44,915 nucleotides of DNA from a virus. This document shows positions 1 to 44,915 of this stretch, in pieces. The stretch covers positions 1,473 to 46,387 of IMG/VR virus record IMGVR_UViG_3300008119_000008; one strand, written 5' to 3'. The first letter of the stretch is position 1, and each line of letters begins with the position of its first letter. The position numbers and the translations under genes are program-made. The notes below the pieces were generated by a model. It saw only the letters and a list, made by a program, of their open reading frames with translations, searched no databases and was not told the origin of the DNA.

Positions 1-1340
1 ATAGAATTATTTTTAATTACAGCATCAGTTCCGTCCTGATTTTTCCATGCGTCGGGGCCGTCGTATGCATCACCACTACTGCCGTCAGTAGGATCTTGAC
101 CATAAATCATCACTCCTCCGGTATTTTCACTAATGTTAACATCGTCTAATACCAAGAATCTTGGAGGATTTGACAATGCATTAATTGCAGAGTACCCGCC
201 AAGTTTTTCTAAAGGATTATACTTGTAAGGATCGATAATTGCATCAACATATGTTTTAGTATTAATAATAGAGTTTGAAGGCTTATCGGTAATAGTAACA
301 ACCAGCATCGAAGGGTCTAAGGGATTGATCACACAAGTTCCACGAATTTCACTACCATCCGGTTGAGTAAAATATACCATACTTAATCCAGGAACAAAAC
401 TTTCTTGTTGATCAAACAACATACTCCAGTCGAATTGTTTTCCTAGTTTTGTAGGAGGTTCAACACCGAGAACACGAACAGCTTCGTTAGCATTAATTAC
501 AGATAAGTTATAGTCATTAGGTTGACCATTATTAGCAGATAATAATAACACTCCATAGTTGTTCATTGTAAATTTAAATTGTATATCAACATTACCAATG
601 TCGATCAATATATCGTCAAGATTTTTTACATCACCGGCTTGATTATATATGTTTGCAATAATAGTTTTAACAACTCCAAGCCTTTTAACTTTAGCAGGGG
701 GCGTAACATATATTGGCATGTTAAATTCCATTGAGCAAATATCAATATCAGACTCTGATCCTTGTGGAATTGTTCTAGAACTAAATTGAAGATTTTTAAG
801 ATTAATTACGCTAAGACTGGTCCAATCTAAAAAGTTATCTGTAGTTTGAATTTCAAAACTGGGATTAAAAAATACTAAAATTTGTTCAAGTAGTTGTAAT
901 TTTTGATCAGTGTTTGAAGTCCATAAATCTGCTTTCATTGTTAGCATGAACGGCGTAGGCATCATGCGTTCAACAGTATAGCTACCTCCTTGTACATTTT
1001 TGTAAACTGGCGTTCCACGCAGGTGTACTTCTGGATAATCGTTTGGATAGTACTCTTCGTAATCGCGTTCTCTAATGTTGACTTTGCTAACAAAAGTTGA
1101 TGCTGCAAGCCTTGCAGTGTCCATTTCGAGTCCAGTGATATAGCAAGAAATTTTAGGAACAGTCATCATTTTATTTTCTGAGTTGTCCTTGATAATAGCA
1201 GCTACTTGTCTGGACAAATCGCCATAGGTTACTGGCAGGGTTTTTTGTGTTCCGTCACCTGCTTGATATTTAAAACCTATAAAAAAACGCATAAACTGTG
1301 TTACGTAGCGTCTTATTTGTCCGTCATAAAAATAATCCAT
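1..1340 (-). CDS. 15: Tail sheath stabiliser/completion protein gp15-like (3' end outside window)
   Basis: The minus-strand frame opens with ATG at 1340-1338 and stays open to base 1, so the C terminus lies outside the window; about 446 codons are visible. The N terminus (MDYFYDGQIRRYVTQFMRFF) resembles T4 gp15, which starts with a similar YFY...RRY pattern. T4 gp15 caps the contracted or extended tail and joins tail to neck. The visible part already exceeds the roughly 270 residues of T4 gp15, so a C-terminal extension is present. The ATG shares one base with the stop of gp14 (TTAATG), so the two are translationally coupled. The assignment rests on pattern recognition and on position beside gp14 and gp13. 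Confidence 0.75.
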   Translation of the reverse strand, partial: MDYFYDGQIRRYVTQFMRFFIGFKYQAGDGTQKTLPVTYGDLSRQVAAIIKDNSENKMMTVPKISCYITGLEMDTARLAASTFVSKVNIRERDYEEYYPNDYPEVHLRGTPVYKNVQGGSYTVERMMPTPFMLTMKADLWTSNTDQKLQLLEQILVFFNPSFEIQTTDNFLDWTSLSVINLKNLQFSSRTIPQGSESDIDICSMEFNMPIYVTPPAKVKRLGVVKTIIANIYNQAGDVKNLDDILIDIGNVDIQFKFTMNNYGVLLLSANNGQPNDYNLSVINANEAVRVLGVEPPTKLGKQFDWSMLFDQQESFVPGLSMVYFTQPDGSEIRGTCVINPLDPSMLVVTITDKPSNSIINTKTYVDAIIDPYKYNPLEKLGGYSAINALSNPPRFLVLDDVNISENTGGVMIYGQDPTDGSSGDAYDGPDAWKNQDGTDAVIKNNS

Positions 1341-2620
1341 TAATCGTCCGCCTTTGGTCTAAGAGCCTTACTTAGACTTTGTTTTTCTTTAACATCTTTA
1401 TTATGTATCTTAGTTACAGTAGGGTTGTTAATAAAACCAGCCAATTGTGTTTGACGAACTTCTTTACCCTCAAAGGTAGCATCAACTCCTACATCGCTAG
1501 CACCTAGGTTGTTCATAGTCATACGTACATTGTCCTCAAATTTAATCCAACGTGTTCCGCTGAACCTAAAAAGTCGCTGTGGTTTAAAATCTGTTCTTAA
1601 ATGGAATTGGCCTTCGGCAGGCGTTACAGGGAATGCAATACCAGAACTAAATGGTATTCCATTCGGTGGTATTCCGTCACCAACGTTAACATTGCCATAA
1701 TGATATTGATTTTTATCTGGACTTAACAGTACAGTACTTGCTGTAGATCCAACATATACAGGATCTCCGTTATCGTCAACTAGTAAATTTCCGTTTTCGT
1801 CTCGTGCTTGCGTTTCCAGTGATGCTAATAATGTATTATTATCAGCAGAAACAACATCAGGGGTACCAGTATCTGGATTTACTCTTACAGTATAAAATTG
1901 TGTTGTATCGTATCCACTCTTTGGAGCATCGGCTTCTGCTTGATCAAGAACTGCTTGAGTAATTTGCATTTCTTTTTCATACGTTGACATAATATCACGT
2001 AATGTTGTATCAGTAGGATTGCCATTGGCATCTGTTTGTATACCATCTAATATATCTTTAAATTCTTGACTATCGACTAGCGGTTTACATTTTGCACGAT
2101 ATAGGTGTGGATACCAAGTTACTGAAAAACCTTCTGCTGCGCGACTGACTTCTTCAATCACAAAGAATCGTTTTAGTGCAAATTGTAAATCATTTAATGC
2201 GTGGTCGTCTTTTAAGTGTGGCAATTCAATTACATCACCTGCCATAATTTTACGACCTATTTTTTCTACAGTATCGTTTATATGAAACGTTAAAAATACT
2301 GTATCGTTTTGTAAAAATAATCCAAACTGACTTAGATTAAAATCTATATCTTGTAGATTGTACACCCCTCGTAATTGGTAGATATCTGGATCATACTTGC
2401 GATCTCGATTTTCTAGAAATAACACATCTTGTATTCCTAGCTCTGGAATTGCATTATTGCTTAATCTATTGATAGGATCTGTAGAATTAGTATCGCCCGG
2501 CCCGATATATTTGTGAACCAGTACATCTGTACCACCAACCTGGAACATTTCCCAAACGGTTTTATCGATGAATTTGTAGTCGTTGCCCTTTTCGGGCCTA
2601 TAAAGAGAGAGTCTTGGCAT
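1340..2620 (-). CDS. 14: Neck / head completion protein gp14-like, C-terminally extended
   Basis: 426 residues from the start chosen here (MPRLSLYRPEKG). A second ATG at 2626 would add two residues, and the longer open frame upstream would run into the divergent gp13 gene. Residues ~10-190 match the T4 gp14 pattern, including a DVLV segment, an F..FG..L stretch and a GDVIELPH-like strand. T4 gp14 has about 256 residues, so ~170 extra residues are present. The extra region includes a module near residues 345-375 (GQFHLRTD...RLFRFSGTRWIKFEDNVR) that resembles modules in the sheath protein of this window. gp14 forms the neck with gp13. A late-promoter motif lies just upstream. Confidence 0.8.
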   Translation of the reverse strand: MPRLSLYRPEKGNDYKFIDKTVWEMFQVGGTDVLVHKYIGPGDTNSTDPINRLSNNAIPELGIQDVLFLENRDRKYDPDIYQLRGVYNLQDIDFNLSQFGLFLQNDTVFLTFHINDTVEKIGRKIMAGDVIELPHLKDDHALNDLQFALKRFFVIEEVSRAAEGFSVTWYPHLYRAKCKPLVDSQEFKDILDGIQTDANGNPTDTTLRDIMSTYEKEMQITQAVLDQAEADAPKSGYDTTQFYTVRVNPDTGTPDVVSADNNTLLASLETQARDENGNLLVDDNGDPVYVGSTASTVLLSPDKNQYHYGNVNVGDGIPPNGIPFSSGIAFPVTPAEGQFHLRTDFKPQRLFRFSGTRWIKFEDNVRMTMNNLGASDVGVDATFEGKEVRQTQLAGFINNPTVTKIHNKDVKEKQSLSKALRPKADD

Positions 2621-2627
2621 AGTCATA

Positions 2628-2635
2628 TATTTACC
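2628..2635 (-). promoter_or_regulatory. Late promoter motif GGTAAATA for gp14-gp15
   Basis: Read on the minus strand, GGTAAATA ends at 2628. It lies 7 nt before the ATG at 2620 and 1 nt before the ATG at 2626. No Shine-Dalgarno sequence is visible. The T4 late consensus is TATAAATA; the match here is TAAATA plus flanking bases. Confidence 0.55.
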
Positions 2636-2640
2636 GCTAC

Positions 2641-2648
2641 GATAAATA
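2641..2648 (+). promoter_or_regulatory. Late promoter motif GATAAATA for gp13, 5 nt before ATG
   Basis: GATAAATA matches the T4 late consensus TATAAATA at 7 of 8 positions. ACAGT separates it from the ATG at 2654. T4 late transcripts start about 6 nt past the motif, so the mRNA should begin at or next to the start codon. It is divergent from the gp14 motif only a few bases away. Confidence 0.7.
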
Positions 2649-2653
2649 ACAGT

Positions 2654-3412
2654 ATGAGCCAAAACGATCAAGTAAAACAAGAGGTTTATAACTACTGTAA
2701 AGCCATGCTGGGCGACGGCATGATCGATATTGAGTTAGACCCTATACACTACGAAACTGCACTGAATCGTGCATTAGCAGTATTTCGCCAGCGTTCGGAC
2801 AATGCTGTAGAAGAAAGTTATGCGTTTTTAACCATTAAGGTTGATCAAAACGAATATATTCTTCCCAAGGAAATCCAACAAGTGCGTCAAATTTTTAGAC
2901 GCAGCATTGGATCTAGAAGTGGTGGCGGAAACGGCGGCACAGTGTTTGAACCTTTTAACATGGCCTATACCAATACCTATTTGTTAAGTTCTACAAACAT
3001 GGGCGGCCTACTAACTTATGAATTATTTGCTCAGTATCAAGAATTAGTGGGCAAGATGTTTGGATCATTTATTAACTTTGCTTGGAATCCGCAAAGCCGC
3101 AAACTTATTATTCAACAGCGGCCTCGGTCCGACGAAAGCGTAATGCTTTGGATTTATAATACTCGTCCCGACAGTGCAATCATTGAAGATACTTACGCAG
3201 GACAGTGGATCAAAGATTATACTTTAGCTAACTGTAAAATAATGTTAGGCCAAGCTCGAGAAAAATTTGCTCAGATTGCAGGTCCGCAGGGCGGAAGCAG
3301 CCTCAATGGATCAGCAATGAAAACCGAGGGGCAAGCAGAAATAGATAAATTAACCGAGGACCTAATGAAGAGTGTTTCAGGCGGTATTGGTTACACATTC
3401 GTAACTGGATAA
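2654..3412 (+). CDS. 13: Neck protein gp13-like
   Basis: 252 residues, start ATG 2654 (MSQNDQVKQEVYNYC). The open frame runs further upstream, but that part overlaps gp14 on the other strand. The ATG 5 nt after a GATAAATA late motif decides the start. The family pattern is visible: an N-terminal helical region (LGDGMIDIELDPIHYETALNRAL) like the T4 opening segment, a Gly-rich middle, WIKDYTLANCKIMLGQAREKF like the T4 WVKDYATALAKELNGQI region, and a hydrophobic C-terminal GIGYTFVTG like T4 FGILVG. It is a little shorter than T4 gp13 (309). Its role is head-tail joining with gp14. Confidence 0.8.
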   Translation: MSQNDQVKQEVYNYCKAMLGDGMIDIELDPIHYETALNRALAVFRQRSDNAVEESYAFLTIKVDQNEYILPKEIQQVRQIFRRSIGSRSGGGNGGTVFEPFNMAYTNTYLLSSTNMGGLLTYELFAQYQELVGKMFGSFINFAWNPQSRKLIIQQRPRSDESVMLWIYNTRPDSAIIEDTYAGQWIKDYTLANCKIMLGQAREKFAQIAGPQGGSSLNGSAMKTEGQAEIDKLTEDLMKSVSGGIGYTFVTG

Positions 3413-3427
3413 ATCGACTAAAATTCT

Positions 3428-3456
3428 TTGACTTTTTAGATAATCTATATTATAAT
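3428..3456 (+). promoter_or_regulatory. Sigma70-type promoter TTGACT-N17-TATAAT
   Basis: The -35 hexamer TTGACT (3428-3433) and -10 hexamer TATAAT (3451-3456) are separated by 17 bp. The predicted start is near 3463. This leaves a short leader with an AGGAGA ribosome site (3465-3470) before the ATG at 3476. A host-polymerase early promoter fits a nucleotide-metabolism gene. Confidence 0.85.
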
Positions 3457-3475
3457 GTCTATATAGGAGACATTT

Positions 3476-4129
3476 ATGATCATAGGTATTTGCGGTTTTA
3501 TTGGTTCAGGCAAAGACACAGTTGCGGACTATCTAGTAAACTTCCACGAATTTAGACGAGAGAGTTTTGCATCTACATTAAAAGATGCAGTTTCTTCAGT
3601 ATTCGGTTGGGACAGAACCATGCTTGAAGGGCGCACTAAAGAAGCTCGCGAGTGGCGAGAGCAAGTTGATCCGTGGTGGGCAGCACGGTTAGACATGCCA
3701 ACACTAACTCCTAGATGGGTGCTGCAATACTGGGGTACTGAAGTTTGCCGTAAAGCATTCCATGACGATATATGGATTGCAAGTTTAGAAAACAAAATTC
3801 GTACAAGCAAGGATCACGTGGTTATATCAGACTGTCGATTTCCAAATGAAATACTAAGCATTCGAAATGCAGGTGGCCAAATTTTATGGGTTCAGCGTGG
3901 TGAATTACCTGATTGGTATGACGTAGCAATAGACGCAAACAGAGGCATGAATATTGCAATTAACGAACTTAGGATGCGTAAAATACATGCCAGTGAAACT
4001 GCATGGGTTGGAACAGAATTTGATGCTGTGTTAGATAATAACGGTACCATCGATGAACTGTATAATCAAACTAAATTAATAGTCAGCAATGAGATCGCCC
4101 TGACGCCAAGTAACTCCGCTTTTAGCTAG
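3476..4129 (+). CDS. 1: Deoxynucleoside monophosphate kinase (T4 gp1-like)
   Basis: 217 residues. The N terminus carries a P-loop, GFIGSGKDT at residues 7-15, in the GxxxxGKDT form typical of the T4 gene 1 dNMP kinase family. That enzyme phosphorylates dNMPs to dNDPs for phage DNA synthesis. A later DCRFPNE segment (near residue 119) and a basic-aromatic region agree with a nucleotide kinase fold. The start follows an AGGAGA ribosome site and a strong sigma70-type promoter, so early expression is likely. Its 3' end overlaps the convergent HNH gene by 54 nt. Which dNMPs it accepts cannot be read from the sequence. Confidence 0.8.
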   Translation: MIIGICGFIGSGKDTVADYLVNFHEFRRESFASTLKDAVSSVFGWDRTMLEGRTKEAREWREQVDPWWAARLDMPTLTPRWVLQYWGTEVCRKAFHDDIWIASLENKIRTSKDHVVISDCRFPNEILSIRNAGGQILWVQRGELPDWYDVAIDANRGMNIAINELRMRKIHASETAWVGTEFDAVLDNNGTIDELYNQTKLIVSNEIALTPSNSAFS

Positions 4130-4411
4130 TATTTGAGAGCAGTTGGCACATACTGTTTTCAAATTGTTATGACGACAATTATCAAGATTACCGTCTATAT
4201 GAAATACTCTAAATACTTCTTTGTGAGTTGACTTAAACCCGCATTTATCGCATTGTGCCTTTATTTGATACCCTGCTCTAACCCAGCGGGGTATTCTATG
4301 ATTTAGTCCGTGAGACATACAGATTTCGCAGAGTTTTCTATAGTAAACTCTATCATTTTTTTTATAATTTACAGCTCTAGGTCGCTGTCCGCACTTACAA
4401 ATAGGTCTCAT
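4076..4411 (-). CDS. HNH-type zinc-binding protein, probable free-standing nuclease
   Basis: 111 residues. Cysteine pairs C5/C7, C28/C31, C54/C57 and C88/C91 are visible, and an HNH-like core H71-I-D73-G-N75 ... H81-N-N83 lies between the last two pairs. This arrangement is that of small HNH endonucleases often found between genes in T4-like phages. The start is supported by a late-type motif 5 nt upstream on the same strand. It is convergent with the dNMP kinase and overlaps its end. No intron signs are seen in the flanking genes, so it appears to be free-standing. Cleavage activity is inferred from the motif only. Confidence 0.7.
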   Translation of the reverse strand: MRPICKCGQRPRAVNYKKNDRVYYRKLCEICMSHGLNHRIPRWVRAGYQIKAQCDKCGFKSTHKEVFRVFHIDGNLDNCRHNNLKTVCANCSQILAKSGVTWRQGDLIADY

Positions 4412-4416
4412 AAAAC

Positions 4417-4424
4417 TATTTACA
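4417..4424 (-). promoter_or_regulatory. Late promoter motif TGTAAATA for the HNH gene, 5 nt before ATG
   Basis: On the minus strand TGTAAATA is followed by GTTTT and then the ATG at 4411-4409. This is the same 5 nt spacing seen at plus-strand late genes, with no ribosome-binding site. It supports both the gene call and its start. Confidence 0.65.
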
Positions 4425-4476
4425 CCTTTTTCTCCCCTTTTTCATACTGGTTAACTACCAATTTTTATTATAAACC

Positions 4477-4484
4477 GCTAAATA
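4477..4484 (+). promoter_or_regulatory. Late promoter motif GCTAAATA upstream of the sheath gene, with normal leader
   Basis: GCTAAATA lies 33 nt before the sheath ATG. A clear AGGAG ribosome site (4504-4508) sits 9 nt before the start. In contrast to many late genes here, this one should have a conventional leader, which fits a protein needed in many copies. Confidence 0.65.
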
Positions 4485-4517
4485 CTTTGAGCAAACTATT
4501 ACCAGGAGAATAGGTAC

Positions 4518-7500
4518 ATGGCGACATTACAATCCCCAGGCGTAGCCGTAACAGTCATTGACGAGAGTTTTTATACACCAGCTGAACCTGGTACAACTCC
4601 GTTAATCGTGTTAGCTACCCAAATGAATAAAACGAACGGTGCAGGTACTGCAACAGCAGCAGGCACTATTCAATCAGCAATTGGCACAGCATTTAAGATG
4701 ACTAGCCAGAAAGAACTTGTGGACACATTTGGTGTTCCGTTCTTTGAAAAGACAGCCAGCGGATCTCCCGTACATGGCAGTGAATTAAATGAGTATGGTC
4801 TACTGGCAGCGTATAGCTACTTAGGTTCATCAAATTCTGCAATTATTGTTCGCGCTGACGTGGACTTAGCCGAGTTAACTCCAACATCAGCCGCCCCGGG
4901 AGCAGAACCAACAGACGGCCAATGGTGGTTAGATACTACTAATTCAACATGGGGCATTCAAGAATGGAATAGCTCATTAGTTGCAGACGGTGGACAAAAA
5001 TTCACAACAAAAACTCCATTGGTATTAACTGATAGCGATTCACTGGTTAAAGTTGAAGCTAGCAGTGACTACGGTCGTGCTCCAAAAGCATCCGTCGGTT
5101 CCATTGGCGACTATGCAGTTTTATTTGAAACTGTATTTGGTTCAGGCGATTACATTTCTTCAAAAGAAGAAGCTAGATTTTTTTACAAATCTCCAGGAAA
5201 TGCTGGCGGTGGCGTTCTTCCAGGTGCTTGGGTACTAGTTGGTAGCCCAGAATGGTGTTTAAGTCATCCAGCACTAGTATCAGGCAGTTTTACAACTGTA
5301 ACTGGTTCATTCAAAATCAACGGAACACTAGTTACTTTGTCTAGTGCAACTCCGCTTCAAGTTAAAAATGCAATTATCAGTGCAGCCATTCCCGGAGTAA
5401 CAGCAACGTTTACTGCTGGTACAACAGGTAAAGTATACATTTATTCAGATGGTGCAACAGAAGGTGCCGGCGACTCTACAAAGAGCGGTGCAATTGTTAT
5501 CAGTGACACTACATTAAGTGCTAGTGGTTTTACAAACGGCACATATTTACAGCCAAAATTAACATTGGCTCCACACACTCAAGTGCCATTGTACAAGAGA
5601 GTAGACACAGCTACTTCAGGAACATTTGGTAATGCCTTAGCTGGTTTCCCAACAGGATCTGTATGGATCAAGACTACAGAACAAGGCAACGGGTCACGTT
5701 GGAGAGCCAAGCGATATAACTCTGCAACTAAATCTTGGATTGCATATTCAGCACCATTGTATGCAACTGGTAGTTCAGCATTGTATTATCTAGATCGTAC
5801 AGGCGGGGGCAAAAATATTGCACTAGATTCTGTATATGTACAATACAACAGCGATGAGCAGTTTAGCTATGCAACACCGGACAGCAATGGTGATGCGTTA
5901 GATGCAACTTTAAATTCAGCAACTTTCCGTGTATTCCGCAGAGTAGGTACAGGCAACACAGTTATTACATCTTCTGTAATGAGCCTTACTAATAATGCAG
6001 GTTCTGGTGTTAAGACTTTTACTATTAAAGAATCTATAACAAGTTCAGAAGATCTAAGTGCAGCGTATACAGTAACAACAGCTTCATTGAATAGTAACAA
6101 AGATGATGCTGTTTTAATTGCTTCTGCAATCAATGCTGCTGGGTTAACTAACATTGAAGCTAGTGTAACAGCAGATTACGAATTACAAATTTATCATAAG
6201 AAAGGTGGTGATTTTAGATTAACTGATGTAACCGGAACAGTTATTGCTGATTTGTTTACTCCATTAGCATACACAGCCGGTCAGTGGTCAGGATCAGCTA
6301 ATTTCTACACATCAGCAGCTGGCGCACCTGAAGATTTTGTTGCAACACAATGGCAACCACTGTCAATTGTTGGATTTACTGCATCTGCAAGTGCTCCATT
6401 AAATGAGCCATCAGATGGTCAGTTATGGTATAACAACAATTTCTCAGAAATTGACATCATGGTTCACAATGGCTCAACTTGGAAGGGATATAAAACTGTA
6501 TTTGCAACCACAGATGCATTTGGTCCGGTAGTTAGTGCGTCAAGACCAACTGCAAGACCAGACGGTAGCGGCGATTTTGTAACTGGCGATTTATGGATCA
6601 GCACTGCTGATATGGAAAATTTTCCAACTATCTATCGTTACAATAACGAATTAACTGGTGTTACCAACAAAGCATTACGTTGGGTACTAGTTGATAAAAC
6701 AGATCAAACTACTGAAGAAGGCGTTGTGTTTGCTGACGCTCGTGCAGGCACTAGTGGCGGTACAGTAACATCTGCACCAAGCGGATCTATCCAAGAACTA
6801 CTATCAAGCAATTTCTTAGATACAGATGCACCAGATCCAGCACTGTATCCAAAAGGCATGTTGTTATGGAATCTACGTCGCTCAGGTGGTAACGTTAAGA
6901 AATACAACAATAACTATATTGATACAACAGCAGATAACGTTCGAATGGCCAATGTAGGCATGAGCACATACTGGCCAGATCGCTGGTCTACTGCTTCTCC
7001 TAACCAAGAAGATGGTTCAGGTAGCTTCGGACGCAAAGCGCAACGTGCAGTTATTGTTGCAGCAATGAAATCTACAATCGATACAAACTTACAAATTCGT
7101 GATACAGAACGTAGAAACTTTAATTTAAGTTCTGCTCCTGGTTATCCAGAAGTTTATGGTAACTTGGTTAACTTAAACATTGATCGCGGATTAACTTCGT
7201 TTGTTATTGCTGATACTCCATTACGCTTAGAATCTGATGCAACATCATTAAGCAACTGGGGAAGCAACGCAGCAGGTGTTACTGATAACGGTGATGCTGG
7301 TGTTGTTACATACGACGAATACTCAGCAATGTATTATCCTAACGGATTTACAACTGACTTAGGCGGCACAACTGCTGTTGTTCCAGCATCACACATGATG
7401 TTGAAAACAATTGCAATTAGCGATCAAGTTAGCTATCCATGGTTTGCACCAGCTGGTACAAGACGCGGTGGTATTGTTAATGCAACGTCAGTTGGATACC

Positions 7501-7964
7501 TAGACGGTATGACCGGTGAGTTTATAACAGTTGCTCTAAACGAAGGTCAACGTGATACACTATATGATTTAAAAATCAATCCAATTCCATTCTTTGTTGG
7601 TGTTGGTAACGTGGCATTTGGCCAGAAAACTCGTGCAAGAAATGCTTCAGCATTAGACAGAATTAACGTAGCACGTTTAGTTGTTTACTTACGTAGTCAA
7701 TTAAACAAACTTGCTCGTCCGTATATCTTTGAACCAAATGACAAGATTACACGTGACGAAATTAAAGGTGCTGTAGAAAGTCTATTGTTAGAATTGGTAG
7801 GTTTAAGAGCTATCTATGACTTCGCTGTTGTTTGCGACGAGTCTAACAATTTACCATCAACAATTGATCGTAATGAATTGTATGTTGATATTGCAATTAC
7901 ACCTGTAAAAGCAGTAGAGTTTATCTACATTCCATTACGTGTCAAGAATACAGGAGAGATTTAA
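4518..7964 (+). CDS. 18: Tail sheath protein gp18-like, greatly enlarged
   Basis: 1148 residues against 659 in T4 gp18. The N terminus (MATLQSPGVAVTVIDESFYT) and the C-terminal third (including ARPYIFEPNDKITRDEI near residue 1070 and the final RNELYVDIAITPVKAVEFIY) have the typical sheath pattern; the sheath contracts to drive the tube through the envelope. The middle is expanded with several Trp-rich modules of the type P.DGQ.W..T....W, near residues 131, 377, 630 and 682. Loose, Thr/Ser/Ala-rich sequence lies between them. The modules probably decorate the outside of the tail. The start is fixed by AGGAG 9 nt upstream; the stop abuts the tube gene. Confidence 0.88.
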   Translation: MATLQSPGVAVTVIDESFYTPAEPGTTPLIVLATQMNKTNGAGTATAAGTIQSAIGTAFKMTSQKELVDTFGVPFFEKTASGSPVHGSELNEYGLLAAYSYLGSSNSAIIVRADVDLAELTPTSAAPGAEPTDGQWWLDTTNSTWGIQEWNSSLVADGGQKFTTKTPLVLTDSDSLVKVEASSDYGRAPKASVGSIGDYAVLFETVFGSGDYISSKEEARFFYKSPGNAGGGVLPGAWVLVGSPEWCLSHPALVSGSFTTVTGSFKINGTLVTLSSATPLQVKNAIISAAIPGVTATFTAGTTGKVYIYSDGATEGAGDSTKSGAIVISDTTLSASGFTNGTYLQPKLTLAPHTQVPLYKRVDTATSGTFGNALAGFPTGSVWIKTTEQGNGSRWRAKRYNSATKSWIAYSAPLYATGSSALYYLDRTGGGKNIALDSVYVQYNSDEQFSYATPDSNGDALDATLNSATFRVFRRVGTGNTVITSSVMSLTNNAGSGVKTFTIKESITSSEDLSAAYTVTTASLNSNKDDAVLIASAINAAGLTNIEASVTADYELQIYHKKGGDFRLTDVTGTVIADLFTPLAYTAGQWSGSANFYTSAAGAPEDFVATQWQPLSIVGFTASASAPLNEPSDGQLWYNNNFSEIDIMVHNGSTWKGYKTVFATTDAFGPVVSASRPTARPDGSGDFVTGDLWISTADMENFPTIYRYNNELTGVTNKALRWVLVDKTDQTTEEGVVFADARAGTSGGTVTSAPSGSIQELLSSNFLDTDAPDPALYPKGMLLWNLRRSGGNVKKYNNNYIDTTADNVRMANVGMSTYWPDRWSTASPNQEDGSGSFGRKAQRAVIVAAMKSTIDTNLQIRDTERRNFNLSSAPGYPEVYGNLVNLNIDRGLTSFVIADTPLRLESDATSLSNWGSNAAGVTDNGDAGVVTYDEYSAMYYPNGFTTDLGGTTAVVPASHMMLKTIAISDQVSYPWFAPAGTRRGGIVNATSVGYLDGMTGEFITVALNEGQRDTLYDLKINPIPFFVGVGNVAFGQKTRARNASALDRINVARLVVYLRSQLNKLARPYIFEPNDKITRDEIKGAVESLLLELVGLRAIYDFAVVCDESNNLPSTIDRNELYVDIAITPVKAVEFIYIPLRVKNTGEI

Positions 7965-8606
7965 ATGTCACTAACATCATTAAATAGATTTTCGGTACCA
8001 ACAGCAGGTGGCGGCAGCAATACATCGCTGTTGATGCCAAAACTAAAATATCGCTTTAGAGTGAATTTGTTAGGATTTGGAGTTGAATCCAGCGTTGAAC
8101 TAACCAAACAGGTGCAGGAGGTAACGAGACCAAAAGTTTCTTTTGAAGAAATGACATTAGATGTTTATAACTCAAAAGTTAAATTAGCGGGCAAGTACTC
8201 CTTCGAAAACTTAACATTAACGTTACGAGACGATGCATCTGGTCAGGTTACTAAAACTGTTGGACAACAAATCCAGAAACAATTTGACTTTATGGAACAA
8301 GCATCTGCACGTTCAGGTATCGACTACAAATTTCAAATGAACATTGAAATTTTAGACGGCGGCAACGGTAACAACGGTGCTGATGTATTAGAACGTTGGG
8401 AAGTTTACGGTGCTTACATTCAAAATGCCGATTACGGTGATTTGGCATACAGCAGCAACGAGCACGTAACAGTGGCACTAACAGTTGCATTTGATAACGC
8501 TGTTCAGTTCAAAGGTGCTACAGGTGCTGGTACAGATCGTGGACTTGGTGCAGTGGTTGGACGTACCCTCGGCGAAGCAGTTACTGGACGGTCAGGCGCA
8601 CAATAA
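7965..8606 (+). CDS. 19: Tail tube protein gp19-like
   Basis: 213 residues. The start ATG immediately follows the sheath stop, with GGAGAG upstream. The central region (KYRFRVNLLGFG, VTRPKVSFEEMTLDVYNSKVKLAGKY, FDNAVQF) fits the T4 gp19 tube fold: two beta-sheets that stack into hexameric rings. T4 gp19 has about 163 residues; the extra length is in a Gly/Ala-rich tail and the N terminus. The sheath-tube gene pair is conserved across T4-like phages. It ends just before an intrinsic terminator, so sheath and tube form one transcription unit. Confidence 0.88.
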   Translation: MSLTSLNRFSVPTAGGGSNTSLLMPKLKYRFRVNLLGFGVESSVELTKQVQEVTRPKVSFEEMTLDVYNSKVKLAGKYSFENLTLTLRDDASGQVTKTVGQQIQKQFDFMEQASARSGIDYKFQMNIEILDGGNGNNGADVLERWEVYGAYIQNADYGDLAYSSNEHVTVALTVAFDNAVQFKGATGAGTDRGLGAVVGRTLGEAVTGRSGAQ

Positions 8607-8628
8607 TAATTCGTTTGAATCAAAAGAG

Positions 8629-8652
8629 CCCGGAAATATTCCGGGTTTTTTT
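8629..8652 (+). terminator. Intrinsic terminator after the tube gene
   Basis: CCCGGAA (8629-8635), loop ATA, TTCCGGG (8639-8645), then seven T. A perfect 7 bp GC-rich stem with a U-tract. Confidence 0.92.
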
Positions 8653-8656
8653 GTGG

Positions 8657-8664
8657 CATAAATA
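8657..8664 (+). promoter_or_regulatory. Late promoter motif CATAAATA, 5 nt before ATG
   Basis: CATAAATA is followed by TTTGT and the ATG at 8670. It begins 5 nt after the U-tract of the preceding terminator, so terminator, promoter and start are one compact unit. No ribosome-binding site is present. Confidence 0.75.
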
Positions 8665-8669
8665 TTTGT

Positions 8670-9776
8670 ATGGCAAATAAATTTACACGATTTCTTAAAG
8701 GCGTAGGAGATGGTCTACTAACTCCTAAAGGTCAGGTAGCCAATTGGCAACACGCTACTAGATTGTTTATCGACGATACCATGCGCTTGGCACCACGAAC
8801 CAAGTTCATGTTCTATGTCCGCTTTGAAATTGATAAAACACTTTTAAAAGCACCGCAGTTTACAAATAAACATGCAGACGAAGTAGGATATCTTGTTAAG
8901 TCAGCAGACTTACCCAAATTTACTATGGATTCAGTAACCAAAAATCAATACAATAAGAAACATATTATCTATAAAAACTTTTCTTATGATCCGGTTAATT
9001 TAGCATTCCATGATGATAGCCAAGGTATTATGAATGCCCTGTGGGCGTTATATTTTGGGTACTATTCTGCAGATAGAAATTTGCCAGCGCAGGCATTTTC
9101 AAAATCTATTTCAACATATAGAAGTACAAATACCGGATTTGATAATTTTAGATACGGTCTAGACAATAATAAAAGTTTAGATATGTTTAAATCTATTTCA
9201 ATCTACACTATGAGTCGTAGACGATTTAATGGATATACTTTAATAAATCCTAAAATTACTTCGTGGAGTCATGGACAGGTTGCATATGATGCAAATGACT
9301 TTTTAGAAAATACTATGACAGTTAATTATGAGTCGGTAATTTATAGTTCGGGACAGGTTCAACGAAATAGTCCAACAGGGTTTGCAATGTTGCACTACGA
9401 CAATACTCCAAGCCCGTTATCAGTAGCAGGCGGCGGTGTGGCAAATTTATTTGGTCAAGGCGGCGTGTTAGACGGAATGGAAAGTATATTCGGCAACGTC
9501 AGTGATGGATCGGCATTTGGAAGCATAGGTGGATTTTTAGGTACCGCTATCTCGGCAGCTAACACTGTTAAAAATCTTAACAATCTTTCTAAGGAAGGAT
9601 TAAAGCGAGAAGCAATTAATATTATTAGTAGTCCGGCTGCAATATTAGGAATTGCAGGATCGGTAGGAGGTATTATTGGTTCAGTGTTTCCAAAGAACAC
9701 TCAGAATACCAACACAACTCCAGCAACACAAAAAGTAATGATAGCGGGCGATGCTGATATAAACGGATTTGCATAA
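8670..9776 (+). CDS. Baseplate / tail-tube initiator-like structural protein (gp54-like)
   Basis: 368 residues. Residues ~75-130 (VKSADLPKFTMDSV, IIYKNFSYDPVNLAFHDD, IMNALWALYF) match the pattern of T4 gp54, where a VKMPENRLSYE...ELDPLVISFRMD...MQDWV stretch occurs. gp54 and gp48 have a tube-like fold and start tube growth on the baseplate. The C-terminal third is Gly/Ala/Ile-rich and weakly hydrophobic (residues ~245-345). It sits directly downstream of the tube gene but in its own transcription unit. gp48, or a second tube paralogue, are alternatives. The start follows a late motif with 5 nt spacing. Confidence 0.6.
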   Translation: MANKFTRFLKGVGDGLLTPKGQVANWQHATRLFIDDTMRLAPRTKFMFYVRFEIDKTLLKAPQFTNKHADEVGYLVKSADLPKFTMDSVTKNQYNKKHIIYKNFSYDPVNLAFHDDSQGIMNALWALYFGYYSADRNLPAQAFSKSISTYRSTNTGFDNFRYGLDNNKSLDMFKSISIYTMSRRRFNGYTLINPKITSWSHGQVAYDANDFLENTMTVNYESVIYSSGQVQRNSPTGFAMLHYDNTPSPLSVAGGGVANLFGQGGVLDGMESIFGNVSDGSAFGSIGGFLGTAISAANTVKNLNNLSKEGLKREAINIISSPAAILGIAGSVGGIIGSVFPKNTQNTNTTPATQKVMIAGDADINGFA

Positions 9777-10148
9777 ATGAGTAGTAATAGTTTACCCTTA
9801 ACAACAGTTGCAGATAGCGCACAAGCTACTAAATTATTTTTTGATCAGTACGGTATTAGCCCGTTAGAATTTTCAGCCAACGAAGTTTCAGCAGCAGTTG
9901 GTTTCTTTGAATCAAAAGGATTCAGCACTGACGCGGCATTAACTACTGCATCAGCAATTTTAAAACAGGCCAAGATAGATGGCATCCCTGTTTTTAAATT
10001 GTTAGACACCCTTAAGGGATTTGATAGTTTACAACTATCTGCACTAGTTAGTGAAATTCTTAACAACAATCGAAAGTCAACATCGACGTTAGGGTTTAGA
10101 TATTTAAATATACCTAAAACGGAAATTCTAAGAAACATATCTCCATAA
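9777..10148 (+). CDS. Conserved small protein between tail and head-completion genes
   Basis: 123 residues, mostly helical by composition. The start ATG directly follows the TAA of the upstream gene; the stop shares one base with the next ATG (TAATG). I recognise the general pattern (AAVGFFESKGFSTDAALTTASAILKQAK, FKLLDTL, SALVSEILNNNRKSTSTLGFR) as one that recurs near tail genes of T4-like marine phages, but I know of no established function. Co-expression with a baseplate-type protein and gp4 suggests a virion or assembly role. No enzymatic motif or membrane segment is seen. Confidence 0.7.
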   Translation: MSSNSLPLTTVADSAQATKLFFDQYGISPLEFSANEVSAAVGFFESKGFSTDAALTTASAILKQAKIDGIPVFKLLDTLKGFDSLQLSALVSEILNNNRKSTSTLGFRYLNIPKTEILRNISP

Positions 10149-10588
10149 TGGCAAAGTTTGCTCAAGGTCGTTTTGAAATGAAAAATGTCGACAAATACGT
10201 TGGCAAGAAAACACCACTGGCTCGCAGTAGTTGGGAGTTTGTTTTTATGAGAATGCTTGATGAACACCAAGGAGTTCAAAGTTGGGCAAGCGAAAGTATT
10301 CAAATTCCCTATAGAGATCCGTTAACAGGAAAGTATACAATATACGTGCCTGATTTCTTTATTGTATATGTAGATAAAAACGGTAAAAAGCATGCAGAAG
10401 TTGTTGAAGTTAAACCTGAGAGTCAAACAGTATTAGAAAAAGTAGGCAAAAGTCAATACAATCAACAGCAGTATGTGAAAAATATGGCCAAATGGGAAGC
10501 TGCTACTGCTTGGTGCAAGCAACAAGGTGTTAAGTTCCGTATAGTTAACGAAGGTGATATTTTCCATCAGGGCAAAAAACGCAGATAA
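10148..10588 (+). CDS. 4: Head completion nuclease gp4-like (TnsA-type fold)
   Basis: 146 residues, matching T4 gp4 (about 150). The restriction-nuclease-type core is visible: E30 in SSWE, D69 in VPDFF and E87-V-K89 in VVEVKPES, the E...D...ExK layout shared with TnsA. T4 gp4 (also called gp50) trims or seals the packaged DNA end before tail joining. It overlaps the preceding gene by one base and is followed 8 nt later by the small terminase gene, a sensible grouping of packaging and head-completion functions. The nuclease residues are seen; the role is taken from the T4 family. Confidence 0.83.
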   Translation: MAKFAQGRFEMKNVDKYVGKKTPLARSSWEFVFMRMLDEHQGVQSWASESIQIPYRDPLTGKYTIYVPDFFIVYVDKNGKKHAEVVEVKPESQTVLEKVGKSQYNQQQYVKNMAKWEAATAWCKQQGVKFRIVNEGDIFHQGKKRR

Positions 10589-10591
10589 GTA
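10584..10591 (+). promoter_or_regulatory. Degenerate late promoter motif GATAAGTA, 4 nt before ATG
   Basis: GATAAGTA overlaps the stop of gp4 and is followed by AAGT and the ATG of the small terminase. It differs from GATAAATA at one base. The AAGT spacer is identical to that before the large terminase gene. Confidence 0.4.
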
Positions 10592-10595
10592 AAGT

Positions 10596-11075
10596 ATGAC
10601 TAAAAAATTAGAAACTCTTTTTAATTTAGAAGATTCAAAAGTTGACGACACTCCTATTCCTGTTTCTGTAGTAGAGCATACAGAAGTAAAAAGCCTAGAC
10701 GATAGTTATCGTGCGGTTCAAGAAATTACACGCGGTCTGCCACAAATACAAGAACTAGATAACATAGACGAGCATGAATTAGATGCATTAGCATCTAAGG
10801 CAGAACAAGCATATGACGATTTAATGGATTTGGGTATGAACGTTGAAGTTCGGTATGCCAGTCGCATATTTGAAGTAGCTAGTTCAATGATGAATAATGC
10901 TATCAGTGCCAAAACGGCTAAGATTGATAAAAAATTGAAAGCCATTGACATCCAGATGAAAAAGTATAAAATTGACAAAGACAACAACGAAGACCCAAAT
11001 GATGTTATTAACGGGCAGGGATACATTATCACTGACCGCAACGAGCTCCTTAAGAAATTGGGTCAAAAGGACTAA
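10596..11075 (+). CDS. 16: Terminase small subunit gp16-like
   Basis: 159 residues, close to T4 gp16 (164). It is acidic at the N terminus, then has a helical core (SKAEQAYDDLMDLGMNVEVRYASRIFEVASSMMNNAISAKTAK is the region at ~70-110, predicted helical hairpin) and ends in TDRNELLKKLGQKD, comparable with the PTELMDEIG end of T4 gp16. The small subunit forms a ring that recognises DNA and stimulates the gp17 ATPase. It is separated from gp17 by two other genes, whereas the two are adjacent in T4. Its stop codon lies inside the late promoter of the next gene. Confidence 0.72.
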   Translation: MTKKLETLFNLEDSKVDDTPIPVSVVEHTEVKSLDDSYRAVQEITRGLPQIQELDNIDEHELDALASKAEQAYDDLMDLGMNVEVRYASRIFEVASSMMNNAISAKTAKIDKKLKAIDIQMKKYKIDKDNNEDPNDVINGQGYIITDRNELLKKLGQKD

Positions 11076-11078
11076 ATA
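11071..11078 (+). promoter_or_regulatory. Late promoter motif ACTAAATA, 5 nt before ATG
   Basis: ACTAAATA contains the TAA stop of gp16. GTACT separates it from the ATG at 11084. No ribosome site is present. One stretch of 13 bases therefore serves as stop codon, promoter and start spacing. Confidence 0.7.
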
Positions 11079-11083
11079 GTACT

Positions 11084-11671
11084 ATGAAGACTTTTAAAGA
11101 ATACCTTGCCGAAGGCAAAAAAGTATACGACTTTAAGATTAAAGTTGCGGGCGAACTGCCTGAAAAATTCCAAGAAAATCTAAAAGAAAAGCTAGGACGT
11201 TGCGGAGTTAAGACTCTTGAAAAAGTTGCTACCACTCCAATACAAGCACAGCCTTTAGATTTTCCAGATTATCCAAACTGCGAAGTAACCATATTTGAAG
11301 TTGTTTGTGAATATCCAATTACATCCCCTGAAATAATTAACGACATTAAAACAATGGGGCTACCAGAAAGCAGCTTCCGTGTTCGTGGTGCTAATGAGCC
11401 TGTTGAAAACGAACAGTTACTAGCATCGTTAGAGTCAACAGGTAAAGCATTGTTGGATGATGGTCAATATAAAGAAGCTGACAAAGTAAAAGTAAAAGAT
11501 TACTTTGGCGACGACTTTAACAAAAGTTTCTTAAAAGATTTAGAGAAAACATCTAAAACCTCAAAGAAAGAAAGAGGTATTGGTGAATATAAATTAGCAA
11601 AAACAAAAACAGCTGGATCTGTTAGTCCCATGACTAAGATCGATAATCCAGTACCAGTTAAGGGAAAATAA
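11084..11671 (+). CDS. Candidate internal head protein with T4-type capsid-targeting sequence
   Basis: 195 residues. The first eleven residues, MKTFKEYLAEG, closely resemble the capsid-targeting peptide of T4 internal proteins (MKTYQEFIAE followed by A), which the gp21 protease cuts after Glu. Cleavage here would fall after E10. The rest is Lys/Glu-rich: residues ~15-95 resemble a small alpha/beta domain (YDFKIKVAGELPEKFQENLKE, CEVTIFEVVCEYPITS) and the C-terminal ~60 residues are basic. T4 internal proteins are packed in the head and injected with DNA. Late expression fits. The function after injection is unknown; a prohead core role is an alternative. Confidence 0.6.
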   Translation: MKTFKEYLAEGKKVYDFKIKVAGELPEKFQENLKEKLGRCGVKTLEKVATTPIQAQPLDFPDYPNCEVTIFEVVCEYPITSPEIINDIKTMGLPESSFRVRGANEPVENEQLLASLESTGKALLDDGQYKEADKVKVKDYFGDDFNKSFLKDLEKTSKTSKKERGIGEYKLAKTKTAGSVSPMTKIDNPVPVKGK

Positions 11672-11673
11672 AA

Positions 11674-12522
11674 ATGAATTTTCAAGATTTGATGAACAAG
11701 ATGCGTGAACTAGACGCTCCTATTGCTGAATCAACAGTCGAAGAATGTGGCCAGCCAATGGGCATGATGACACAGTCAATGGACAAACCAGATACACCGC
11801 CACCAAGTATGAGTGTTAATCTAAATGCTCAAGGATTAGATGATATTGCTGAATTAATGAAGTTGATGACTAAAGTTAATCCAGACATGATTAATCAACC
11901 AGCAGCACCTACGACTGCAATTGACCCAATGGGTATGCCGAGTCTAACTCCTCCAGGCCCAAGCATTTCACCATTAAGCCTAGGTAATTTAGATTCCGGT
12001 CCATTAAAAATGCTTCCAGATATGGATGCTGACAATGACGAAATGCCAGGCGGCGAAATGGATAAAGACGACAGTCCTGTTGCAGATATTCAAAAAGCTA
12101 TGGGTGATCAAGACGGCGATGGCGATCATGACATGGATGATCACGACATGGAAAAGAAAAAAGACAACAAGCCAGAAGATGAAGCTGCTGAGCCAGAAGG
12201 CGACGATGACGATATCATGAATCATCTTAATAAAGAATTAAAACCTTATGATGATCACGTAGCCAAGCTAAAAGCAGACAACAATAAAGAACAGGAAGAA
12301 GCAAGTCCAGCTGGATTCGATCAAGCTACTACCAGTCCTGACCCAGAATTCAAAGACACTGATTACATGGTAAACAAACTTGCAGGCGGCTTAAACAAGC
12401 CAAAGACTATGACTAAGCATGGTTATCAGCAAGGTGATAACCCAATGGCAATGACAGACGGCGATCTACGTGCTAGTATCCGTGCAGAATTAATGCAACG
12501 GTTAGCTGAAGCTAAAAAATAA
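11674..12522 (+). CDS. Acidic low-complexity late protein, possible prohead core/scaffold component
   Basis: 282 residues, starting after an AAGGGA ribosome site 2 nt past the upstream gene. Composition is extreme: Met/Pro/Asp-rich at residues ~25-130, then an Asp/His-rich tract (near DQDGDGDHDMDDHDMEKKK, ~147-165) that resembles a calcium-binding DxDxDG loop, then Glu/Lys-rich sequence and a helical end (LRASIRAELMQRLAEAKK). No enzyme motif is seen. Its place between small and large terminase, together with the internal-protein candidate, suggests a head core or scaffold component. That is inference; disordered virion proteins of other kinds are possible. Confidence 0.6.
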   Translation: MNFQDLMNKMRELDAPIAESTVEECGQPMGMMTQSMDKPDTPPPSMSVNLNAQGLDDIAELMKLMTKVNPDMINQPAAPTTAIDPMGMPSLTPPGPSISPLSLGNLDSGPLKMLPDMDADNDEMPGGEMDKDDSPVADIQKAMGDQDGDGDHDMDDHDMEKKKDNKPEDEAAEPEGDDDDIMNHLNKELKPYDDHVAKLKADNNKEQEEASPAGFDQATTSPDPEFKDTDYMVNKLAGGLNKPKTMTKHGYQQGDNPMAMTDGDLRASIRAELMQRLAEAKK

Positions 12523-12540
12523 TCAGGTCGAAATAAACCA

Positions 12541-12567
12541 AATAGGCTCTACGGAGCCTATTTTTTT
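12541..12567 (+). terminator. Intrinsic terminator before the large terminase gene
   Basis: AATAGGCTC (12541-12549), loop TACG, GAGCCTATT (12554-12562) running into a T tract to 12567. Strong stem with a stable tetraloop. Confidence 0.9.
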
Positions 12568-12568
12568 C

Positions 12569-12576
12569 AGTAAATA
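12569..12576 (+). promoter_or_regulatory. Late promoter motif AGTAAATA, 4 nt before ATG
   Basis: AGTAAATA begins one base after the terminator T-tract. AAGT separates it from the ATG at 12581. Same terminator-promoter-start cassette as at 8629-8670 and 16064-16106. Confidence 0.65.
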
Positions 12577-12580
12577 AAGT

Positions 12581-14167
12581 ATGGCAAAATCACTAGACGG
12601 TAATTTAATTAAAAAGGCGCATGCTCCTCAGCGATATACGTTAGAGGAAGTCAAGCATCTAGAAGCCTGTATGGACCCAGTAACTGGCCCAATATACTTT
12701 GCTAAAAATTTTTTAAAAATTCAACATCCTGTAAGGGGATCGATTCCTTTTATCCCATATGATTATCAAGAAAGACTAATCGATGCCTATCACAATAACA
12801 AGCAATGTATTGCTATGTTACCGCGTCAAATGGGCAAGACTACCTGTGCCTGTGCCTACTTGTTATGGTATACCATGTTTGTGCCAGAAGCACAGGTTCT
12901 TATTGCTGCTCACAAGTACGAAGGTGCGCAGGATATTATGAATCGTTATCGATTTGGCTACGAGAACTTGCCAGACTTTATTCGTGCAGGTGTGTACAGC
13001 TACAATAGAAACACTATTGAATATGACAACGGTGCTCGTATACAGGCAGTGACAACTACAGAAAACACCGGTCGTGGTAAATCTCTTTCATTAATTTATT
13101 GCGATGAGTTTGCGTTTGTGCAACCTCCAGAGAAAGCCAAAGAATTCTGGACTGCACTAAGTCCAACACTATCAACAGGTGGTAAGTGTATTATTACTTC
13201 AACACCTAACTCAGACGAAGATCAGTTTGCGTTAATTTGGACTGAAGCTAATAAACGATTTGACGAGTTTGGCAATGAACAAAAACTAGGTACTAACGGA
13301 TTTTATAGCTTCTTTGCACACTGGGCAGAGCATCCAGATCGCGACGAAGAGTGGGCCAAGGAAGAACGCAGCAAGATCGGTGAGGAGAGATTCCGCCGAG
13401 AATTTGATTGCGAATTCTTGATTTTTGACGAAACATTAATCAACGCAGTACGTCTTGCAGAACTCAAAGGCACAGAACCCACAATGACAATGGGTCAGAC
13501 ACGATGGTACAAAGACATTAATCCACAGGCAACATATCTTGTAGCATTAGATCCTAGTTTAGGAACTGGCGGAGACAACGGTGCTATTCAGGTATATGAA
13601 ATGCCAAGCATGGAACAAGTTGCCGAATGGTTTCACAATATGACTCCTGTACAAAGCCAGGTAAAACACATGCGTGAAATTTGTAAGTACATTCAAGATA
13701 GAGGTCAAGAAAAAGGTGGAACTCCTCAGATTTATTATAGTGTAGAAAACAATACACTAGGTGAAGCTGCCTTGATTGTCATCAATAACATCGGTGAAGA
13801 GCAATTTCCTGGATTATTTTTAAGCGAACCTATTAGGAAAGGACATGTACGTAAGTTCCGCAAAGGATTTAATACTACACATAAAACAAAGATTTCTGCG
13901 TGTAGTCAATTAAAACACATGTTAGAACAACAAAAGATGAAAATACGTTCTAAGCCTTTAATTTCAGAGCTTAAAACATTTGTAGCACACGGGGTAGGAT
14001 TTGGTGCTAAAACCGGAGAGCACGACGATTTAGTATCCGCTACATTGCTTATTATACGCATGGCCGCGGTGCTAGCAGACTGGGATCCTAAGATTTACGA
14101 AAAAATGACAGATAGAATTACTGAAGATCAGATGCCCATGCCAATCTTTGTATCTAGCAGTATGTGA
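12581..14167 (+). CDS. 17: Terminase large subunit gp17-like
   Basis: 528 residues (T4 gp17 is 610). The ATPase part has a Walker A variant LPRQMGKTT near residue 80 and a Walker B LSLIYCDEFAF near 170, followed by a STPN coupling motif. The C-terminal RNase H-like nuclease has VALDPSLGTGGDNGA near 325, an acidic SVENN strand and a final HDDLVSATLL motif near 485, giving the metal-binding acids. It pumps DNA into the prohead and cuts the concatemer. It is transcribed from its own late promoter after a terminator and is not next to gp16. No intron or intein is seen. Confidence 0.93.
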   Translation: MAKSLDGNLIKKAHAPQRYTLEEVKHLEACMDPVTGPIYFAKNFLKIQHPVRGSIPFIPYDYQERLIDAYHNNKQCIAMLPRQMGKTTCACAYLLWYTMFVPEAQVLIAAHKYEGAQDIMNRYRFGYENLPDFIRAGVYSYNRNTIEYDNGARIQAVTTTENTGRGKSLSLIYCDEFAFVQPPEKAKEFWTALSPTLSTGGKCIITSTPNSDEDQFALIWTEANKRFDEFGNEQKLGTNGFYSFFAHWAEHPDRDEEWAKEERSKIGEERFRREFDCEFLIFDETLINAVRLAELKGTEPTMTMGQTRWYKDINPQATYLVALDPSLGTGGDNGAIQVYEMPSMEQVAEWFHNMTPVQSQVKHMREICKYIQDRGQEKGGTPQIYYSVENNTLGEAALIVINNIGEEQFPGLFLSEPIRKGHVRKFRKGFNTTHKTKISACSQLKHMLEQQKMKIRSKPLISELKTFVAHGVGFGAKTGEHDDLVSATLLIIRMAAVLADWDPKIYEKMTDRITEDQMPMPIFVSSSM

Positions 14168-14173
14168 TAAATA
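14166..14173 (+). promoter_or_regulatory. Late promoter motif GATAAATA, 5 nt before ATG
   Basis: GATAAATA overlaps the TGA stop of the terminase gene. CAACT separates it from the ATG at 14179. No ribosome site. Confidence 0.72.
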
Positions 14174-14178
14174 CAACT

Positions 14179-16020
14179 ATGGACGCAACAAACAATATCG
14201 CTACGGATTTATTTTATAAAATTAGAAGCCGCTTCACGGGTCTTAAATTAGGCGCTGAAACGGGCCAAGTAACCATTAATCCTGAAGATGCAAGGTTCTT
14301 TGATTTTGATTATGTAGAAGAAGGTAATACCATTGGACATGTTAGCATAAGTCTAGCAGAAGTTAATTCTATGAAAGTATACTTCTCTACAGGTATTACA
14401 GAATCAATGGATCCTAGAGAAAAGAAAAACTGGTACAATTTTTTAAGAGAATTGCGTATGTTTGCTAAACGTAGACTAATGAGTTTTGATACTAGAGATA
14501 TCACTAAAGACAATTTAGATAAACGTGATTACTCATTTTTAAGTCAACACAGCAAACCTGCAACACCCCCAAATACGGTAACAACACAAGTCGGAGAAAG
14601 TGTAATGAACGAAAGCTCACTATATGGCTCAAAAACAATGAGCTATCAGAAATTAGAAGATACTCGCTTAATTATTAAACATAGTCAAGCATTAGCAGAT
14701 GATATGCAACCAGGAGCAAGATCAAGAAATATTTCTGGACTATTTGTTGAAAACGGTGAAGGCGAACGTTTTAAATACCCGTTTATTCACTTAGCAGGTG
14801 CCCGTGCAATGCAACGTCACGTGGCCAACGGTGGTATGCCGTATGATGACGTTGGTAAAAGTATTATTGGAATGAGTGAAGAAATTGCTCAACTAAAGAG
14901 CTTTGGCAACTATGTTGTTCGAAACGACCTAATGAATTCAGACACAAACGGCATTGTAGAAAAAAGTTCAAATCAATTAAATTCTTTAAGAGAGATGATC
15001 GCTAAACTTGCAAAACAAAGTCATTACGAGGCTTACAAAAATTCTTTTCAGGCACACAGCCCAATGGAAGTACCGCAAGATGTTGTAGAAGATTTTACAG
15101 AAAAATTTACAGTTAAAAACTTTAAAGAAGATATCAAATCTGTATTTCCGGTATTGTACAGATTAATGCAAGAAGATAATACCATAGGCTATGACGACAT
15201 AGTCGCAATGACCACACAAGAAGATTTCTCAAACGACGATGATGAAATTAATACAACTCCAGAGGCATTTGATCCGTTTGCACGTTTTGAAAACTGGGCA
15301 ATGGCCCTAGGCGAAGAAAGTGGCATCCAGAGTGATGATCAAGAAACCAAGGCCACTGCAATTAAAGAGTTACAAGAATTAGTAGGACAACATTTTCCAG
15401 CAGGTGACAATGGCATGAACGCTATTCAAAGTCTAAAAGGAATTGTTGACGATTCAAGATTATATCAAGAAATTAAACAACAGGCAAAAGAAGAAGGCGA
15501 CGATTCGTGTGTAAGAGGTCTAGTAAAAGATTGGCTAGAACAAAATGCACCCGATGTAGTTAATGAATTAGACTTTGGCGATTATCAAGAAGAAGAACCT
15601 GCAGGCGAAGAGCCGGTGACAGCCCAAGGGGGTGAAGAAACTGCACCAGAAGAAGTCCCGCGAGAATCTGATGATAAGCAAGATGATACCCCGCCATGGG
15701 ATAATGACGACGAAGAATCAAATTTTAAAAAGCCCAACAATCCAAATCGTACAGGCCAAGATAGTGCTAGAGCATTAGCTCAAAAAGGCATGAAGCAACA
15801 AATGAATGTGAAAGAGATTGCTGAATTTGTTCATAGTTTTTATGATAGAGATTCAGGAACTTTTCCTAAAGGGCCAGAAGGAGTCGCTACAATGGTAGGC
15901 AAGAAATTTGGCGAGCAAGCAGAAGCCGTTGCTCGAAAGTTTGTTGAAAGAATGGCTCCACAACAACAATCACCAGAGATAGCAGAACTAGCTCGTATTA
16001 AAGAACTAGCTAGTTGGTAA
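14179..16020 (+). CDS. Large late protein of unknown function downstream of terminase
   Basis: 613 residues from the ATG at 14179; a GTG at 14164 is in frame but lies upstream of the promoter-spaced ATG. Residues ~1-115 look like a compact domain (FYKIRSRFTGLKLGAETGQVTINPEDARFF region). Residues ~140-270 contain SLYGSKTMSYQKLEDTRLIIKHS and a YPFIHLAGARAMQRHVANGG stretch. The C-terminal half is acidic, with a Glu/Pro/Asp linker (~470-520) followed by a Lys-containing helical domain. I recognise it only as a protein type seen next to terminase in T4-like marine phages. Late promoter and position suggest a virion or packaging-associated protein. No catalytic motif was identified. Confidence 0.7.
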   Translation: MDATNNIATDLFYKIRSRFTGLKLGAETGQVTINPEDARFFDFDYVEEGNTIGHVSISLAEVNSMKVYFSTGITESMDPREKKNWYNFLRELRMFAKRRLMSFDTRDITKDNLDKRDYSFLSQHSKPATPPNTVTTQVGESVMNESSLYGSKTMSYQKLEDTRLIIKHSQALADDMQPGARSRNISGLFVENGEGERFKYPFIHLAGARAMQRHVANGGMPYDDVGKSIIGMSEEIAQLKSFGNYVVRNDLMNSDTNGIVEKSSNQLNSLREMIAKLAKQSHYEAYKNSFQAHSPMEVPQDVVEDFTEKFTVKNFKEDIKSVFPVLYRLMQEDNTIGYDDIVAMTTQEDFSNDDDEINTTPEAFDPFARFENWAMALGEESGIQSDDQETKATAIKELQELVGQHFPAGDNGMNAIQSLKGIVDDSRLYQEIKQQAKEEGDDSCVRGLVKDWLEQNAPDVVNELDFGDYQEEEPAGEEPVTAQGGEETAPEEVPRESDDKQDDTPPWDNDDEESNFKKPNNPNRTGQDSARALAQKGMKQQMNVKEIAEFVHSFYDRDSGTFPKGPEGVATMVGKKFGEQAEAVARKFVERMAPQQQSPEIAELARIKELASW

Positions 16021-16063
16021 CAATTGTTCGTAGCAGTTAGAGTCTAGTTAACTCTATTAGATT

Positions 16064-16087
16064 GAGCACTTAGGTGCTCTTTCTTTT
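16064..16087 (+). terminator. Intrinsic terminator after the 613-residue late gene
   Basis: GAGCAC (16064-16069), loop TTAG, GTGCTC (16074-16079), then TTTCTTTT. A second, weaker inverted repeat (TTAGAGT / ACTCTATTA, ~16038-16060) lies just before it. Confidence 0.85.
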
Positions 16088-16092
16088 GGCTT

Positions 16093-16100
16093 TATAAATA
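16093..16100 (+). promoter_or_regulatory. Consensus T4 late promoter TATAAATA, 5 nt before ATG
   Basis: Perfect TATAAATA, followed by TGTGT and the ATG at 16106. It starts a few bases after the preceding terminator. An in-frame ATG at 16100 overlaps the promoter itself and is less likely to be the start. Confidence 0.8.
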
Positions 16101-16105
16101 TGTGT

Positions 16106-16330
16106 ATGAGAAATCTCAATATCTTTTTTAGTCTAGCACCAGCACCTGCATTTCTGTTAGGAGCAGCGATCAGCTATGCATACTCACATCACAACATATG
16201 CGGCGCATTTACTCTAGAAATGCCTATCATGTGGTTAATTATGGCAGCGGCACACATCAGTCCTTGGCTCATGTGGTGGCAGCAAAGAAAGTTTCAAAAA
16301 TTCCAAACTCGTCCTGATAAACAGCAGTGA
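16106..16330 (+). CDS. Small two-helix membrane protein, late expressed; holin candidate
   Basis: 74 residues from the ATG chosen by promoter spacing. Two hydrophobic segments are visible, residues ~6-27 (FFSLAPAPAFLLGAAISYAY) and ~38-58 (MPIMWLIMAAAHISPWLMWW), followed by a basic hydrophilic tail (QQRKFQKFQTRPDKQQ). Late expression, two transmembrane helices and a charged C terminus are compatible with a class II holin, but no neighbouring lysozyme gene is seen and other membrane roles remain possible. The 3' end overlaps the convergent 83-residue gene by 37 nt. Confidence 0.65.
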   Translation: MRNLNIFFSLAPAPAFLLGAAISYAYSHHNICGAFTLEMPIMWLIMAAAHISPWLMWWQQRKFQKFQTRPDKQQ

Positions 16331-16545
16331 TAGTGTCCATCCAGCACTGACAATATATCTTTATATAAATTCCACAATCTATCCGGATATTGCTCATAGT
16401 AGCCCGAGTCAATATAGCCTATGTCATAGGCCTTTACTATACCGTACGGACCACGTATGTACATGTTTGTAATAATACCGTGATCTGATTCGCCCAGTAG
16501 TTCCTGAGCAAACAGTAGTTGGGAGTCAATGTGTTGCCAATCCAT
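16294..16545 (-). CDS. Small hypothetical protein, minus strand
   Basis: 83 residues, rich in Tyr, Asp and Gly (NMYIRGPYGIVKAYDIGYIDSGYYEQYPDRLW), with a Cys pair and two His near the C terminus (GHYHCC). The composition is that of a folded protein, not a shadow frame, and no other convincing gene covers most of the region. No family is recognised. It is convergent with the membrane-protein gene. Upstream sequence has an A+T-rich TATACT-like element but no convincing -35, so its regulation is unclear. Confidence 0.6.
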   Translation of the reverse strand: MDWQHIDSQLLFAQELLGESDHGIITNMYIRGPYGIVKAYDIGYIDSGYYEQYPDRLWNLYKDILSVLDGHYHCCLSGRVWNF

Positions 16546-16618
16546 ATAGTATATAGTCGCTTTTTATTTTGGCTAGATTGATTGTCAACTAATCACCGAC
16601 CTGCCGCGTTATATATAT

Positions 16619-16798
16619 ATGCAAGAAGAAAAACACCTTAACTGTTACAGTGATTTAAAATCGGATAAAAACGATCACGAACCACAGTCATTGCCAATCT
16701 TGCCTACATCATATGATTGGAAATATTCAAACTGTGATGAAAAGCGAACAGGGCCGTGTCAAAGAACAGATGTTATAACTTTGAGCATATTTCATTAA
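16619..16798 (+). CDS. Possible 59-residue protein
   Basis: ATG 16619 to TAA 16796-16798. The product is hydrophilic with three Cys (residues 9, 39 and 47) and no known motif. The ATG sits at the end of a run of alternating TA with no ribosome site. The stop is 17 nt before the next gene, which does have a ribosome site, so the two could be co-transcribed. The call rests on the open frame filling an otherwise empty ~250 bp gap; it may be non-coding leader. Confidence 0.4.
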   Translation: MQEEKHLNCYSDLKSDKNDHEPQSLPILPTSYDWKYSNCDEKRTGPCQRTDVITLSIFH

Positions 16799-16815
16799 TC
16801 TAAAAGGAACTCAAA

Positions 16816-17019
16816 ATGAAAACTATCGCAACTTTAATCGCAACAATGTTTGCCGCAACTGTGTTTGCCGCTGAGCCAGCTAAGGCGCCAGCAACTCCTG
16901 CAGCCGCACCAGCTAAGGTAGAAGCCAAGAAGGAAGAGAAAAAGCCTGCAAAAAGTGACGGTGCAAAGAAGGACGCACCTAAAGCAGACGCAAAGCCAGC
17001 TGCTACTCCAGCAAAGTAA
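16816..17019 (+). CDS. Secreted Ala/Lys/Pro-rich small protein
   Basis: 67 residues, start after AAAGGAAC ribosome site. Residues 1-18 (MKTIATLIATMFAATVFA) are a textbook signal peptide with an AxA-type signal peptidase I site (VFA, then AE). The mature part is a repetitive Ala/Lys/Pro/Asp sequence (AEPAKAPATPAAAPAKVEAK and so on), likely disordered and basic. Small Ala/Lys-rich exported proteins of this kind are common in proteobacterial chromosomes, so host origin is plausible. A periplasmic or envelope role is inferred. Its 3' part overlaps the next open frame by 65 nt. Confidence 0.65.
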   Translation: MKTIATLIATMFAATVFAAEPAKAPATPAAAPAKVEAKKEEKKPAKSDGAKKDAPKADAKPAATPAK

Positions 17020-17197
17020 GTTCGATTTAGAAGATAGTGATCTCGTTGTTGACGATGAGGTTACTTTTGGTCGTAATCGACGCAGTGAAGAGTTTGGTAA
17101 AATAGTTCAGGATGATGAACTATCAGACTATGTGAAGTTTAGATTATGGCTGGCTAGACAAAGAGCAATGGCAAAGTATAGGGAAAAGTGGGCATGA
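16955..17197 (+). CDS. Small conserved-looking protein with no clear start, overlapping the secreted protein
   Basis: The frame from ATG 16955 gives 80 residues, but the first ~21 are simply the shifted reading of the Ala/Lys repeat. The protein-like part begins exactly at the upstream stop (SKFDLEDSDLVVDDEVTFGR, ending LARQRAMAKYREKWA; about 59 residues, acidic then basic-helical). No ATG, GTG or TTG lies at that boundary. Either the ATG at 16955 is used, a +1 frameshift joins it to the secreted protein, or its original start was replaced when the upstream gene arrived. The C-terminal part resembles small proteins seen in other T4-like marine phages; function unknown. Confidence 0.5.
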   Translation: MTVQRRTHLKQTQSQLLLQQSKFDLEDSDLVVDDEVTFGRNRRSEEFGKIVQDDELSDYVKFRLWLARQRAMAKYREKWA

Positions 17198-17208
17198 CCC
17201 ACTTTTTC
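17185..17208 (+). terminator. Intrinsic terminator before gp32
   Basis: AAAAGTGGG (17185-17193), loop CATGA, CCCACTTTT (17199-17207), then more T. It contains the stop codon of the upstream frame in its loop. Confidence 0.85.
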
Positions 17209-17245
17209 TTTTGGTGAAACAAGTCAAAAACATAGTAGATAATCG

Positions 17246-17274
17246 TTGACTTCGCTAAATAAAAAGCGCATAAT
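17246..17274 (+). promoter_or_regulatory. Sigma70-type promoter of gp32 with an embedded late motif
   Basis: TTGACT (17246-17251), 17 bp, CATAAT (17269-17274). A GCTAAATA late-type motif (17254-17261) lies inside the spacer, so the gene could be read both early and late. The predicted leader is about 50 nt and ends in an AGGAGG ribosome site. Confidence 0.7.
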
Positions 17275-17289
17275 AATACATGTGCATAA

Positions 17290-17326
17290 GGCATATAAAA
17301 CATTTTAGGCATATCATAGGAGGCAT
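17290..17326 (+). repeat. Three GGCAT repeats in the gp32 leader
   Basis: GGCAT occurs at 17290-17294, 17308-17312 and 17322-17326, the last overlapping the ribosome-binding region. T4 gp32 represses its own translation by binding its mRNA leader; this A+T-rich repeated leader could play that part. The link is inference. Confidence 0.35.
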
Positions 17327-17331
17327 TTAAA

Positions 17332-18318
17332 ATGGCATCACTCGCAGAAATCCGTGCTAAACTTCAAGAAGCACAATCAAAGTCCACAGGACAATCCACC
17401 GGCGGTGGAGACAACGCAATTTACCCACATTGGAATATGGCCGAGGGCAAGGAAGCAGTAATTCGCTTACTACCTGATGGTAATCCCAACAACACATTCT
17501 TCTGGGTAGAACGTGCAATGATCAAATTGCCATTCGCAGGCATCAAAGGTGAAACAGATTCCAAACCAGTCCAAGTACAAGTCCCATGTGTGGAAATGTA
17601 CAATGATGGTTCTGTTTGCCCAATCCTTAGCGAAGTGCGTGGTTGGTTTAAAGATAAATCACTAGAAGAAATGGGTCGTAAGTATTGGAAGAAACGTTCA
17701 TACATTTTCCAAGGCTTCATTGTTGAAGATCCGCTCAAAGAGGAAAAGACTCCAGAGAACCCAATCCGTAGATTTATCATTGGTCCTCAAATCTATCAAA
17801 TTATCCGTTCAGCATTGATGGATCCGGAGTTGGAAGAACTGCCAACTGACTATCTTAAAGGTGTCGACTTCCGCATTGCCAAGACATCAAAAGGCGGATT
17901 TGCTGACTACTCTACTAGTAAGTGGAGCCGTCGTGAACGTGCATTAACTGAGATCGAAGCAGGCGCATTGAACGCTAACGAACTGTTTAACTTATCAGAC
18001 TTTTTACCTAAGAAGCCAACTGATGTTGAATTAAAAGTTATGAAAGAAATGTTTGAAGCATCAGTTGATGGTGAAGCATATGATATGGACCGTTGGGGAC
18101 AATACTTCAAACCGGCAGGTATGGGTCAGGCAACTGGCGACCCGCATCGTGCAACTGCCAACACAGCCACACCAGCTGCCAAAGCAAATGACGACTATGC
18201 AGATAACGAACCTGTTTCTGTAGCAAGTGCGCCAGCAGCCGCAGCGGCTCCTGCAGGTGGTGACGGTGCTAGTCGTGCGCAAGATATTCTTGCCATGATT
18301 CGTAATCGTCAGAAGTAA
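17332..18318 (+). CDS. 32: Single-stranded DNA-binding protein gp32-like
   Basis: 328 residues (T4 gp32 is 301). The N terminus is a short basic helix (MASLAEIRAKLQEAQSK) used for cooperativity in the family. The core has EAVIRLLPDGNPN, like EVIRFLPSK of T4, a C86-x10-C region (CVEMYNDGSVCP) where T4 places its zinc site, then YWKKRSYIFQGFIVEDP and GFADYSTSKW. The full H-C-C-C zinc set of T4 is not obvious, so zinc may be lost. The C-terminal ~75 residues are Ala/Pro/Asp-rich, but the end (RAQDILAMIRNRQK) is basic, unlike the acidic T4 tail. Followed by a terminator and uvsX. Confidence 0.87.
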   Translation: MASLAEIRAKLQEAQSKSTGQSTGGGDNAIYPHWNMAEGKEAVIRLLPDGNPNNTFFWVERAMIKLPFAGIKGETDSKPVQVQVPCVEMYNDGSVCPILSEVRGWFKDKSLEEMGRKYWKKRSYIFQGFIVEDPLKEEKTPENPIRRFIIGPQIYQIIRSALMDPELEELPTDYLKGVDFRIAKTSKGGFADYSTSKWSRRERALTEIEAGALNANELFNLSDFLPKKPTDVELKVMKEMFEASVDGEAYDMDRWGQYFKPAGMGQATGDPHRATANTATPAAKANDDYADNEPVSVASAPAAAAAPAGGDGASRAQDILAMIRNRQK

Positions 18319-18329
18319 TTAGACTAAAC

Positions 18330-18359
18330 ATAGAGTGTGGGGCAACTCACACTCTATTT
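18330..18359 (+). terminator. Hairpin terminator between gp32 and uvsX
   Basis: ATAGAGTGTG (18330-18339) pairs perfectly with CACACTCTAT (18348-18357), followed by a short TT tract. The weak U-tract suggests partial read-through, leaving much more gp32 than UvsX. Confidence 0.7.
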
Positions 18360-18379
18360 CTCAACAGGGCAAAAATAAT

Positions 18380-19459
18380 ATGGCAAAAGCATTTGATATT
18401 TCTAAATTTAGAAAGTCAATTACTAAATCTATCGACGGTTTAAGTATTGGCTTTAACGACCCAACCGATTGGGTTAGTACAAACAACTACGCATTAAATT
18501 ATCTTATCAGCGGATACTTTGATCGTGGTATTCCACTAGGCAAGGTTACTGTGTTTGCAGGTGAAAGTGGCGCAGGTAAAAGTTTTATCTGTTCAGGTAA
18601 TCTAGTCAAGAACGCACAAGCACAAGGTATCTATCCTATCTTGATCGATACAGAAAATGCACTTGACGAAAAATGGTTACATGCTCTTGGAGTTGATACA
18701 AGTCCAGACAAGTTGTTGAAACTTAACATGGCCATGATTGACGATGTAGCAAAGACTATCACAGAGTTCATTGCAGAATACAAAACAATGGATGAAGCAG
18801 ATCGTCCTAAGATCCTGTTTATTATTGACAGCTTAGGTATGCTTTTGACACCCACAGACGTTAATCAATTCCAAGCAGGTGATATGAAAGGCGACATGGG
18901 TCGTAAGCCTAAAGCATTAACTGCACTGGTTCGTAACTGCGTTAACATGTTTGGCTCTTACAACATTGGTATGGTTTGTACCAATCACACCTACGCAAGT
19001 CAAGACATGTTTGATCCAGATGACAAGATCAGTGGCGGTCAAGGTTTTATCTATGCTAGCTCTATTGTAGTTGCCATGCGTAAATTGAAATTAAAACTTG
19101 ATGCAGACGGCAACAAGACTACAACTGTTCAAGGTATTCGTGCAGCCTGTAAGATTATGAAAACTCGTTATGCAAAACCGTTTGAAAGTGTACAGGTTGA
19201 GATTCCTTATGAAACAGGTATGAGTCCATATAGTGGATTAGTCGACCTGTTCGAAGCCAAAGGCATGCTCAAGAAAGAAGGTAACAGCCTAGTATACACA
19301 ACATCAGACGGTGAGATTATTAAACAGTTCCGCAAGGCTTGGGAACGCAATGAGAAAGACGGCCTAGACATTGCAATGGCAGACATTTCAAAACATGGCG
19401 AAAAAACCGATTCCGGGATAACTACTACAGTTGAACCTGAAACGGAGAGCGTAGAATGA
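18380..19459 (+). CDS. uvsX: RecA-like recombinase UvsX
   Basis: 359 residues from ATG 18380; an in-frame GTG at 18335 lies inside the terminator hairpin. Walker A GESGAGKS is at residues 61-68, a Walker B-like ILFIIDSLGML near 155, and the DNA-binding loop region with SGGQGFIYASSIVVAM near 220. Length and motifs fit T4 UvsX, which forms filaments on gp32-coated ssDNA and drives recombination-dependent replication. The downstream genes are tightly linked (ATGA overlap), including UvsY, its loading partner. The acidic C-terminal tail is also typical. Confidence 0.93.
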   Translation: MAKAFDISKFRKSITKSIDGLSIGFNDPTDWVSTNNYALNYLISGYFDRGIPLGKVTVFAGESGAGKSFICSGNLVKNAQAQGIYPILIDTENALDEKWLHALGVDTSPDKLLKLNMAMIDDVAKTITEFIAEYKTMDEADRPKILFIIDSLGMLLTPTDVNQFQAGDMKGDMGRKPKALTALVRNCVNMFGSYNIGMVCTNHTYASQDMFDPDDKISGGQGFIYASSIVVAMRKLKLKLDADGNKTTTVQGIRAACKIMKTRYAKPFESVQVEIPYETGMSPYSGLVDLFEAKGMLKKEGNSLVYTTSDGEIIKQFRKAWERNEKDGLDIAMADISKHGEKTDSGITTTVEPETESVE

Positions 19460-19695
19460 AAGACGATGTAATTGCCGATATCTGGACATTAGTCATTGAA
19501 CATATCCCGGAAAAAAGTCGTAAAGACGTAGCAGCGGATTTTGTTAATACTTTGTTAGATCATGGTGTTAAAGAAAGTGTACTAGATAGTCTATTAGGTG
19601 TAGATCCTTATCTCGATACAGCTATAGAATATGCCACCGACGGCGAAGACTATAGTGAAGAGGAAGATGAATACAACGAAGATTTTGAGGATTAA
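19456..19695 (+). CDS. Small acidic protein between uvsX and uvsY
   Basis: 79 residues. The start overlaps the uvsX stop (ATGA) and has a GGAGAG site upstream. The N-terminal ~55 residues are helical (WTLVIEHIPEKSRKDVAADF, NTLLDHGVKESVLDSLLG) and the last ~17 are almost all Asp/Glu/Tyr. I recognise this arrangement after uvsX in other T4-like marine phages but no function is established. An acidic tail of this type could compete for basic DNA-binding surfaces of recombination proteins; that is speculation. Confidence 0.75.
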   Translation: MKDDVIADIWTLVIEHIPEKSRKDVAADFVNTLLDHGVKESVLDSLLGVDPYLDTAIEYATDGEDYSEEEDEYNEDFED

Positions 19696-20151
19696 ATGAA
19701 TTGGTATGACAAGGTTAGTAAAGATATAAGCAACATTCCAGATGCTGCGGCCTATTATGAAGCTGAATTAATTCAAGCAAAACAAGATGTCCGCATAGCG
19801 GGTAACATCGAGAAGGCAAGTTCGCAAATGCCCGGCATTGTGGAAGAACGCTTTAATCAACTTCAAGAAATTGAAGGTATCCTTGAGTACTTAAACATTG
19901 AACTTCGTAGACTTCGTAGTCAACACTTTCGCAAGTATCTTGAAAACTATCAACGAGCTTTATCTTCAAGGGACTGTGAAAAGTTCGTTGAAGGTGAAGC
20001 TGACGTTGTAGATTTTGAAAAGATTATCAACGACTTTGCTCTATTACGTAACAAGTGGTTGGGTATTATTAAAGCACTCGATCAGAAACAATGGCATTTA
20101 AGCAATATTGTTAAACTACGAGTGTCTGGATTAGAAGACGCATCGCTATGA
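19696..20151 (+). CDS. uvsY: Recombination mediator UvsY-like
   Basis: 151 residues (T4 UvsY is 137). Mostly helical with a basic central stretch (NIELRRLRSQHFRKYLENYQR) that aligns with the YYSGRGDGDEFSMDRYEK region of T4 UvsY, and a C-terminal LGIIKALDQKQWHLSNIVKLRV resembling its GALDAIKSRGFAIKHIQDMRAF end. UvsY loads UvsX onto gp32-covered ssDNA. The start directly follows the TAA of the previous gene, with GAGG upstream. The context (uvsX, small acidic protein, this gene) matches related phages. Its stop overlaps the first gene of the glycan cassette (ATGA). Confidence 0.78.
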   Translation: MNWYDKVSKDISNIPDAAAYYEAELIQAKQDVRIAGNIEKASSQMPGIVEERFNQLQEIEGILEYLNIELRRLRSQHFRKYLENYQRALSSRDCEKFVEGEADVVDFEKIINDFALLRNKWLGIIKALDQKQWHLSNIVKLRVSGLEDASL

Positions 20152-21113
20152 ACATCTTAGTAACAGGTGGATTAGGGCTTATTGGTCATAACGTAGTTCG
20201 ACGACTGCAGACACAGGGCCACACAGTAAGTATCATTGATACAAAAACCAATTACGACATTATTCCTCAGGAAGAAATCGATTATCTTATAGCACAACGT
20301 TCACAGGGATTAGACTTGACAAAATACTATTGTCTTGACATTGTGAATAAATGGACCATGGAGTCATGCTTTAGTATCGATAAGCCCGAAATAGTCATAC
20401 ACATGGCCAGTTTCCCCCGACAGAAGGTAGTGAATGCTCACCCAGGCCGCGGCAGCCGAACCATGTCAGAAGGCTTGTTGAATCTCCTGGACCACAGCAA
20501 CATGTATGAAGTTCGAAAATTTATCTATATTTCAAGTTCAATGGTCTACGGTGATTTCAAAGATGATGTCACAGAAGATGCAGAGTGCAGCCCGCAAGGA
20601 CAATATGGTATTCTTAAACTAGCAGGGGAATGGTTGGTCAAAGATTATGCTCGTCGTACTAATCTTGCTTATACTATCATACGACCCAGTGCAGTCTACG
20701 GTCCCCTTGATGTAGAAGACCGTGTGATAAGCAAGTTTATTCTCAATGCCATGCGAGGCATTCCACTCAAAGTCAACGGTGCCAGCGAAACACTAGATTT
20801 TACCTATGTAGACGATGCTGCCGACGGAATTGTTGCTGCCGCTCTTTCTGATCGCACAGACAACAAGACCTATAACATTACCAAAAGCCACAGCCACAGC
20901 CTATTAGATGCTGCCAATCTAGCAGTCAAGGTTGCAGGACAGGGTGACATCATTGTAGGCAATCGTGATTTGGATTTTCCCAGCAGAGGTGCCTTGAACA
21001 TAGATGCTGCTCGCAGAGATTTTGAATTTGATCCAAAAGTTGATGTAGCCGAGGGTTTTGAGATATATTATAACTGGATTAAAAATTCAGAATATTGGAA
21101 GAACAATCTATGA
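20148..21113 (+). CDS. NAD-dependent sugar epimerase/dehydratase (extended SDR)
   Basis: 321 residues. The dinucleotide site GGLGLIG is at residues 7-13; the catalytic region has SSSMVYG near 129 and Y153-x3-K157 (YGILK). RPSAVYGP and the FTYVDDAADGI segment are typical of UDP-glucose 4-epimerase-like enzymes. It should oxidise and reduce a nucleotide sugar at C4 or nearby; the exact sugar cannot be told. The ATG overlaps the uvsY stop, so translation of the cassette is coupled to the recombination operon. It ends in ATGA overlap with a glycosyltransferase, suggesting a joint role in glycan synthesis. Confidence 0.85.
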   Translation: MNILVTGGLGLIGHNVVRRLQTQGHTVSIIDTKTNYDIIPQEEIDYLIAQRSQGLDLTKYYCLDIVNKWTMESCFSIDKPEIVIHMASFPRQKVVNAHPGRGSRTMSEGLLNLLDHSNMYEVRKFIYISSSMVYGDFKDDVTEDAECSPQGQYGILKLAGEWLVKDYARRTNLAYTIIRPSAVYGPLDVEDRVISKFILNAMRGIPLKVNGASETLDFTYVDDAADGIVAAALSDRTDNKTYNITKSHSHSLLDAANLAVKVAGQGDIIVGNRDLDFPSRGALNIDAARRDFEFDPKVDVAEGFEIYYNWIKNSEYWKNNL

Positions 21114-21859
21114 AAGATACATTTGTAATTACTACTTTTAGTAAAACCAATTACGAAGAATATGCTGAAAAAACTGTTGCATCTTGGAAAAAGAATTGGC
21201 CTAGTAATTGGAAATTAGTTACTGTTGATGCCGAAGTTGATATTGGTGAAGATATAAAACTAGATTGTCCTGAAAAACATGCATGGATAGATTTGGTCAA
21301 CACAACAGGAATAAAAAACACTCCACCCAAAGGGCATTTAAAACAATGGGAAAAGTTTTGTCATAAATCGTGGGCACAAATTACTGCGTTTGAAGAATTA
21401 AAATCCGGTTATGTTATTTGGCTAGATGCCGATGTTCAATTTTTAAGCATGCCGCCTGTTGATTTGGTAGAAAAAGAAATAGCTGGAATGTTCAGTGGAT
21501 ATTTAGGAAGAGATCAATATATTCATAAAAGCAAAGACGGTATGCATTCAGCTCCAGAAACTGGAATTATATTTTATGATTTAGACCATCAATATGCAAA
21601 CACGCATTTTTCTAAATTAAAAGAAGTTTATTCAGATCTCAATCTATTCGAATATCCTGCATGGAGCGACGAAGTAATTTATGGGTTACTTAGAGATTTA
21701 AATCCAGCAGTATATAAATCAATGACTCCGATACATTCAAGATTTCCGCTACCTATTAGCCATTTATCAAAATATTTCGAACACTGGATGGGCACAGGTA
21801 AAATGTATTTTAAAGATGTTCAGGGACTAAAATATAAAAATAAAACCAAAACTTCTTAA
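21110..21859 (+). CDS. GT-A-type glycosyltransferase-like protein, paralogue 1
   Basis: 249 residues from the ATG overlapping the epimerase stop (ATGA); an upstream in-frame ATG at 21095 is less likely. The N terminus VITTFSKTNYEEYAEKTVAS followed by WKKNWPSNWKL is a pattern shared with three other proteins in the window. W104-L-D106-A-D108 is the DxD metal and nucleotide-sugar site. The middle has a substrate-loop-like region and a conserved ETGIIFYDL. It probably transfers a sugar to a phage- or host-surface glycan. Its 3' end meets the convergent methyltransferase gene (4 nt overlap). Confidence 0.72.
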   Translation: MKDTFVITTFSKTNYEEYAEKTVASWKKNWPSNWKLVTVDAEVDIGEDIKLDCPEKHAWIDLVNTTGIKNTPPKGHLKQWEKFCHKSWAQITAFEELKSGYVIWLDADVQFLSMPPVDLVEKEIAGMFSGYLGRDQYIHKSKDGMHSAPETGIIFYDLDHQYANTHFSKLKEVYSDLNLFEYPAWSDEVIYGLLRDLNPAVYKSMTPIHSRFPLPISHLSKYFEHWMGTGKMYFKDVQGLKYKNKTKTS

Positions 21860-22497
21860 TTTTTAAATATATAGATTATTTGATATTCGTCAAATATTGG
21901 ATATATTTTTTTATTTTGCAGGTACTGATATATTGCACGTCCTTTACCAGTTCTAGTTCCGTTAAGTAAAAAAGAATTGTCATCAATTGCAACAACACAA
22001 TTTTTAAGATAAGGTTCGATTGCTAAAAACTCTTGTAAATGATGATTGGCGCTTGGTTTATCGTTTTGCCAATCAACATCGTAGCTATCTAAATAAAAAA
22101 GATCAACATTTTCCAAGTCACGTAACGATTTAAGCCAGTCCACGCTGTCACTACAAACAGATTTATAGTATCGATTATCTATAAACTGATTAGCAATATT
22201 GACTGCTTGTTGGGATATATCTACAGATCTTACAAACCCGTCGTGTTGTTTGACTAGCTCAGAAAATAAAAATCCGCTGTTGCCATCTCTCCAATTTCCT
22301 GGATCTCTAACAGTTCCTGTTTCAATAATTTGAAATTCTTTTTCTTTTATTTTAAAAAGTTCTTCAAAAATAATTGAAAACCCTTTACTTCGATCGTAAG
22401 GGTTTACTTTTAATCCTCGTTTTGGTCCGTTAATCTTTAAAGAAAGTTTTTCTTTGTATAATAAATTATAATTGTCTATCCAATTGGTCACATTCAT
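21856..22497 (-). CDS. SAM-dependent methyltransferase (class I)
   Basis: 213 residues, minus strand, with AAGGA shortly before the ATG. A Rossmann-type motif I region IIETGTVRDPGNWRDGNS begins near residue 57, motif II VRSVDIS near 89, and FYLDSYDVDW near 133. The C-terminal GKGRAIYQYL and FDEYQIIYIF complete the fold. It resembles methyltransferases found next to cephalosporin hydroxylase-like or sugar-tailoring genes. The substrate is probably a sugar or sugar nucleotide, given the neighbouring acyltransferase and FkbM-type gene. Three minus-strand genes form one unit read from the divergent promoter at 23614. Confidence 0.75.
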   Translation of the reverse strand: MNVTNWIDNYNLLYKEKLSLKINGPKRGLKVNPYDRSKGFSIIFEELFKIKEKEFQIIETGTVRDPGNWRDGNSGFLFSELVKQHDGFVRSVDISQQAVNIANQFIDNRYYKSVCSDSVDWLKSLRDLENVDLFYLDSYDVDWQNDKPSANHHLQEFLAIEPYLKNCVVAIDDNSFLLNGTRTGKGRAIYQYLQNKKIYPIFDEYQIIYIFKN

Positions 22498-22500
22498 TCC

Positions 22501-22965
22501 TTAATTATTAAAATCAATACGTTTCTTAGATTTTGCAGGAGATCCAGCGTACAGATATCCGCCTTCGTATACTCCCGGCAAAAGTACAGATCCGGCTCCT
22601 ATTACAGCATAATCACCGATAGTGCATGGTCCCATTATAACCGAATGGCTGGATATCCATACACCTTTACCGATAACTATATCACCGCCTTCTTTAGGAT
22701 GTTGTTTTCTAATTTGGTCTTTTTGAGTAATATCGTGGGTTCCAGTTAGTACCGATACATGATTTCCAAAAAAAGTATGATCGCCTATAACTACGGTTCC
22801 TGAAGAGAGGTTAAAAAAAGTATTAACTAACTCGACACTTGCCCCACAGCGTAATCGCTTTGTTGATCCCCAAAAGGATGGAGTTCTTAATAGTCGTTGA
22901 CTAATTAAGGGAGTTAATAACTCGGCTAGTTTGTTCAAATCGTCATTTGAGAAATTATTTTGCAT
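22501..22965 (-). CDS. Hexapeptide-repeat sugar O-acyltransferase
   Basis: 154 residues. The sequence shows left-handed beta-helix hexad spacing (GTVVIGDHTFFGNHVSVLTG, then GDIVIGKGVWISSHSVIMGP and CTIGDYAVIGAGSVLLPG). H77 in GTHD is the expected catalytic His. The family adds acetyl or similar groups from acyl-CoA to sugar hydroxyls, for example in O-antigen decoration. It lies between two methyltransferase genes on the same strand, with gaps of only a few bases, so it is probably co-transcribed. Donor and acceptor are not determined. Confidence 0.85.
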   Translation of the reverse strand: MQNNFSNDDLNKLAELLTPLISQRLLRTPSFWGSTKRLRCGASVELVNTFFNLSSGTVVIGDHTFFGNHVSVLTGTHDITQKDQIRKQHPKEGGDIVIGKGVWISSHSVIMGPCTIGDYAVIGAGSVLLPGVYEGGYLYAGSPAKSKKRIDFNN

Positions 22966-22977
22966 ACTAGTCCGGGA

Positions 22978-23595
22978 TTATTCCTTGTACCAAAGAAAGT
23001 CGACACCGTGTGTTAGTATACACGTATACCCCAATTCTGACATATAATTATGATATGTATTATCGCCTCGTTGATAAGCATTATCTTCAAGACAAATATA
23101 AGAAATCCTCTGCTCCGTCCAGTCGATACATTTTAATATAGGAAGCTCGGCTCCTTCTACATCGATCTGTAAATAATCAATGTGTAACGGAAGTTCTAAA
23201 CTATTCCAAGATTTGCAGGAAAGTTTAATCACGTTGACCTGGGACGATGTATAGGTATCTACGGTCGATGAGCTACTTTCTAATAGTTTTCGATGTAACT
23301 CGTCGTATGATTCAACAATTCCGTTCCACTCTGGTTTGTCTGGAAAAAGAGCATAATCAACTTCTCCGTCATGGTCGTATACAGCAACATTTATACAACG
23401 ACATTTTCTATTTTGAATTAGTTGTTCGTAACTTGGAGGAGACGCTTCGATGCAAACTCCGTCCCAACCTGCATTTTCTAAAATAATAGTGCTATTTTTC
23501 TTTCGACCATCCCATGCACCGATCTCTACATAAAATCCAGGGTTTTCTTTCCAAATGGTATCGAAAAATATACGACTGAGTCTAGGTTCTTTCAT
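22978..23595 (-). CDS. FkbM-family methyltransferase
   Basis: 205 residues. Motif I is VEIGAWDG (residues 23-30), then CIEASPPSYEQL and a late IDYLQIDVEGAELPIL near 140, which is the FkbM signature. The family O-methylates sugars or polyketides with SAM. It is the first gene of the minus-strand island, with an AAGGAAGG ribosome site before its ATG and a GATAAATA late motif upstream. O-methylation of a glycan made by the surrounding genes is the likely role. Confidence 0.8.
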   Translation of the reverse strand: MKEPRLSRIFFDTIWKENPGFYVEIGAWDGRKKNSTIILENAGWDGVCIEASPPSYEQLIQNRKCRCINVAVYDHDGEVDYALFPDKPEWNGIVESYDELHRKLLESSSSTVDTYTSSQVNVIKLSCKSWNSLELPLHIDYLQIDVEGAELPILKCIDWTEQRISYICLEDNAYQRGDNTYHNYMSELGYTCILTHGVDFLWYKE

Positions 23596-23613
23596 TGTGC
23601 CTTCCTTATAAAA

Positions 23614-23621
23614 TATTTATC
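23614..23621 (-). promoter_or_regulatory. Late promoter motif GATAAATA for the methyltransferase/acyltransferase island
   Basis: Minus-strand GATAAATA, 18 nt before the FkbM ATG, with AAGGAAGG in the leader. It is back-to-back with a plus-strand GATAAATA at 23637. Confidence 0.65.
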
Positions 23622-23636
23622 ACTATAATATACCCA

Positions 23637-23644
23637 GATAAATA
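23637..23644 (+). promoter_or_regulatory. Late promoter motif GATAAATA, 5 nt before ATG
   Basis: GATAAATA is followed by TCTGC and the ATG at 23650. No ribosome site. It forms a divergent pair with the minus-strand motif at 23614-23621. Confidence 0.7.
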
Positions 23645-23649
23645 TCTGC

Positions 23650-24411
23650 ATGAAAACAATTGTAATTGCAACAGGTGGATTTGACCCCATTCATTCAGGT
23701 CATATTAATTACGTTAAAGAGGCTAAAAAACTAGGCGATGTTTTGATCGTGGGAGCAAACTCCGATACCTGGTTACGCCGTAAAAAGGGGCAAGAGTTTA
23801 TGCCCTGGGACGAACGTGCTAGTATTCTAAGTGCTATTAAAGATGTAGACCGTGTTATCAACTTTGACGACTCAGACGGTAGTGCAAAAGACGCTATTAG
23901 AAAAGTAAGATCAATATATCCCAACGATAAAATTGTATTTGCCAACGGCGGCGATAGAACAGATAAAAATATTCCAGAGATGGATTTAGCCGACAATAAT
24001 ATTGAGTTTGCATTTGGTGTCGGCGGCTTTAATAAAGCAAATTCAAGTTCTTGGATTTTACAAGAATGGAAAGCTCCTAAGACTCTACGCCAGTGGGGCT
24101 ACTATCGTGTGCTACATGAAGTGGCTGGTATGAAAGTTAAAGAGCTTACTGTGGAACCTGGTAAAAGTCTGAGTATGCAACGCCATCAATTACGTGCAGA
24201 GTACTGGATGGTTAGTGAAGGTGAGTGTGTAGTTAACTCTATGATGCCGAACGGGTATGCATTGCCATCAAAGCATTTAACTAAACATCAAGAATTTAAA
24301 ATTCCTGTCACCGAATGGCACCAATTAACTAATCCATTTAAAGTTCCGTGCAAGATTGTAGAAATACAATACGGTGAACAATGCGTTGAAGAGGACATTG
24401 AACGAAAATGA
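23650..24411 (+). CDS. Fusion of cytidylyltransferase-type and mannose-6-phosphate isomerase type II cupin domains
   Basis: 253 residues. Residues 1-~140 are a nucleotidyltransferase with the HxGH motif H15-S-G-H18 in GGFDPIHSGH and a KANSSSWIL motif near 135, as in glycerol-3-phosphate cytidylyltransferase or RfaE-type enzymes. From ~147 a cupin follows, with QWGYYRVL, SLSMQRHQLRAEYWMVSEGE and VTEWHQLTNP, the pattern of the C-terminal isomerase domain of ManC. It could activate a sugar or polyol phosphate and isomerise or epimerise it. ManC normally pairs this cupin with a different (GT-A) domain, so the fusion is unusual. Confidence 0.8.
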   Translation: MKTIVIATGGFDPIHSGHINYVKEAKKLGDVLIVGANSDTWLRRKKGQEFMPWDERASILSAIKDVDRVINFDDSDGSAKDAIRKVRSIYPNDKIVFANGGDRTDKNIPEMDLADNNIEFAFGVGGFNKANSSSWILQEWKAPKTLRQWGYYRVLHEVAGMKVKELTVEPGKSLSMQRHQLRAEYWMVSEGECVVNSMMPNGYALPSKHLTKHQEFKIPVTEWHQLTNPFKVPCKIVEIQYGEQCVEEDIERK

Positions 24412-25220
24412 AATTAAACGATTGGATCTTCCTTAGTAAGGAAGGCAAAGATGAGTATATTAATATGTTTGCTATTGGAAGTGGCGGACGTGTTGTTTCT
24501 TCGGACGAGTTTAACTATGAAGATACTCCTGACCACCCGATAGTAATGCGTGGTATTTTAAAACATAAAATTATGAAACGCTGCTGGTTAGGTGGCAGAG
24601 ATTTTTATTATATGGATACCGGATATCTAGGAAATCAAAAAAGTCCGTTAAACCCCATGGGCTGGAAACACTGGCACCGCGTGGTGAAAAATGATTTGCA
24701 ACACGGCAACATAGTTCCAAGACCGGGTGATAGATTTGAAAGATTACATATTCCAATAAGCAAGTGGAAGAAAGACGGAAGCAAAATTCTAATTGCTAAA
24801 CCAGATGAAAAACCTTGTATTTTTTACGGAATCAATCTTGACGAGTGGGTCAGCGAAACTATTGAGACAATAAAAAAATATACCGATCGACCTATTGAAG
24901 TTAGAGAACGGGCTAAAGAAAGAATTGCACGGGTAGAACATAATACACTAAAAGATGCACTTGATAGAGATGTATTTGCATTAGTCACATTCAACAGTGT
25001 TGCAGCAACAGAAGCTGTTCTGCATGGCATTCCCTCATTTACACTGGCACCATCAAACGCTGCCAGTCCAGTATGCTTACAAGATTTAAGTAAAATAGAA
25101 ACACCTTATTATCCTGACAAAGATAAAGTGTATGCATGGGCTTCCCATCTTGCCTATGGTCAATATCATATCGACGAATTAAAAAATGGTGACGCTTGGA
25201 GATTATTAAATGGATTATGA
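24408..25220 (+). CDS. Glycosyltransferase-like protein (GT-B-like), paralogue A
   Basis: 270 residues; the start overlaps the upstream stop (ATGA). The C-terminal ~110 residues (DALDRDVFALVTFNSVAATEAVLHGIPSFTL, then PYYPDKDKVYAWASHLAYGQYHIDELKNGDAWRLL) share a pattern with the genes at 26661 and 30582: a conserved N-S or N-H-N-S, an A.HG.P or A.EG.P turn, then a final W...L or G.AWR. This resembles the nucleotide-binding half of GT-B enzymes or capsule-type synthases. No firm family name is given. Tight linkage with nucleotide-sugar genes supports a glycan role. Confidence 0.65.
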   Translation: MKLNDWIFLSKEGKDEYINMFAIGSGGRVVSSDEFNYEDTPDHPIVMRGILKHKIMKRCWLGGRDFYYMDTGYLGNQKSPLNPMGWKHWHRVVKNDLQHGNIVPRPGDRFERLHIPISKWKKDGSKILIAKPDEKPCIFYGINLDEWVSETIETIKKYTDRPIEVRERAKERIARVEHNTLKDALDRDVFALVTFNSVAATEAVLHGIPSFTLAPSNAASPVCLQDLSKIETPYYPDKDKVYAWASHLAYGQYHIDELKNGDAWRLLNGL

Positions 25221-25221
25221 T

Positions 25222-26664
25222 ATGTTACCAATTTTTATTGGTTATGACAGCCGAGAGGATATTGCTTATCGAGTATGTGAATATTCTATATACAAACACA
25301 CACCCGAAGCTGAAGTTAAACCCTTGAAACAAGATGTACTACGTAAAGAAGGGCACTATACTAGAGCCAAAGATGAATTAAGTTCTACAGAATTTACCTT
25401 TACTAGATTCATGGTTCCATACTTGATGGAGTACAAAGGGTGGGCATTATTTTGTGATTGTGATTTTGTTTGGACTGAAGATATTAAACAGTTGTTTCAA
25501 AAAACAGATCCTAAATATGCAGTAATGGTAGTAAAGCACAATCATACGCCAAGTAGTACTACTAAGATGGACGGAGCTCAACAAACGCAGTATCCTAGAA
25601 AAAATTGGTCAAGTATGGTGCTATGGAATTGTGCGCACCCGCAAAATCAAACTCTAACACTTGATAAAGTTAACTCGGCCTCCGGTCAGTTCTTACATAG
25701 ATTTGAATGGCTCAATGACGATGAAATTGGCGAATTAGATATACGATATAATTTTTTAGTTGGGTGGAATAAAGAAAGTGCGGTCGGTAAACCAGTTGCG
25801 TATCATTGGACTGAAGGCGGCCCATGGTTTCCTGCCTACAAAGATTGTGAATATAAAGATGTCTGGTATCAATACCTAATAGATTATACACAAGAATTAG
25901 CATTAAACAATACACAAACCCATACCGCAATAACTTGGGTCACTTCTTTATCTAGATCTTACTATGAAGAAATTGCCAATCTAACAATGCCGTCGTGGGG
26001 AGACCTACCGGGCGATCTTGTTATTGTATGGGACGATAAACCTGTCGATTTAGGATTTGGAAAAGTATTTAATTTTTGGAAGGATGTAGTGACTCCGGAA
26101 GATCCGTGGATTAAAGAAGGCATGGGTGGCACAAAAGCAGATCGTTTCTGGAAAAAGAGTCGGGTTCAAATATGGGCTGCAAGAAAATATAGAGGTTTAG
26201 TAGTTTGGATTGATGCTGACATTATGCTAACCAAACGACTAACAAAATCAGAAGCTATTGAAAAATTGCATCCTAGACAGGATCTGTGGGGAACTTTAAA
26301 CTGTGGCGATGACTTTCATGGAAAAGATTTTATCGATACCGGTATTGTAGCATTTAATACAAGACATGAACATTTTGAAGAATTTATTAGAGATTATTCG
26401 TTGATGTGGTACGATGGTAGGATTTACAACTTGCCACAGCCGTATGATCATTATGCTGTTACCGAGCTACGAAATAAATGGAAAATGAAAACATATGTCC
26501 CTCATTTTAGTACATGGACTACAACGCATTCTGATATTATAAATCGATATGCCATGGAAAATAGCTATCTCAAAGATAATTTTAAACATTATCTTGGAAT
26601 TGATAATAAAAATCTCTTAAACGATTCTGCCGGTCGGCCAGTTAAAGAAAAGAAGAAAAAATGA
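25222..26664 (+). CDS. Tandem two-domain glycosyltransferase
   Basis: 480 residues from ATG 25222 (MLPIFIGYDSREDIAYRVCE), a start typical of GT8-like proteins; ATG 25210 is an alternative. Domain 1 (~1-230) carries F-C-D-C-D-F near residue 79. Domain 2 (~235-450) starts WVTSLSRSYYEEI and has WIDADIML near 330, resembling the single-domain enzymes at 21110, 27593 and 28308. Both have DxD-type sites, so one polypeptide may add two sugars in sequence. The C-terminal tail is Lys-rich. The stop overlaps the next ATG (ATGA). Confidence 0.75.
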   Translation: MLPIFIGYDSREDIAYRVCEYSIYKHTPEAEVKPLKQDVLRKEGHYTRAKDELSSTEFTFTRFMVPYLMEYKGWALFCDCDFVWTEDIKQLFQKTDPKYAVMVVKHNHTPSSTTKMDGAQQTQYPRKNWSSMVLWNCAHPQNQTLTLDKVNSASGQFLHRFEWLNDDEIGELDIRYNFLVGWNKESAVGKPVAYHWTEGGPWFPAYKDCEYKDVWYQYLIDYTQELALNNTQTHTAITWVTSLSRSYYEEIANLTMPSWGDLPGDLVIVWDDKPVDLGFGKVFNFWKDVVTPEDPWIKEGMGGTKADRFWKKSRVQIWAARKYRGLVVWIDADIMLTKRLTKSEAIEKLHPRQDLWGTLNCGDDFHGKDFIDTGIVAFNTRHEHFEEFIRDYSLMWYDGRIYNLPQPYDHYAVTELRNKWKMKTYVPHFSTWTTTHSDIINRYAMENSYLKDNFKHYLGIDNKNLLNDSAGRPVKEKKKK

Positions 26665-27596
26665 AAATAGTTGCCTATCTAAGTTGTTTGCCTCCAAACA
26701 ATAAAAATTCAGAGAAGGGAGAAATACTTTCTCGGTTTGCAACCGGAGTAGCAACTTCTGAAGATGAGGTAGTAATACATAACCAAATGACGTTAATAGA
26801 ATGTGACGTTGCTGTCATGGTAGGCTGGGTGCATGAAAATTCAAAAAATACACCGCATTTGACATTTAGAAAAAATATTATAGACACACAACATGTTACA
26901 GGAAAGCGTATTTTACTAGCAGATAGTAATTTATTTTTGTATAAAAATACAACAAATCCCGGACACTATTTGCGTTACAGTTTTGATGGAGTCTTTCCAA
27001 ACACCGGCAATTATTGTGACAAAGATATTGACCCCAGTCGCTGGACAAAACTTTCTCATAATTTAAATGTTCCTTTAAAAGAATACAGAAATACCGGCGG
27101 CCATATTTTATTATGTTTACAGCGTAATGGTGGATGGAGTATGGGGTCATATGATGTTGTGGACTGGACTGCAAAAATTGTCCGCGAATTAAAATTACAT
27201 ACTGACAGAGAAATTGTTATTCGTGCTCATCCTGGAGACAGGGGATCACGAGATTATCTAAGCCCTAACAACCTAATGAAAAAAATTGGATTGTTAAAAG
27301 GAGTTCGATTATCTAAACCAGAAACATCATTAGTTGATGATTTAAAAAACTGTTGGGCTGTGGTAAATCATAATTCAAGCCCAGGTGTTGGTGCTGCTAT
27401 TGAAGGGTATCCTGTATTTGTTACAGATCCTGAAAGAAGTCAATGCGCAGAAATTGCAAATTTAGATCTTGCACAAATAGAAAATCCCAATCTTCCAGAT
27501 AGACAAAAATGGGCCGAACGGTTAGCAATGTTCCATTGGAACTTTGAAGAAATAACAAATGGAGATGCCTGGCGGCATATGAGGAAGTACGTATGA
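26661..27596 (+). CDS. Glycosyltransferase-like protein (GT-B-like), paralogue B
   Basis: 311 residues, start in ATGA overlap. The C-terminal half (REIVIRAHPGDRGS, then CWAVVNHNSSPGVGAAIEGYPVFVTD and EITNGDAWRHM) is the clearest member of the three-copy family. The order of HPG, NHNSSPG and the Gly-Tyr-Pro turn suggests a nucleotide-sugar or lipid-phosphate-sugar binding site as in capsule-type GT-B enzymes. The N-terminal half has a VGWVHENSK region. No membrane helix is seen. It is embedded in a run of glycosyltransferase genes on the plus strand. Confidence 0.65.
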   Translation: MKIVAYLSCLPPNNKNSEKGEILSRFATGVATSEDEVVIHNQMTLIECDVAVMVGWVHENSKNTPHLTFRKNIIDTQHVTGKRILLADSNLFLYKNTTNPGHYLRYSFDGVFPNTGNYCDKDIDPSRWTKLSHNLNVPLKEYRNTGGHILLCLQRNGGWSMGSYDVVDWTAKIVRELKLHTDREIVIRAHPGDRGSRDYLSPNNLMKKIGLLKGVRLSKPETSLVDDLKNCWAVVNHNSSPGVGAAIEGYPVFVTDPERSQCAEIANLDLAQIENPNLPDRQKWAERLAMFHWNFEEITNGDAWRHMRKYV

Positions 27597-28307
27597 AAAT
27601 TGAAATCATTACAAGTTTTAATGAACGATATTATAATGGCATTGGTAAAGAATGTGTAGAAACATGGTTAAAATACTGGCCAACTAATTTAAAACTAACC
27701 TGTTACGTAGAAGAATTTCAATTGCCTGAACAAGATAGAATAAAACAAATATCTTTTACAGAACTAGGCGTCGACTACGAAAATTTTCAAAAAGACCCAA
27801 AGTACAAAAATCGAGTAAAGATTTTTTCTAAAAAAGCATACAGTATAATTCATGCTTTTAAAAATTCAACTGCTGACAGAATTATTTGGATAGATGCTGA
27901 TGTACTAACGTTAAAAGACGTACCAATTGAGATTATAAAAAATTTATGTCCAACTGATACATTGTTGACATACATGAGAGTATGGCATCATCTAGACAAA
28001 GCAAATTTACAAAGTTCTTTAGTGCCTAGCGCCGAAAGTGGAGTTTTTGCAGTTAATACTGAACATCAAAGCTTTCATCAGTTTGCAGATAGATACGCAG
28101 AGTATTATAATAAAAGACTTGATAAGAATATTAGAAGATTTTACGACGGCGAAGTGTTAGGTGCAGTTGCAAAAGAATTTGAAACATCAAATAAAATTAT
28201 AGATTTGTGCCAAGATTTCAAAAAACCCTATCGTACTCCTATAGGCCACACAATATTAGCACCATACCTTCACCATTATAAAGCAAAAGCTGCTAAGTCA
28301 GATTTTT

Positions 28308-28321
<14 letters not shown>
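27593..28321 (+). CDS. GT-A-type glycosyltransferase-like protein, paralogue 2
   Basis: 242 residues; start overlaps the upstream stop (ATGA). The N-terminal signature IITSFNERYYNGIGKECVET then WLKYWPTNLKL matches the paralogue at 21110, and W99-I-D101-A-D103 is the DxD site. Later ESGVFAVNTEHQSF resembles the ETGIIFYDL or ECGLYSMNL positions in the other copies. It is likely a retaining or inverting sugar transferase of the glycan cassette. The 3' end overlaps the convergent paralogue by 14 nt. Confidence 0.72.
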
Positions 28322-30136
<1,815 letters not shown>

Positions 30137-30141
30137 TTATC

Positions 30142-30543
30142 CTATTGTTTAAATTTCCATAATTGATGTCGCTTTGCTAAATCAACTAATTCGTAATGTG
30201 CTTGATCCACTATCCAGCGGGTAATTTTTTTATCAAGATGTTCGCCAGACCAAATCATGAGTGTTGGTTTGTGGTGTTGAAATATTGATCGAAATTCGGG
30301 CAAATGGCGCAGTCCAGCGGGTTCTACATATATTAGACCCGATTCAGGCATTAGACCAATGTCGCTTATTTGTTCTCGATAAACAATATTTTTTTTCTTA
30401 ACTAAAGGCACGGTTACAGAAAATGCAAAAACCGTTCCAAACGCTGCCGACAACGGGATTAACATGTCGTCAGACGCTTCGACAGCAATAGCTGTTTGCG
30501 TAGACCTAGCAAATTTCTTAAGTTTTTTAGTAACGTCACTCAT
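30142..30543 (-). CDS. Hypothetical protein upstream of gmd
   Basis: 133 residues, 8 nt upstream of gmd on the same strand. The first ~15 residues are Lys-rich, then there is an Ala/Ser-rich moderately hydrophobic region (MLIPLSAAFGTVFAFSVTVPL, residues ~27-47) and a C-terminal half with several His (LRHLPEFRSIFQHHKPTLMIWSGEHL). It does not match a family I recognise. Operon position suggests a sugar-related task. A perfect TATAAATA late motif lies upstream on the minus strand. Confidence 0.6.
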   Translation of the reverse strand: MSDVTKKLKKFARSTQTAIAVEASDDMLIPLSAAFGTVFAFSVTVPLVKKKNIVYREQISDIGLMPESGLIYVEPAGLRHLPEFRSIFQHHKPTLMIWSGEHLDKKITRWIVDQAHYELVDLAKRHQLWKFKQ

Positions 30544-30550
30544 GTTTTCA

Positions 30551-30558
30551 ATTAAATA
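30551..30558 (+). promoter_or_regulatory. Weak late promoter motif ATTAAATA
   Basis: ATTAAATA precedes the plus-strand gene at 30582 by 23 nt. It interleaves with a minus-strand TATAAATA seven bases further on. Confidence 0.4.
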
Positions 30559-30564
30559 CTGTGT

Positions 30565-30572
30565 TATTTATA
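30565..30572 (-). promoter_or_regulatory. Consensus T4 late promoter TATAAATA for the gmd operon
   Basis: Perfect TATAAATA on the minus strand, 21 nt before the ATG at 30543. The leader would be about 16 nt, without a clear ribosome site. Confidence 0.7.
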
Positions 30573-30581
30573 ATCCATAAA

Positions 30582-31415
30582 ATGCGACTAAAAATTTATC
30601 GACAATTCGGCGCTCTCAACAGCCAACCTGTATTTGATGCATTTTCTGCTGGAGTGCTTGCATTGGGTCACGAAATAGTCGATACTAACGAAGATGTTGC
30701 AGTTATATGGTCAGTCCTTTGGCAAGGGCGTATGTTAAAGAATCAAATTGTATATCGAAATTGTATAACTCAAAATGTTCCAATAATGATTATTGAAGTA
30801 GGAAATTTATTACGAGGAGTTACCTGGAGATTGAGCTTGGGAAATATCAACGGAAATGGTATTTTTGCCAATCAAGAAAATTTAGATAGAGATAGACCAG
30901 AAAAATTAAAAATTAAATTAAAACCCATCATTGAAAGTCGATCAAACGGTATTTTAATAGCTAGTCAGCATAAACATAGCCTGCAGTGGGAAGGAATGCC
31001 GACAATGGAAAAATGGATAGAAAAAACTGTTAAAAAAATTAGACAATATTCGGACAGAAAAATTATTGTAAGACCACATCCAAGATCTCCAATACAAATA
31101 ACTTTGTTAGATGGAGTAGAAATAGAAACTCCAAAAAAATTGCCGGACAGCTATGACAATTTTGACATTGACTATAATTATCATTGTGTTATAAATCATA
31201 ATAGTGGGCCTGCTGTTCAAGCAGCCATTCACGGTACCCCAATAATTTGCGGTGAAAGTAGTCTGGCTCATTCAATTAGTGGAACTATAGAGAATTTAGA
31301 AAATATTTGTCTACCTCCACGAGAAGAGTGGTTTTTAAAATTAACTCATACAGAGTGGACTCTACAAGAATTGAGATTAGGCATCCCACAATCGCGACTA
31401 ATTGCAACTATATAG
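30582..31415 (+). CDS. Glycosyltransferase-like protein (GT-B-like), paralogue C
   Basis: 277 residues from ATG 30582; the GTG at 30561 is inside the late promoter. RKIIVRPHPRSPI (near residue 160) and YHCVINHNSGPAVQAAIHGTPIICG (near 200-225) line up with the genes at 26661 and 24408. The N terminus MRLKIYRQFGALNSQPVFDAF has a short sugar-transferase-like beginning with QFGA.NS.PVF, unlike the other two. It is the last gene of the plus-strand glycan cassette. A glycan-transfer function is inferred from family resemblance and neighbours. Confidence 0.62.
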   Translation: MRLKIYRQFGALNSQPVFDAFSAGVLALGHEIVDTNEDVAVIWSVLWQGRMLKNQIVYRNCITQNVPIMIIEVGNLLRGVTWRLSLGNINGNGIFANQENLDRDRPEKLKIKLKPIIESRSNGILIASQHKHSLQWEGMPTMEKWIEKTVKKIRQYSDRKIIVRPHPRSPIQITLLDGVEIETPKKLPDSYDNFDIDYNYHCVINHNSGPAVQAAIHGTPIICGESSLAHSISGTIENLENICLPPREEWFLKLTHTEWTLQELRLGIPQSRLIATI

Positions 31416-31418
31416 TTG

Positions 31419-31447
31419 TTGACATATAGAAGTTTATGTGTTATTAT
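31419..31447 (+). promoter_or_regulatory. Sigma70-type promoter TTGACA-N17-TATTAT, 5 nt before ATG
   Basis: Perfect -35 TTGACA (31419-31424), optimal 17 bp spacer, TATTAT (31442-31447), then ATAGT and the ATG at 31453. The transcription start should fall at the start codon. No ribosome site exists in front of it. It begins 4 nt after the preceding stop codon. Confidence 0.85.
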
Positions 31448-31452
31448 ATAGT

Positions 31453-32640
31453 ATGGACAAACCTACCTACATTGAAGATATTTTTCTAGAATTCCACAAT
31501 AGGCTGGTTAGTGTCACAACAGTGTCACAACAAGATATATTAGCAAGTGCAAGTTTTTATAATTTAATTAGTGCGGGAAACAATGTAACTGAATCTCAAA
31601 GCCGGTTTATGTTAAAATTGTTAGAAAAATACAAAACATATGTCAGTTCGCTGGAATTTAATTACAAAGAAAATTTAGTTAAGCCTGAATGGCGGCAACC
31701 TTTTCGGATTCTCGATGACACAAAAAAGATTTATATAGAAATTGATAATGCTGGAAAACAGTGGATCTGTCTCAAGCATCCGTTTGCATTAAAAGACAAA
31801 TTTAACAAGGAAGTTCAACCATCACTAACTGATGATCGTTCATTCTGGGACCCAGAACAACGAGTTCGTAAATTTTCCATATACGATATTAATCTAATAT
31901 TACTGCAAAAATTTATTTCAGATAACGGATTTATTATTGATAACACGTTCTTGGATTATGCTGCTACTGTGGAAGAAATTTGGCAAGAATCTGTGAATTT
32001 TTTACCCTACTGCATGGTTTCTGATAACGAAGTTGTTTTAAAAAACTCAAACGAGTCTACACAAACATACTTTGAAAAAAATAAAAAAGAAAATATCTTT
32101 GATAATTTACTATTAGCAAAAAATCTTGGGTTCAGATTAGAAAAAATCACAAAACCTGAAAATTTGGTGGAAAAAATCGCCTCTGAACATGCAACGAAAT
32201 TTTGGTTGAAAGATATTGAAAAATTTTTTACTATCTATAAAAACATATCAGGGGTGGTTTGTGTTATTGTCGATGACAATGCTGATCCACAAGCATGGAT
32301 TGAAAAGTTTATCGATACTTCGAAGAAAAATGATGTAAACTCTGAAGAAATCCGAGTTTGTTTTAGAACACGAAACGATGAAAATCCCAAATTCAATGAT
32401 TGGATTAAAAATAATAATCTGGGCGGACCAATCGATAATGCACGGCTACTAATTTTTAAAAATAAACCCCCTAAGTGGTTGTTTAAAGATAAGATAGATG
32501 TTAAAATTATAGTTGTGAATAAGCCGTTTCCACCTAGTAGCATAATTACGCAATCGTGGATTAGTAATCATCCTTGTGTAATTTATCTAGACAAACTGAG
32601 GCCATCTATCACTAAGGAAAAAAATATTGTCGACTTGTAA
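31453..32640 (+). CDS. Hypothetical protein in operon with UvsW
   Basis: 395 residues from ATG 31453, set by promoter spacing. The N-terminal region (YIEDIFLEFHNRLVSVTTVS, SQSRFMLKLLEKYKTYVSSL) is helical, the central part has WICLKHPFAL, and the C-terminal half looks alpha/beta with hydrophobic strands (ISGVVCVIVDDNAD, VKIIVVNKPFP, HPCVIYLDKLRP). That half resembles a nucleotide-binding domain but no Walker motif is complete. The 3' end overlaps the UvsW start by 14 nt, and a strong sigma70 promoter drives both. A replication or recombination accessory role is inferred. Confidence 0.7.
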   Translation: MDKPTYIEDIFLEFHNRLVSVTTVSQQDILASASFYNLISAGNNVTESQSRFMLKLLEKYKTYVSSLEFNYKENLVKPEWRQPFRILDDTKKIYIEIDNAGKQWICLKHPFALKDKFNKEVQPSLTDDRSFWDPEQRVRKFSIYDINLILLQKFISDNGFIIDNTFLDYAATVEEIWQESVNFLPYCMVSDNEVVLKNSNESTQTYFEKNKKENIFDNLLLAKNLGFRLEKITKPENLVEKIASEHATKFWLKDIEKFFTIYKNISGVVCVIVDDNADPQAWIEKFIDTSKKNDVNSEEIRVCFRTRNDENPKFNDWIKNNNLGGPIDNARLLIFKNKPPKWLFKDKIDVKIIVVNKPFPPSSIITQSWISNHPCVIYLDKLRPSITKEKNIVDL

Positions 32641-34081
32641 ACTTACAATTAGAGATGAAGTAAACATTAAGATTGATGGGCTTAGTGTAGAAATACGGCG
32701 CAAGATTGTTAACAAATTAAAGTTCGATCTGCCATATGCAAGACATATGCCAGCATATAAATTAGGCCGATGGGATGGAACTAAAACTTATTTTGGTATT
32801 GGTGGTACTGGTTATCTTGCACACTTGGATGTCATATTACCCATCATAGAAGATGCAGGATATGAAATTGATGTGGAAGATTTACGCAATCATAATACAT
32901 TTACATTTACTAACGTTACAGAAAACTATTGGTCGGATCAAGGAAAGACTTGGCCTAAAGGGCATCCTCAAGCAGGTCAGCCTATCATACTGCGTGATTA
33001 CCAGTATGATGTTGTTAACAAGTTTTTAGAAAATCCTCAAGCATTACAGGAGGTAGCTACAGGTGCCGGCAAAACAATTACTACTGCTACGCTTAGTCAT
33101 CTTTGTGAGCCTTATGGCCGTACAATGGTTATTGTTCCTAACAAATCACTAGTTGTACAAACTGAAGAAGATTATAAAAATCTTGGACTTGATGTTGGAG
33201 TATACTTTGGTGATCGCAAAGAATTAGGCAAGACCCATACCATTTGTACTTGGCAAAGTCTTAACGTATTAGACAAGAAAAGTTATGACACAGATGCGCT
33301 ATCTTTAGCAGAATTTACTGAGGGTGTAACCGCCATAATCATTGATGAAGTGCATCAAGCTAAAGCCGAAGTGCTAACAAAATTGCTAACAATCAACTTT
33401 AGAAACTGTGCGATTCGTTGGGGACTTACCGGAACAGTACCTAAAGAAGCATTTGAATTTCAAGGTATTTTAGCCAGTATTGGTCCGGTAATTAATCAAG
33501 TGTCAGCACACGATTTACAGGAAAAAGGTGTTCTTGCACAACTGAATATTAATGTATTACAGACAAATGAGGTTCAAGTTTTTAGAAGCTTCCAAGACGA
33601 ATACTCATTTTTAGTAACAGACGATGATCGACTAACTTGGATTGCAAACAAAATTAAAACATTATCACTAAGTGGAAATACTCTAGTATTAATTAATAGA
33701 ATTGATACCGGCAATAAATTAATAGAACGATTGCCCGAGGCTGTATTCGTTAGTGGCGGAATGAAACTAGACGATAGGAAAGAAGAGTATGATGAAATTA
33801 AAACTAGTGATGACAAGATTATTGTGGCGACTTACGGTGTGGCCGCTGTGGGTATTAATATCCCTAGGATTTTTAATCTGGTTCTTCTTGAGCCCGGAAA
33901 GAGCTTTGTCAGAGTTATACAGAGTATTGGGCGAGGTATTAGAAAAGCAGAAGACAAGGATCATGTAGAGATCTGGGACATAACTAGTGCCTGCAAATAT
34001 AGCAAGCGGCATCTAACAGAGCGCAAAAAGTTTTACAAGGATGCAAAGTATCCCTTTACAGTAACCAAGGTAACCATATGA
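32627..34081 (+). CDS. uvsW: Recombination DNA-RNA helicase UvsW
   Basis: 484 residues from a TTG start with AAGG shortly upstream. Superfamily 2 motifs: Walker A ATGAGKT at 144-150, DEVH at ~240-243, LTGT near 270, and QSIGRGIRK (motif VI) near 440. An N-terminal small domain resembles that of T4 UvsW. In T4 UvsW unwinds R-loops and branched DNA, turning off origin replication and helping recombination-dependent replication. T4 expresses it late; here a strong sigma70-type promoter upstream of the previous gene suggests earlier expression. Confidence 0.92.
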   Translation: MSTCKLTIRDEVNIKIDGLSVEIRRKIVNKLKFDLPYARHMPAYKLGRWDGTKTYFGIGGTGYLAHLDVILPIIEDAGYEIDVEDLRNHNTFTFTNVTENYWSDQGKTWPKGHPQAGQPIILRDYQYDVVNKFLENPQALQEVATGAGKTITTATLSHLCEPYGRTMVIVPNKSLVVQTEEDYKNLGLDVGVYFGDRKELGKTHTICTWQSLNVLDKKSYDTDALSLAEFTEGVTAIIIDEVHQAKAEVLTKLLTINFRNCAIRWGLTGTVPKEAFEFQGILASIGPVINQVSAHDLQEKGVLAQLNINVLQTNEVQVFRSFQDEYSFLVTDDDRLTWIANKIKTLSLSGNTLVLINRIDTGNKLIERLPEAVFVSGGMKLDDRKEEYDEIKTSDDKIIVATYGVAAVGINIPRIFNLVLLEPGKSFVRVIQSIGRGIRKAEDKDHVEIWDITSACKYSKRHLTERKKFYKDAKYPFTVTKVTI

Positions 34082-34584
34082 GAATTTTAACACTGAACAA
34101 TAGATCTTTTGATCTAAACGAATTACCGGATGAGGTAGATGAAGATACACGATTTAGTGTGTTAGATAATTCAAATCCTAATGAACCAGATTTTTTCTTT
34201 ATGCCGCTAATTTTTCTTGAATCATTTAATAGTCCTGCTATTTTATTAAATGTTGGAGGCTATGCAGTCCAAATGCCTTTAGACTGGTGTATGGTAGTTG
34301 GTGACAAAGATTGCGGGCTCGATCCAGAAGTTTTACCATTAACTAGTATTAACGAACGTGGATTTGATGCAATGTGTTTTAATCCTATTAACGGATTTAA
34401 AGTTGAATTTCGACCAATTGAAATTGTAAATATCTATCAAGACGTTCGTTGGTATTTTCCAAAGATGAAAAATGGCCAACTACTAACAGTGCCTTTACAC
34501 GACGGCGATAGCCCTCCGTGTGTTTACTTTGTTAAAGAAGTATCAAGACAATGTGAAGTAATTCAATTAGATAAAATATTATAA
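34078..34584 (+). CDS. Conserved hypothetical protein after uvsW
   Basis: 168 residues; the ATG overlaps the uvsW stop (ATGA). It appears to be a mixed beta protein: MRILTLNNRSFDLNELPDEV, then acidic stretch, DFFFMPLIFLES, then a Pro-Leu-Asp-Trp turn and DVRWYFPKMKNGQLLTVPL. The end is VSRQCEVIQLDKIL. I have seen this kind of protein next to uvsW in T4-like marine phages without a function. Linkage suggests DNA metabolism. There is no recognisable catalytic motif. Confidence 0.72.
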   Translation: MRILTLNNRSFDLNELPDEVDEDTRFSVLDNSNPNEPDFFFMPLIFLESFNSPAILLNVGGYAVQMPLDWCMVVGDKDCGLDPEVLPLTSINERGFDAMCFNPINGFKVEFRPIEIVNIYQDVRWYFPKMKNGQLLTVPLHDGDSPPCVYFVKEVSRQCEVIQLDKIL

Positions 34585-34592
34585 GGACTAAT

Positions 34593-34949
34593 ATGAAAGC
34601 AGGAAAAGTATGGGGACAGACTGAATTGCTAGAAGCTAATGGTGTACTAGAATTTCACCGCATTGAAGCCAAGGCCGGCGGAGTGTGTTCCAAGCACAAA
34701 CACAAGTTTAAATGGAACGGATTTTTTGTTGAATCAGGTGAAATGATTATTCGAGTATGGAAGAATAATTATGATCTAGTAGACGAAACCTTGTTAAAGG
34801 CAGGTGATTATACCAAAGTTGCACCCGGAGAGTATCATCAGTTCGAAGCGGTTACCGATTGTGTTGCCTTTGAATTGTATTGGGCAGAATTTGACCATAA
34901 CGACATTGAACGCGAAACAGTTGGACATGCAAAGAATGGGAAACCTTAA
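34593..34949 (+). CDS. Small cupin-domain protein
   Basis: 118 residues, with an AAGGA ribosome site. Cupin motif 1 is visible as KHKHKFKWNGFFVESGE (near residues 33-50), giving two His and a Glu for metal, and motif 2 as PGEYHQFEA (near 80), giving a third His. The domain is a single beta-barrel. Cupins may be isomerases, dioxygenases or binding proteins. It sits between replication genes instead of in the glycan cassette, so a sugar role is not supported by context. The end overlaps the next gene by 14 nt. Confidence 0.78.
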   Translation: MKAGKVWGQTELLEANGVLEFHRIEAKAGGVCSKHKHKFKWNGFFVESGEMIIRVWKNNYDLVDETLLKAGDYTKVAPGEYHQFEAVTDCVAFELYWAEFDHNDIERETVGHAKNGKP

Positions 34950-35235
34950 ACCAGGAGCATCTTACGTGTACGAGCGAGAGCAAGGCACCGTGTATGCTCA
35001 TGAAACGGGAACTGATCCTAGTACTAGACAACCAATTGGGTGGAATTACGATCCTGGAGAATCGCCCCGATTCGATGCTCGAACGGATGACAGAAGACCG
35101 TTGCACGAACACATAATGGAAAACAAGTTATGGGGTGATATTCGACAAGCTGCAAAAACAAATATCACTTTACAAGATGCCCTAGAACGTGTTAAAATAT
35201 TGTATCACTTGAGCAAAGAAAATGGGACAAAATAA
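34936..35235 (+). CDS. Conserved small hypothetical protein
   Basis: 99 residues from ATG 34936 (MGNLKPGASYVYEREQGTVY); ATG 34927 adds three residues and is equally possible. The pattern YVYEREQGTVYAHETG and the turn RQPIGWNYDP look like a short beta-hairpin protein, then a helical end (LWGDIRQAAKTNITLQDALERVKILYHLS). I recognise the type from T4-like marine phages but it has no assigned function. It overlaps genes at both ends, so it is translated with the cupin gene and gp62. Confidence 0.7.
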   Translation: MGNLKPGASYVYEREQGTVYAHETGTDPSTRQPIGWNYDPGESPRFDARTDDRRPLHEHIMENKLWGDIRQAAKTNITLQDALERVKILYHLSKENGTK

Positions 35236-35701
35236 ACACGTAGACCTTTTTAAGGATATGATTCCGGCAGTAGACTTGGGTCTTATGGACCTATGGGATG
35301 CTGTTACTGAGGAAGGTCGAAAAGAAATTAAAGGCGACTTTTGGAATCTTAATCGTTACATCAGTAATGTTAAATCTAATAATAAAGAGTTGCAAGAACA
35401 CTTCCTGTTAACTACAAACGAATTTTATAACAAGCACTGGAATGACATTCAAAAACATCCCAAGTTAGTTTGGCAAACTTTATGTATGTGTAGTCATGAA
35501 AGTAAAAAAACTCAATTTCACGAATGGATTCCTTTAAAGAAACAAAAGAATAAAAAGGTTGAATTTTTGTCGGAACTATTTCCTAATATGAAAATAGCAG
35601 ATGTTGAAACATTAGCTACTGTAACTACTGACAAAGAAATTAAGGAATACTGTGCGACACTTGGTTGGGATAAAAAGCAAGTCAATGCAATTAAATTTTA
35701 A
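35222..35701 (+). CDS. 62: Sliding-clamp loader small subunit gp62-like
   Basis: 159 residues (T4 gp62 is 187). It is a helical, Lys/Trp-rich protein (FWNLNRYISNVKSNNKELQE, NEFYNKHWNDIQKHPKLVWQ, FHEWIPLKKQKNKK, ELFPNMK). This matches the clamp-loader subunit as I know it from cyanophages, but similarity to T4 gp62 itself is weak. gp62 works with gp44 to load the gp45 clamp for the DNA polymerase. Neither gp44 nor gp45 lies in the window; a neighbouring location outside is expected. The 3' end overlaps the next gene. Confidence 0.62.
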   Translation: MGQNKHVDLFKDMIPAVDLGLMDLWDAVTEEGRKEIKGDFWNLNRYISNVKSNNKELQEHFLLTTNEFYNKHWNDIQKHPKLVWQTLCMCSHESKKTQFHEWIPLKKQKNKKVEFLSELFPNMKIADVETLATVTTDKEIKEYCATLGWDKKQVNAIKF

Positions 35702-36368
35702 ATGCGAACATTGTGAAAAATTATTTGCTAAAGAAAAAACTTTAGTAGTTCACATCTGCGAACAAAAACGTAGACATTTAAGCAAAAATGAAAAGCATGT
35801 TCAAATGGGGCTGTTAACTTTCCAGCGGTTTTATGAGCTCACACAAAAAGCAAAGCAACCAAAAACTTTTGAGGAATTTGCATCAAGTAGTTTTTATACA
35901 GCGTTTGTTAAGTTTGGTAGCTTCATGGTTAATACCGCTCCGATCTATCCAGAAAGATTTATTGACTTTGTTGTTAAGAGTGGAGTTAAATTAGATCACT
36001 GGTGCAGAGACGAGTTATACGACAAATACATCAGCGAACTAATTAAAATAGAACCTGCAGATGGCGCTGTACAACGAACGATCCAGTCTATGATGAATTG
36101 GGCAGATAACAACTCTGCACCGTGGGAACACTATTTTGCTTATGTTAATTTAAACAGAGCTACACACGATATTAAAGAAGGTTTAATAAGTCCTTGGATC
36201 TTGTTAAATACCAAAGCAGGAAAAGAAATGCTTCAGCGCATGAATGACGAACAATTAGAAATTGTTGGTCCGGTAATTGACCCACAATTCTGGATGCGTA
36301 GATTTAAATCTTTACCGGCAGATATTGAACTTATTAAAGACGTCATCAAGGAGGCGAAAATATTATAA
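35685..36368 (+). CDS. Conserved protein with N-terminal C2H2-like zinc finger
   Basis: 227 residues from ATG 35685 (MQLNFKCEHCEKLFAKEKTL); an upstream ATG at 35652 is inside gp62. C7-x2-C10 and H23/C25 suggest a small zinc finger. The rest is helical and rich in aromatic residues (FYTAFVKFGSFM, WCRDELYDKYISELI, PWEHYFAYVNLNRA, DPQFWMRRFKSLP). No function is established, though it looks like a protein conserved in T4-like marine phages. Linkage with gp62 and the DnaE-like gene suggests replication or late-transcription duties. AAGGAGG near its end serves the next gene. Confidence 0.72.
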   Translation: MQLNFKCEHCEKLFAKEKTLVVHICEQKRRHLSKNEKHVQMGLLTFQRFYELTQKAKQPKTFEEFASSSFYTAFVKFGSFMVNTAPIYPERFIDFVVKSGVKLDHWCRDELYDKYISELIKIEPADGAVQRTIQSMMNWADNNSAPWEHYFAYVNLNRATHDIKEGLISPWILLNTKAGKEMLQRMNDEQLEIVGPVIDPQFWMRRFKSLPADIELIKDVIKEAKIL

Positions 36369-36592
36369 TGGCCAAACGACCAGATCCTGAGATTCAAGAA
36401 GAAGAATTAAAAGACAACGAAGAATTTATTTCTAGAGATGACATTGATATTGAAGTAGTAGTTGCAGAAGATACTAACGATGTATATGTAAAATTTTCTG
36501 GTTTTGATGATGATGAAGATGCAGCAGAATATGCAGAATTTTTAGCAGAAACATTGCCATTACTGTTATTTGAAACTACGAGGTTACAATAA
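36368..36592 (+). CDS. Small acidic protein
   Basis: 74 residues, very rich in Asp and Glu. The start overlaps the upstream stop (TAATG) and AAGGAGG lies 15 nt upstream. The C-terminal part (VYVKFSGFDDDEDAAEYAEFLAETLPLLLFE) may fold as a strand plus helix. It has no identifiable motif. An identical TAATG overlap joins it to the DnaE-like gene, so the two are likely made in equal amounts. Confidence 0.7.
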   Translation: MAKRPDPEIQEEELKDNEEFISRDDIDIEVVVAEDTNDVYVKFSGFDDDEDAAEYAEFLAETLPLLLFETTRLQ

Positions 36593-37167
36593 TGCCAGAC
36601 ATCGATATTGACTTTGTTGATAGAGAAGCCGCACTTAAATTATTTGAATATACAACTGCAAGTCGTCTTGAAAATAATAATCTAGTGAAACACAATACCG
36701 GAGTCTATCTACACGATGTTCCAGTAGATCCGATCACTGGATTATGTTCTATCCCATATGACCAAGCAGAGGATAAGTTTTTTAAAATAGACTTTCTTAA
36801 TGTTGGGATTTATAAAGGTGTTCGAGATGAGGCACACTTAACACAACTAATGGGGACTGAACCACTATGGGATCTACTAGAACAAGACGACTTTAGCAAC
36901 TTGCTATTTCATGTGAATGGACATGGGTCTATCTTAAAACAAACAAAGCCGCAGAGTGTGGAACAATTAGCGGCAGTACTTGCAATGATTCGTCCCGCCA
37001 AGCGTTACTTGATAGGAAAAGGATGGAACGAAATCAATTCAGAGGTGTGGGTAAAGCCTATAAACGATGACTATTTCTTTAAGAAAAGTCATGCTACTGC
37101 ATATGCTGTAGCCATTGTAGTACAAATGAATTTAATTTGCGAAAATATTAGTTATGGGTTTAGTTAA
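36592..37167 (+). CDS. Condensed DnaE/PolIII-alpha-like protein
   Basis: 191 residues. It strings together, in order, four motifs of bacterial C-family polymerases: PDIDIDF at residues 2-8 (PDxDxDF catalytic motif), FFKIDFLNV at 63-71 (the KxDFLGL motif that supplies the third catalytic Asp), SVEQLAAVLAMIRP at 122-135 (like the FEDLIALVALYRPGP segment) and FFKKSHATAYAVAIVVQ at 162-178 (like GFNKSHSxAYALxSYQ). A bacterial DnaE has more than 1000 residues, so most of the enzyme is absent. I have met similar small proteins in marine T4-like phages. Activity is unknown; a regulatory or decoy role is possible. Confidence 0.7.
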   Translation: MPDIDIDFVDREAALKLFEYTTASRLENNNLVKHNTGVYLHDVPVDPITGLCSIPYDQAEDKFFKIDFLNVGIYKGVRDEAHLTQLMGTEPLWDLLEQDDFSNLLFHVNGHGSILKQTKPQSVEQLAAVLAMIRPAKRYLIGKGWNEINSEVWVKPINDDYFFKKSHATAYAVAIVVQMNLICENISYGFS

Positions 37168-37535
37168 GTTGCTTTTCTAACTAGCGTAATAGATTTTCGT
37201 TTAATTCTTTTTGTTATAATATCATTTAAACTTGTGCATGGGCCTAATACAAGTCTAACATCTTTAGTTGAAAAATTCTTAATTGCGTATCTAAACTCAA
37301 AAATTTCTCTAGATAAAAATATATTAATGGGGATTTGCCTATTTGATTCCCACCACCAAGCTTCTCCTAATTCTAAAAACTTGGCTTTTTCTGGATCTGT
37401 TTTAATAGAAGCATAATCATAAAGGCTAGTTATTGCGGCATCTTGATTGATGATAATACCCACGTATTCTTGGCTAACGTGAGTGATAACGCTAATAAAC
37501 GGAAAATTTTCTTGTAGGTTTTCTGTAATTCTCAT
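37164..37535 (-). CDS. Conserved hypothetical protein, minus strand
   Basis: 123 residues from ATG 37535 (MRITENLQENFPFISVITHV). The longer open frame upstream overlaps the plus-strand structural gene and looks non-coding. Residues ~10-100 include QEYVGIIINQDAAITSLYDYASI, LELGEAWWWESNRQIPINIFL and FRYAIKNFSTKDVRLVLGPCTSL; the end is very basic (KRIKRKSITLVRKAT). I recognise the pattern from T4-like marine phages, but the function is unknown. A basic end and late-type neighbours would suit a nucleic-acid-binding role. Confidence 0.72.
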   Translation of the reverse strand: MRITENLQENFPFISVITHVSQEYVGIIINQDAAITSLYDYASIKTDPEKAKFLELGEAWWWESNRQIPINIFLSREIFEFRYAIKNFSTKDVRLVLGPCTSLNDIITKRIKRKSITLVRKAT

Positions 37536-37543
37536 ACTAAATA
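37536..37543 (+). promoter_or_regulatory. Late promoter motif ACTAAATA with leader
   Basis: ACTAAATA lies 21 nt before the ATG at 37565, with a TAAAGGG ribosome-like element between. It overlaps the divergent minus-strand start at 37535. Confidence 0.6.
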
Positions 37544-37564
37544 TATTAAAGGGTCGACAAATGT

Positions 37565-38359
37565 ATGCAACTAATTCCAGTTTATTTATATCCAAACAAG
37601 GTCGACGTCTACACAAATGTCCCTGGGACATGGACCACGGAGAGGTATCGAAAAGTGTATAATCGAACTGTAAAGCTGTTTCGTGGTGCCGATAACCGTG
37701 TTGATATTCAGATAAGAAACTCTGACGAAAAAGCATTAAATGTAACCGGCTCCACAGTATCATTTAGCCTTATTAGGTACAGCAACCAAAGTTTAGTGGT
37801 TACAAAAACTTGCACACCTATTGATATAACCAAAGGTAGATTTTACGTAACTATTACCGAACAAGAACTGTATGATATCAACAATGGGTTTTATCAATAC
37901 TCGGTCTACAAAGAAACTCCAACAGGAGTAAAAACTCCATTATATATTGATAGTCAGTATGGTGCTGTAGCTAACATCGAAGTTGTAGGCGACATAAAAG
38001 GTAATTTGCAACCGAGCCTTGATATAATCGAGTTTGCTGAATATAACCCCGGTGTGTTTGGAGAAATTGGTAATATATTTTTTACTAGCAGTCTAATAGA
38101 TACAAATTATGAATCAGAAGTTAGTAACAGTACACATACATTTGCGTTTTATTCAACAGGATATACTGGATCGGTAAAGATACAAGCAAGTTTAGACGAA
38201 AGTGCTGCACCTAATAATTGGACAACAATTACTACAATTTCGATCAATAATGACCCGTTGACGTATTCAAACGTTATCGGCAAATGGAAATGGTTTCGAA
38301 TTGTGCATACTCCGGTAACTAATTCTACCGGAAAGTTTGACAAAATAACGTATAGATAG
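37565..38359 (+). CDS. Probable beta-rich virion structural protein
   Basis: 264 residues. Sequence is rich in Thr, Ser, Val, Tyr and Asn with alternating hydrophobic residues typical of beta sandwiches (VKLFRGADNRVDIQIRNSDE, GSTVSFSLIRYSNQSLVVTK, GRFYVTITEQELYDINNGFY). The N-terminal half resembles the beta-sandwich of phage baseplate or fibre-attachment proteins. The C-terminal half (HTFAFYSTGYTGSVKIQASLD, WTTITTISINND, KWKWFRIVHTP) looks like a second such domain. A late promoter fits. It is isolated among replication genes. An exact name such as a short-fibre or baseplate wedge protein is not supported. Confidence 0.65.
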   Translation: MQLIPVYLYPNKVDVYTNVPGTWTTERYRKVYNRTVKLFRGADNRVDIQIRNSDEKALNVTGSTVSFSLIRYSNQSLVVTKTCTPIDITKGRFYVTITEQELYDINNGFYQYSVYKETPTGVKTPLYIDSQYGAVANIEVVGDIKGNLQPSLDIIEFAEYNPGVFGEIGNIFFTSSLIDTNYESEVSNSTHTFAFYSTGYTGSVKIQASLDESAAPNNWTTITTISINNDPLTYSNVIGKWKWFRIVHTPVTNSTGKFDKITYR

Positions 38360-38365
38360 TATACT
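38337..38365 (+). promoter_or_regulatory. Sigma70-type promoter TTGACA-N17-TATACT, 6 nt before the primase ATG
   Basis: Perfect TTGACA (38337-38342), 17 bp, TATACT (38360-38365), AGTGCT, ATG at 38372. Standard promoter geometry puts +1 exactly on the A of the start codon. The promoter lies within the 3' end of the upstream gene, whose TAG (38357-38359) is in the spacer. Confidence 0.88.
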
Positions 38366-38371
38366 AGTGCT

Positions 38372-39388
38372 ATGGCCCTAGTCGTAGACACTTTTCGTAA
38401 ACTAATACCTCCCCGTGCTAAGTCGAGCCCTAGCGGATGGATCAGTTTTAATGCCCCATGTTGCAGTCATCGTGGACATAGTTCAGATACTCGTAAACGT
38501 GGCGGGCTTATGGTTGGCGATTCAATTGTATTCAATTGCTTTAATTGTAAATTTTCTACAGGGTGGAAGCCTGGGTCGTCACTAACTACTAAATTTAAAA
38601 ATTTGTGTAAGTGGTTAGGAGCATCAGACGACGATATCAAGCACATGATATTCGATGCTATGAAAACCGAATCCGTTGACTATGTGCCTACAGAATCAAA
38701 AGAACTTGTAATATTCACGAAAAAAGAATTGCCGCCAGGCTCATTGCCTATTAAAGAATGGGCTAATCGATCATCATCATTATTAACTGAACTAGGTCCA
38801 GTATTAGAATATCTTGTTGATAGAGGGTTTGATCCAGCTGCCAATAATTTTTATTGGAGTCCTGAACCAGGATATTCTGATAGAGTTATCATTCCGTTTT
38901 TCTATAACGGAGAAATTGTTGGCAATACTGCAAGAAAAGTTCGTAACGGCAAACCAAAATATTTGTCAGATCAACATCCGTTTTTTGTGTTCAATGTTGA
39001 CGAGCAAACAGAAGAAAAAAAATATGTATTTGTTTGTGAAGGCCCGTTTGATGCATTATCAATCGGAGGTGTTGCACTTCTCACTAATGAAATCTCTTCG
39101 CAGCAGGCCCGCATAATTAATAATATAGGATGTGAAGTTATTGTGATCCCAGATCAAGATATTCCAGGACTGGTATTGATTGATCAAGCAAAAGAATTAG
39201 GATGGAAGGTAGCATTCCCCACGTGGGACAATGATACTAAAGATTGTGCAGATGCTGTACAAAAATATGGAAAATTATTTGTTATTGTGGATGCTATAAA
39301 AACAGCCACTAACAATCCTGCTAAAATAGAAATTGAAAAAAGAAAACTTCGAGATAAGTTTGAATATATGGAGAATCAACATGGTTAA
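38372..39388 (+). CDS. 61: DNA primase gp61-like
   Basis: 338 residues (T4 gp61 is 342). The N-terminal zinc ribbon shows C30-C31-x-H33...H36 and F-N-C56-F-N-C59. The TOPRIM core has VCEGPFDALSIGG near residue 222 and VIPDQDIPG near 258, providing the Glu and Asp pair for metal. It makes the RNA pentamers that prime lagging-strand synthesis with gp41. The start sits at the predicted +1 of its promoter. The 3' end overlaps a 38-residue gene by 8 nt. gp41 lies three genes downstream. Confidence 0.92.
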   Translation: MALVVDTFRKLIPPRAKSSPSGWISFNAPCCSHRGHSSDTRKRGGLMVGDSIVFNCFNCKFSTGWKPGSSLTTKFKNLCKWLGASDDDIKHMIFDAMKTESVDYVPTESKELVIFTKKELPPGSLPIKEWANRSSSLLTELGPVLEYLVDRGFDPAANNFYWSPEPGYSDRVIIPFFYNGEIVGNTARKVRNGKPKYLSDQHPFFVFNVDEQTEEKKYVFVCEGPFDALSIGGVALLTNEISSQQARIINNIGCEVIVIPDQDIPGLVLIDQAKELGWKVAFPTWDNDTKDCADAVQKYGKLFVIVDAIKTATNNPAKIEIEKRKLRDKFEYMENQHG

Positions 39389-39497
39389 AAAAATACTAAA
39401 TTTTATTTTATATCCCTGGCACAAGTATCAAGAACACAAGGCGTGGAAAAAACGTTTAGAAGAATTACGTAAACGTGATCCATTTATCTACAAATGA
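39381..39497 (+). CDS. 38-residue basic protein after primase
   Basis: ATG 39381 to TGA 39495-39497. The start overlaps the primase stop and the end overlaps the next ATG (ATGA), so it fills the gap exactly. The product has a hydrophobic-aromatic start (MVKKILNFILYPWHKYQ) and a basic helix ending LEELRKRDPFIYK. I recognise a similar short RKRDPFIYK-ended protein from other T4-like marine phages. It may bind DNA, membrane or a replisome protein; no function is known. It is too short for most gene finders. Confidence 0.65.
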   Translation: MVKKILNFILYPWHKYQEHKAWKKRLEELRKRDPFIYK

Positions 39498-40435
39498 TTG
39501 AGTGGGGGGTGAATGCCCTTAATCACGGTTCTAGTCTAGCTGTATTCAAGGACGGTAGTCTATGGTCCAACCAAGCGGGCTCTTCGGACGAGTTAGACAG
39601 CAAAATAATTACCGATGCCCTGCATGTTGGAGCACCGGATCGTATCTTTTGGTACGAACGTCCCTGGATAAAGAAGGCAAGACAACTACGTGCAGGCCAA
39701 TGGCATCGTGTCTTAGACATGTCCGTACTTCCACGCAAATACATGAAAGCGCAACATTATGCTCCGATCACTTATACTCCGCATCATGCTAGCCATGCAG
39801 CCGCAGGCTACTATACCAGTCCTTTTAATCATTGTGCTATTGTGGTACTCGACGCCATAGGTGAGTTTGAATGTGCTACCATATGGGAAGGCAAGCAAGG
39901 AGAAATGCGCAAAGTGTGGAGTAGAAGCTATCCAAATAGTTTAGGATTATTTTACAGTGCATTTACACACGCTCTCGGAATGACTCCTATTCAAGATGAA
40001 TATCAGTTACAACAAATGTCTGAAAAAGGCAATCCTAAAATTTTTTATTACAAAGTAAAGAAATATTTTACAGGTCTTTTAGAATTGAATTATAATTTTC
40101 ACAAAGGTGTTAATGATCAAAAATTCTACATAGATAGCATAGAAGACGAATGCAATCTTGCTGCCGCTGTTCAATTAGTGTTTGAAGAACAAATTGCATT
40201 GATTATGAATAAGGCAAAAGAACTAACTAATTCAGATTGTTTAGTATACATGGGTGGATGTGCAATGAACAGCAAGGCAAATAAAAAAATTGTAGAGCCC
40301 ATGTTTGAGTATCGTTGGTCATTGCCTAATCCAGGAGACCCTAGCAGTAGTATTGGAGCAGTATTGTATCACACTAAACAAAGAGAGCAAAAATACAACT
40401 TTGGTGTTGCAAAACATATAGAGATTCGTGTATAA
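39494..40435 (+). CDS. Carbamoyltransferase N-terminal (Kae1-like) domain protein
   Basis: 313 residues. Motifs of the NodU/CmcH/TobZ family N-domain are present: NHGSSLAVF near residue 10, H97-H98-x2-H101 in PHHASHAAAGYY (metal-binding), VLDAIGEFECATIW, and CAMNSKAN and PGDPSSSIGAVLYH near the end. Full enzymes have about 570 residues with a C-terminal YrdC-like domain that makes carbamoyl-adenylate; this one stops after the Kae1-like domain. It might use carbamoyl-AMP made elsewhere or have another substrate. It is placed between primase and helicase genes by ATGA overlap. Confidence 0.8.
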   Translation: MIEWGVNALNHGSSLAVFKDGSLWSNQAGSSDELDSKIITDALHVGAPDRIFWYERPWIKKARQLRAGQWHRVLDMSVLPRKYMKAQHYAPITYTPHHASHAAAGYYTSPFNHCAIVVLDAIGEFECATIWEGKQGEMRKVWSRSYPNSLGLFYSAFTHALGMTPIQDEYQLQQMSEKGNPKIFYYKVKKYFTGLLELNYNFHKGVNDQKFYIDSIEDECNLAAAVQLVFEEQIALIMNKAKELTNSDCLVYMGGCAMNSKANKKIVEPMFEYRWSLPNPGDPSSSIGAVLYHTKQREQKYNFGVAKHIEIRV

Positions 40436-40436
40436 T
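40407..40436 (+). promoter_or_regulatory. Sigma70-type promoter TTGCAA-N18-TATAAT, 6 nt before ATG
   Basis: TTGCAA (40407-40412), 18 bp, TATAAT (40431-40436), AAAAGT, ATG at 40443. Predicted +1 is the A of the start codon. It lies within the end of the upstream gene. Confidence 0.75.
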
Positions 40437-40442
40437 AAAAGT

Positions 40443-41090
40443 ATGCAGAATCACAAGCACAATAAAAAATATCAAGTAGGGGATCAGTGGTTAATTGACA
40501 CGCAGTACACTAGATACAAAGAGTTTCTTCCATTCTTAGATCGTGATTCAAGTGAAGACTATGGTCGTGAAACTGTAGCCCAACATGCTAGTCAGTACCC
40601 GTTATGGCACGATCCGGATCAAAGTGTAATGTTGGCATACCCAAAGAAGTACGGTGGAGACTTTGAAGCACATCCGTTGTGGCATACAGTAGCAGATGGT
40701 GCTTATAAGTGGACTAACCGAAAATTAAAAGAGAATGGGATTGAATCTGAGATCCGACCAGTAATTAGTTGGTATATTGATTACAAAGAAGGTGGTTGGC
40801 AACCAATGCACACTCATTCTAAGAACTGTGTAACACAGATTATCTACATGGATGCACAGACTCATAGTGTTAAAGTTAACGAAGCCAATGTACCAGAATT
40901 TGATGGTAAGGAAGCACAATGGGGTTCAATGTTTGCATTAATGGCCAGTAAGGATGAAACAAAATACGTGTCTTTCATGAATTGGCCTGGAAGATGTGTT
41001 TTAATGAGAGGCGATATATTCCACGGTGTGTATCCTGTTAAATCAGTACCACGTAGAAGTATTATTATTGATTATATAATTTTAACATGA
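40443..41090 (+). CDS. 2OG-Fe(II) oxygenase-like protein
   Basis: 215 residues from ATG 40443 (MQNHKHNKK), chosen because the promoter geometry puts +1 there; ATG 40428 is inside the upstream gene. H123-x-H125 (PMHTHS), H194 (IFHGVYPV) and R204-R205 (PRRSIIID) match the metal-His and 2-oxoglutarate-binding Arg order of the small phage 2OG-Fe(II) enzymes, with HxH in place of the common HxD. Such enzymes hydroxylate or demethylate nucleic acids, proteins or small molecules. The substrate is unknown. It sits just before helicase gp41 (ATGA overlap). Confidence 0.62.
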   Translation: MQNHKHNKKYQVGDQWLIDTQYTRYKEFLPFLDRDSSEDYGRETVAQHASQYPLWHDPDQSVMLAYPKKYGGDFEAHPLWHTVADGAYKWTNRKLKENGIESEIRPVISWYIDYKEGGWQPMHTHSKNCVTQIIYMDAQTHSVKVNEANVPEFDGKEAQWGSMFALMASKDETKYVSFMNWPGRCVLMRGDIFHGVYPVKSVPRRSIIIDYIILT

Positions 41091-42568
41091 TAAAAAATTA
41101 CGATTACGAAGTACAGAAATTATATCTTGAACTTATGCTGGCAGACGCAGAAGTATTTGTTCGCTGTCAAGGTATTTTTGATCACACATTATTTGATCGC
41201 AAACTGCAAGATGCGGCAGAGTTTCTACATGAATATGCCAAAGGGTATAATGTATTGCCAGACTATGAAATGGTCAATGCCACCTGCAGAGTTGACCTCA
41301 AACGTCCAGAGGACCTCAAAGAAGGACACATGGATTGGTTCATGGATGAGTTTGAGAAGTTTACTCAACACAAGGCTCTTGAACGTGCAATTATACAATC
41401 AGCCGATCTATTAGAAAAACATGACTACGGTGCAGTAGAAGTATTGATCAAAGAAGCAGTACAGATTGGACTTGCTCGAGACATGGGCACAGATTACTTT
41501 GCTGATCCTCGTGGCCGATTGATGGGCATCAAGGACAAGAACGGACAGGTAAGTACAGGTTGGCCGACAATGGATAAAAGATTGTTCGGTGGATTCAATC
41601 GAGGAGAACTGAATATCTTTGCAGGTGGATCTGGTGCAGGTAAGAGTTTGTTCTTGGCTAACTTGGGTGTGAACTTTGCACTTGCAGGATTGAACGTGGT
41701 TTATCTAACACTGGAACTTTCAGAAGCACTAGTTAGTATGCGTATTGATGCAATGCTAACAGGAATAGCAACCAAAGACATCTTCAAGGACCTAGATGAT
41801 GTTGAAATGAAAGTCAAAATCATTGGCAAGAAATCTGGACTGTTACAGGTCAAGTACATGCCAAGTGGCAAGACTGCCAATGATATCCGTGCATATCTAA
41901 AAGAATATGAAATCAAAGTAGGTAAGAAAGTAGATGTACTTCTAGTAGACTACTTAGACTTGTTGATGCCACTCAGCAAGAAGATTAGCCCAGCAGACTT
42001 GTTTATCAAAGACAAATATGTATCGGAAGAATTGCGTAACCTAGCAGTGGAAAAGAACTGTGTGTTCGTTACTGCGGCACAGTTAAATCGTGGTGCTGTT
42101 GAAGAAGTGGAGTTTGACCACAGTCATATCTCAGGTGGATTGAGTAAGATTCAAACTGCAGATAATGTGTTTGGTATCTTTACCAGCAGGGCTATGCGTG
42201 AACGTGGACGCTATCAATTACAGTTGATGAAGACTCGTAGCTCAAGCGGAGTAGGCATGAAGATTGATCTTGAATTTAATCTTGAAAGTCTTAAGATTTC
42301 AGACTTGCCAGAGGACGAACAAGAACACAGTGGAGCAACATCTAGGGGTAGTAGTTCGATCATCGAATCTATTAAAAATAGATCAACAGTTGTAAAATCC
42401 GACGACCGGGCACAACCCAAAGAAGGATTTGACCCATTTAATCCAACGCCTAATGCAGGTAGAGGATTAGACCCATCGCAAGGCACAGGCGTTGGAAAAG
42501 TTCGTGCTAACGTAGAATCCACAAAATTACGTGAAATTTTAAATTCTATGGGTAATGATGAAGAGTAA
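41087..42568 (+). CDS. 41: Replicative DNA helicase gp41-like (DnaB family)
   Basis: 493 residues (T4 gp41 is 475). The N-terminal helical domain is followed by a RecA-like core: Walker A GGSGAGKS at residues 180-187, VLLVDYLDLL near 285 as Walker B, and an AAQLNRGAVEE motif near 325. FTSRAMRERGRYQLQLMKTRSSSG carries the arginine-rich coupling region. It unwinds DNA at the fork as a hexamer with the gp61 primase. The C-terminal ~90 residues are a Ser/Asp/Pro-rich linker and a short helix (ESTKLREILNSM). The primase and helicase genes lie in one cluster. Confidence 0.93.
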   Translation: MIKNYDYEVQKLYLELMLADAEVFVRCQGIFDHTLFDRKLQDAAEFLHEYAKGYNVLPDYEMVNATCRVDLKRPEDLKEGHMDWFMDEFEKFTQHKALERAIIQSADLLEKHDYGAVEVLIKEAVQIGLARDMGTDYFADPRGRLMGIKDKNGQVSTGWPTMDKRLFGGFNRGELNIFAGGSGAGKSLFLANLGVNFALAGLNVVYLTLELSEALVSMRIDAMLTGIATKDIFKDLDDVEMKVKIIGKKSGLLQVKYMPSGKTANDIRAYLKEYEIKVGKKVDVLLVDYLDLLMPLSKKISPADLFIKDKYVSEELRNLAVEKNCVFVTAAQLNRGAVEEVEFDHSHISGGLSKIQTADNVFGIFTSRAMRERGRYQLQLMKTRSSSGVGMKIDLEFNLESLKISDLPEDEQEHSGATSRGSSSIIESIKNRSTVVKSDDRAQPKEGFDPFNPTPNAGRGLDPSQGTGVGKVRANVESTKLREILNSMGNDEE

Positions 42569-42800
42569 TAGACTTGAGCTGTATCATTGGCGCATTGCCG
42601 TTGGCATCGATGCACCGATCGAAGTCGATTGGCCCGACGTACACAAAACTGTAGGAGTTGATCTAATAAGTTGGATTAACAAACAGCCCAAGGAAAAATG
42701 CCAGTTAGTTGTAGATAAACTCAACGACGATTTCAAACTCATAGCAGAATTTTACGATCAACAAACACTACTAGCTTATCACTTAATGTGGGCTAAATAA
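42555..42800 (+). CDS. Small conserved hypothetical protein after gp41
   Basis: 81 residues; start ATG 42555 (or the following ATG), overlapping the gp41 stop by 14 nt. The sequence LELYHWRIAVGIDAPIEVDWPDVHKTVGVD, DKLNDDFKLIAEFYDQQTLLAYHLMWA is compact and helical with many aromatic residues. I recognise a comparable protein behind gp41 in T4-like marine phages; its function is unknown. The stop codon lies within the late promoter of the next gene. Co-translation with the helicase suggests a replisome accessory role. Confidence 0.7.
   Translation: MMKSNRLELYHWRIAVGIDAPIEVDWPDVHKTVGVDLISWINKQPKEKCQLVVDKLNDDFKLIAEFYDQQTLLAYHLMWAK
42792..42799 (+). promoter_or_regulatory. Late promoter motif GCTAAATA, 4 nt before ATG
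   Basis: GCTAAATA contains part of the upstream stop codon. ATGA separates it from the ATG at 42804. No ribosome site. Confidence 0.6.
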
Positions 42801-42803
42801 TGA

Positions 42804-43514
42804 ATGCGCCTAAGAGAATTACAAGAACGATCAGATATAATTACAGTTAATCGCCGTCTTAATCCCAAGATATGGGACGGTGATTCGCTCGACCCAGCAG
42901 TTGCACAAAAGCTCAAAGAAATTGCTGACGCATTTCAAGAGTTTATAGGCATTGACCTAAATGTAATTGATTATACAATTACTGGATCAAACGCCAATTA
43001 TACTTGGACTGATCACAGCGACCTAGATCTGCATCTTATTATTCAAGGAGAGGTAGGAGAAGCGGCTCGCGAACTGTTCAATGCCAAAAAGGCACTCTGG
43101 GCAGAGCAACACAATATTACTATCAAGGGATTGCCTGTTGAATGTTATGTTCAGGGCAAAGAAGAAGAACACCACAGTACCGGAGTGTATAGCATAGCTG
43201 ACAATCGATGGCTGGTTGAACCTAAGAAAATAAAACCAGAAGTAGATGACAGTGCTGTGGAAGCTAAAAAAGATTCAGTCATCCATGATATCGAAACTGC
43301 CCTGTTAAGCAAGGATCTTAACAAGTTAAGAGCTGTTAAAGAAAAAATTACCAAGATGCGCAAAGCAGGATTGGAACGTGCAGGTGAGTGGTCGGTGGAA
43401 AACCTAGTTTTCAAAATACTAAGAAATTTGGGTCTTATTGATGAAATTGCAGATAAGATTCGCGAACTAGAAGATCAAGAACTGAGTCTAGAACAAACTC
43501 AAGTGTTAATTTAG
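42804..43514 (+). CDS. Minimal nucleotidyltransferase with possible capsid-targeting N terminus
   Basis: 236 residues. G61-S62 followed by D73-L-D75 (GSNANYTWTDHSDLDLHLII) is the catalytic signature of the DNA polymerase beta-like nucleotidyltransferase superfamily; E113 in PVECYVQG may be the third acid. The C-terminal ~90 residues are helical and charged (DIETALLSKDLNKLRAVKEK, LRNLGLIDEIADKIRELEDQ). The N terminus MRLRELQE resembles short capsid-targeting peptides with an L-x-E cleavage site. It could modify RNA, protein or nucleotides. A late promoter fits a virion protein; packaging is inference. Confidence 0.72.
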   Translation: MRLRELQERSDIITVNRRLNPKIWDGDSLDPAVAQKLKEIADAFQEFIGIDLNVIDYTITGSNANYTWTDHSDLDLHLIIQGEVGEAARELFNAKKALWAEQHNITIKGLPVECYVQGKEEEHHSTGVYSIADNRWLVEPKKIKPEVDDSAVEAKKDSVIHDIETALLSKDLNKLRAVKEKITKMRKAGLERAGEWSVENLVFKILRNLGLIDEIADKIRELEDQELSLEQTQVLI

Positions 43515-44080
43515 TCTTTGTAAACAGTATTAAAACTAATAGTAATTCTGTTATCAGTTGAATTAACATCAGTGCTATGTTCTAACCAACTGGGAAATAT
43601 TATTAACTTTCCGGGAACACAATCAATATCAAAATGGTTGGTACTATTAAAGTTTGGTTCTTGAACAAAATCAAACATCTTAAATGCTGCTATTGGACTG
43701 TGTAGAGTCAGTGGCACACTGCCCGGATCTGCATCAACATAAAATGCTCCAGACACAATGCTCATTTCGTGCCGGTGATTGTCAACTCGTTGACCCTTGC
43801 CCATCTTGTTAAACCAATTGCTAGAAATTGTAACTGGTTTAATCCCCATGTTTGTAATATAACTATCAACACAGTCTTGTATACGCTGTTTAAATCCAGC
43901 AAGTTCTGCAATGTCTAAAAATTGTCGTTCATACAGATTATAACTACTTTCTGCGCCGTGAAGCAGTCCGTGTGGTTTAGTTTTGTGAACTGCAATCAAT
44001 TGTTTAATTAGGGGCAGGTCTGGATCTGTTGATAGATCGTATTCTTGTATCACAGTGGGAAATAAATTAGCTTGTCTCAT
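43511..44080 (-). CDS. 2OG-Fe(II) oxygenase family protein (Oxy_5 type)
   Basis: 189 residues, with AAAGG before the start. The pattern NWFNKMGKGQRVDNHRHEMS, then SGAFYVDADP, LIIFPSWLEHSTDVNSTDNR and ITISFNTV is the hallmark of the small phage 2OG-FeII_Oxy_5 group: metal-binding His near 102-104, H168, and R178 for 2-oxoglutarate. It probably hydroxylates an unidentified substrate. The 3' end overlaps the convergent nucleotidyltransferase gene by 4 nt, and the start overlaps the upstream gene's stop, so it is in an operon with the edge gene. Confidence 0.8.
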   Translation of the reverse strand: MRQANLFPTVIQEYDLSTDPDLPLIKQLIAVHKTKPHGLLHGAESSYNLYERQFLDIAELAGFKQRIQDCVDSYITNMGIKPVTISSNWFNKMGKGQRVDNHRHEMSIVSGAFYVDADPGSVPLTLHSPIAAFKMFDFVQEPNFNSTNHFDIDCVPGKLIIFPSWLEHSTDVNSTDNRITISFNTVYKD

Positions 44081-44915
44081 TTAACGCCTTTAGTTATAGT
44101 TTTCGGCTTAATGCTGAAATCTTTGCTAATACCCATGCGCACAGCCCAACTGGTCATGCCTTTTTCGAATCGTTTCTGTTTGGCATTAGCATCTACTACA
44201 AACGGGTTAATCTCTCGTTCAATCCATGCTCTATCATTAATAGAGTCCGCTTGTATGATACCTTTCATATAACCGTCAACTAAATCCAATGTGGTATCAT
44301 TGTGCAGTGCTTGACCTGCACGTGGCCCGAGAATGTTGTGATTGCTAAGACACATGTGATTGTATCTAGGATCAATGCCTTTCCAATAGACTTGATTTTC
44401 ATCTAATAGTGGATCCCAAAACTCATGCACCTGTATGTGATCCATTAGATTGCCATTGGCCCAATTAAGCTCTTTAAATTGTCCAGCCTGTGCAACAGTT
44501 TGATCAAAGCATTTGATAACCAAGGGCCTGCGTAACTTTTGTCTGCGAGTTTGATAAGCCACATAGGCCATACGATTTTGTAAATGAAGTGTATCTAGCA
44601 AAGGTCGCTGTATGTATTGAATGAATCCCATGATAGCCTTGGCCTGATCCTTGGTTACAAATTCGTCTAGATCAGTTAGATGATGGTTGCTAACGTCTGG
44701 CTGTGTTTCAAAGTACCATTGACGATTGGGATGTGTCAATCCAATGATCAAATAATCGTCGGGTGTGATGCGCCCTGAATACAATTGATGTAATAAAAAA
44801 CAACTAAAGTCTTGAGCACTGCCCATAACTGCTTTGGTATCAACTTCAACAGTCTTGCCTGATAGCCGTGACAGTTCATCAGCAGCCTGCTGAATCCACC
44901 AGGGTTTGATTTCTT
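44077..44915 (-). CDS. Hypothetical protein, 5' end outside window
   Basis: The minus-strand frame is open from 44077 to the window edge; an internal ATG at 44826 is present, but the protein-like sequence continues upstream (IKPWWIQQAADELSRLSGKT), so the real start is probably beyond 44915. About 278 codons are visible. Features include DFSCFLLHQLYSGRITPDDY, LIIGLTHPNRQWYFETQPD and LSNHNILGPRAGQALHND. The DYLIIGLTHPNR segment recalls phage SGNH-like or DUF-type proteins with a strand ending in T-x-x-x-R, but I cannot name a family with confidence. It is followed by the 2OG oxygenase gene. Confidence 0.6.
   Translation of the reverse strand, partial: EIKPWWIQQAADELSRLSGKTVEVDTKAVMGSAQDFSCFLLHQLYSGRITPDDYLIIGLTHPNRQWYFETQPDVSNHHLTDLDEFVTKDQAKAIMGFIQYIQRPLLDTLHLQNRMAYVAYQTRRQKLRRPLVIKCFDQTVAQAGQFKELNWANGNLMDHIQVHEFWDPLLDENQVYWKGIDPRYNHMCLSNHNILGPRAGQALHNDTTLDLVDGYMKGIIQADSINDRAWIEREINPFVVDANAKQKRFEKGMTSWAVRMGISKDFSIKPKTITKGVK

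Follow-up and report, generated by a model that had tools for sequence, protein, structure and literature searches.

The DNA primase gene of an uncultured jumbo-phage relative recorded in IMG/VR (IMGVR_UViG_3300008119_000008) appears to be served by a host sigma70-type promoter placed so that transcription would yield a leaderless mRNA, a reading to which we assign a probability of about 0.85 and within which the exact +1, the use of sigma70, the timing and the translation route are the parts that we infer. The window analysed is a 44,915-nucleotide stretch (positions 1,473 to 46,387) of this 46.4-kb virus record. Some bacteria and a few phages are already known to make leaderless mRNAs, a rare design; new relative to those systems is a near-consensus sigma70 promoter on replication genes, with a geometry conserved over a large group of jumbo-phage relatives.

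Layout of the primase promoter in the window

Read along the + strand, the promoter consists of a -35 element TTGACA (38337-38342), a 17-nt spacer (38343-38359), a -10 element TATACT (38360-38365) and a 6-nt discriminator AGTGCT (38366-38371, with T at -1) that leads into the primase ATG at 38372, letter for letter the string reported by the first-pass annotation. It carries 11 of the 12 consensus hexamer letters, its spacer falls within the 16-18 nt of sigma70-type promoters, both hexamers are kept in relatives, and no Shine-Dalgarno (SD) sequence precedes the ATG at 38372, which is the first in-frame start codon past the upstream stop. The same annotation called this promoter perfect, which is too strong because the -10 matches consensus at only 5 of 6 positions, and described it as wholly hidden in the end of the upstream gene, which holds for the -35 and the spacer; the -10 lies outside, in the 12-nt gap between the genes, since the upstream stop codon TAG (38357-38359) directly precedes it. 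That upstream gene (37565..38359, + strand) encodes a BppU_N-like virion structural protein whose C-terminus, GKFDKITYR, carries the -35 in its last codons (AAG TTT GAC AAA), and the spacer includes the end of the gene.

The primase itself (338 aa, 38372..39388, + strand) matches PHROG 47 (E=1.5e-35), and the closest named-phage primases by tblastn are those of jumbo phages, PA5oct, Phosso and Atu_ph07 among them. It belongs with the RaK2/PA5oct/121Q-type jumbo-phage primases, with 38% identity to that of PA5oct over 93% of the protein and the same neighbour genes; megablast of 15 kb against named phages gave no match. Relatives on GTDB contigs are spread over mixed marine MAG bins (SAR11, Verrucomicrobia, Methylophilaceae, even archaea), a placement that looks like binning noise. 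A small antisense gene (phrog_11637, 37164-37763, - strand) is flanked by a gene for a DNA polymerase fragment on one side and by the structural gene on the other, and a small reverse-strand gene is found at the corresponding place in the named jumbo relatives that were fetched with wide flanks.

Under the proposed mechanism, host RNA polymerase with the housekeeping sigma70 would bind TTGACA/TATACT (38337-38365) and begin transcription on the A of the ATG at 38372, a position about as far from the -10 as sigma70 start sites usually are. The 5'-terminal AUG of the resulting leaderless mRNA would then be recognised directly by the ribosome. Read-through transcripts from the structural gene would probably yield little primase because the ATG has no SD, and primase synthesis would thereby be tied to its own promoter. 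Compactness is a second plausible benefit, with promoter and start codon contained in ~36 nt, partly inside the neighbouring gene.

Conservation of the promoter and of its distance to the start codon

Two IMG/VR searches, with protein similarity as the sole criterion, supplied the relatives; the first yielded 80 loci with 40-100% identity to the primase of the window, and the second, run with a profile headed by another branch, likewise yielded 80. Removal of near copies left 115 non-redundant primase loci, down to ~40% protein identity, which were aligned on the start codon; a promoter qualified if it matched at least 9 of 12 letters. If a locus of the second set offered several possible start codons, we chose the start with the best promoter; most loci of that set had a single candidate. 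These loci share ancestry, so that the counts below overstate the number of independent events.

The first-pass annotation had suggested alignment across related phages with an eye to loss of the hexamers, and they are not lost: a qualifying promoter stands 5-7 nt before the start codon in 100 of 115 loci, against ~1.4 expected, since shuffled upstream sequences reach that score 1.2% of the time. A further 9 loci have such a promoter at 8-10 nt, and other distances account for almost none (0 at 11-13 nt, 1 at 14-16 nt, 3 at 2-4 nt); the promoter is weak in 6 relatives. The spacer is 17 nt in 46 of the 47 qualifying loci of the first set, and two relatives with GTG starts (L030, L033) also keep the promoter-to-start distance. 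A chance match in AT-rich DNA has next to no probability as an explanation: TATAAT-like words are indeed common at 38% GC, but the pattern TTGACA-N17-TATAAT-N6-ATG, with at most one mismatch in the -10, occurs once in the window and in none of 60 dinucleotide shuffles, and chance origin is refuted by the conservation among relatives. A leaderless mRNA predicts both a fixed distance from -10 to start and the absence of an SD, and at the level of sequence both hold over the 115 loci, none of which has an SD at the primase start.

A leader of 1-2 nt may occur, given that variation of this size is common in sigma70 start sites. A real promoter with a very short leader (1-4 nt) arising from such wobble, its translation still SD-independent, would account for the 9 loci with 8-10 nt between -10 and start (10 nt in L159 and L161), and in these few relatives the leader would be 1-4 nt. 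As a general account we consider it unlikely, given a modal distance of 6 nt and a preference for a pyrimidine followed by A at -1/+1. A pyrimidine occupies -1 in 84 of 115 primase loci, as against 206 of 417 other genes (p=7e-6, kinship ignored), an excess that fits initiation at the following A and hence the leaderless reading.

Because the -35 is coding in the window and the C-terminal peptide is conserved, the hexamers might instead be kept for encoding the upstream protein tail G-x-[VILF]-D-K-x-x-Y-R. Codon choice argues otherwise. At loci of the overlapping class, where the -35 lies inside the codons for G-x-[VILF]-D-K-[IV]-x-Y-R, the Asp codon at the shared -35 is GAC in 28 of 29 cases, against a background of 36.5% GAC across the long ORFs at these loci. 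All but one of the 29 preceding codons finish in TT (28/29), even though four different amino acids (Val, Ile, Leu, Phe) are encoded there. The -10, moreover, is outside the gene in the window. At loci of the non-overlapping class the upstream gene is shorter, often with the last letter of its stop at -36, and a non-coding TTGAC begins right behind the stop to form the -35; the intergenic region of such loci (e.g. L021, L035, L065) is exactly promoter-long. The promoter is wholly non-coding, at an unchanged distance, in L020, L021, L035, L037, L042, L068, L075 and others. Locus L021 has both versions, a new TTGACA in place and, 26 nt farther from the start codon, the old coding TTGACA, and elsewhere the old coding copy has drifted from TTGACA (ATC GAT in L035, GTA GAC in L065). 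Coding constraint as the cause of hexamer conservation, to which we give only a very small probability, is rejected by the codon choice and the non-coding promoters together. What selection has preserved, to judge from these synonymous choices and displaced promoters, is the DNA signal itself together with its spacing from the start codon, and the two -35 arrangements, shared and separate, form a natural experiment in which promoter and protein tail share DNA.

The same loci bear on whether the primase might be translated mainly from upstream read-through mRNA, by reinitiation after the TAG 12 nt upstream, with the promoter playing a minor part. Stop and start are close and in the same strand and frame, but the promoter-to-start distance stays constant among loci whose stop-to-start distance ranges from -12 to -51, and the upstream genes themselves differ between loci; we regard this route as quite improbable. 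Promoter and upstream gene overlap completely in many relatives, where the upstream TAA lies within a -10 of TAAAAT. In L058, L025, L056 and others this stop is read in frame as AGC TAA AAT and forms part of the primase -10.

Cultured jumbo phages and known leaderless systems

The Pseudomonas jumbo phage PA5oct (Wroclawvirus) has the same geometry at its primase, near position 145890 of record MK797984, TTGACA-N17-TATAAT-N6-GTG with 12 of 12 hexamer letters, differing in its GTG start; the annotated start lies 6 nt further upstream, abutting the -10. A leaderless primase mRNA is thus a clear prediction in a cultured phage, for which we found no transcription start site data in the literature. 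In the Salicola phage SCTP-2 (MF360958) the arrangement TTGACA-N16-TAGCAT-N6-ATG leads to a start that precedes the annotated one by 96 nt, and the annotation seems to be too late by that distance. The upstream start (L086:3001, annotated 3097) restores the conserved N-terminus. Gene and promoter callers built to require an SD site or an intergenic promoter will place such starts wrongly, as apparently happened at the SCTP-2 primase. RAS14 has TTGACG-N18-TACAAT followed by 7 nt and ATG, and phage X1 is a weaker case of a start-adjacent primase promoter.

Other jumbo phages differ. RaK2/121Q/GAP32-type phages share the homologous primase and the gene order structural gene - primase - helicase, and in RaK2, 121Q, GAP32, CBB, Munch and BF a -10-like site stands in the same gap (TATAAT, or TAGAAT in RaK2), but it is followed by a ~20-30 nt leader with an AAGGA-type SD. 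The primases of Atu_ph07, Phosso and a Vibrio phage also have an SD. On the primase tree the leaderless and SD-led states need only two changes, with deep branches poorly supported, and the boundary between the two is thinly sampled because IMG/VR searches with the PA5oct and 121Q primases gave one locus each.

Among known systems, lambda cI expressed from PRM resembles the predicted primase mRNA in being a phage message that starts at its AUG and is made by host sigma70 polymerase, but it is a single repressor gene with an activator-dependent promoter, neither a replication gene nor conserved over a large clade. Lambda is also named by Zheng et al. 2011 (PMC3160421), who define leaderless 'TA-led' genes by a TA-like -10 box ~12 bp before the start and no SD. 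By that published definition the primase is a leaderless gene as judged from its sequence, with the first T of its -10 at -12 and no SD. TA-led bacterial genes are cellular and often have a -10 only, whereas here a near-consensus -35 stands at exactly 17 nt as well, in phage genomes that also use SD-led genes. The -10-adjacent ORF design is common in Deinococcus-Thermus (PMC12340547), and the Thermus phage phiYS40 has leaderless middle and late mRNAs (reviewed in PMC3594737). The likeness to phiYS40 is that of a lytic phage with leaderless mRNAs, here predicted from the DNA; the differences are that phiYS40 uses them for middle and late genes in a thermophilic host from a phylum rich in leaderless genes, whereas in the jumbo-phage relatives it is replication genes that carry a sigma70-type promoter. 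In open papers, our search for leaderless transcription in jumbo or T4-like phages turned up phiYS40 and, beyond that, just a remark in the AR9 paper calling phage transcripts 'often leaderless', AR9 itself having leaders of 26-491 nt; in the same open literature we found no report that replication genes throughout jumbo-phage relatives follow leaderless mRNA as a conserved rule.

Other genes with start-adjacent promoters

The first-pass annotation stated that leaderless design extends beyond late promoters, and three further genes of the window with essentially the same -10 distance (all + strand) support this at the sequence level. The closest parallel is TTGACA-N17-TATTAT-ATAGT (31419..31452) before ATG 31453, the start of a 395-aa protein, whose geometry is kept in L095 (65% identity) and L097 (40% identity). 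A 2OG-Fe(II) oxygenase-like gene starting at ATG 40443 is preceded by TTGCAA-N18-TATAAT-AAAAGT (40407..40442), and the helicase ATG at 41087 by TATAAT-TTTAAC (41075..41086), a -10 only with a poor -35; helicases of related loci have a full promoter at the same place. Promoter-to-ATG distances across the fetched loci are two-peaked, with 79 at 5-7 nt (mostly primase), 3 at 8-18 nt and the rest at 19 nt and above. A conventional case also occurs in the window, TTGACT-N17-TATAAT at 3428 with an AGGAG leader and ATG 3476.

The T4-type late motif nATAAATA peaks 4-7 nt before ATG (mode 5; 37 counts over 447 genes), a placement that suggests late genes may be leaderless as well. Taking the two promoter types together, we lean slightly towards the view that in a large clade of jumbo-phage relatives leaderless mRNA is standard for replication genes (primase, helicase, others) and late genes, by way of host sigma70 and T4-type late promoters set exactly at start codons. 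The leaderless state may be the ancestral one, in which case RaK2-type and rhizobial phages would have acquired SD leaders afterwards. In ordinary mesophilic hosts, members of the clade may depend on leaderless translation or may steer it. Examples of the late motif in the window are at 2654, 8670, 14179 and 23650 (+ strand) and at 4411 (- strand), and further ones are found in loci L001-L080.
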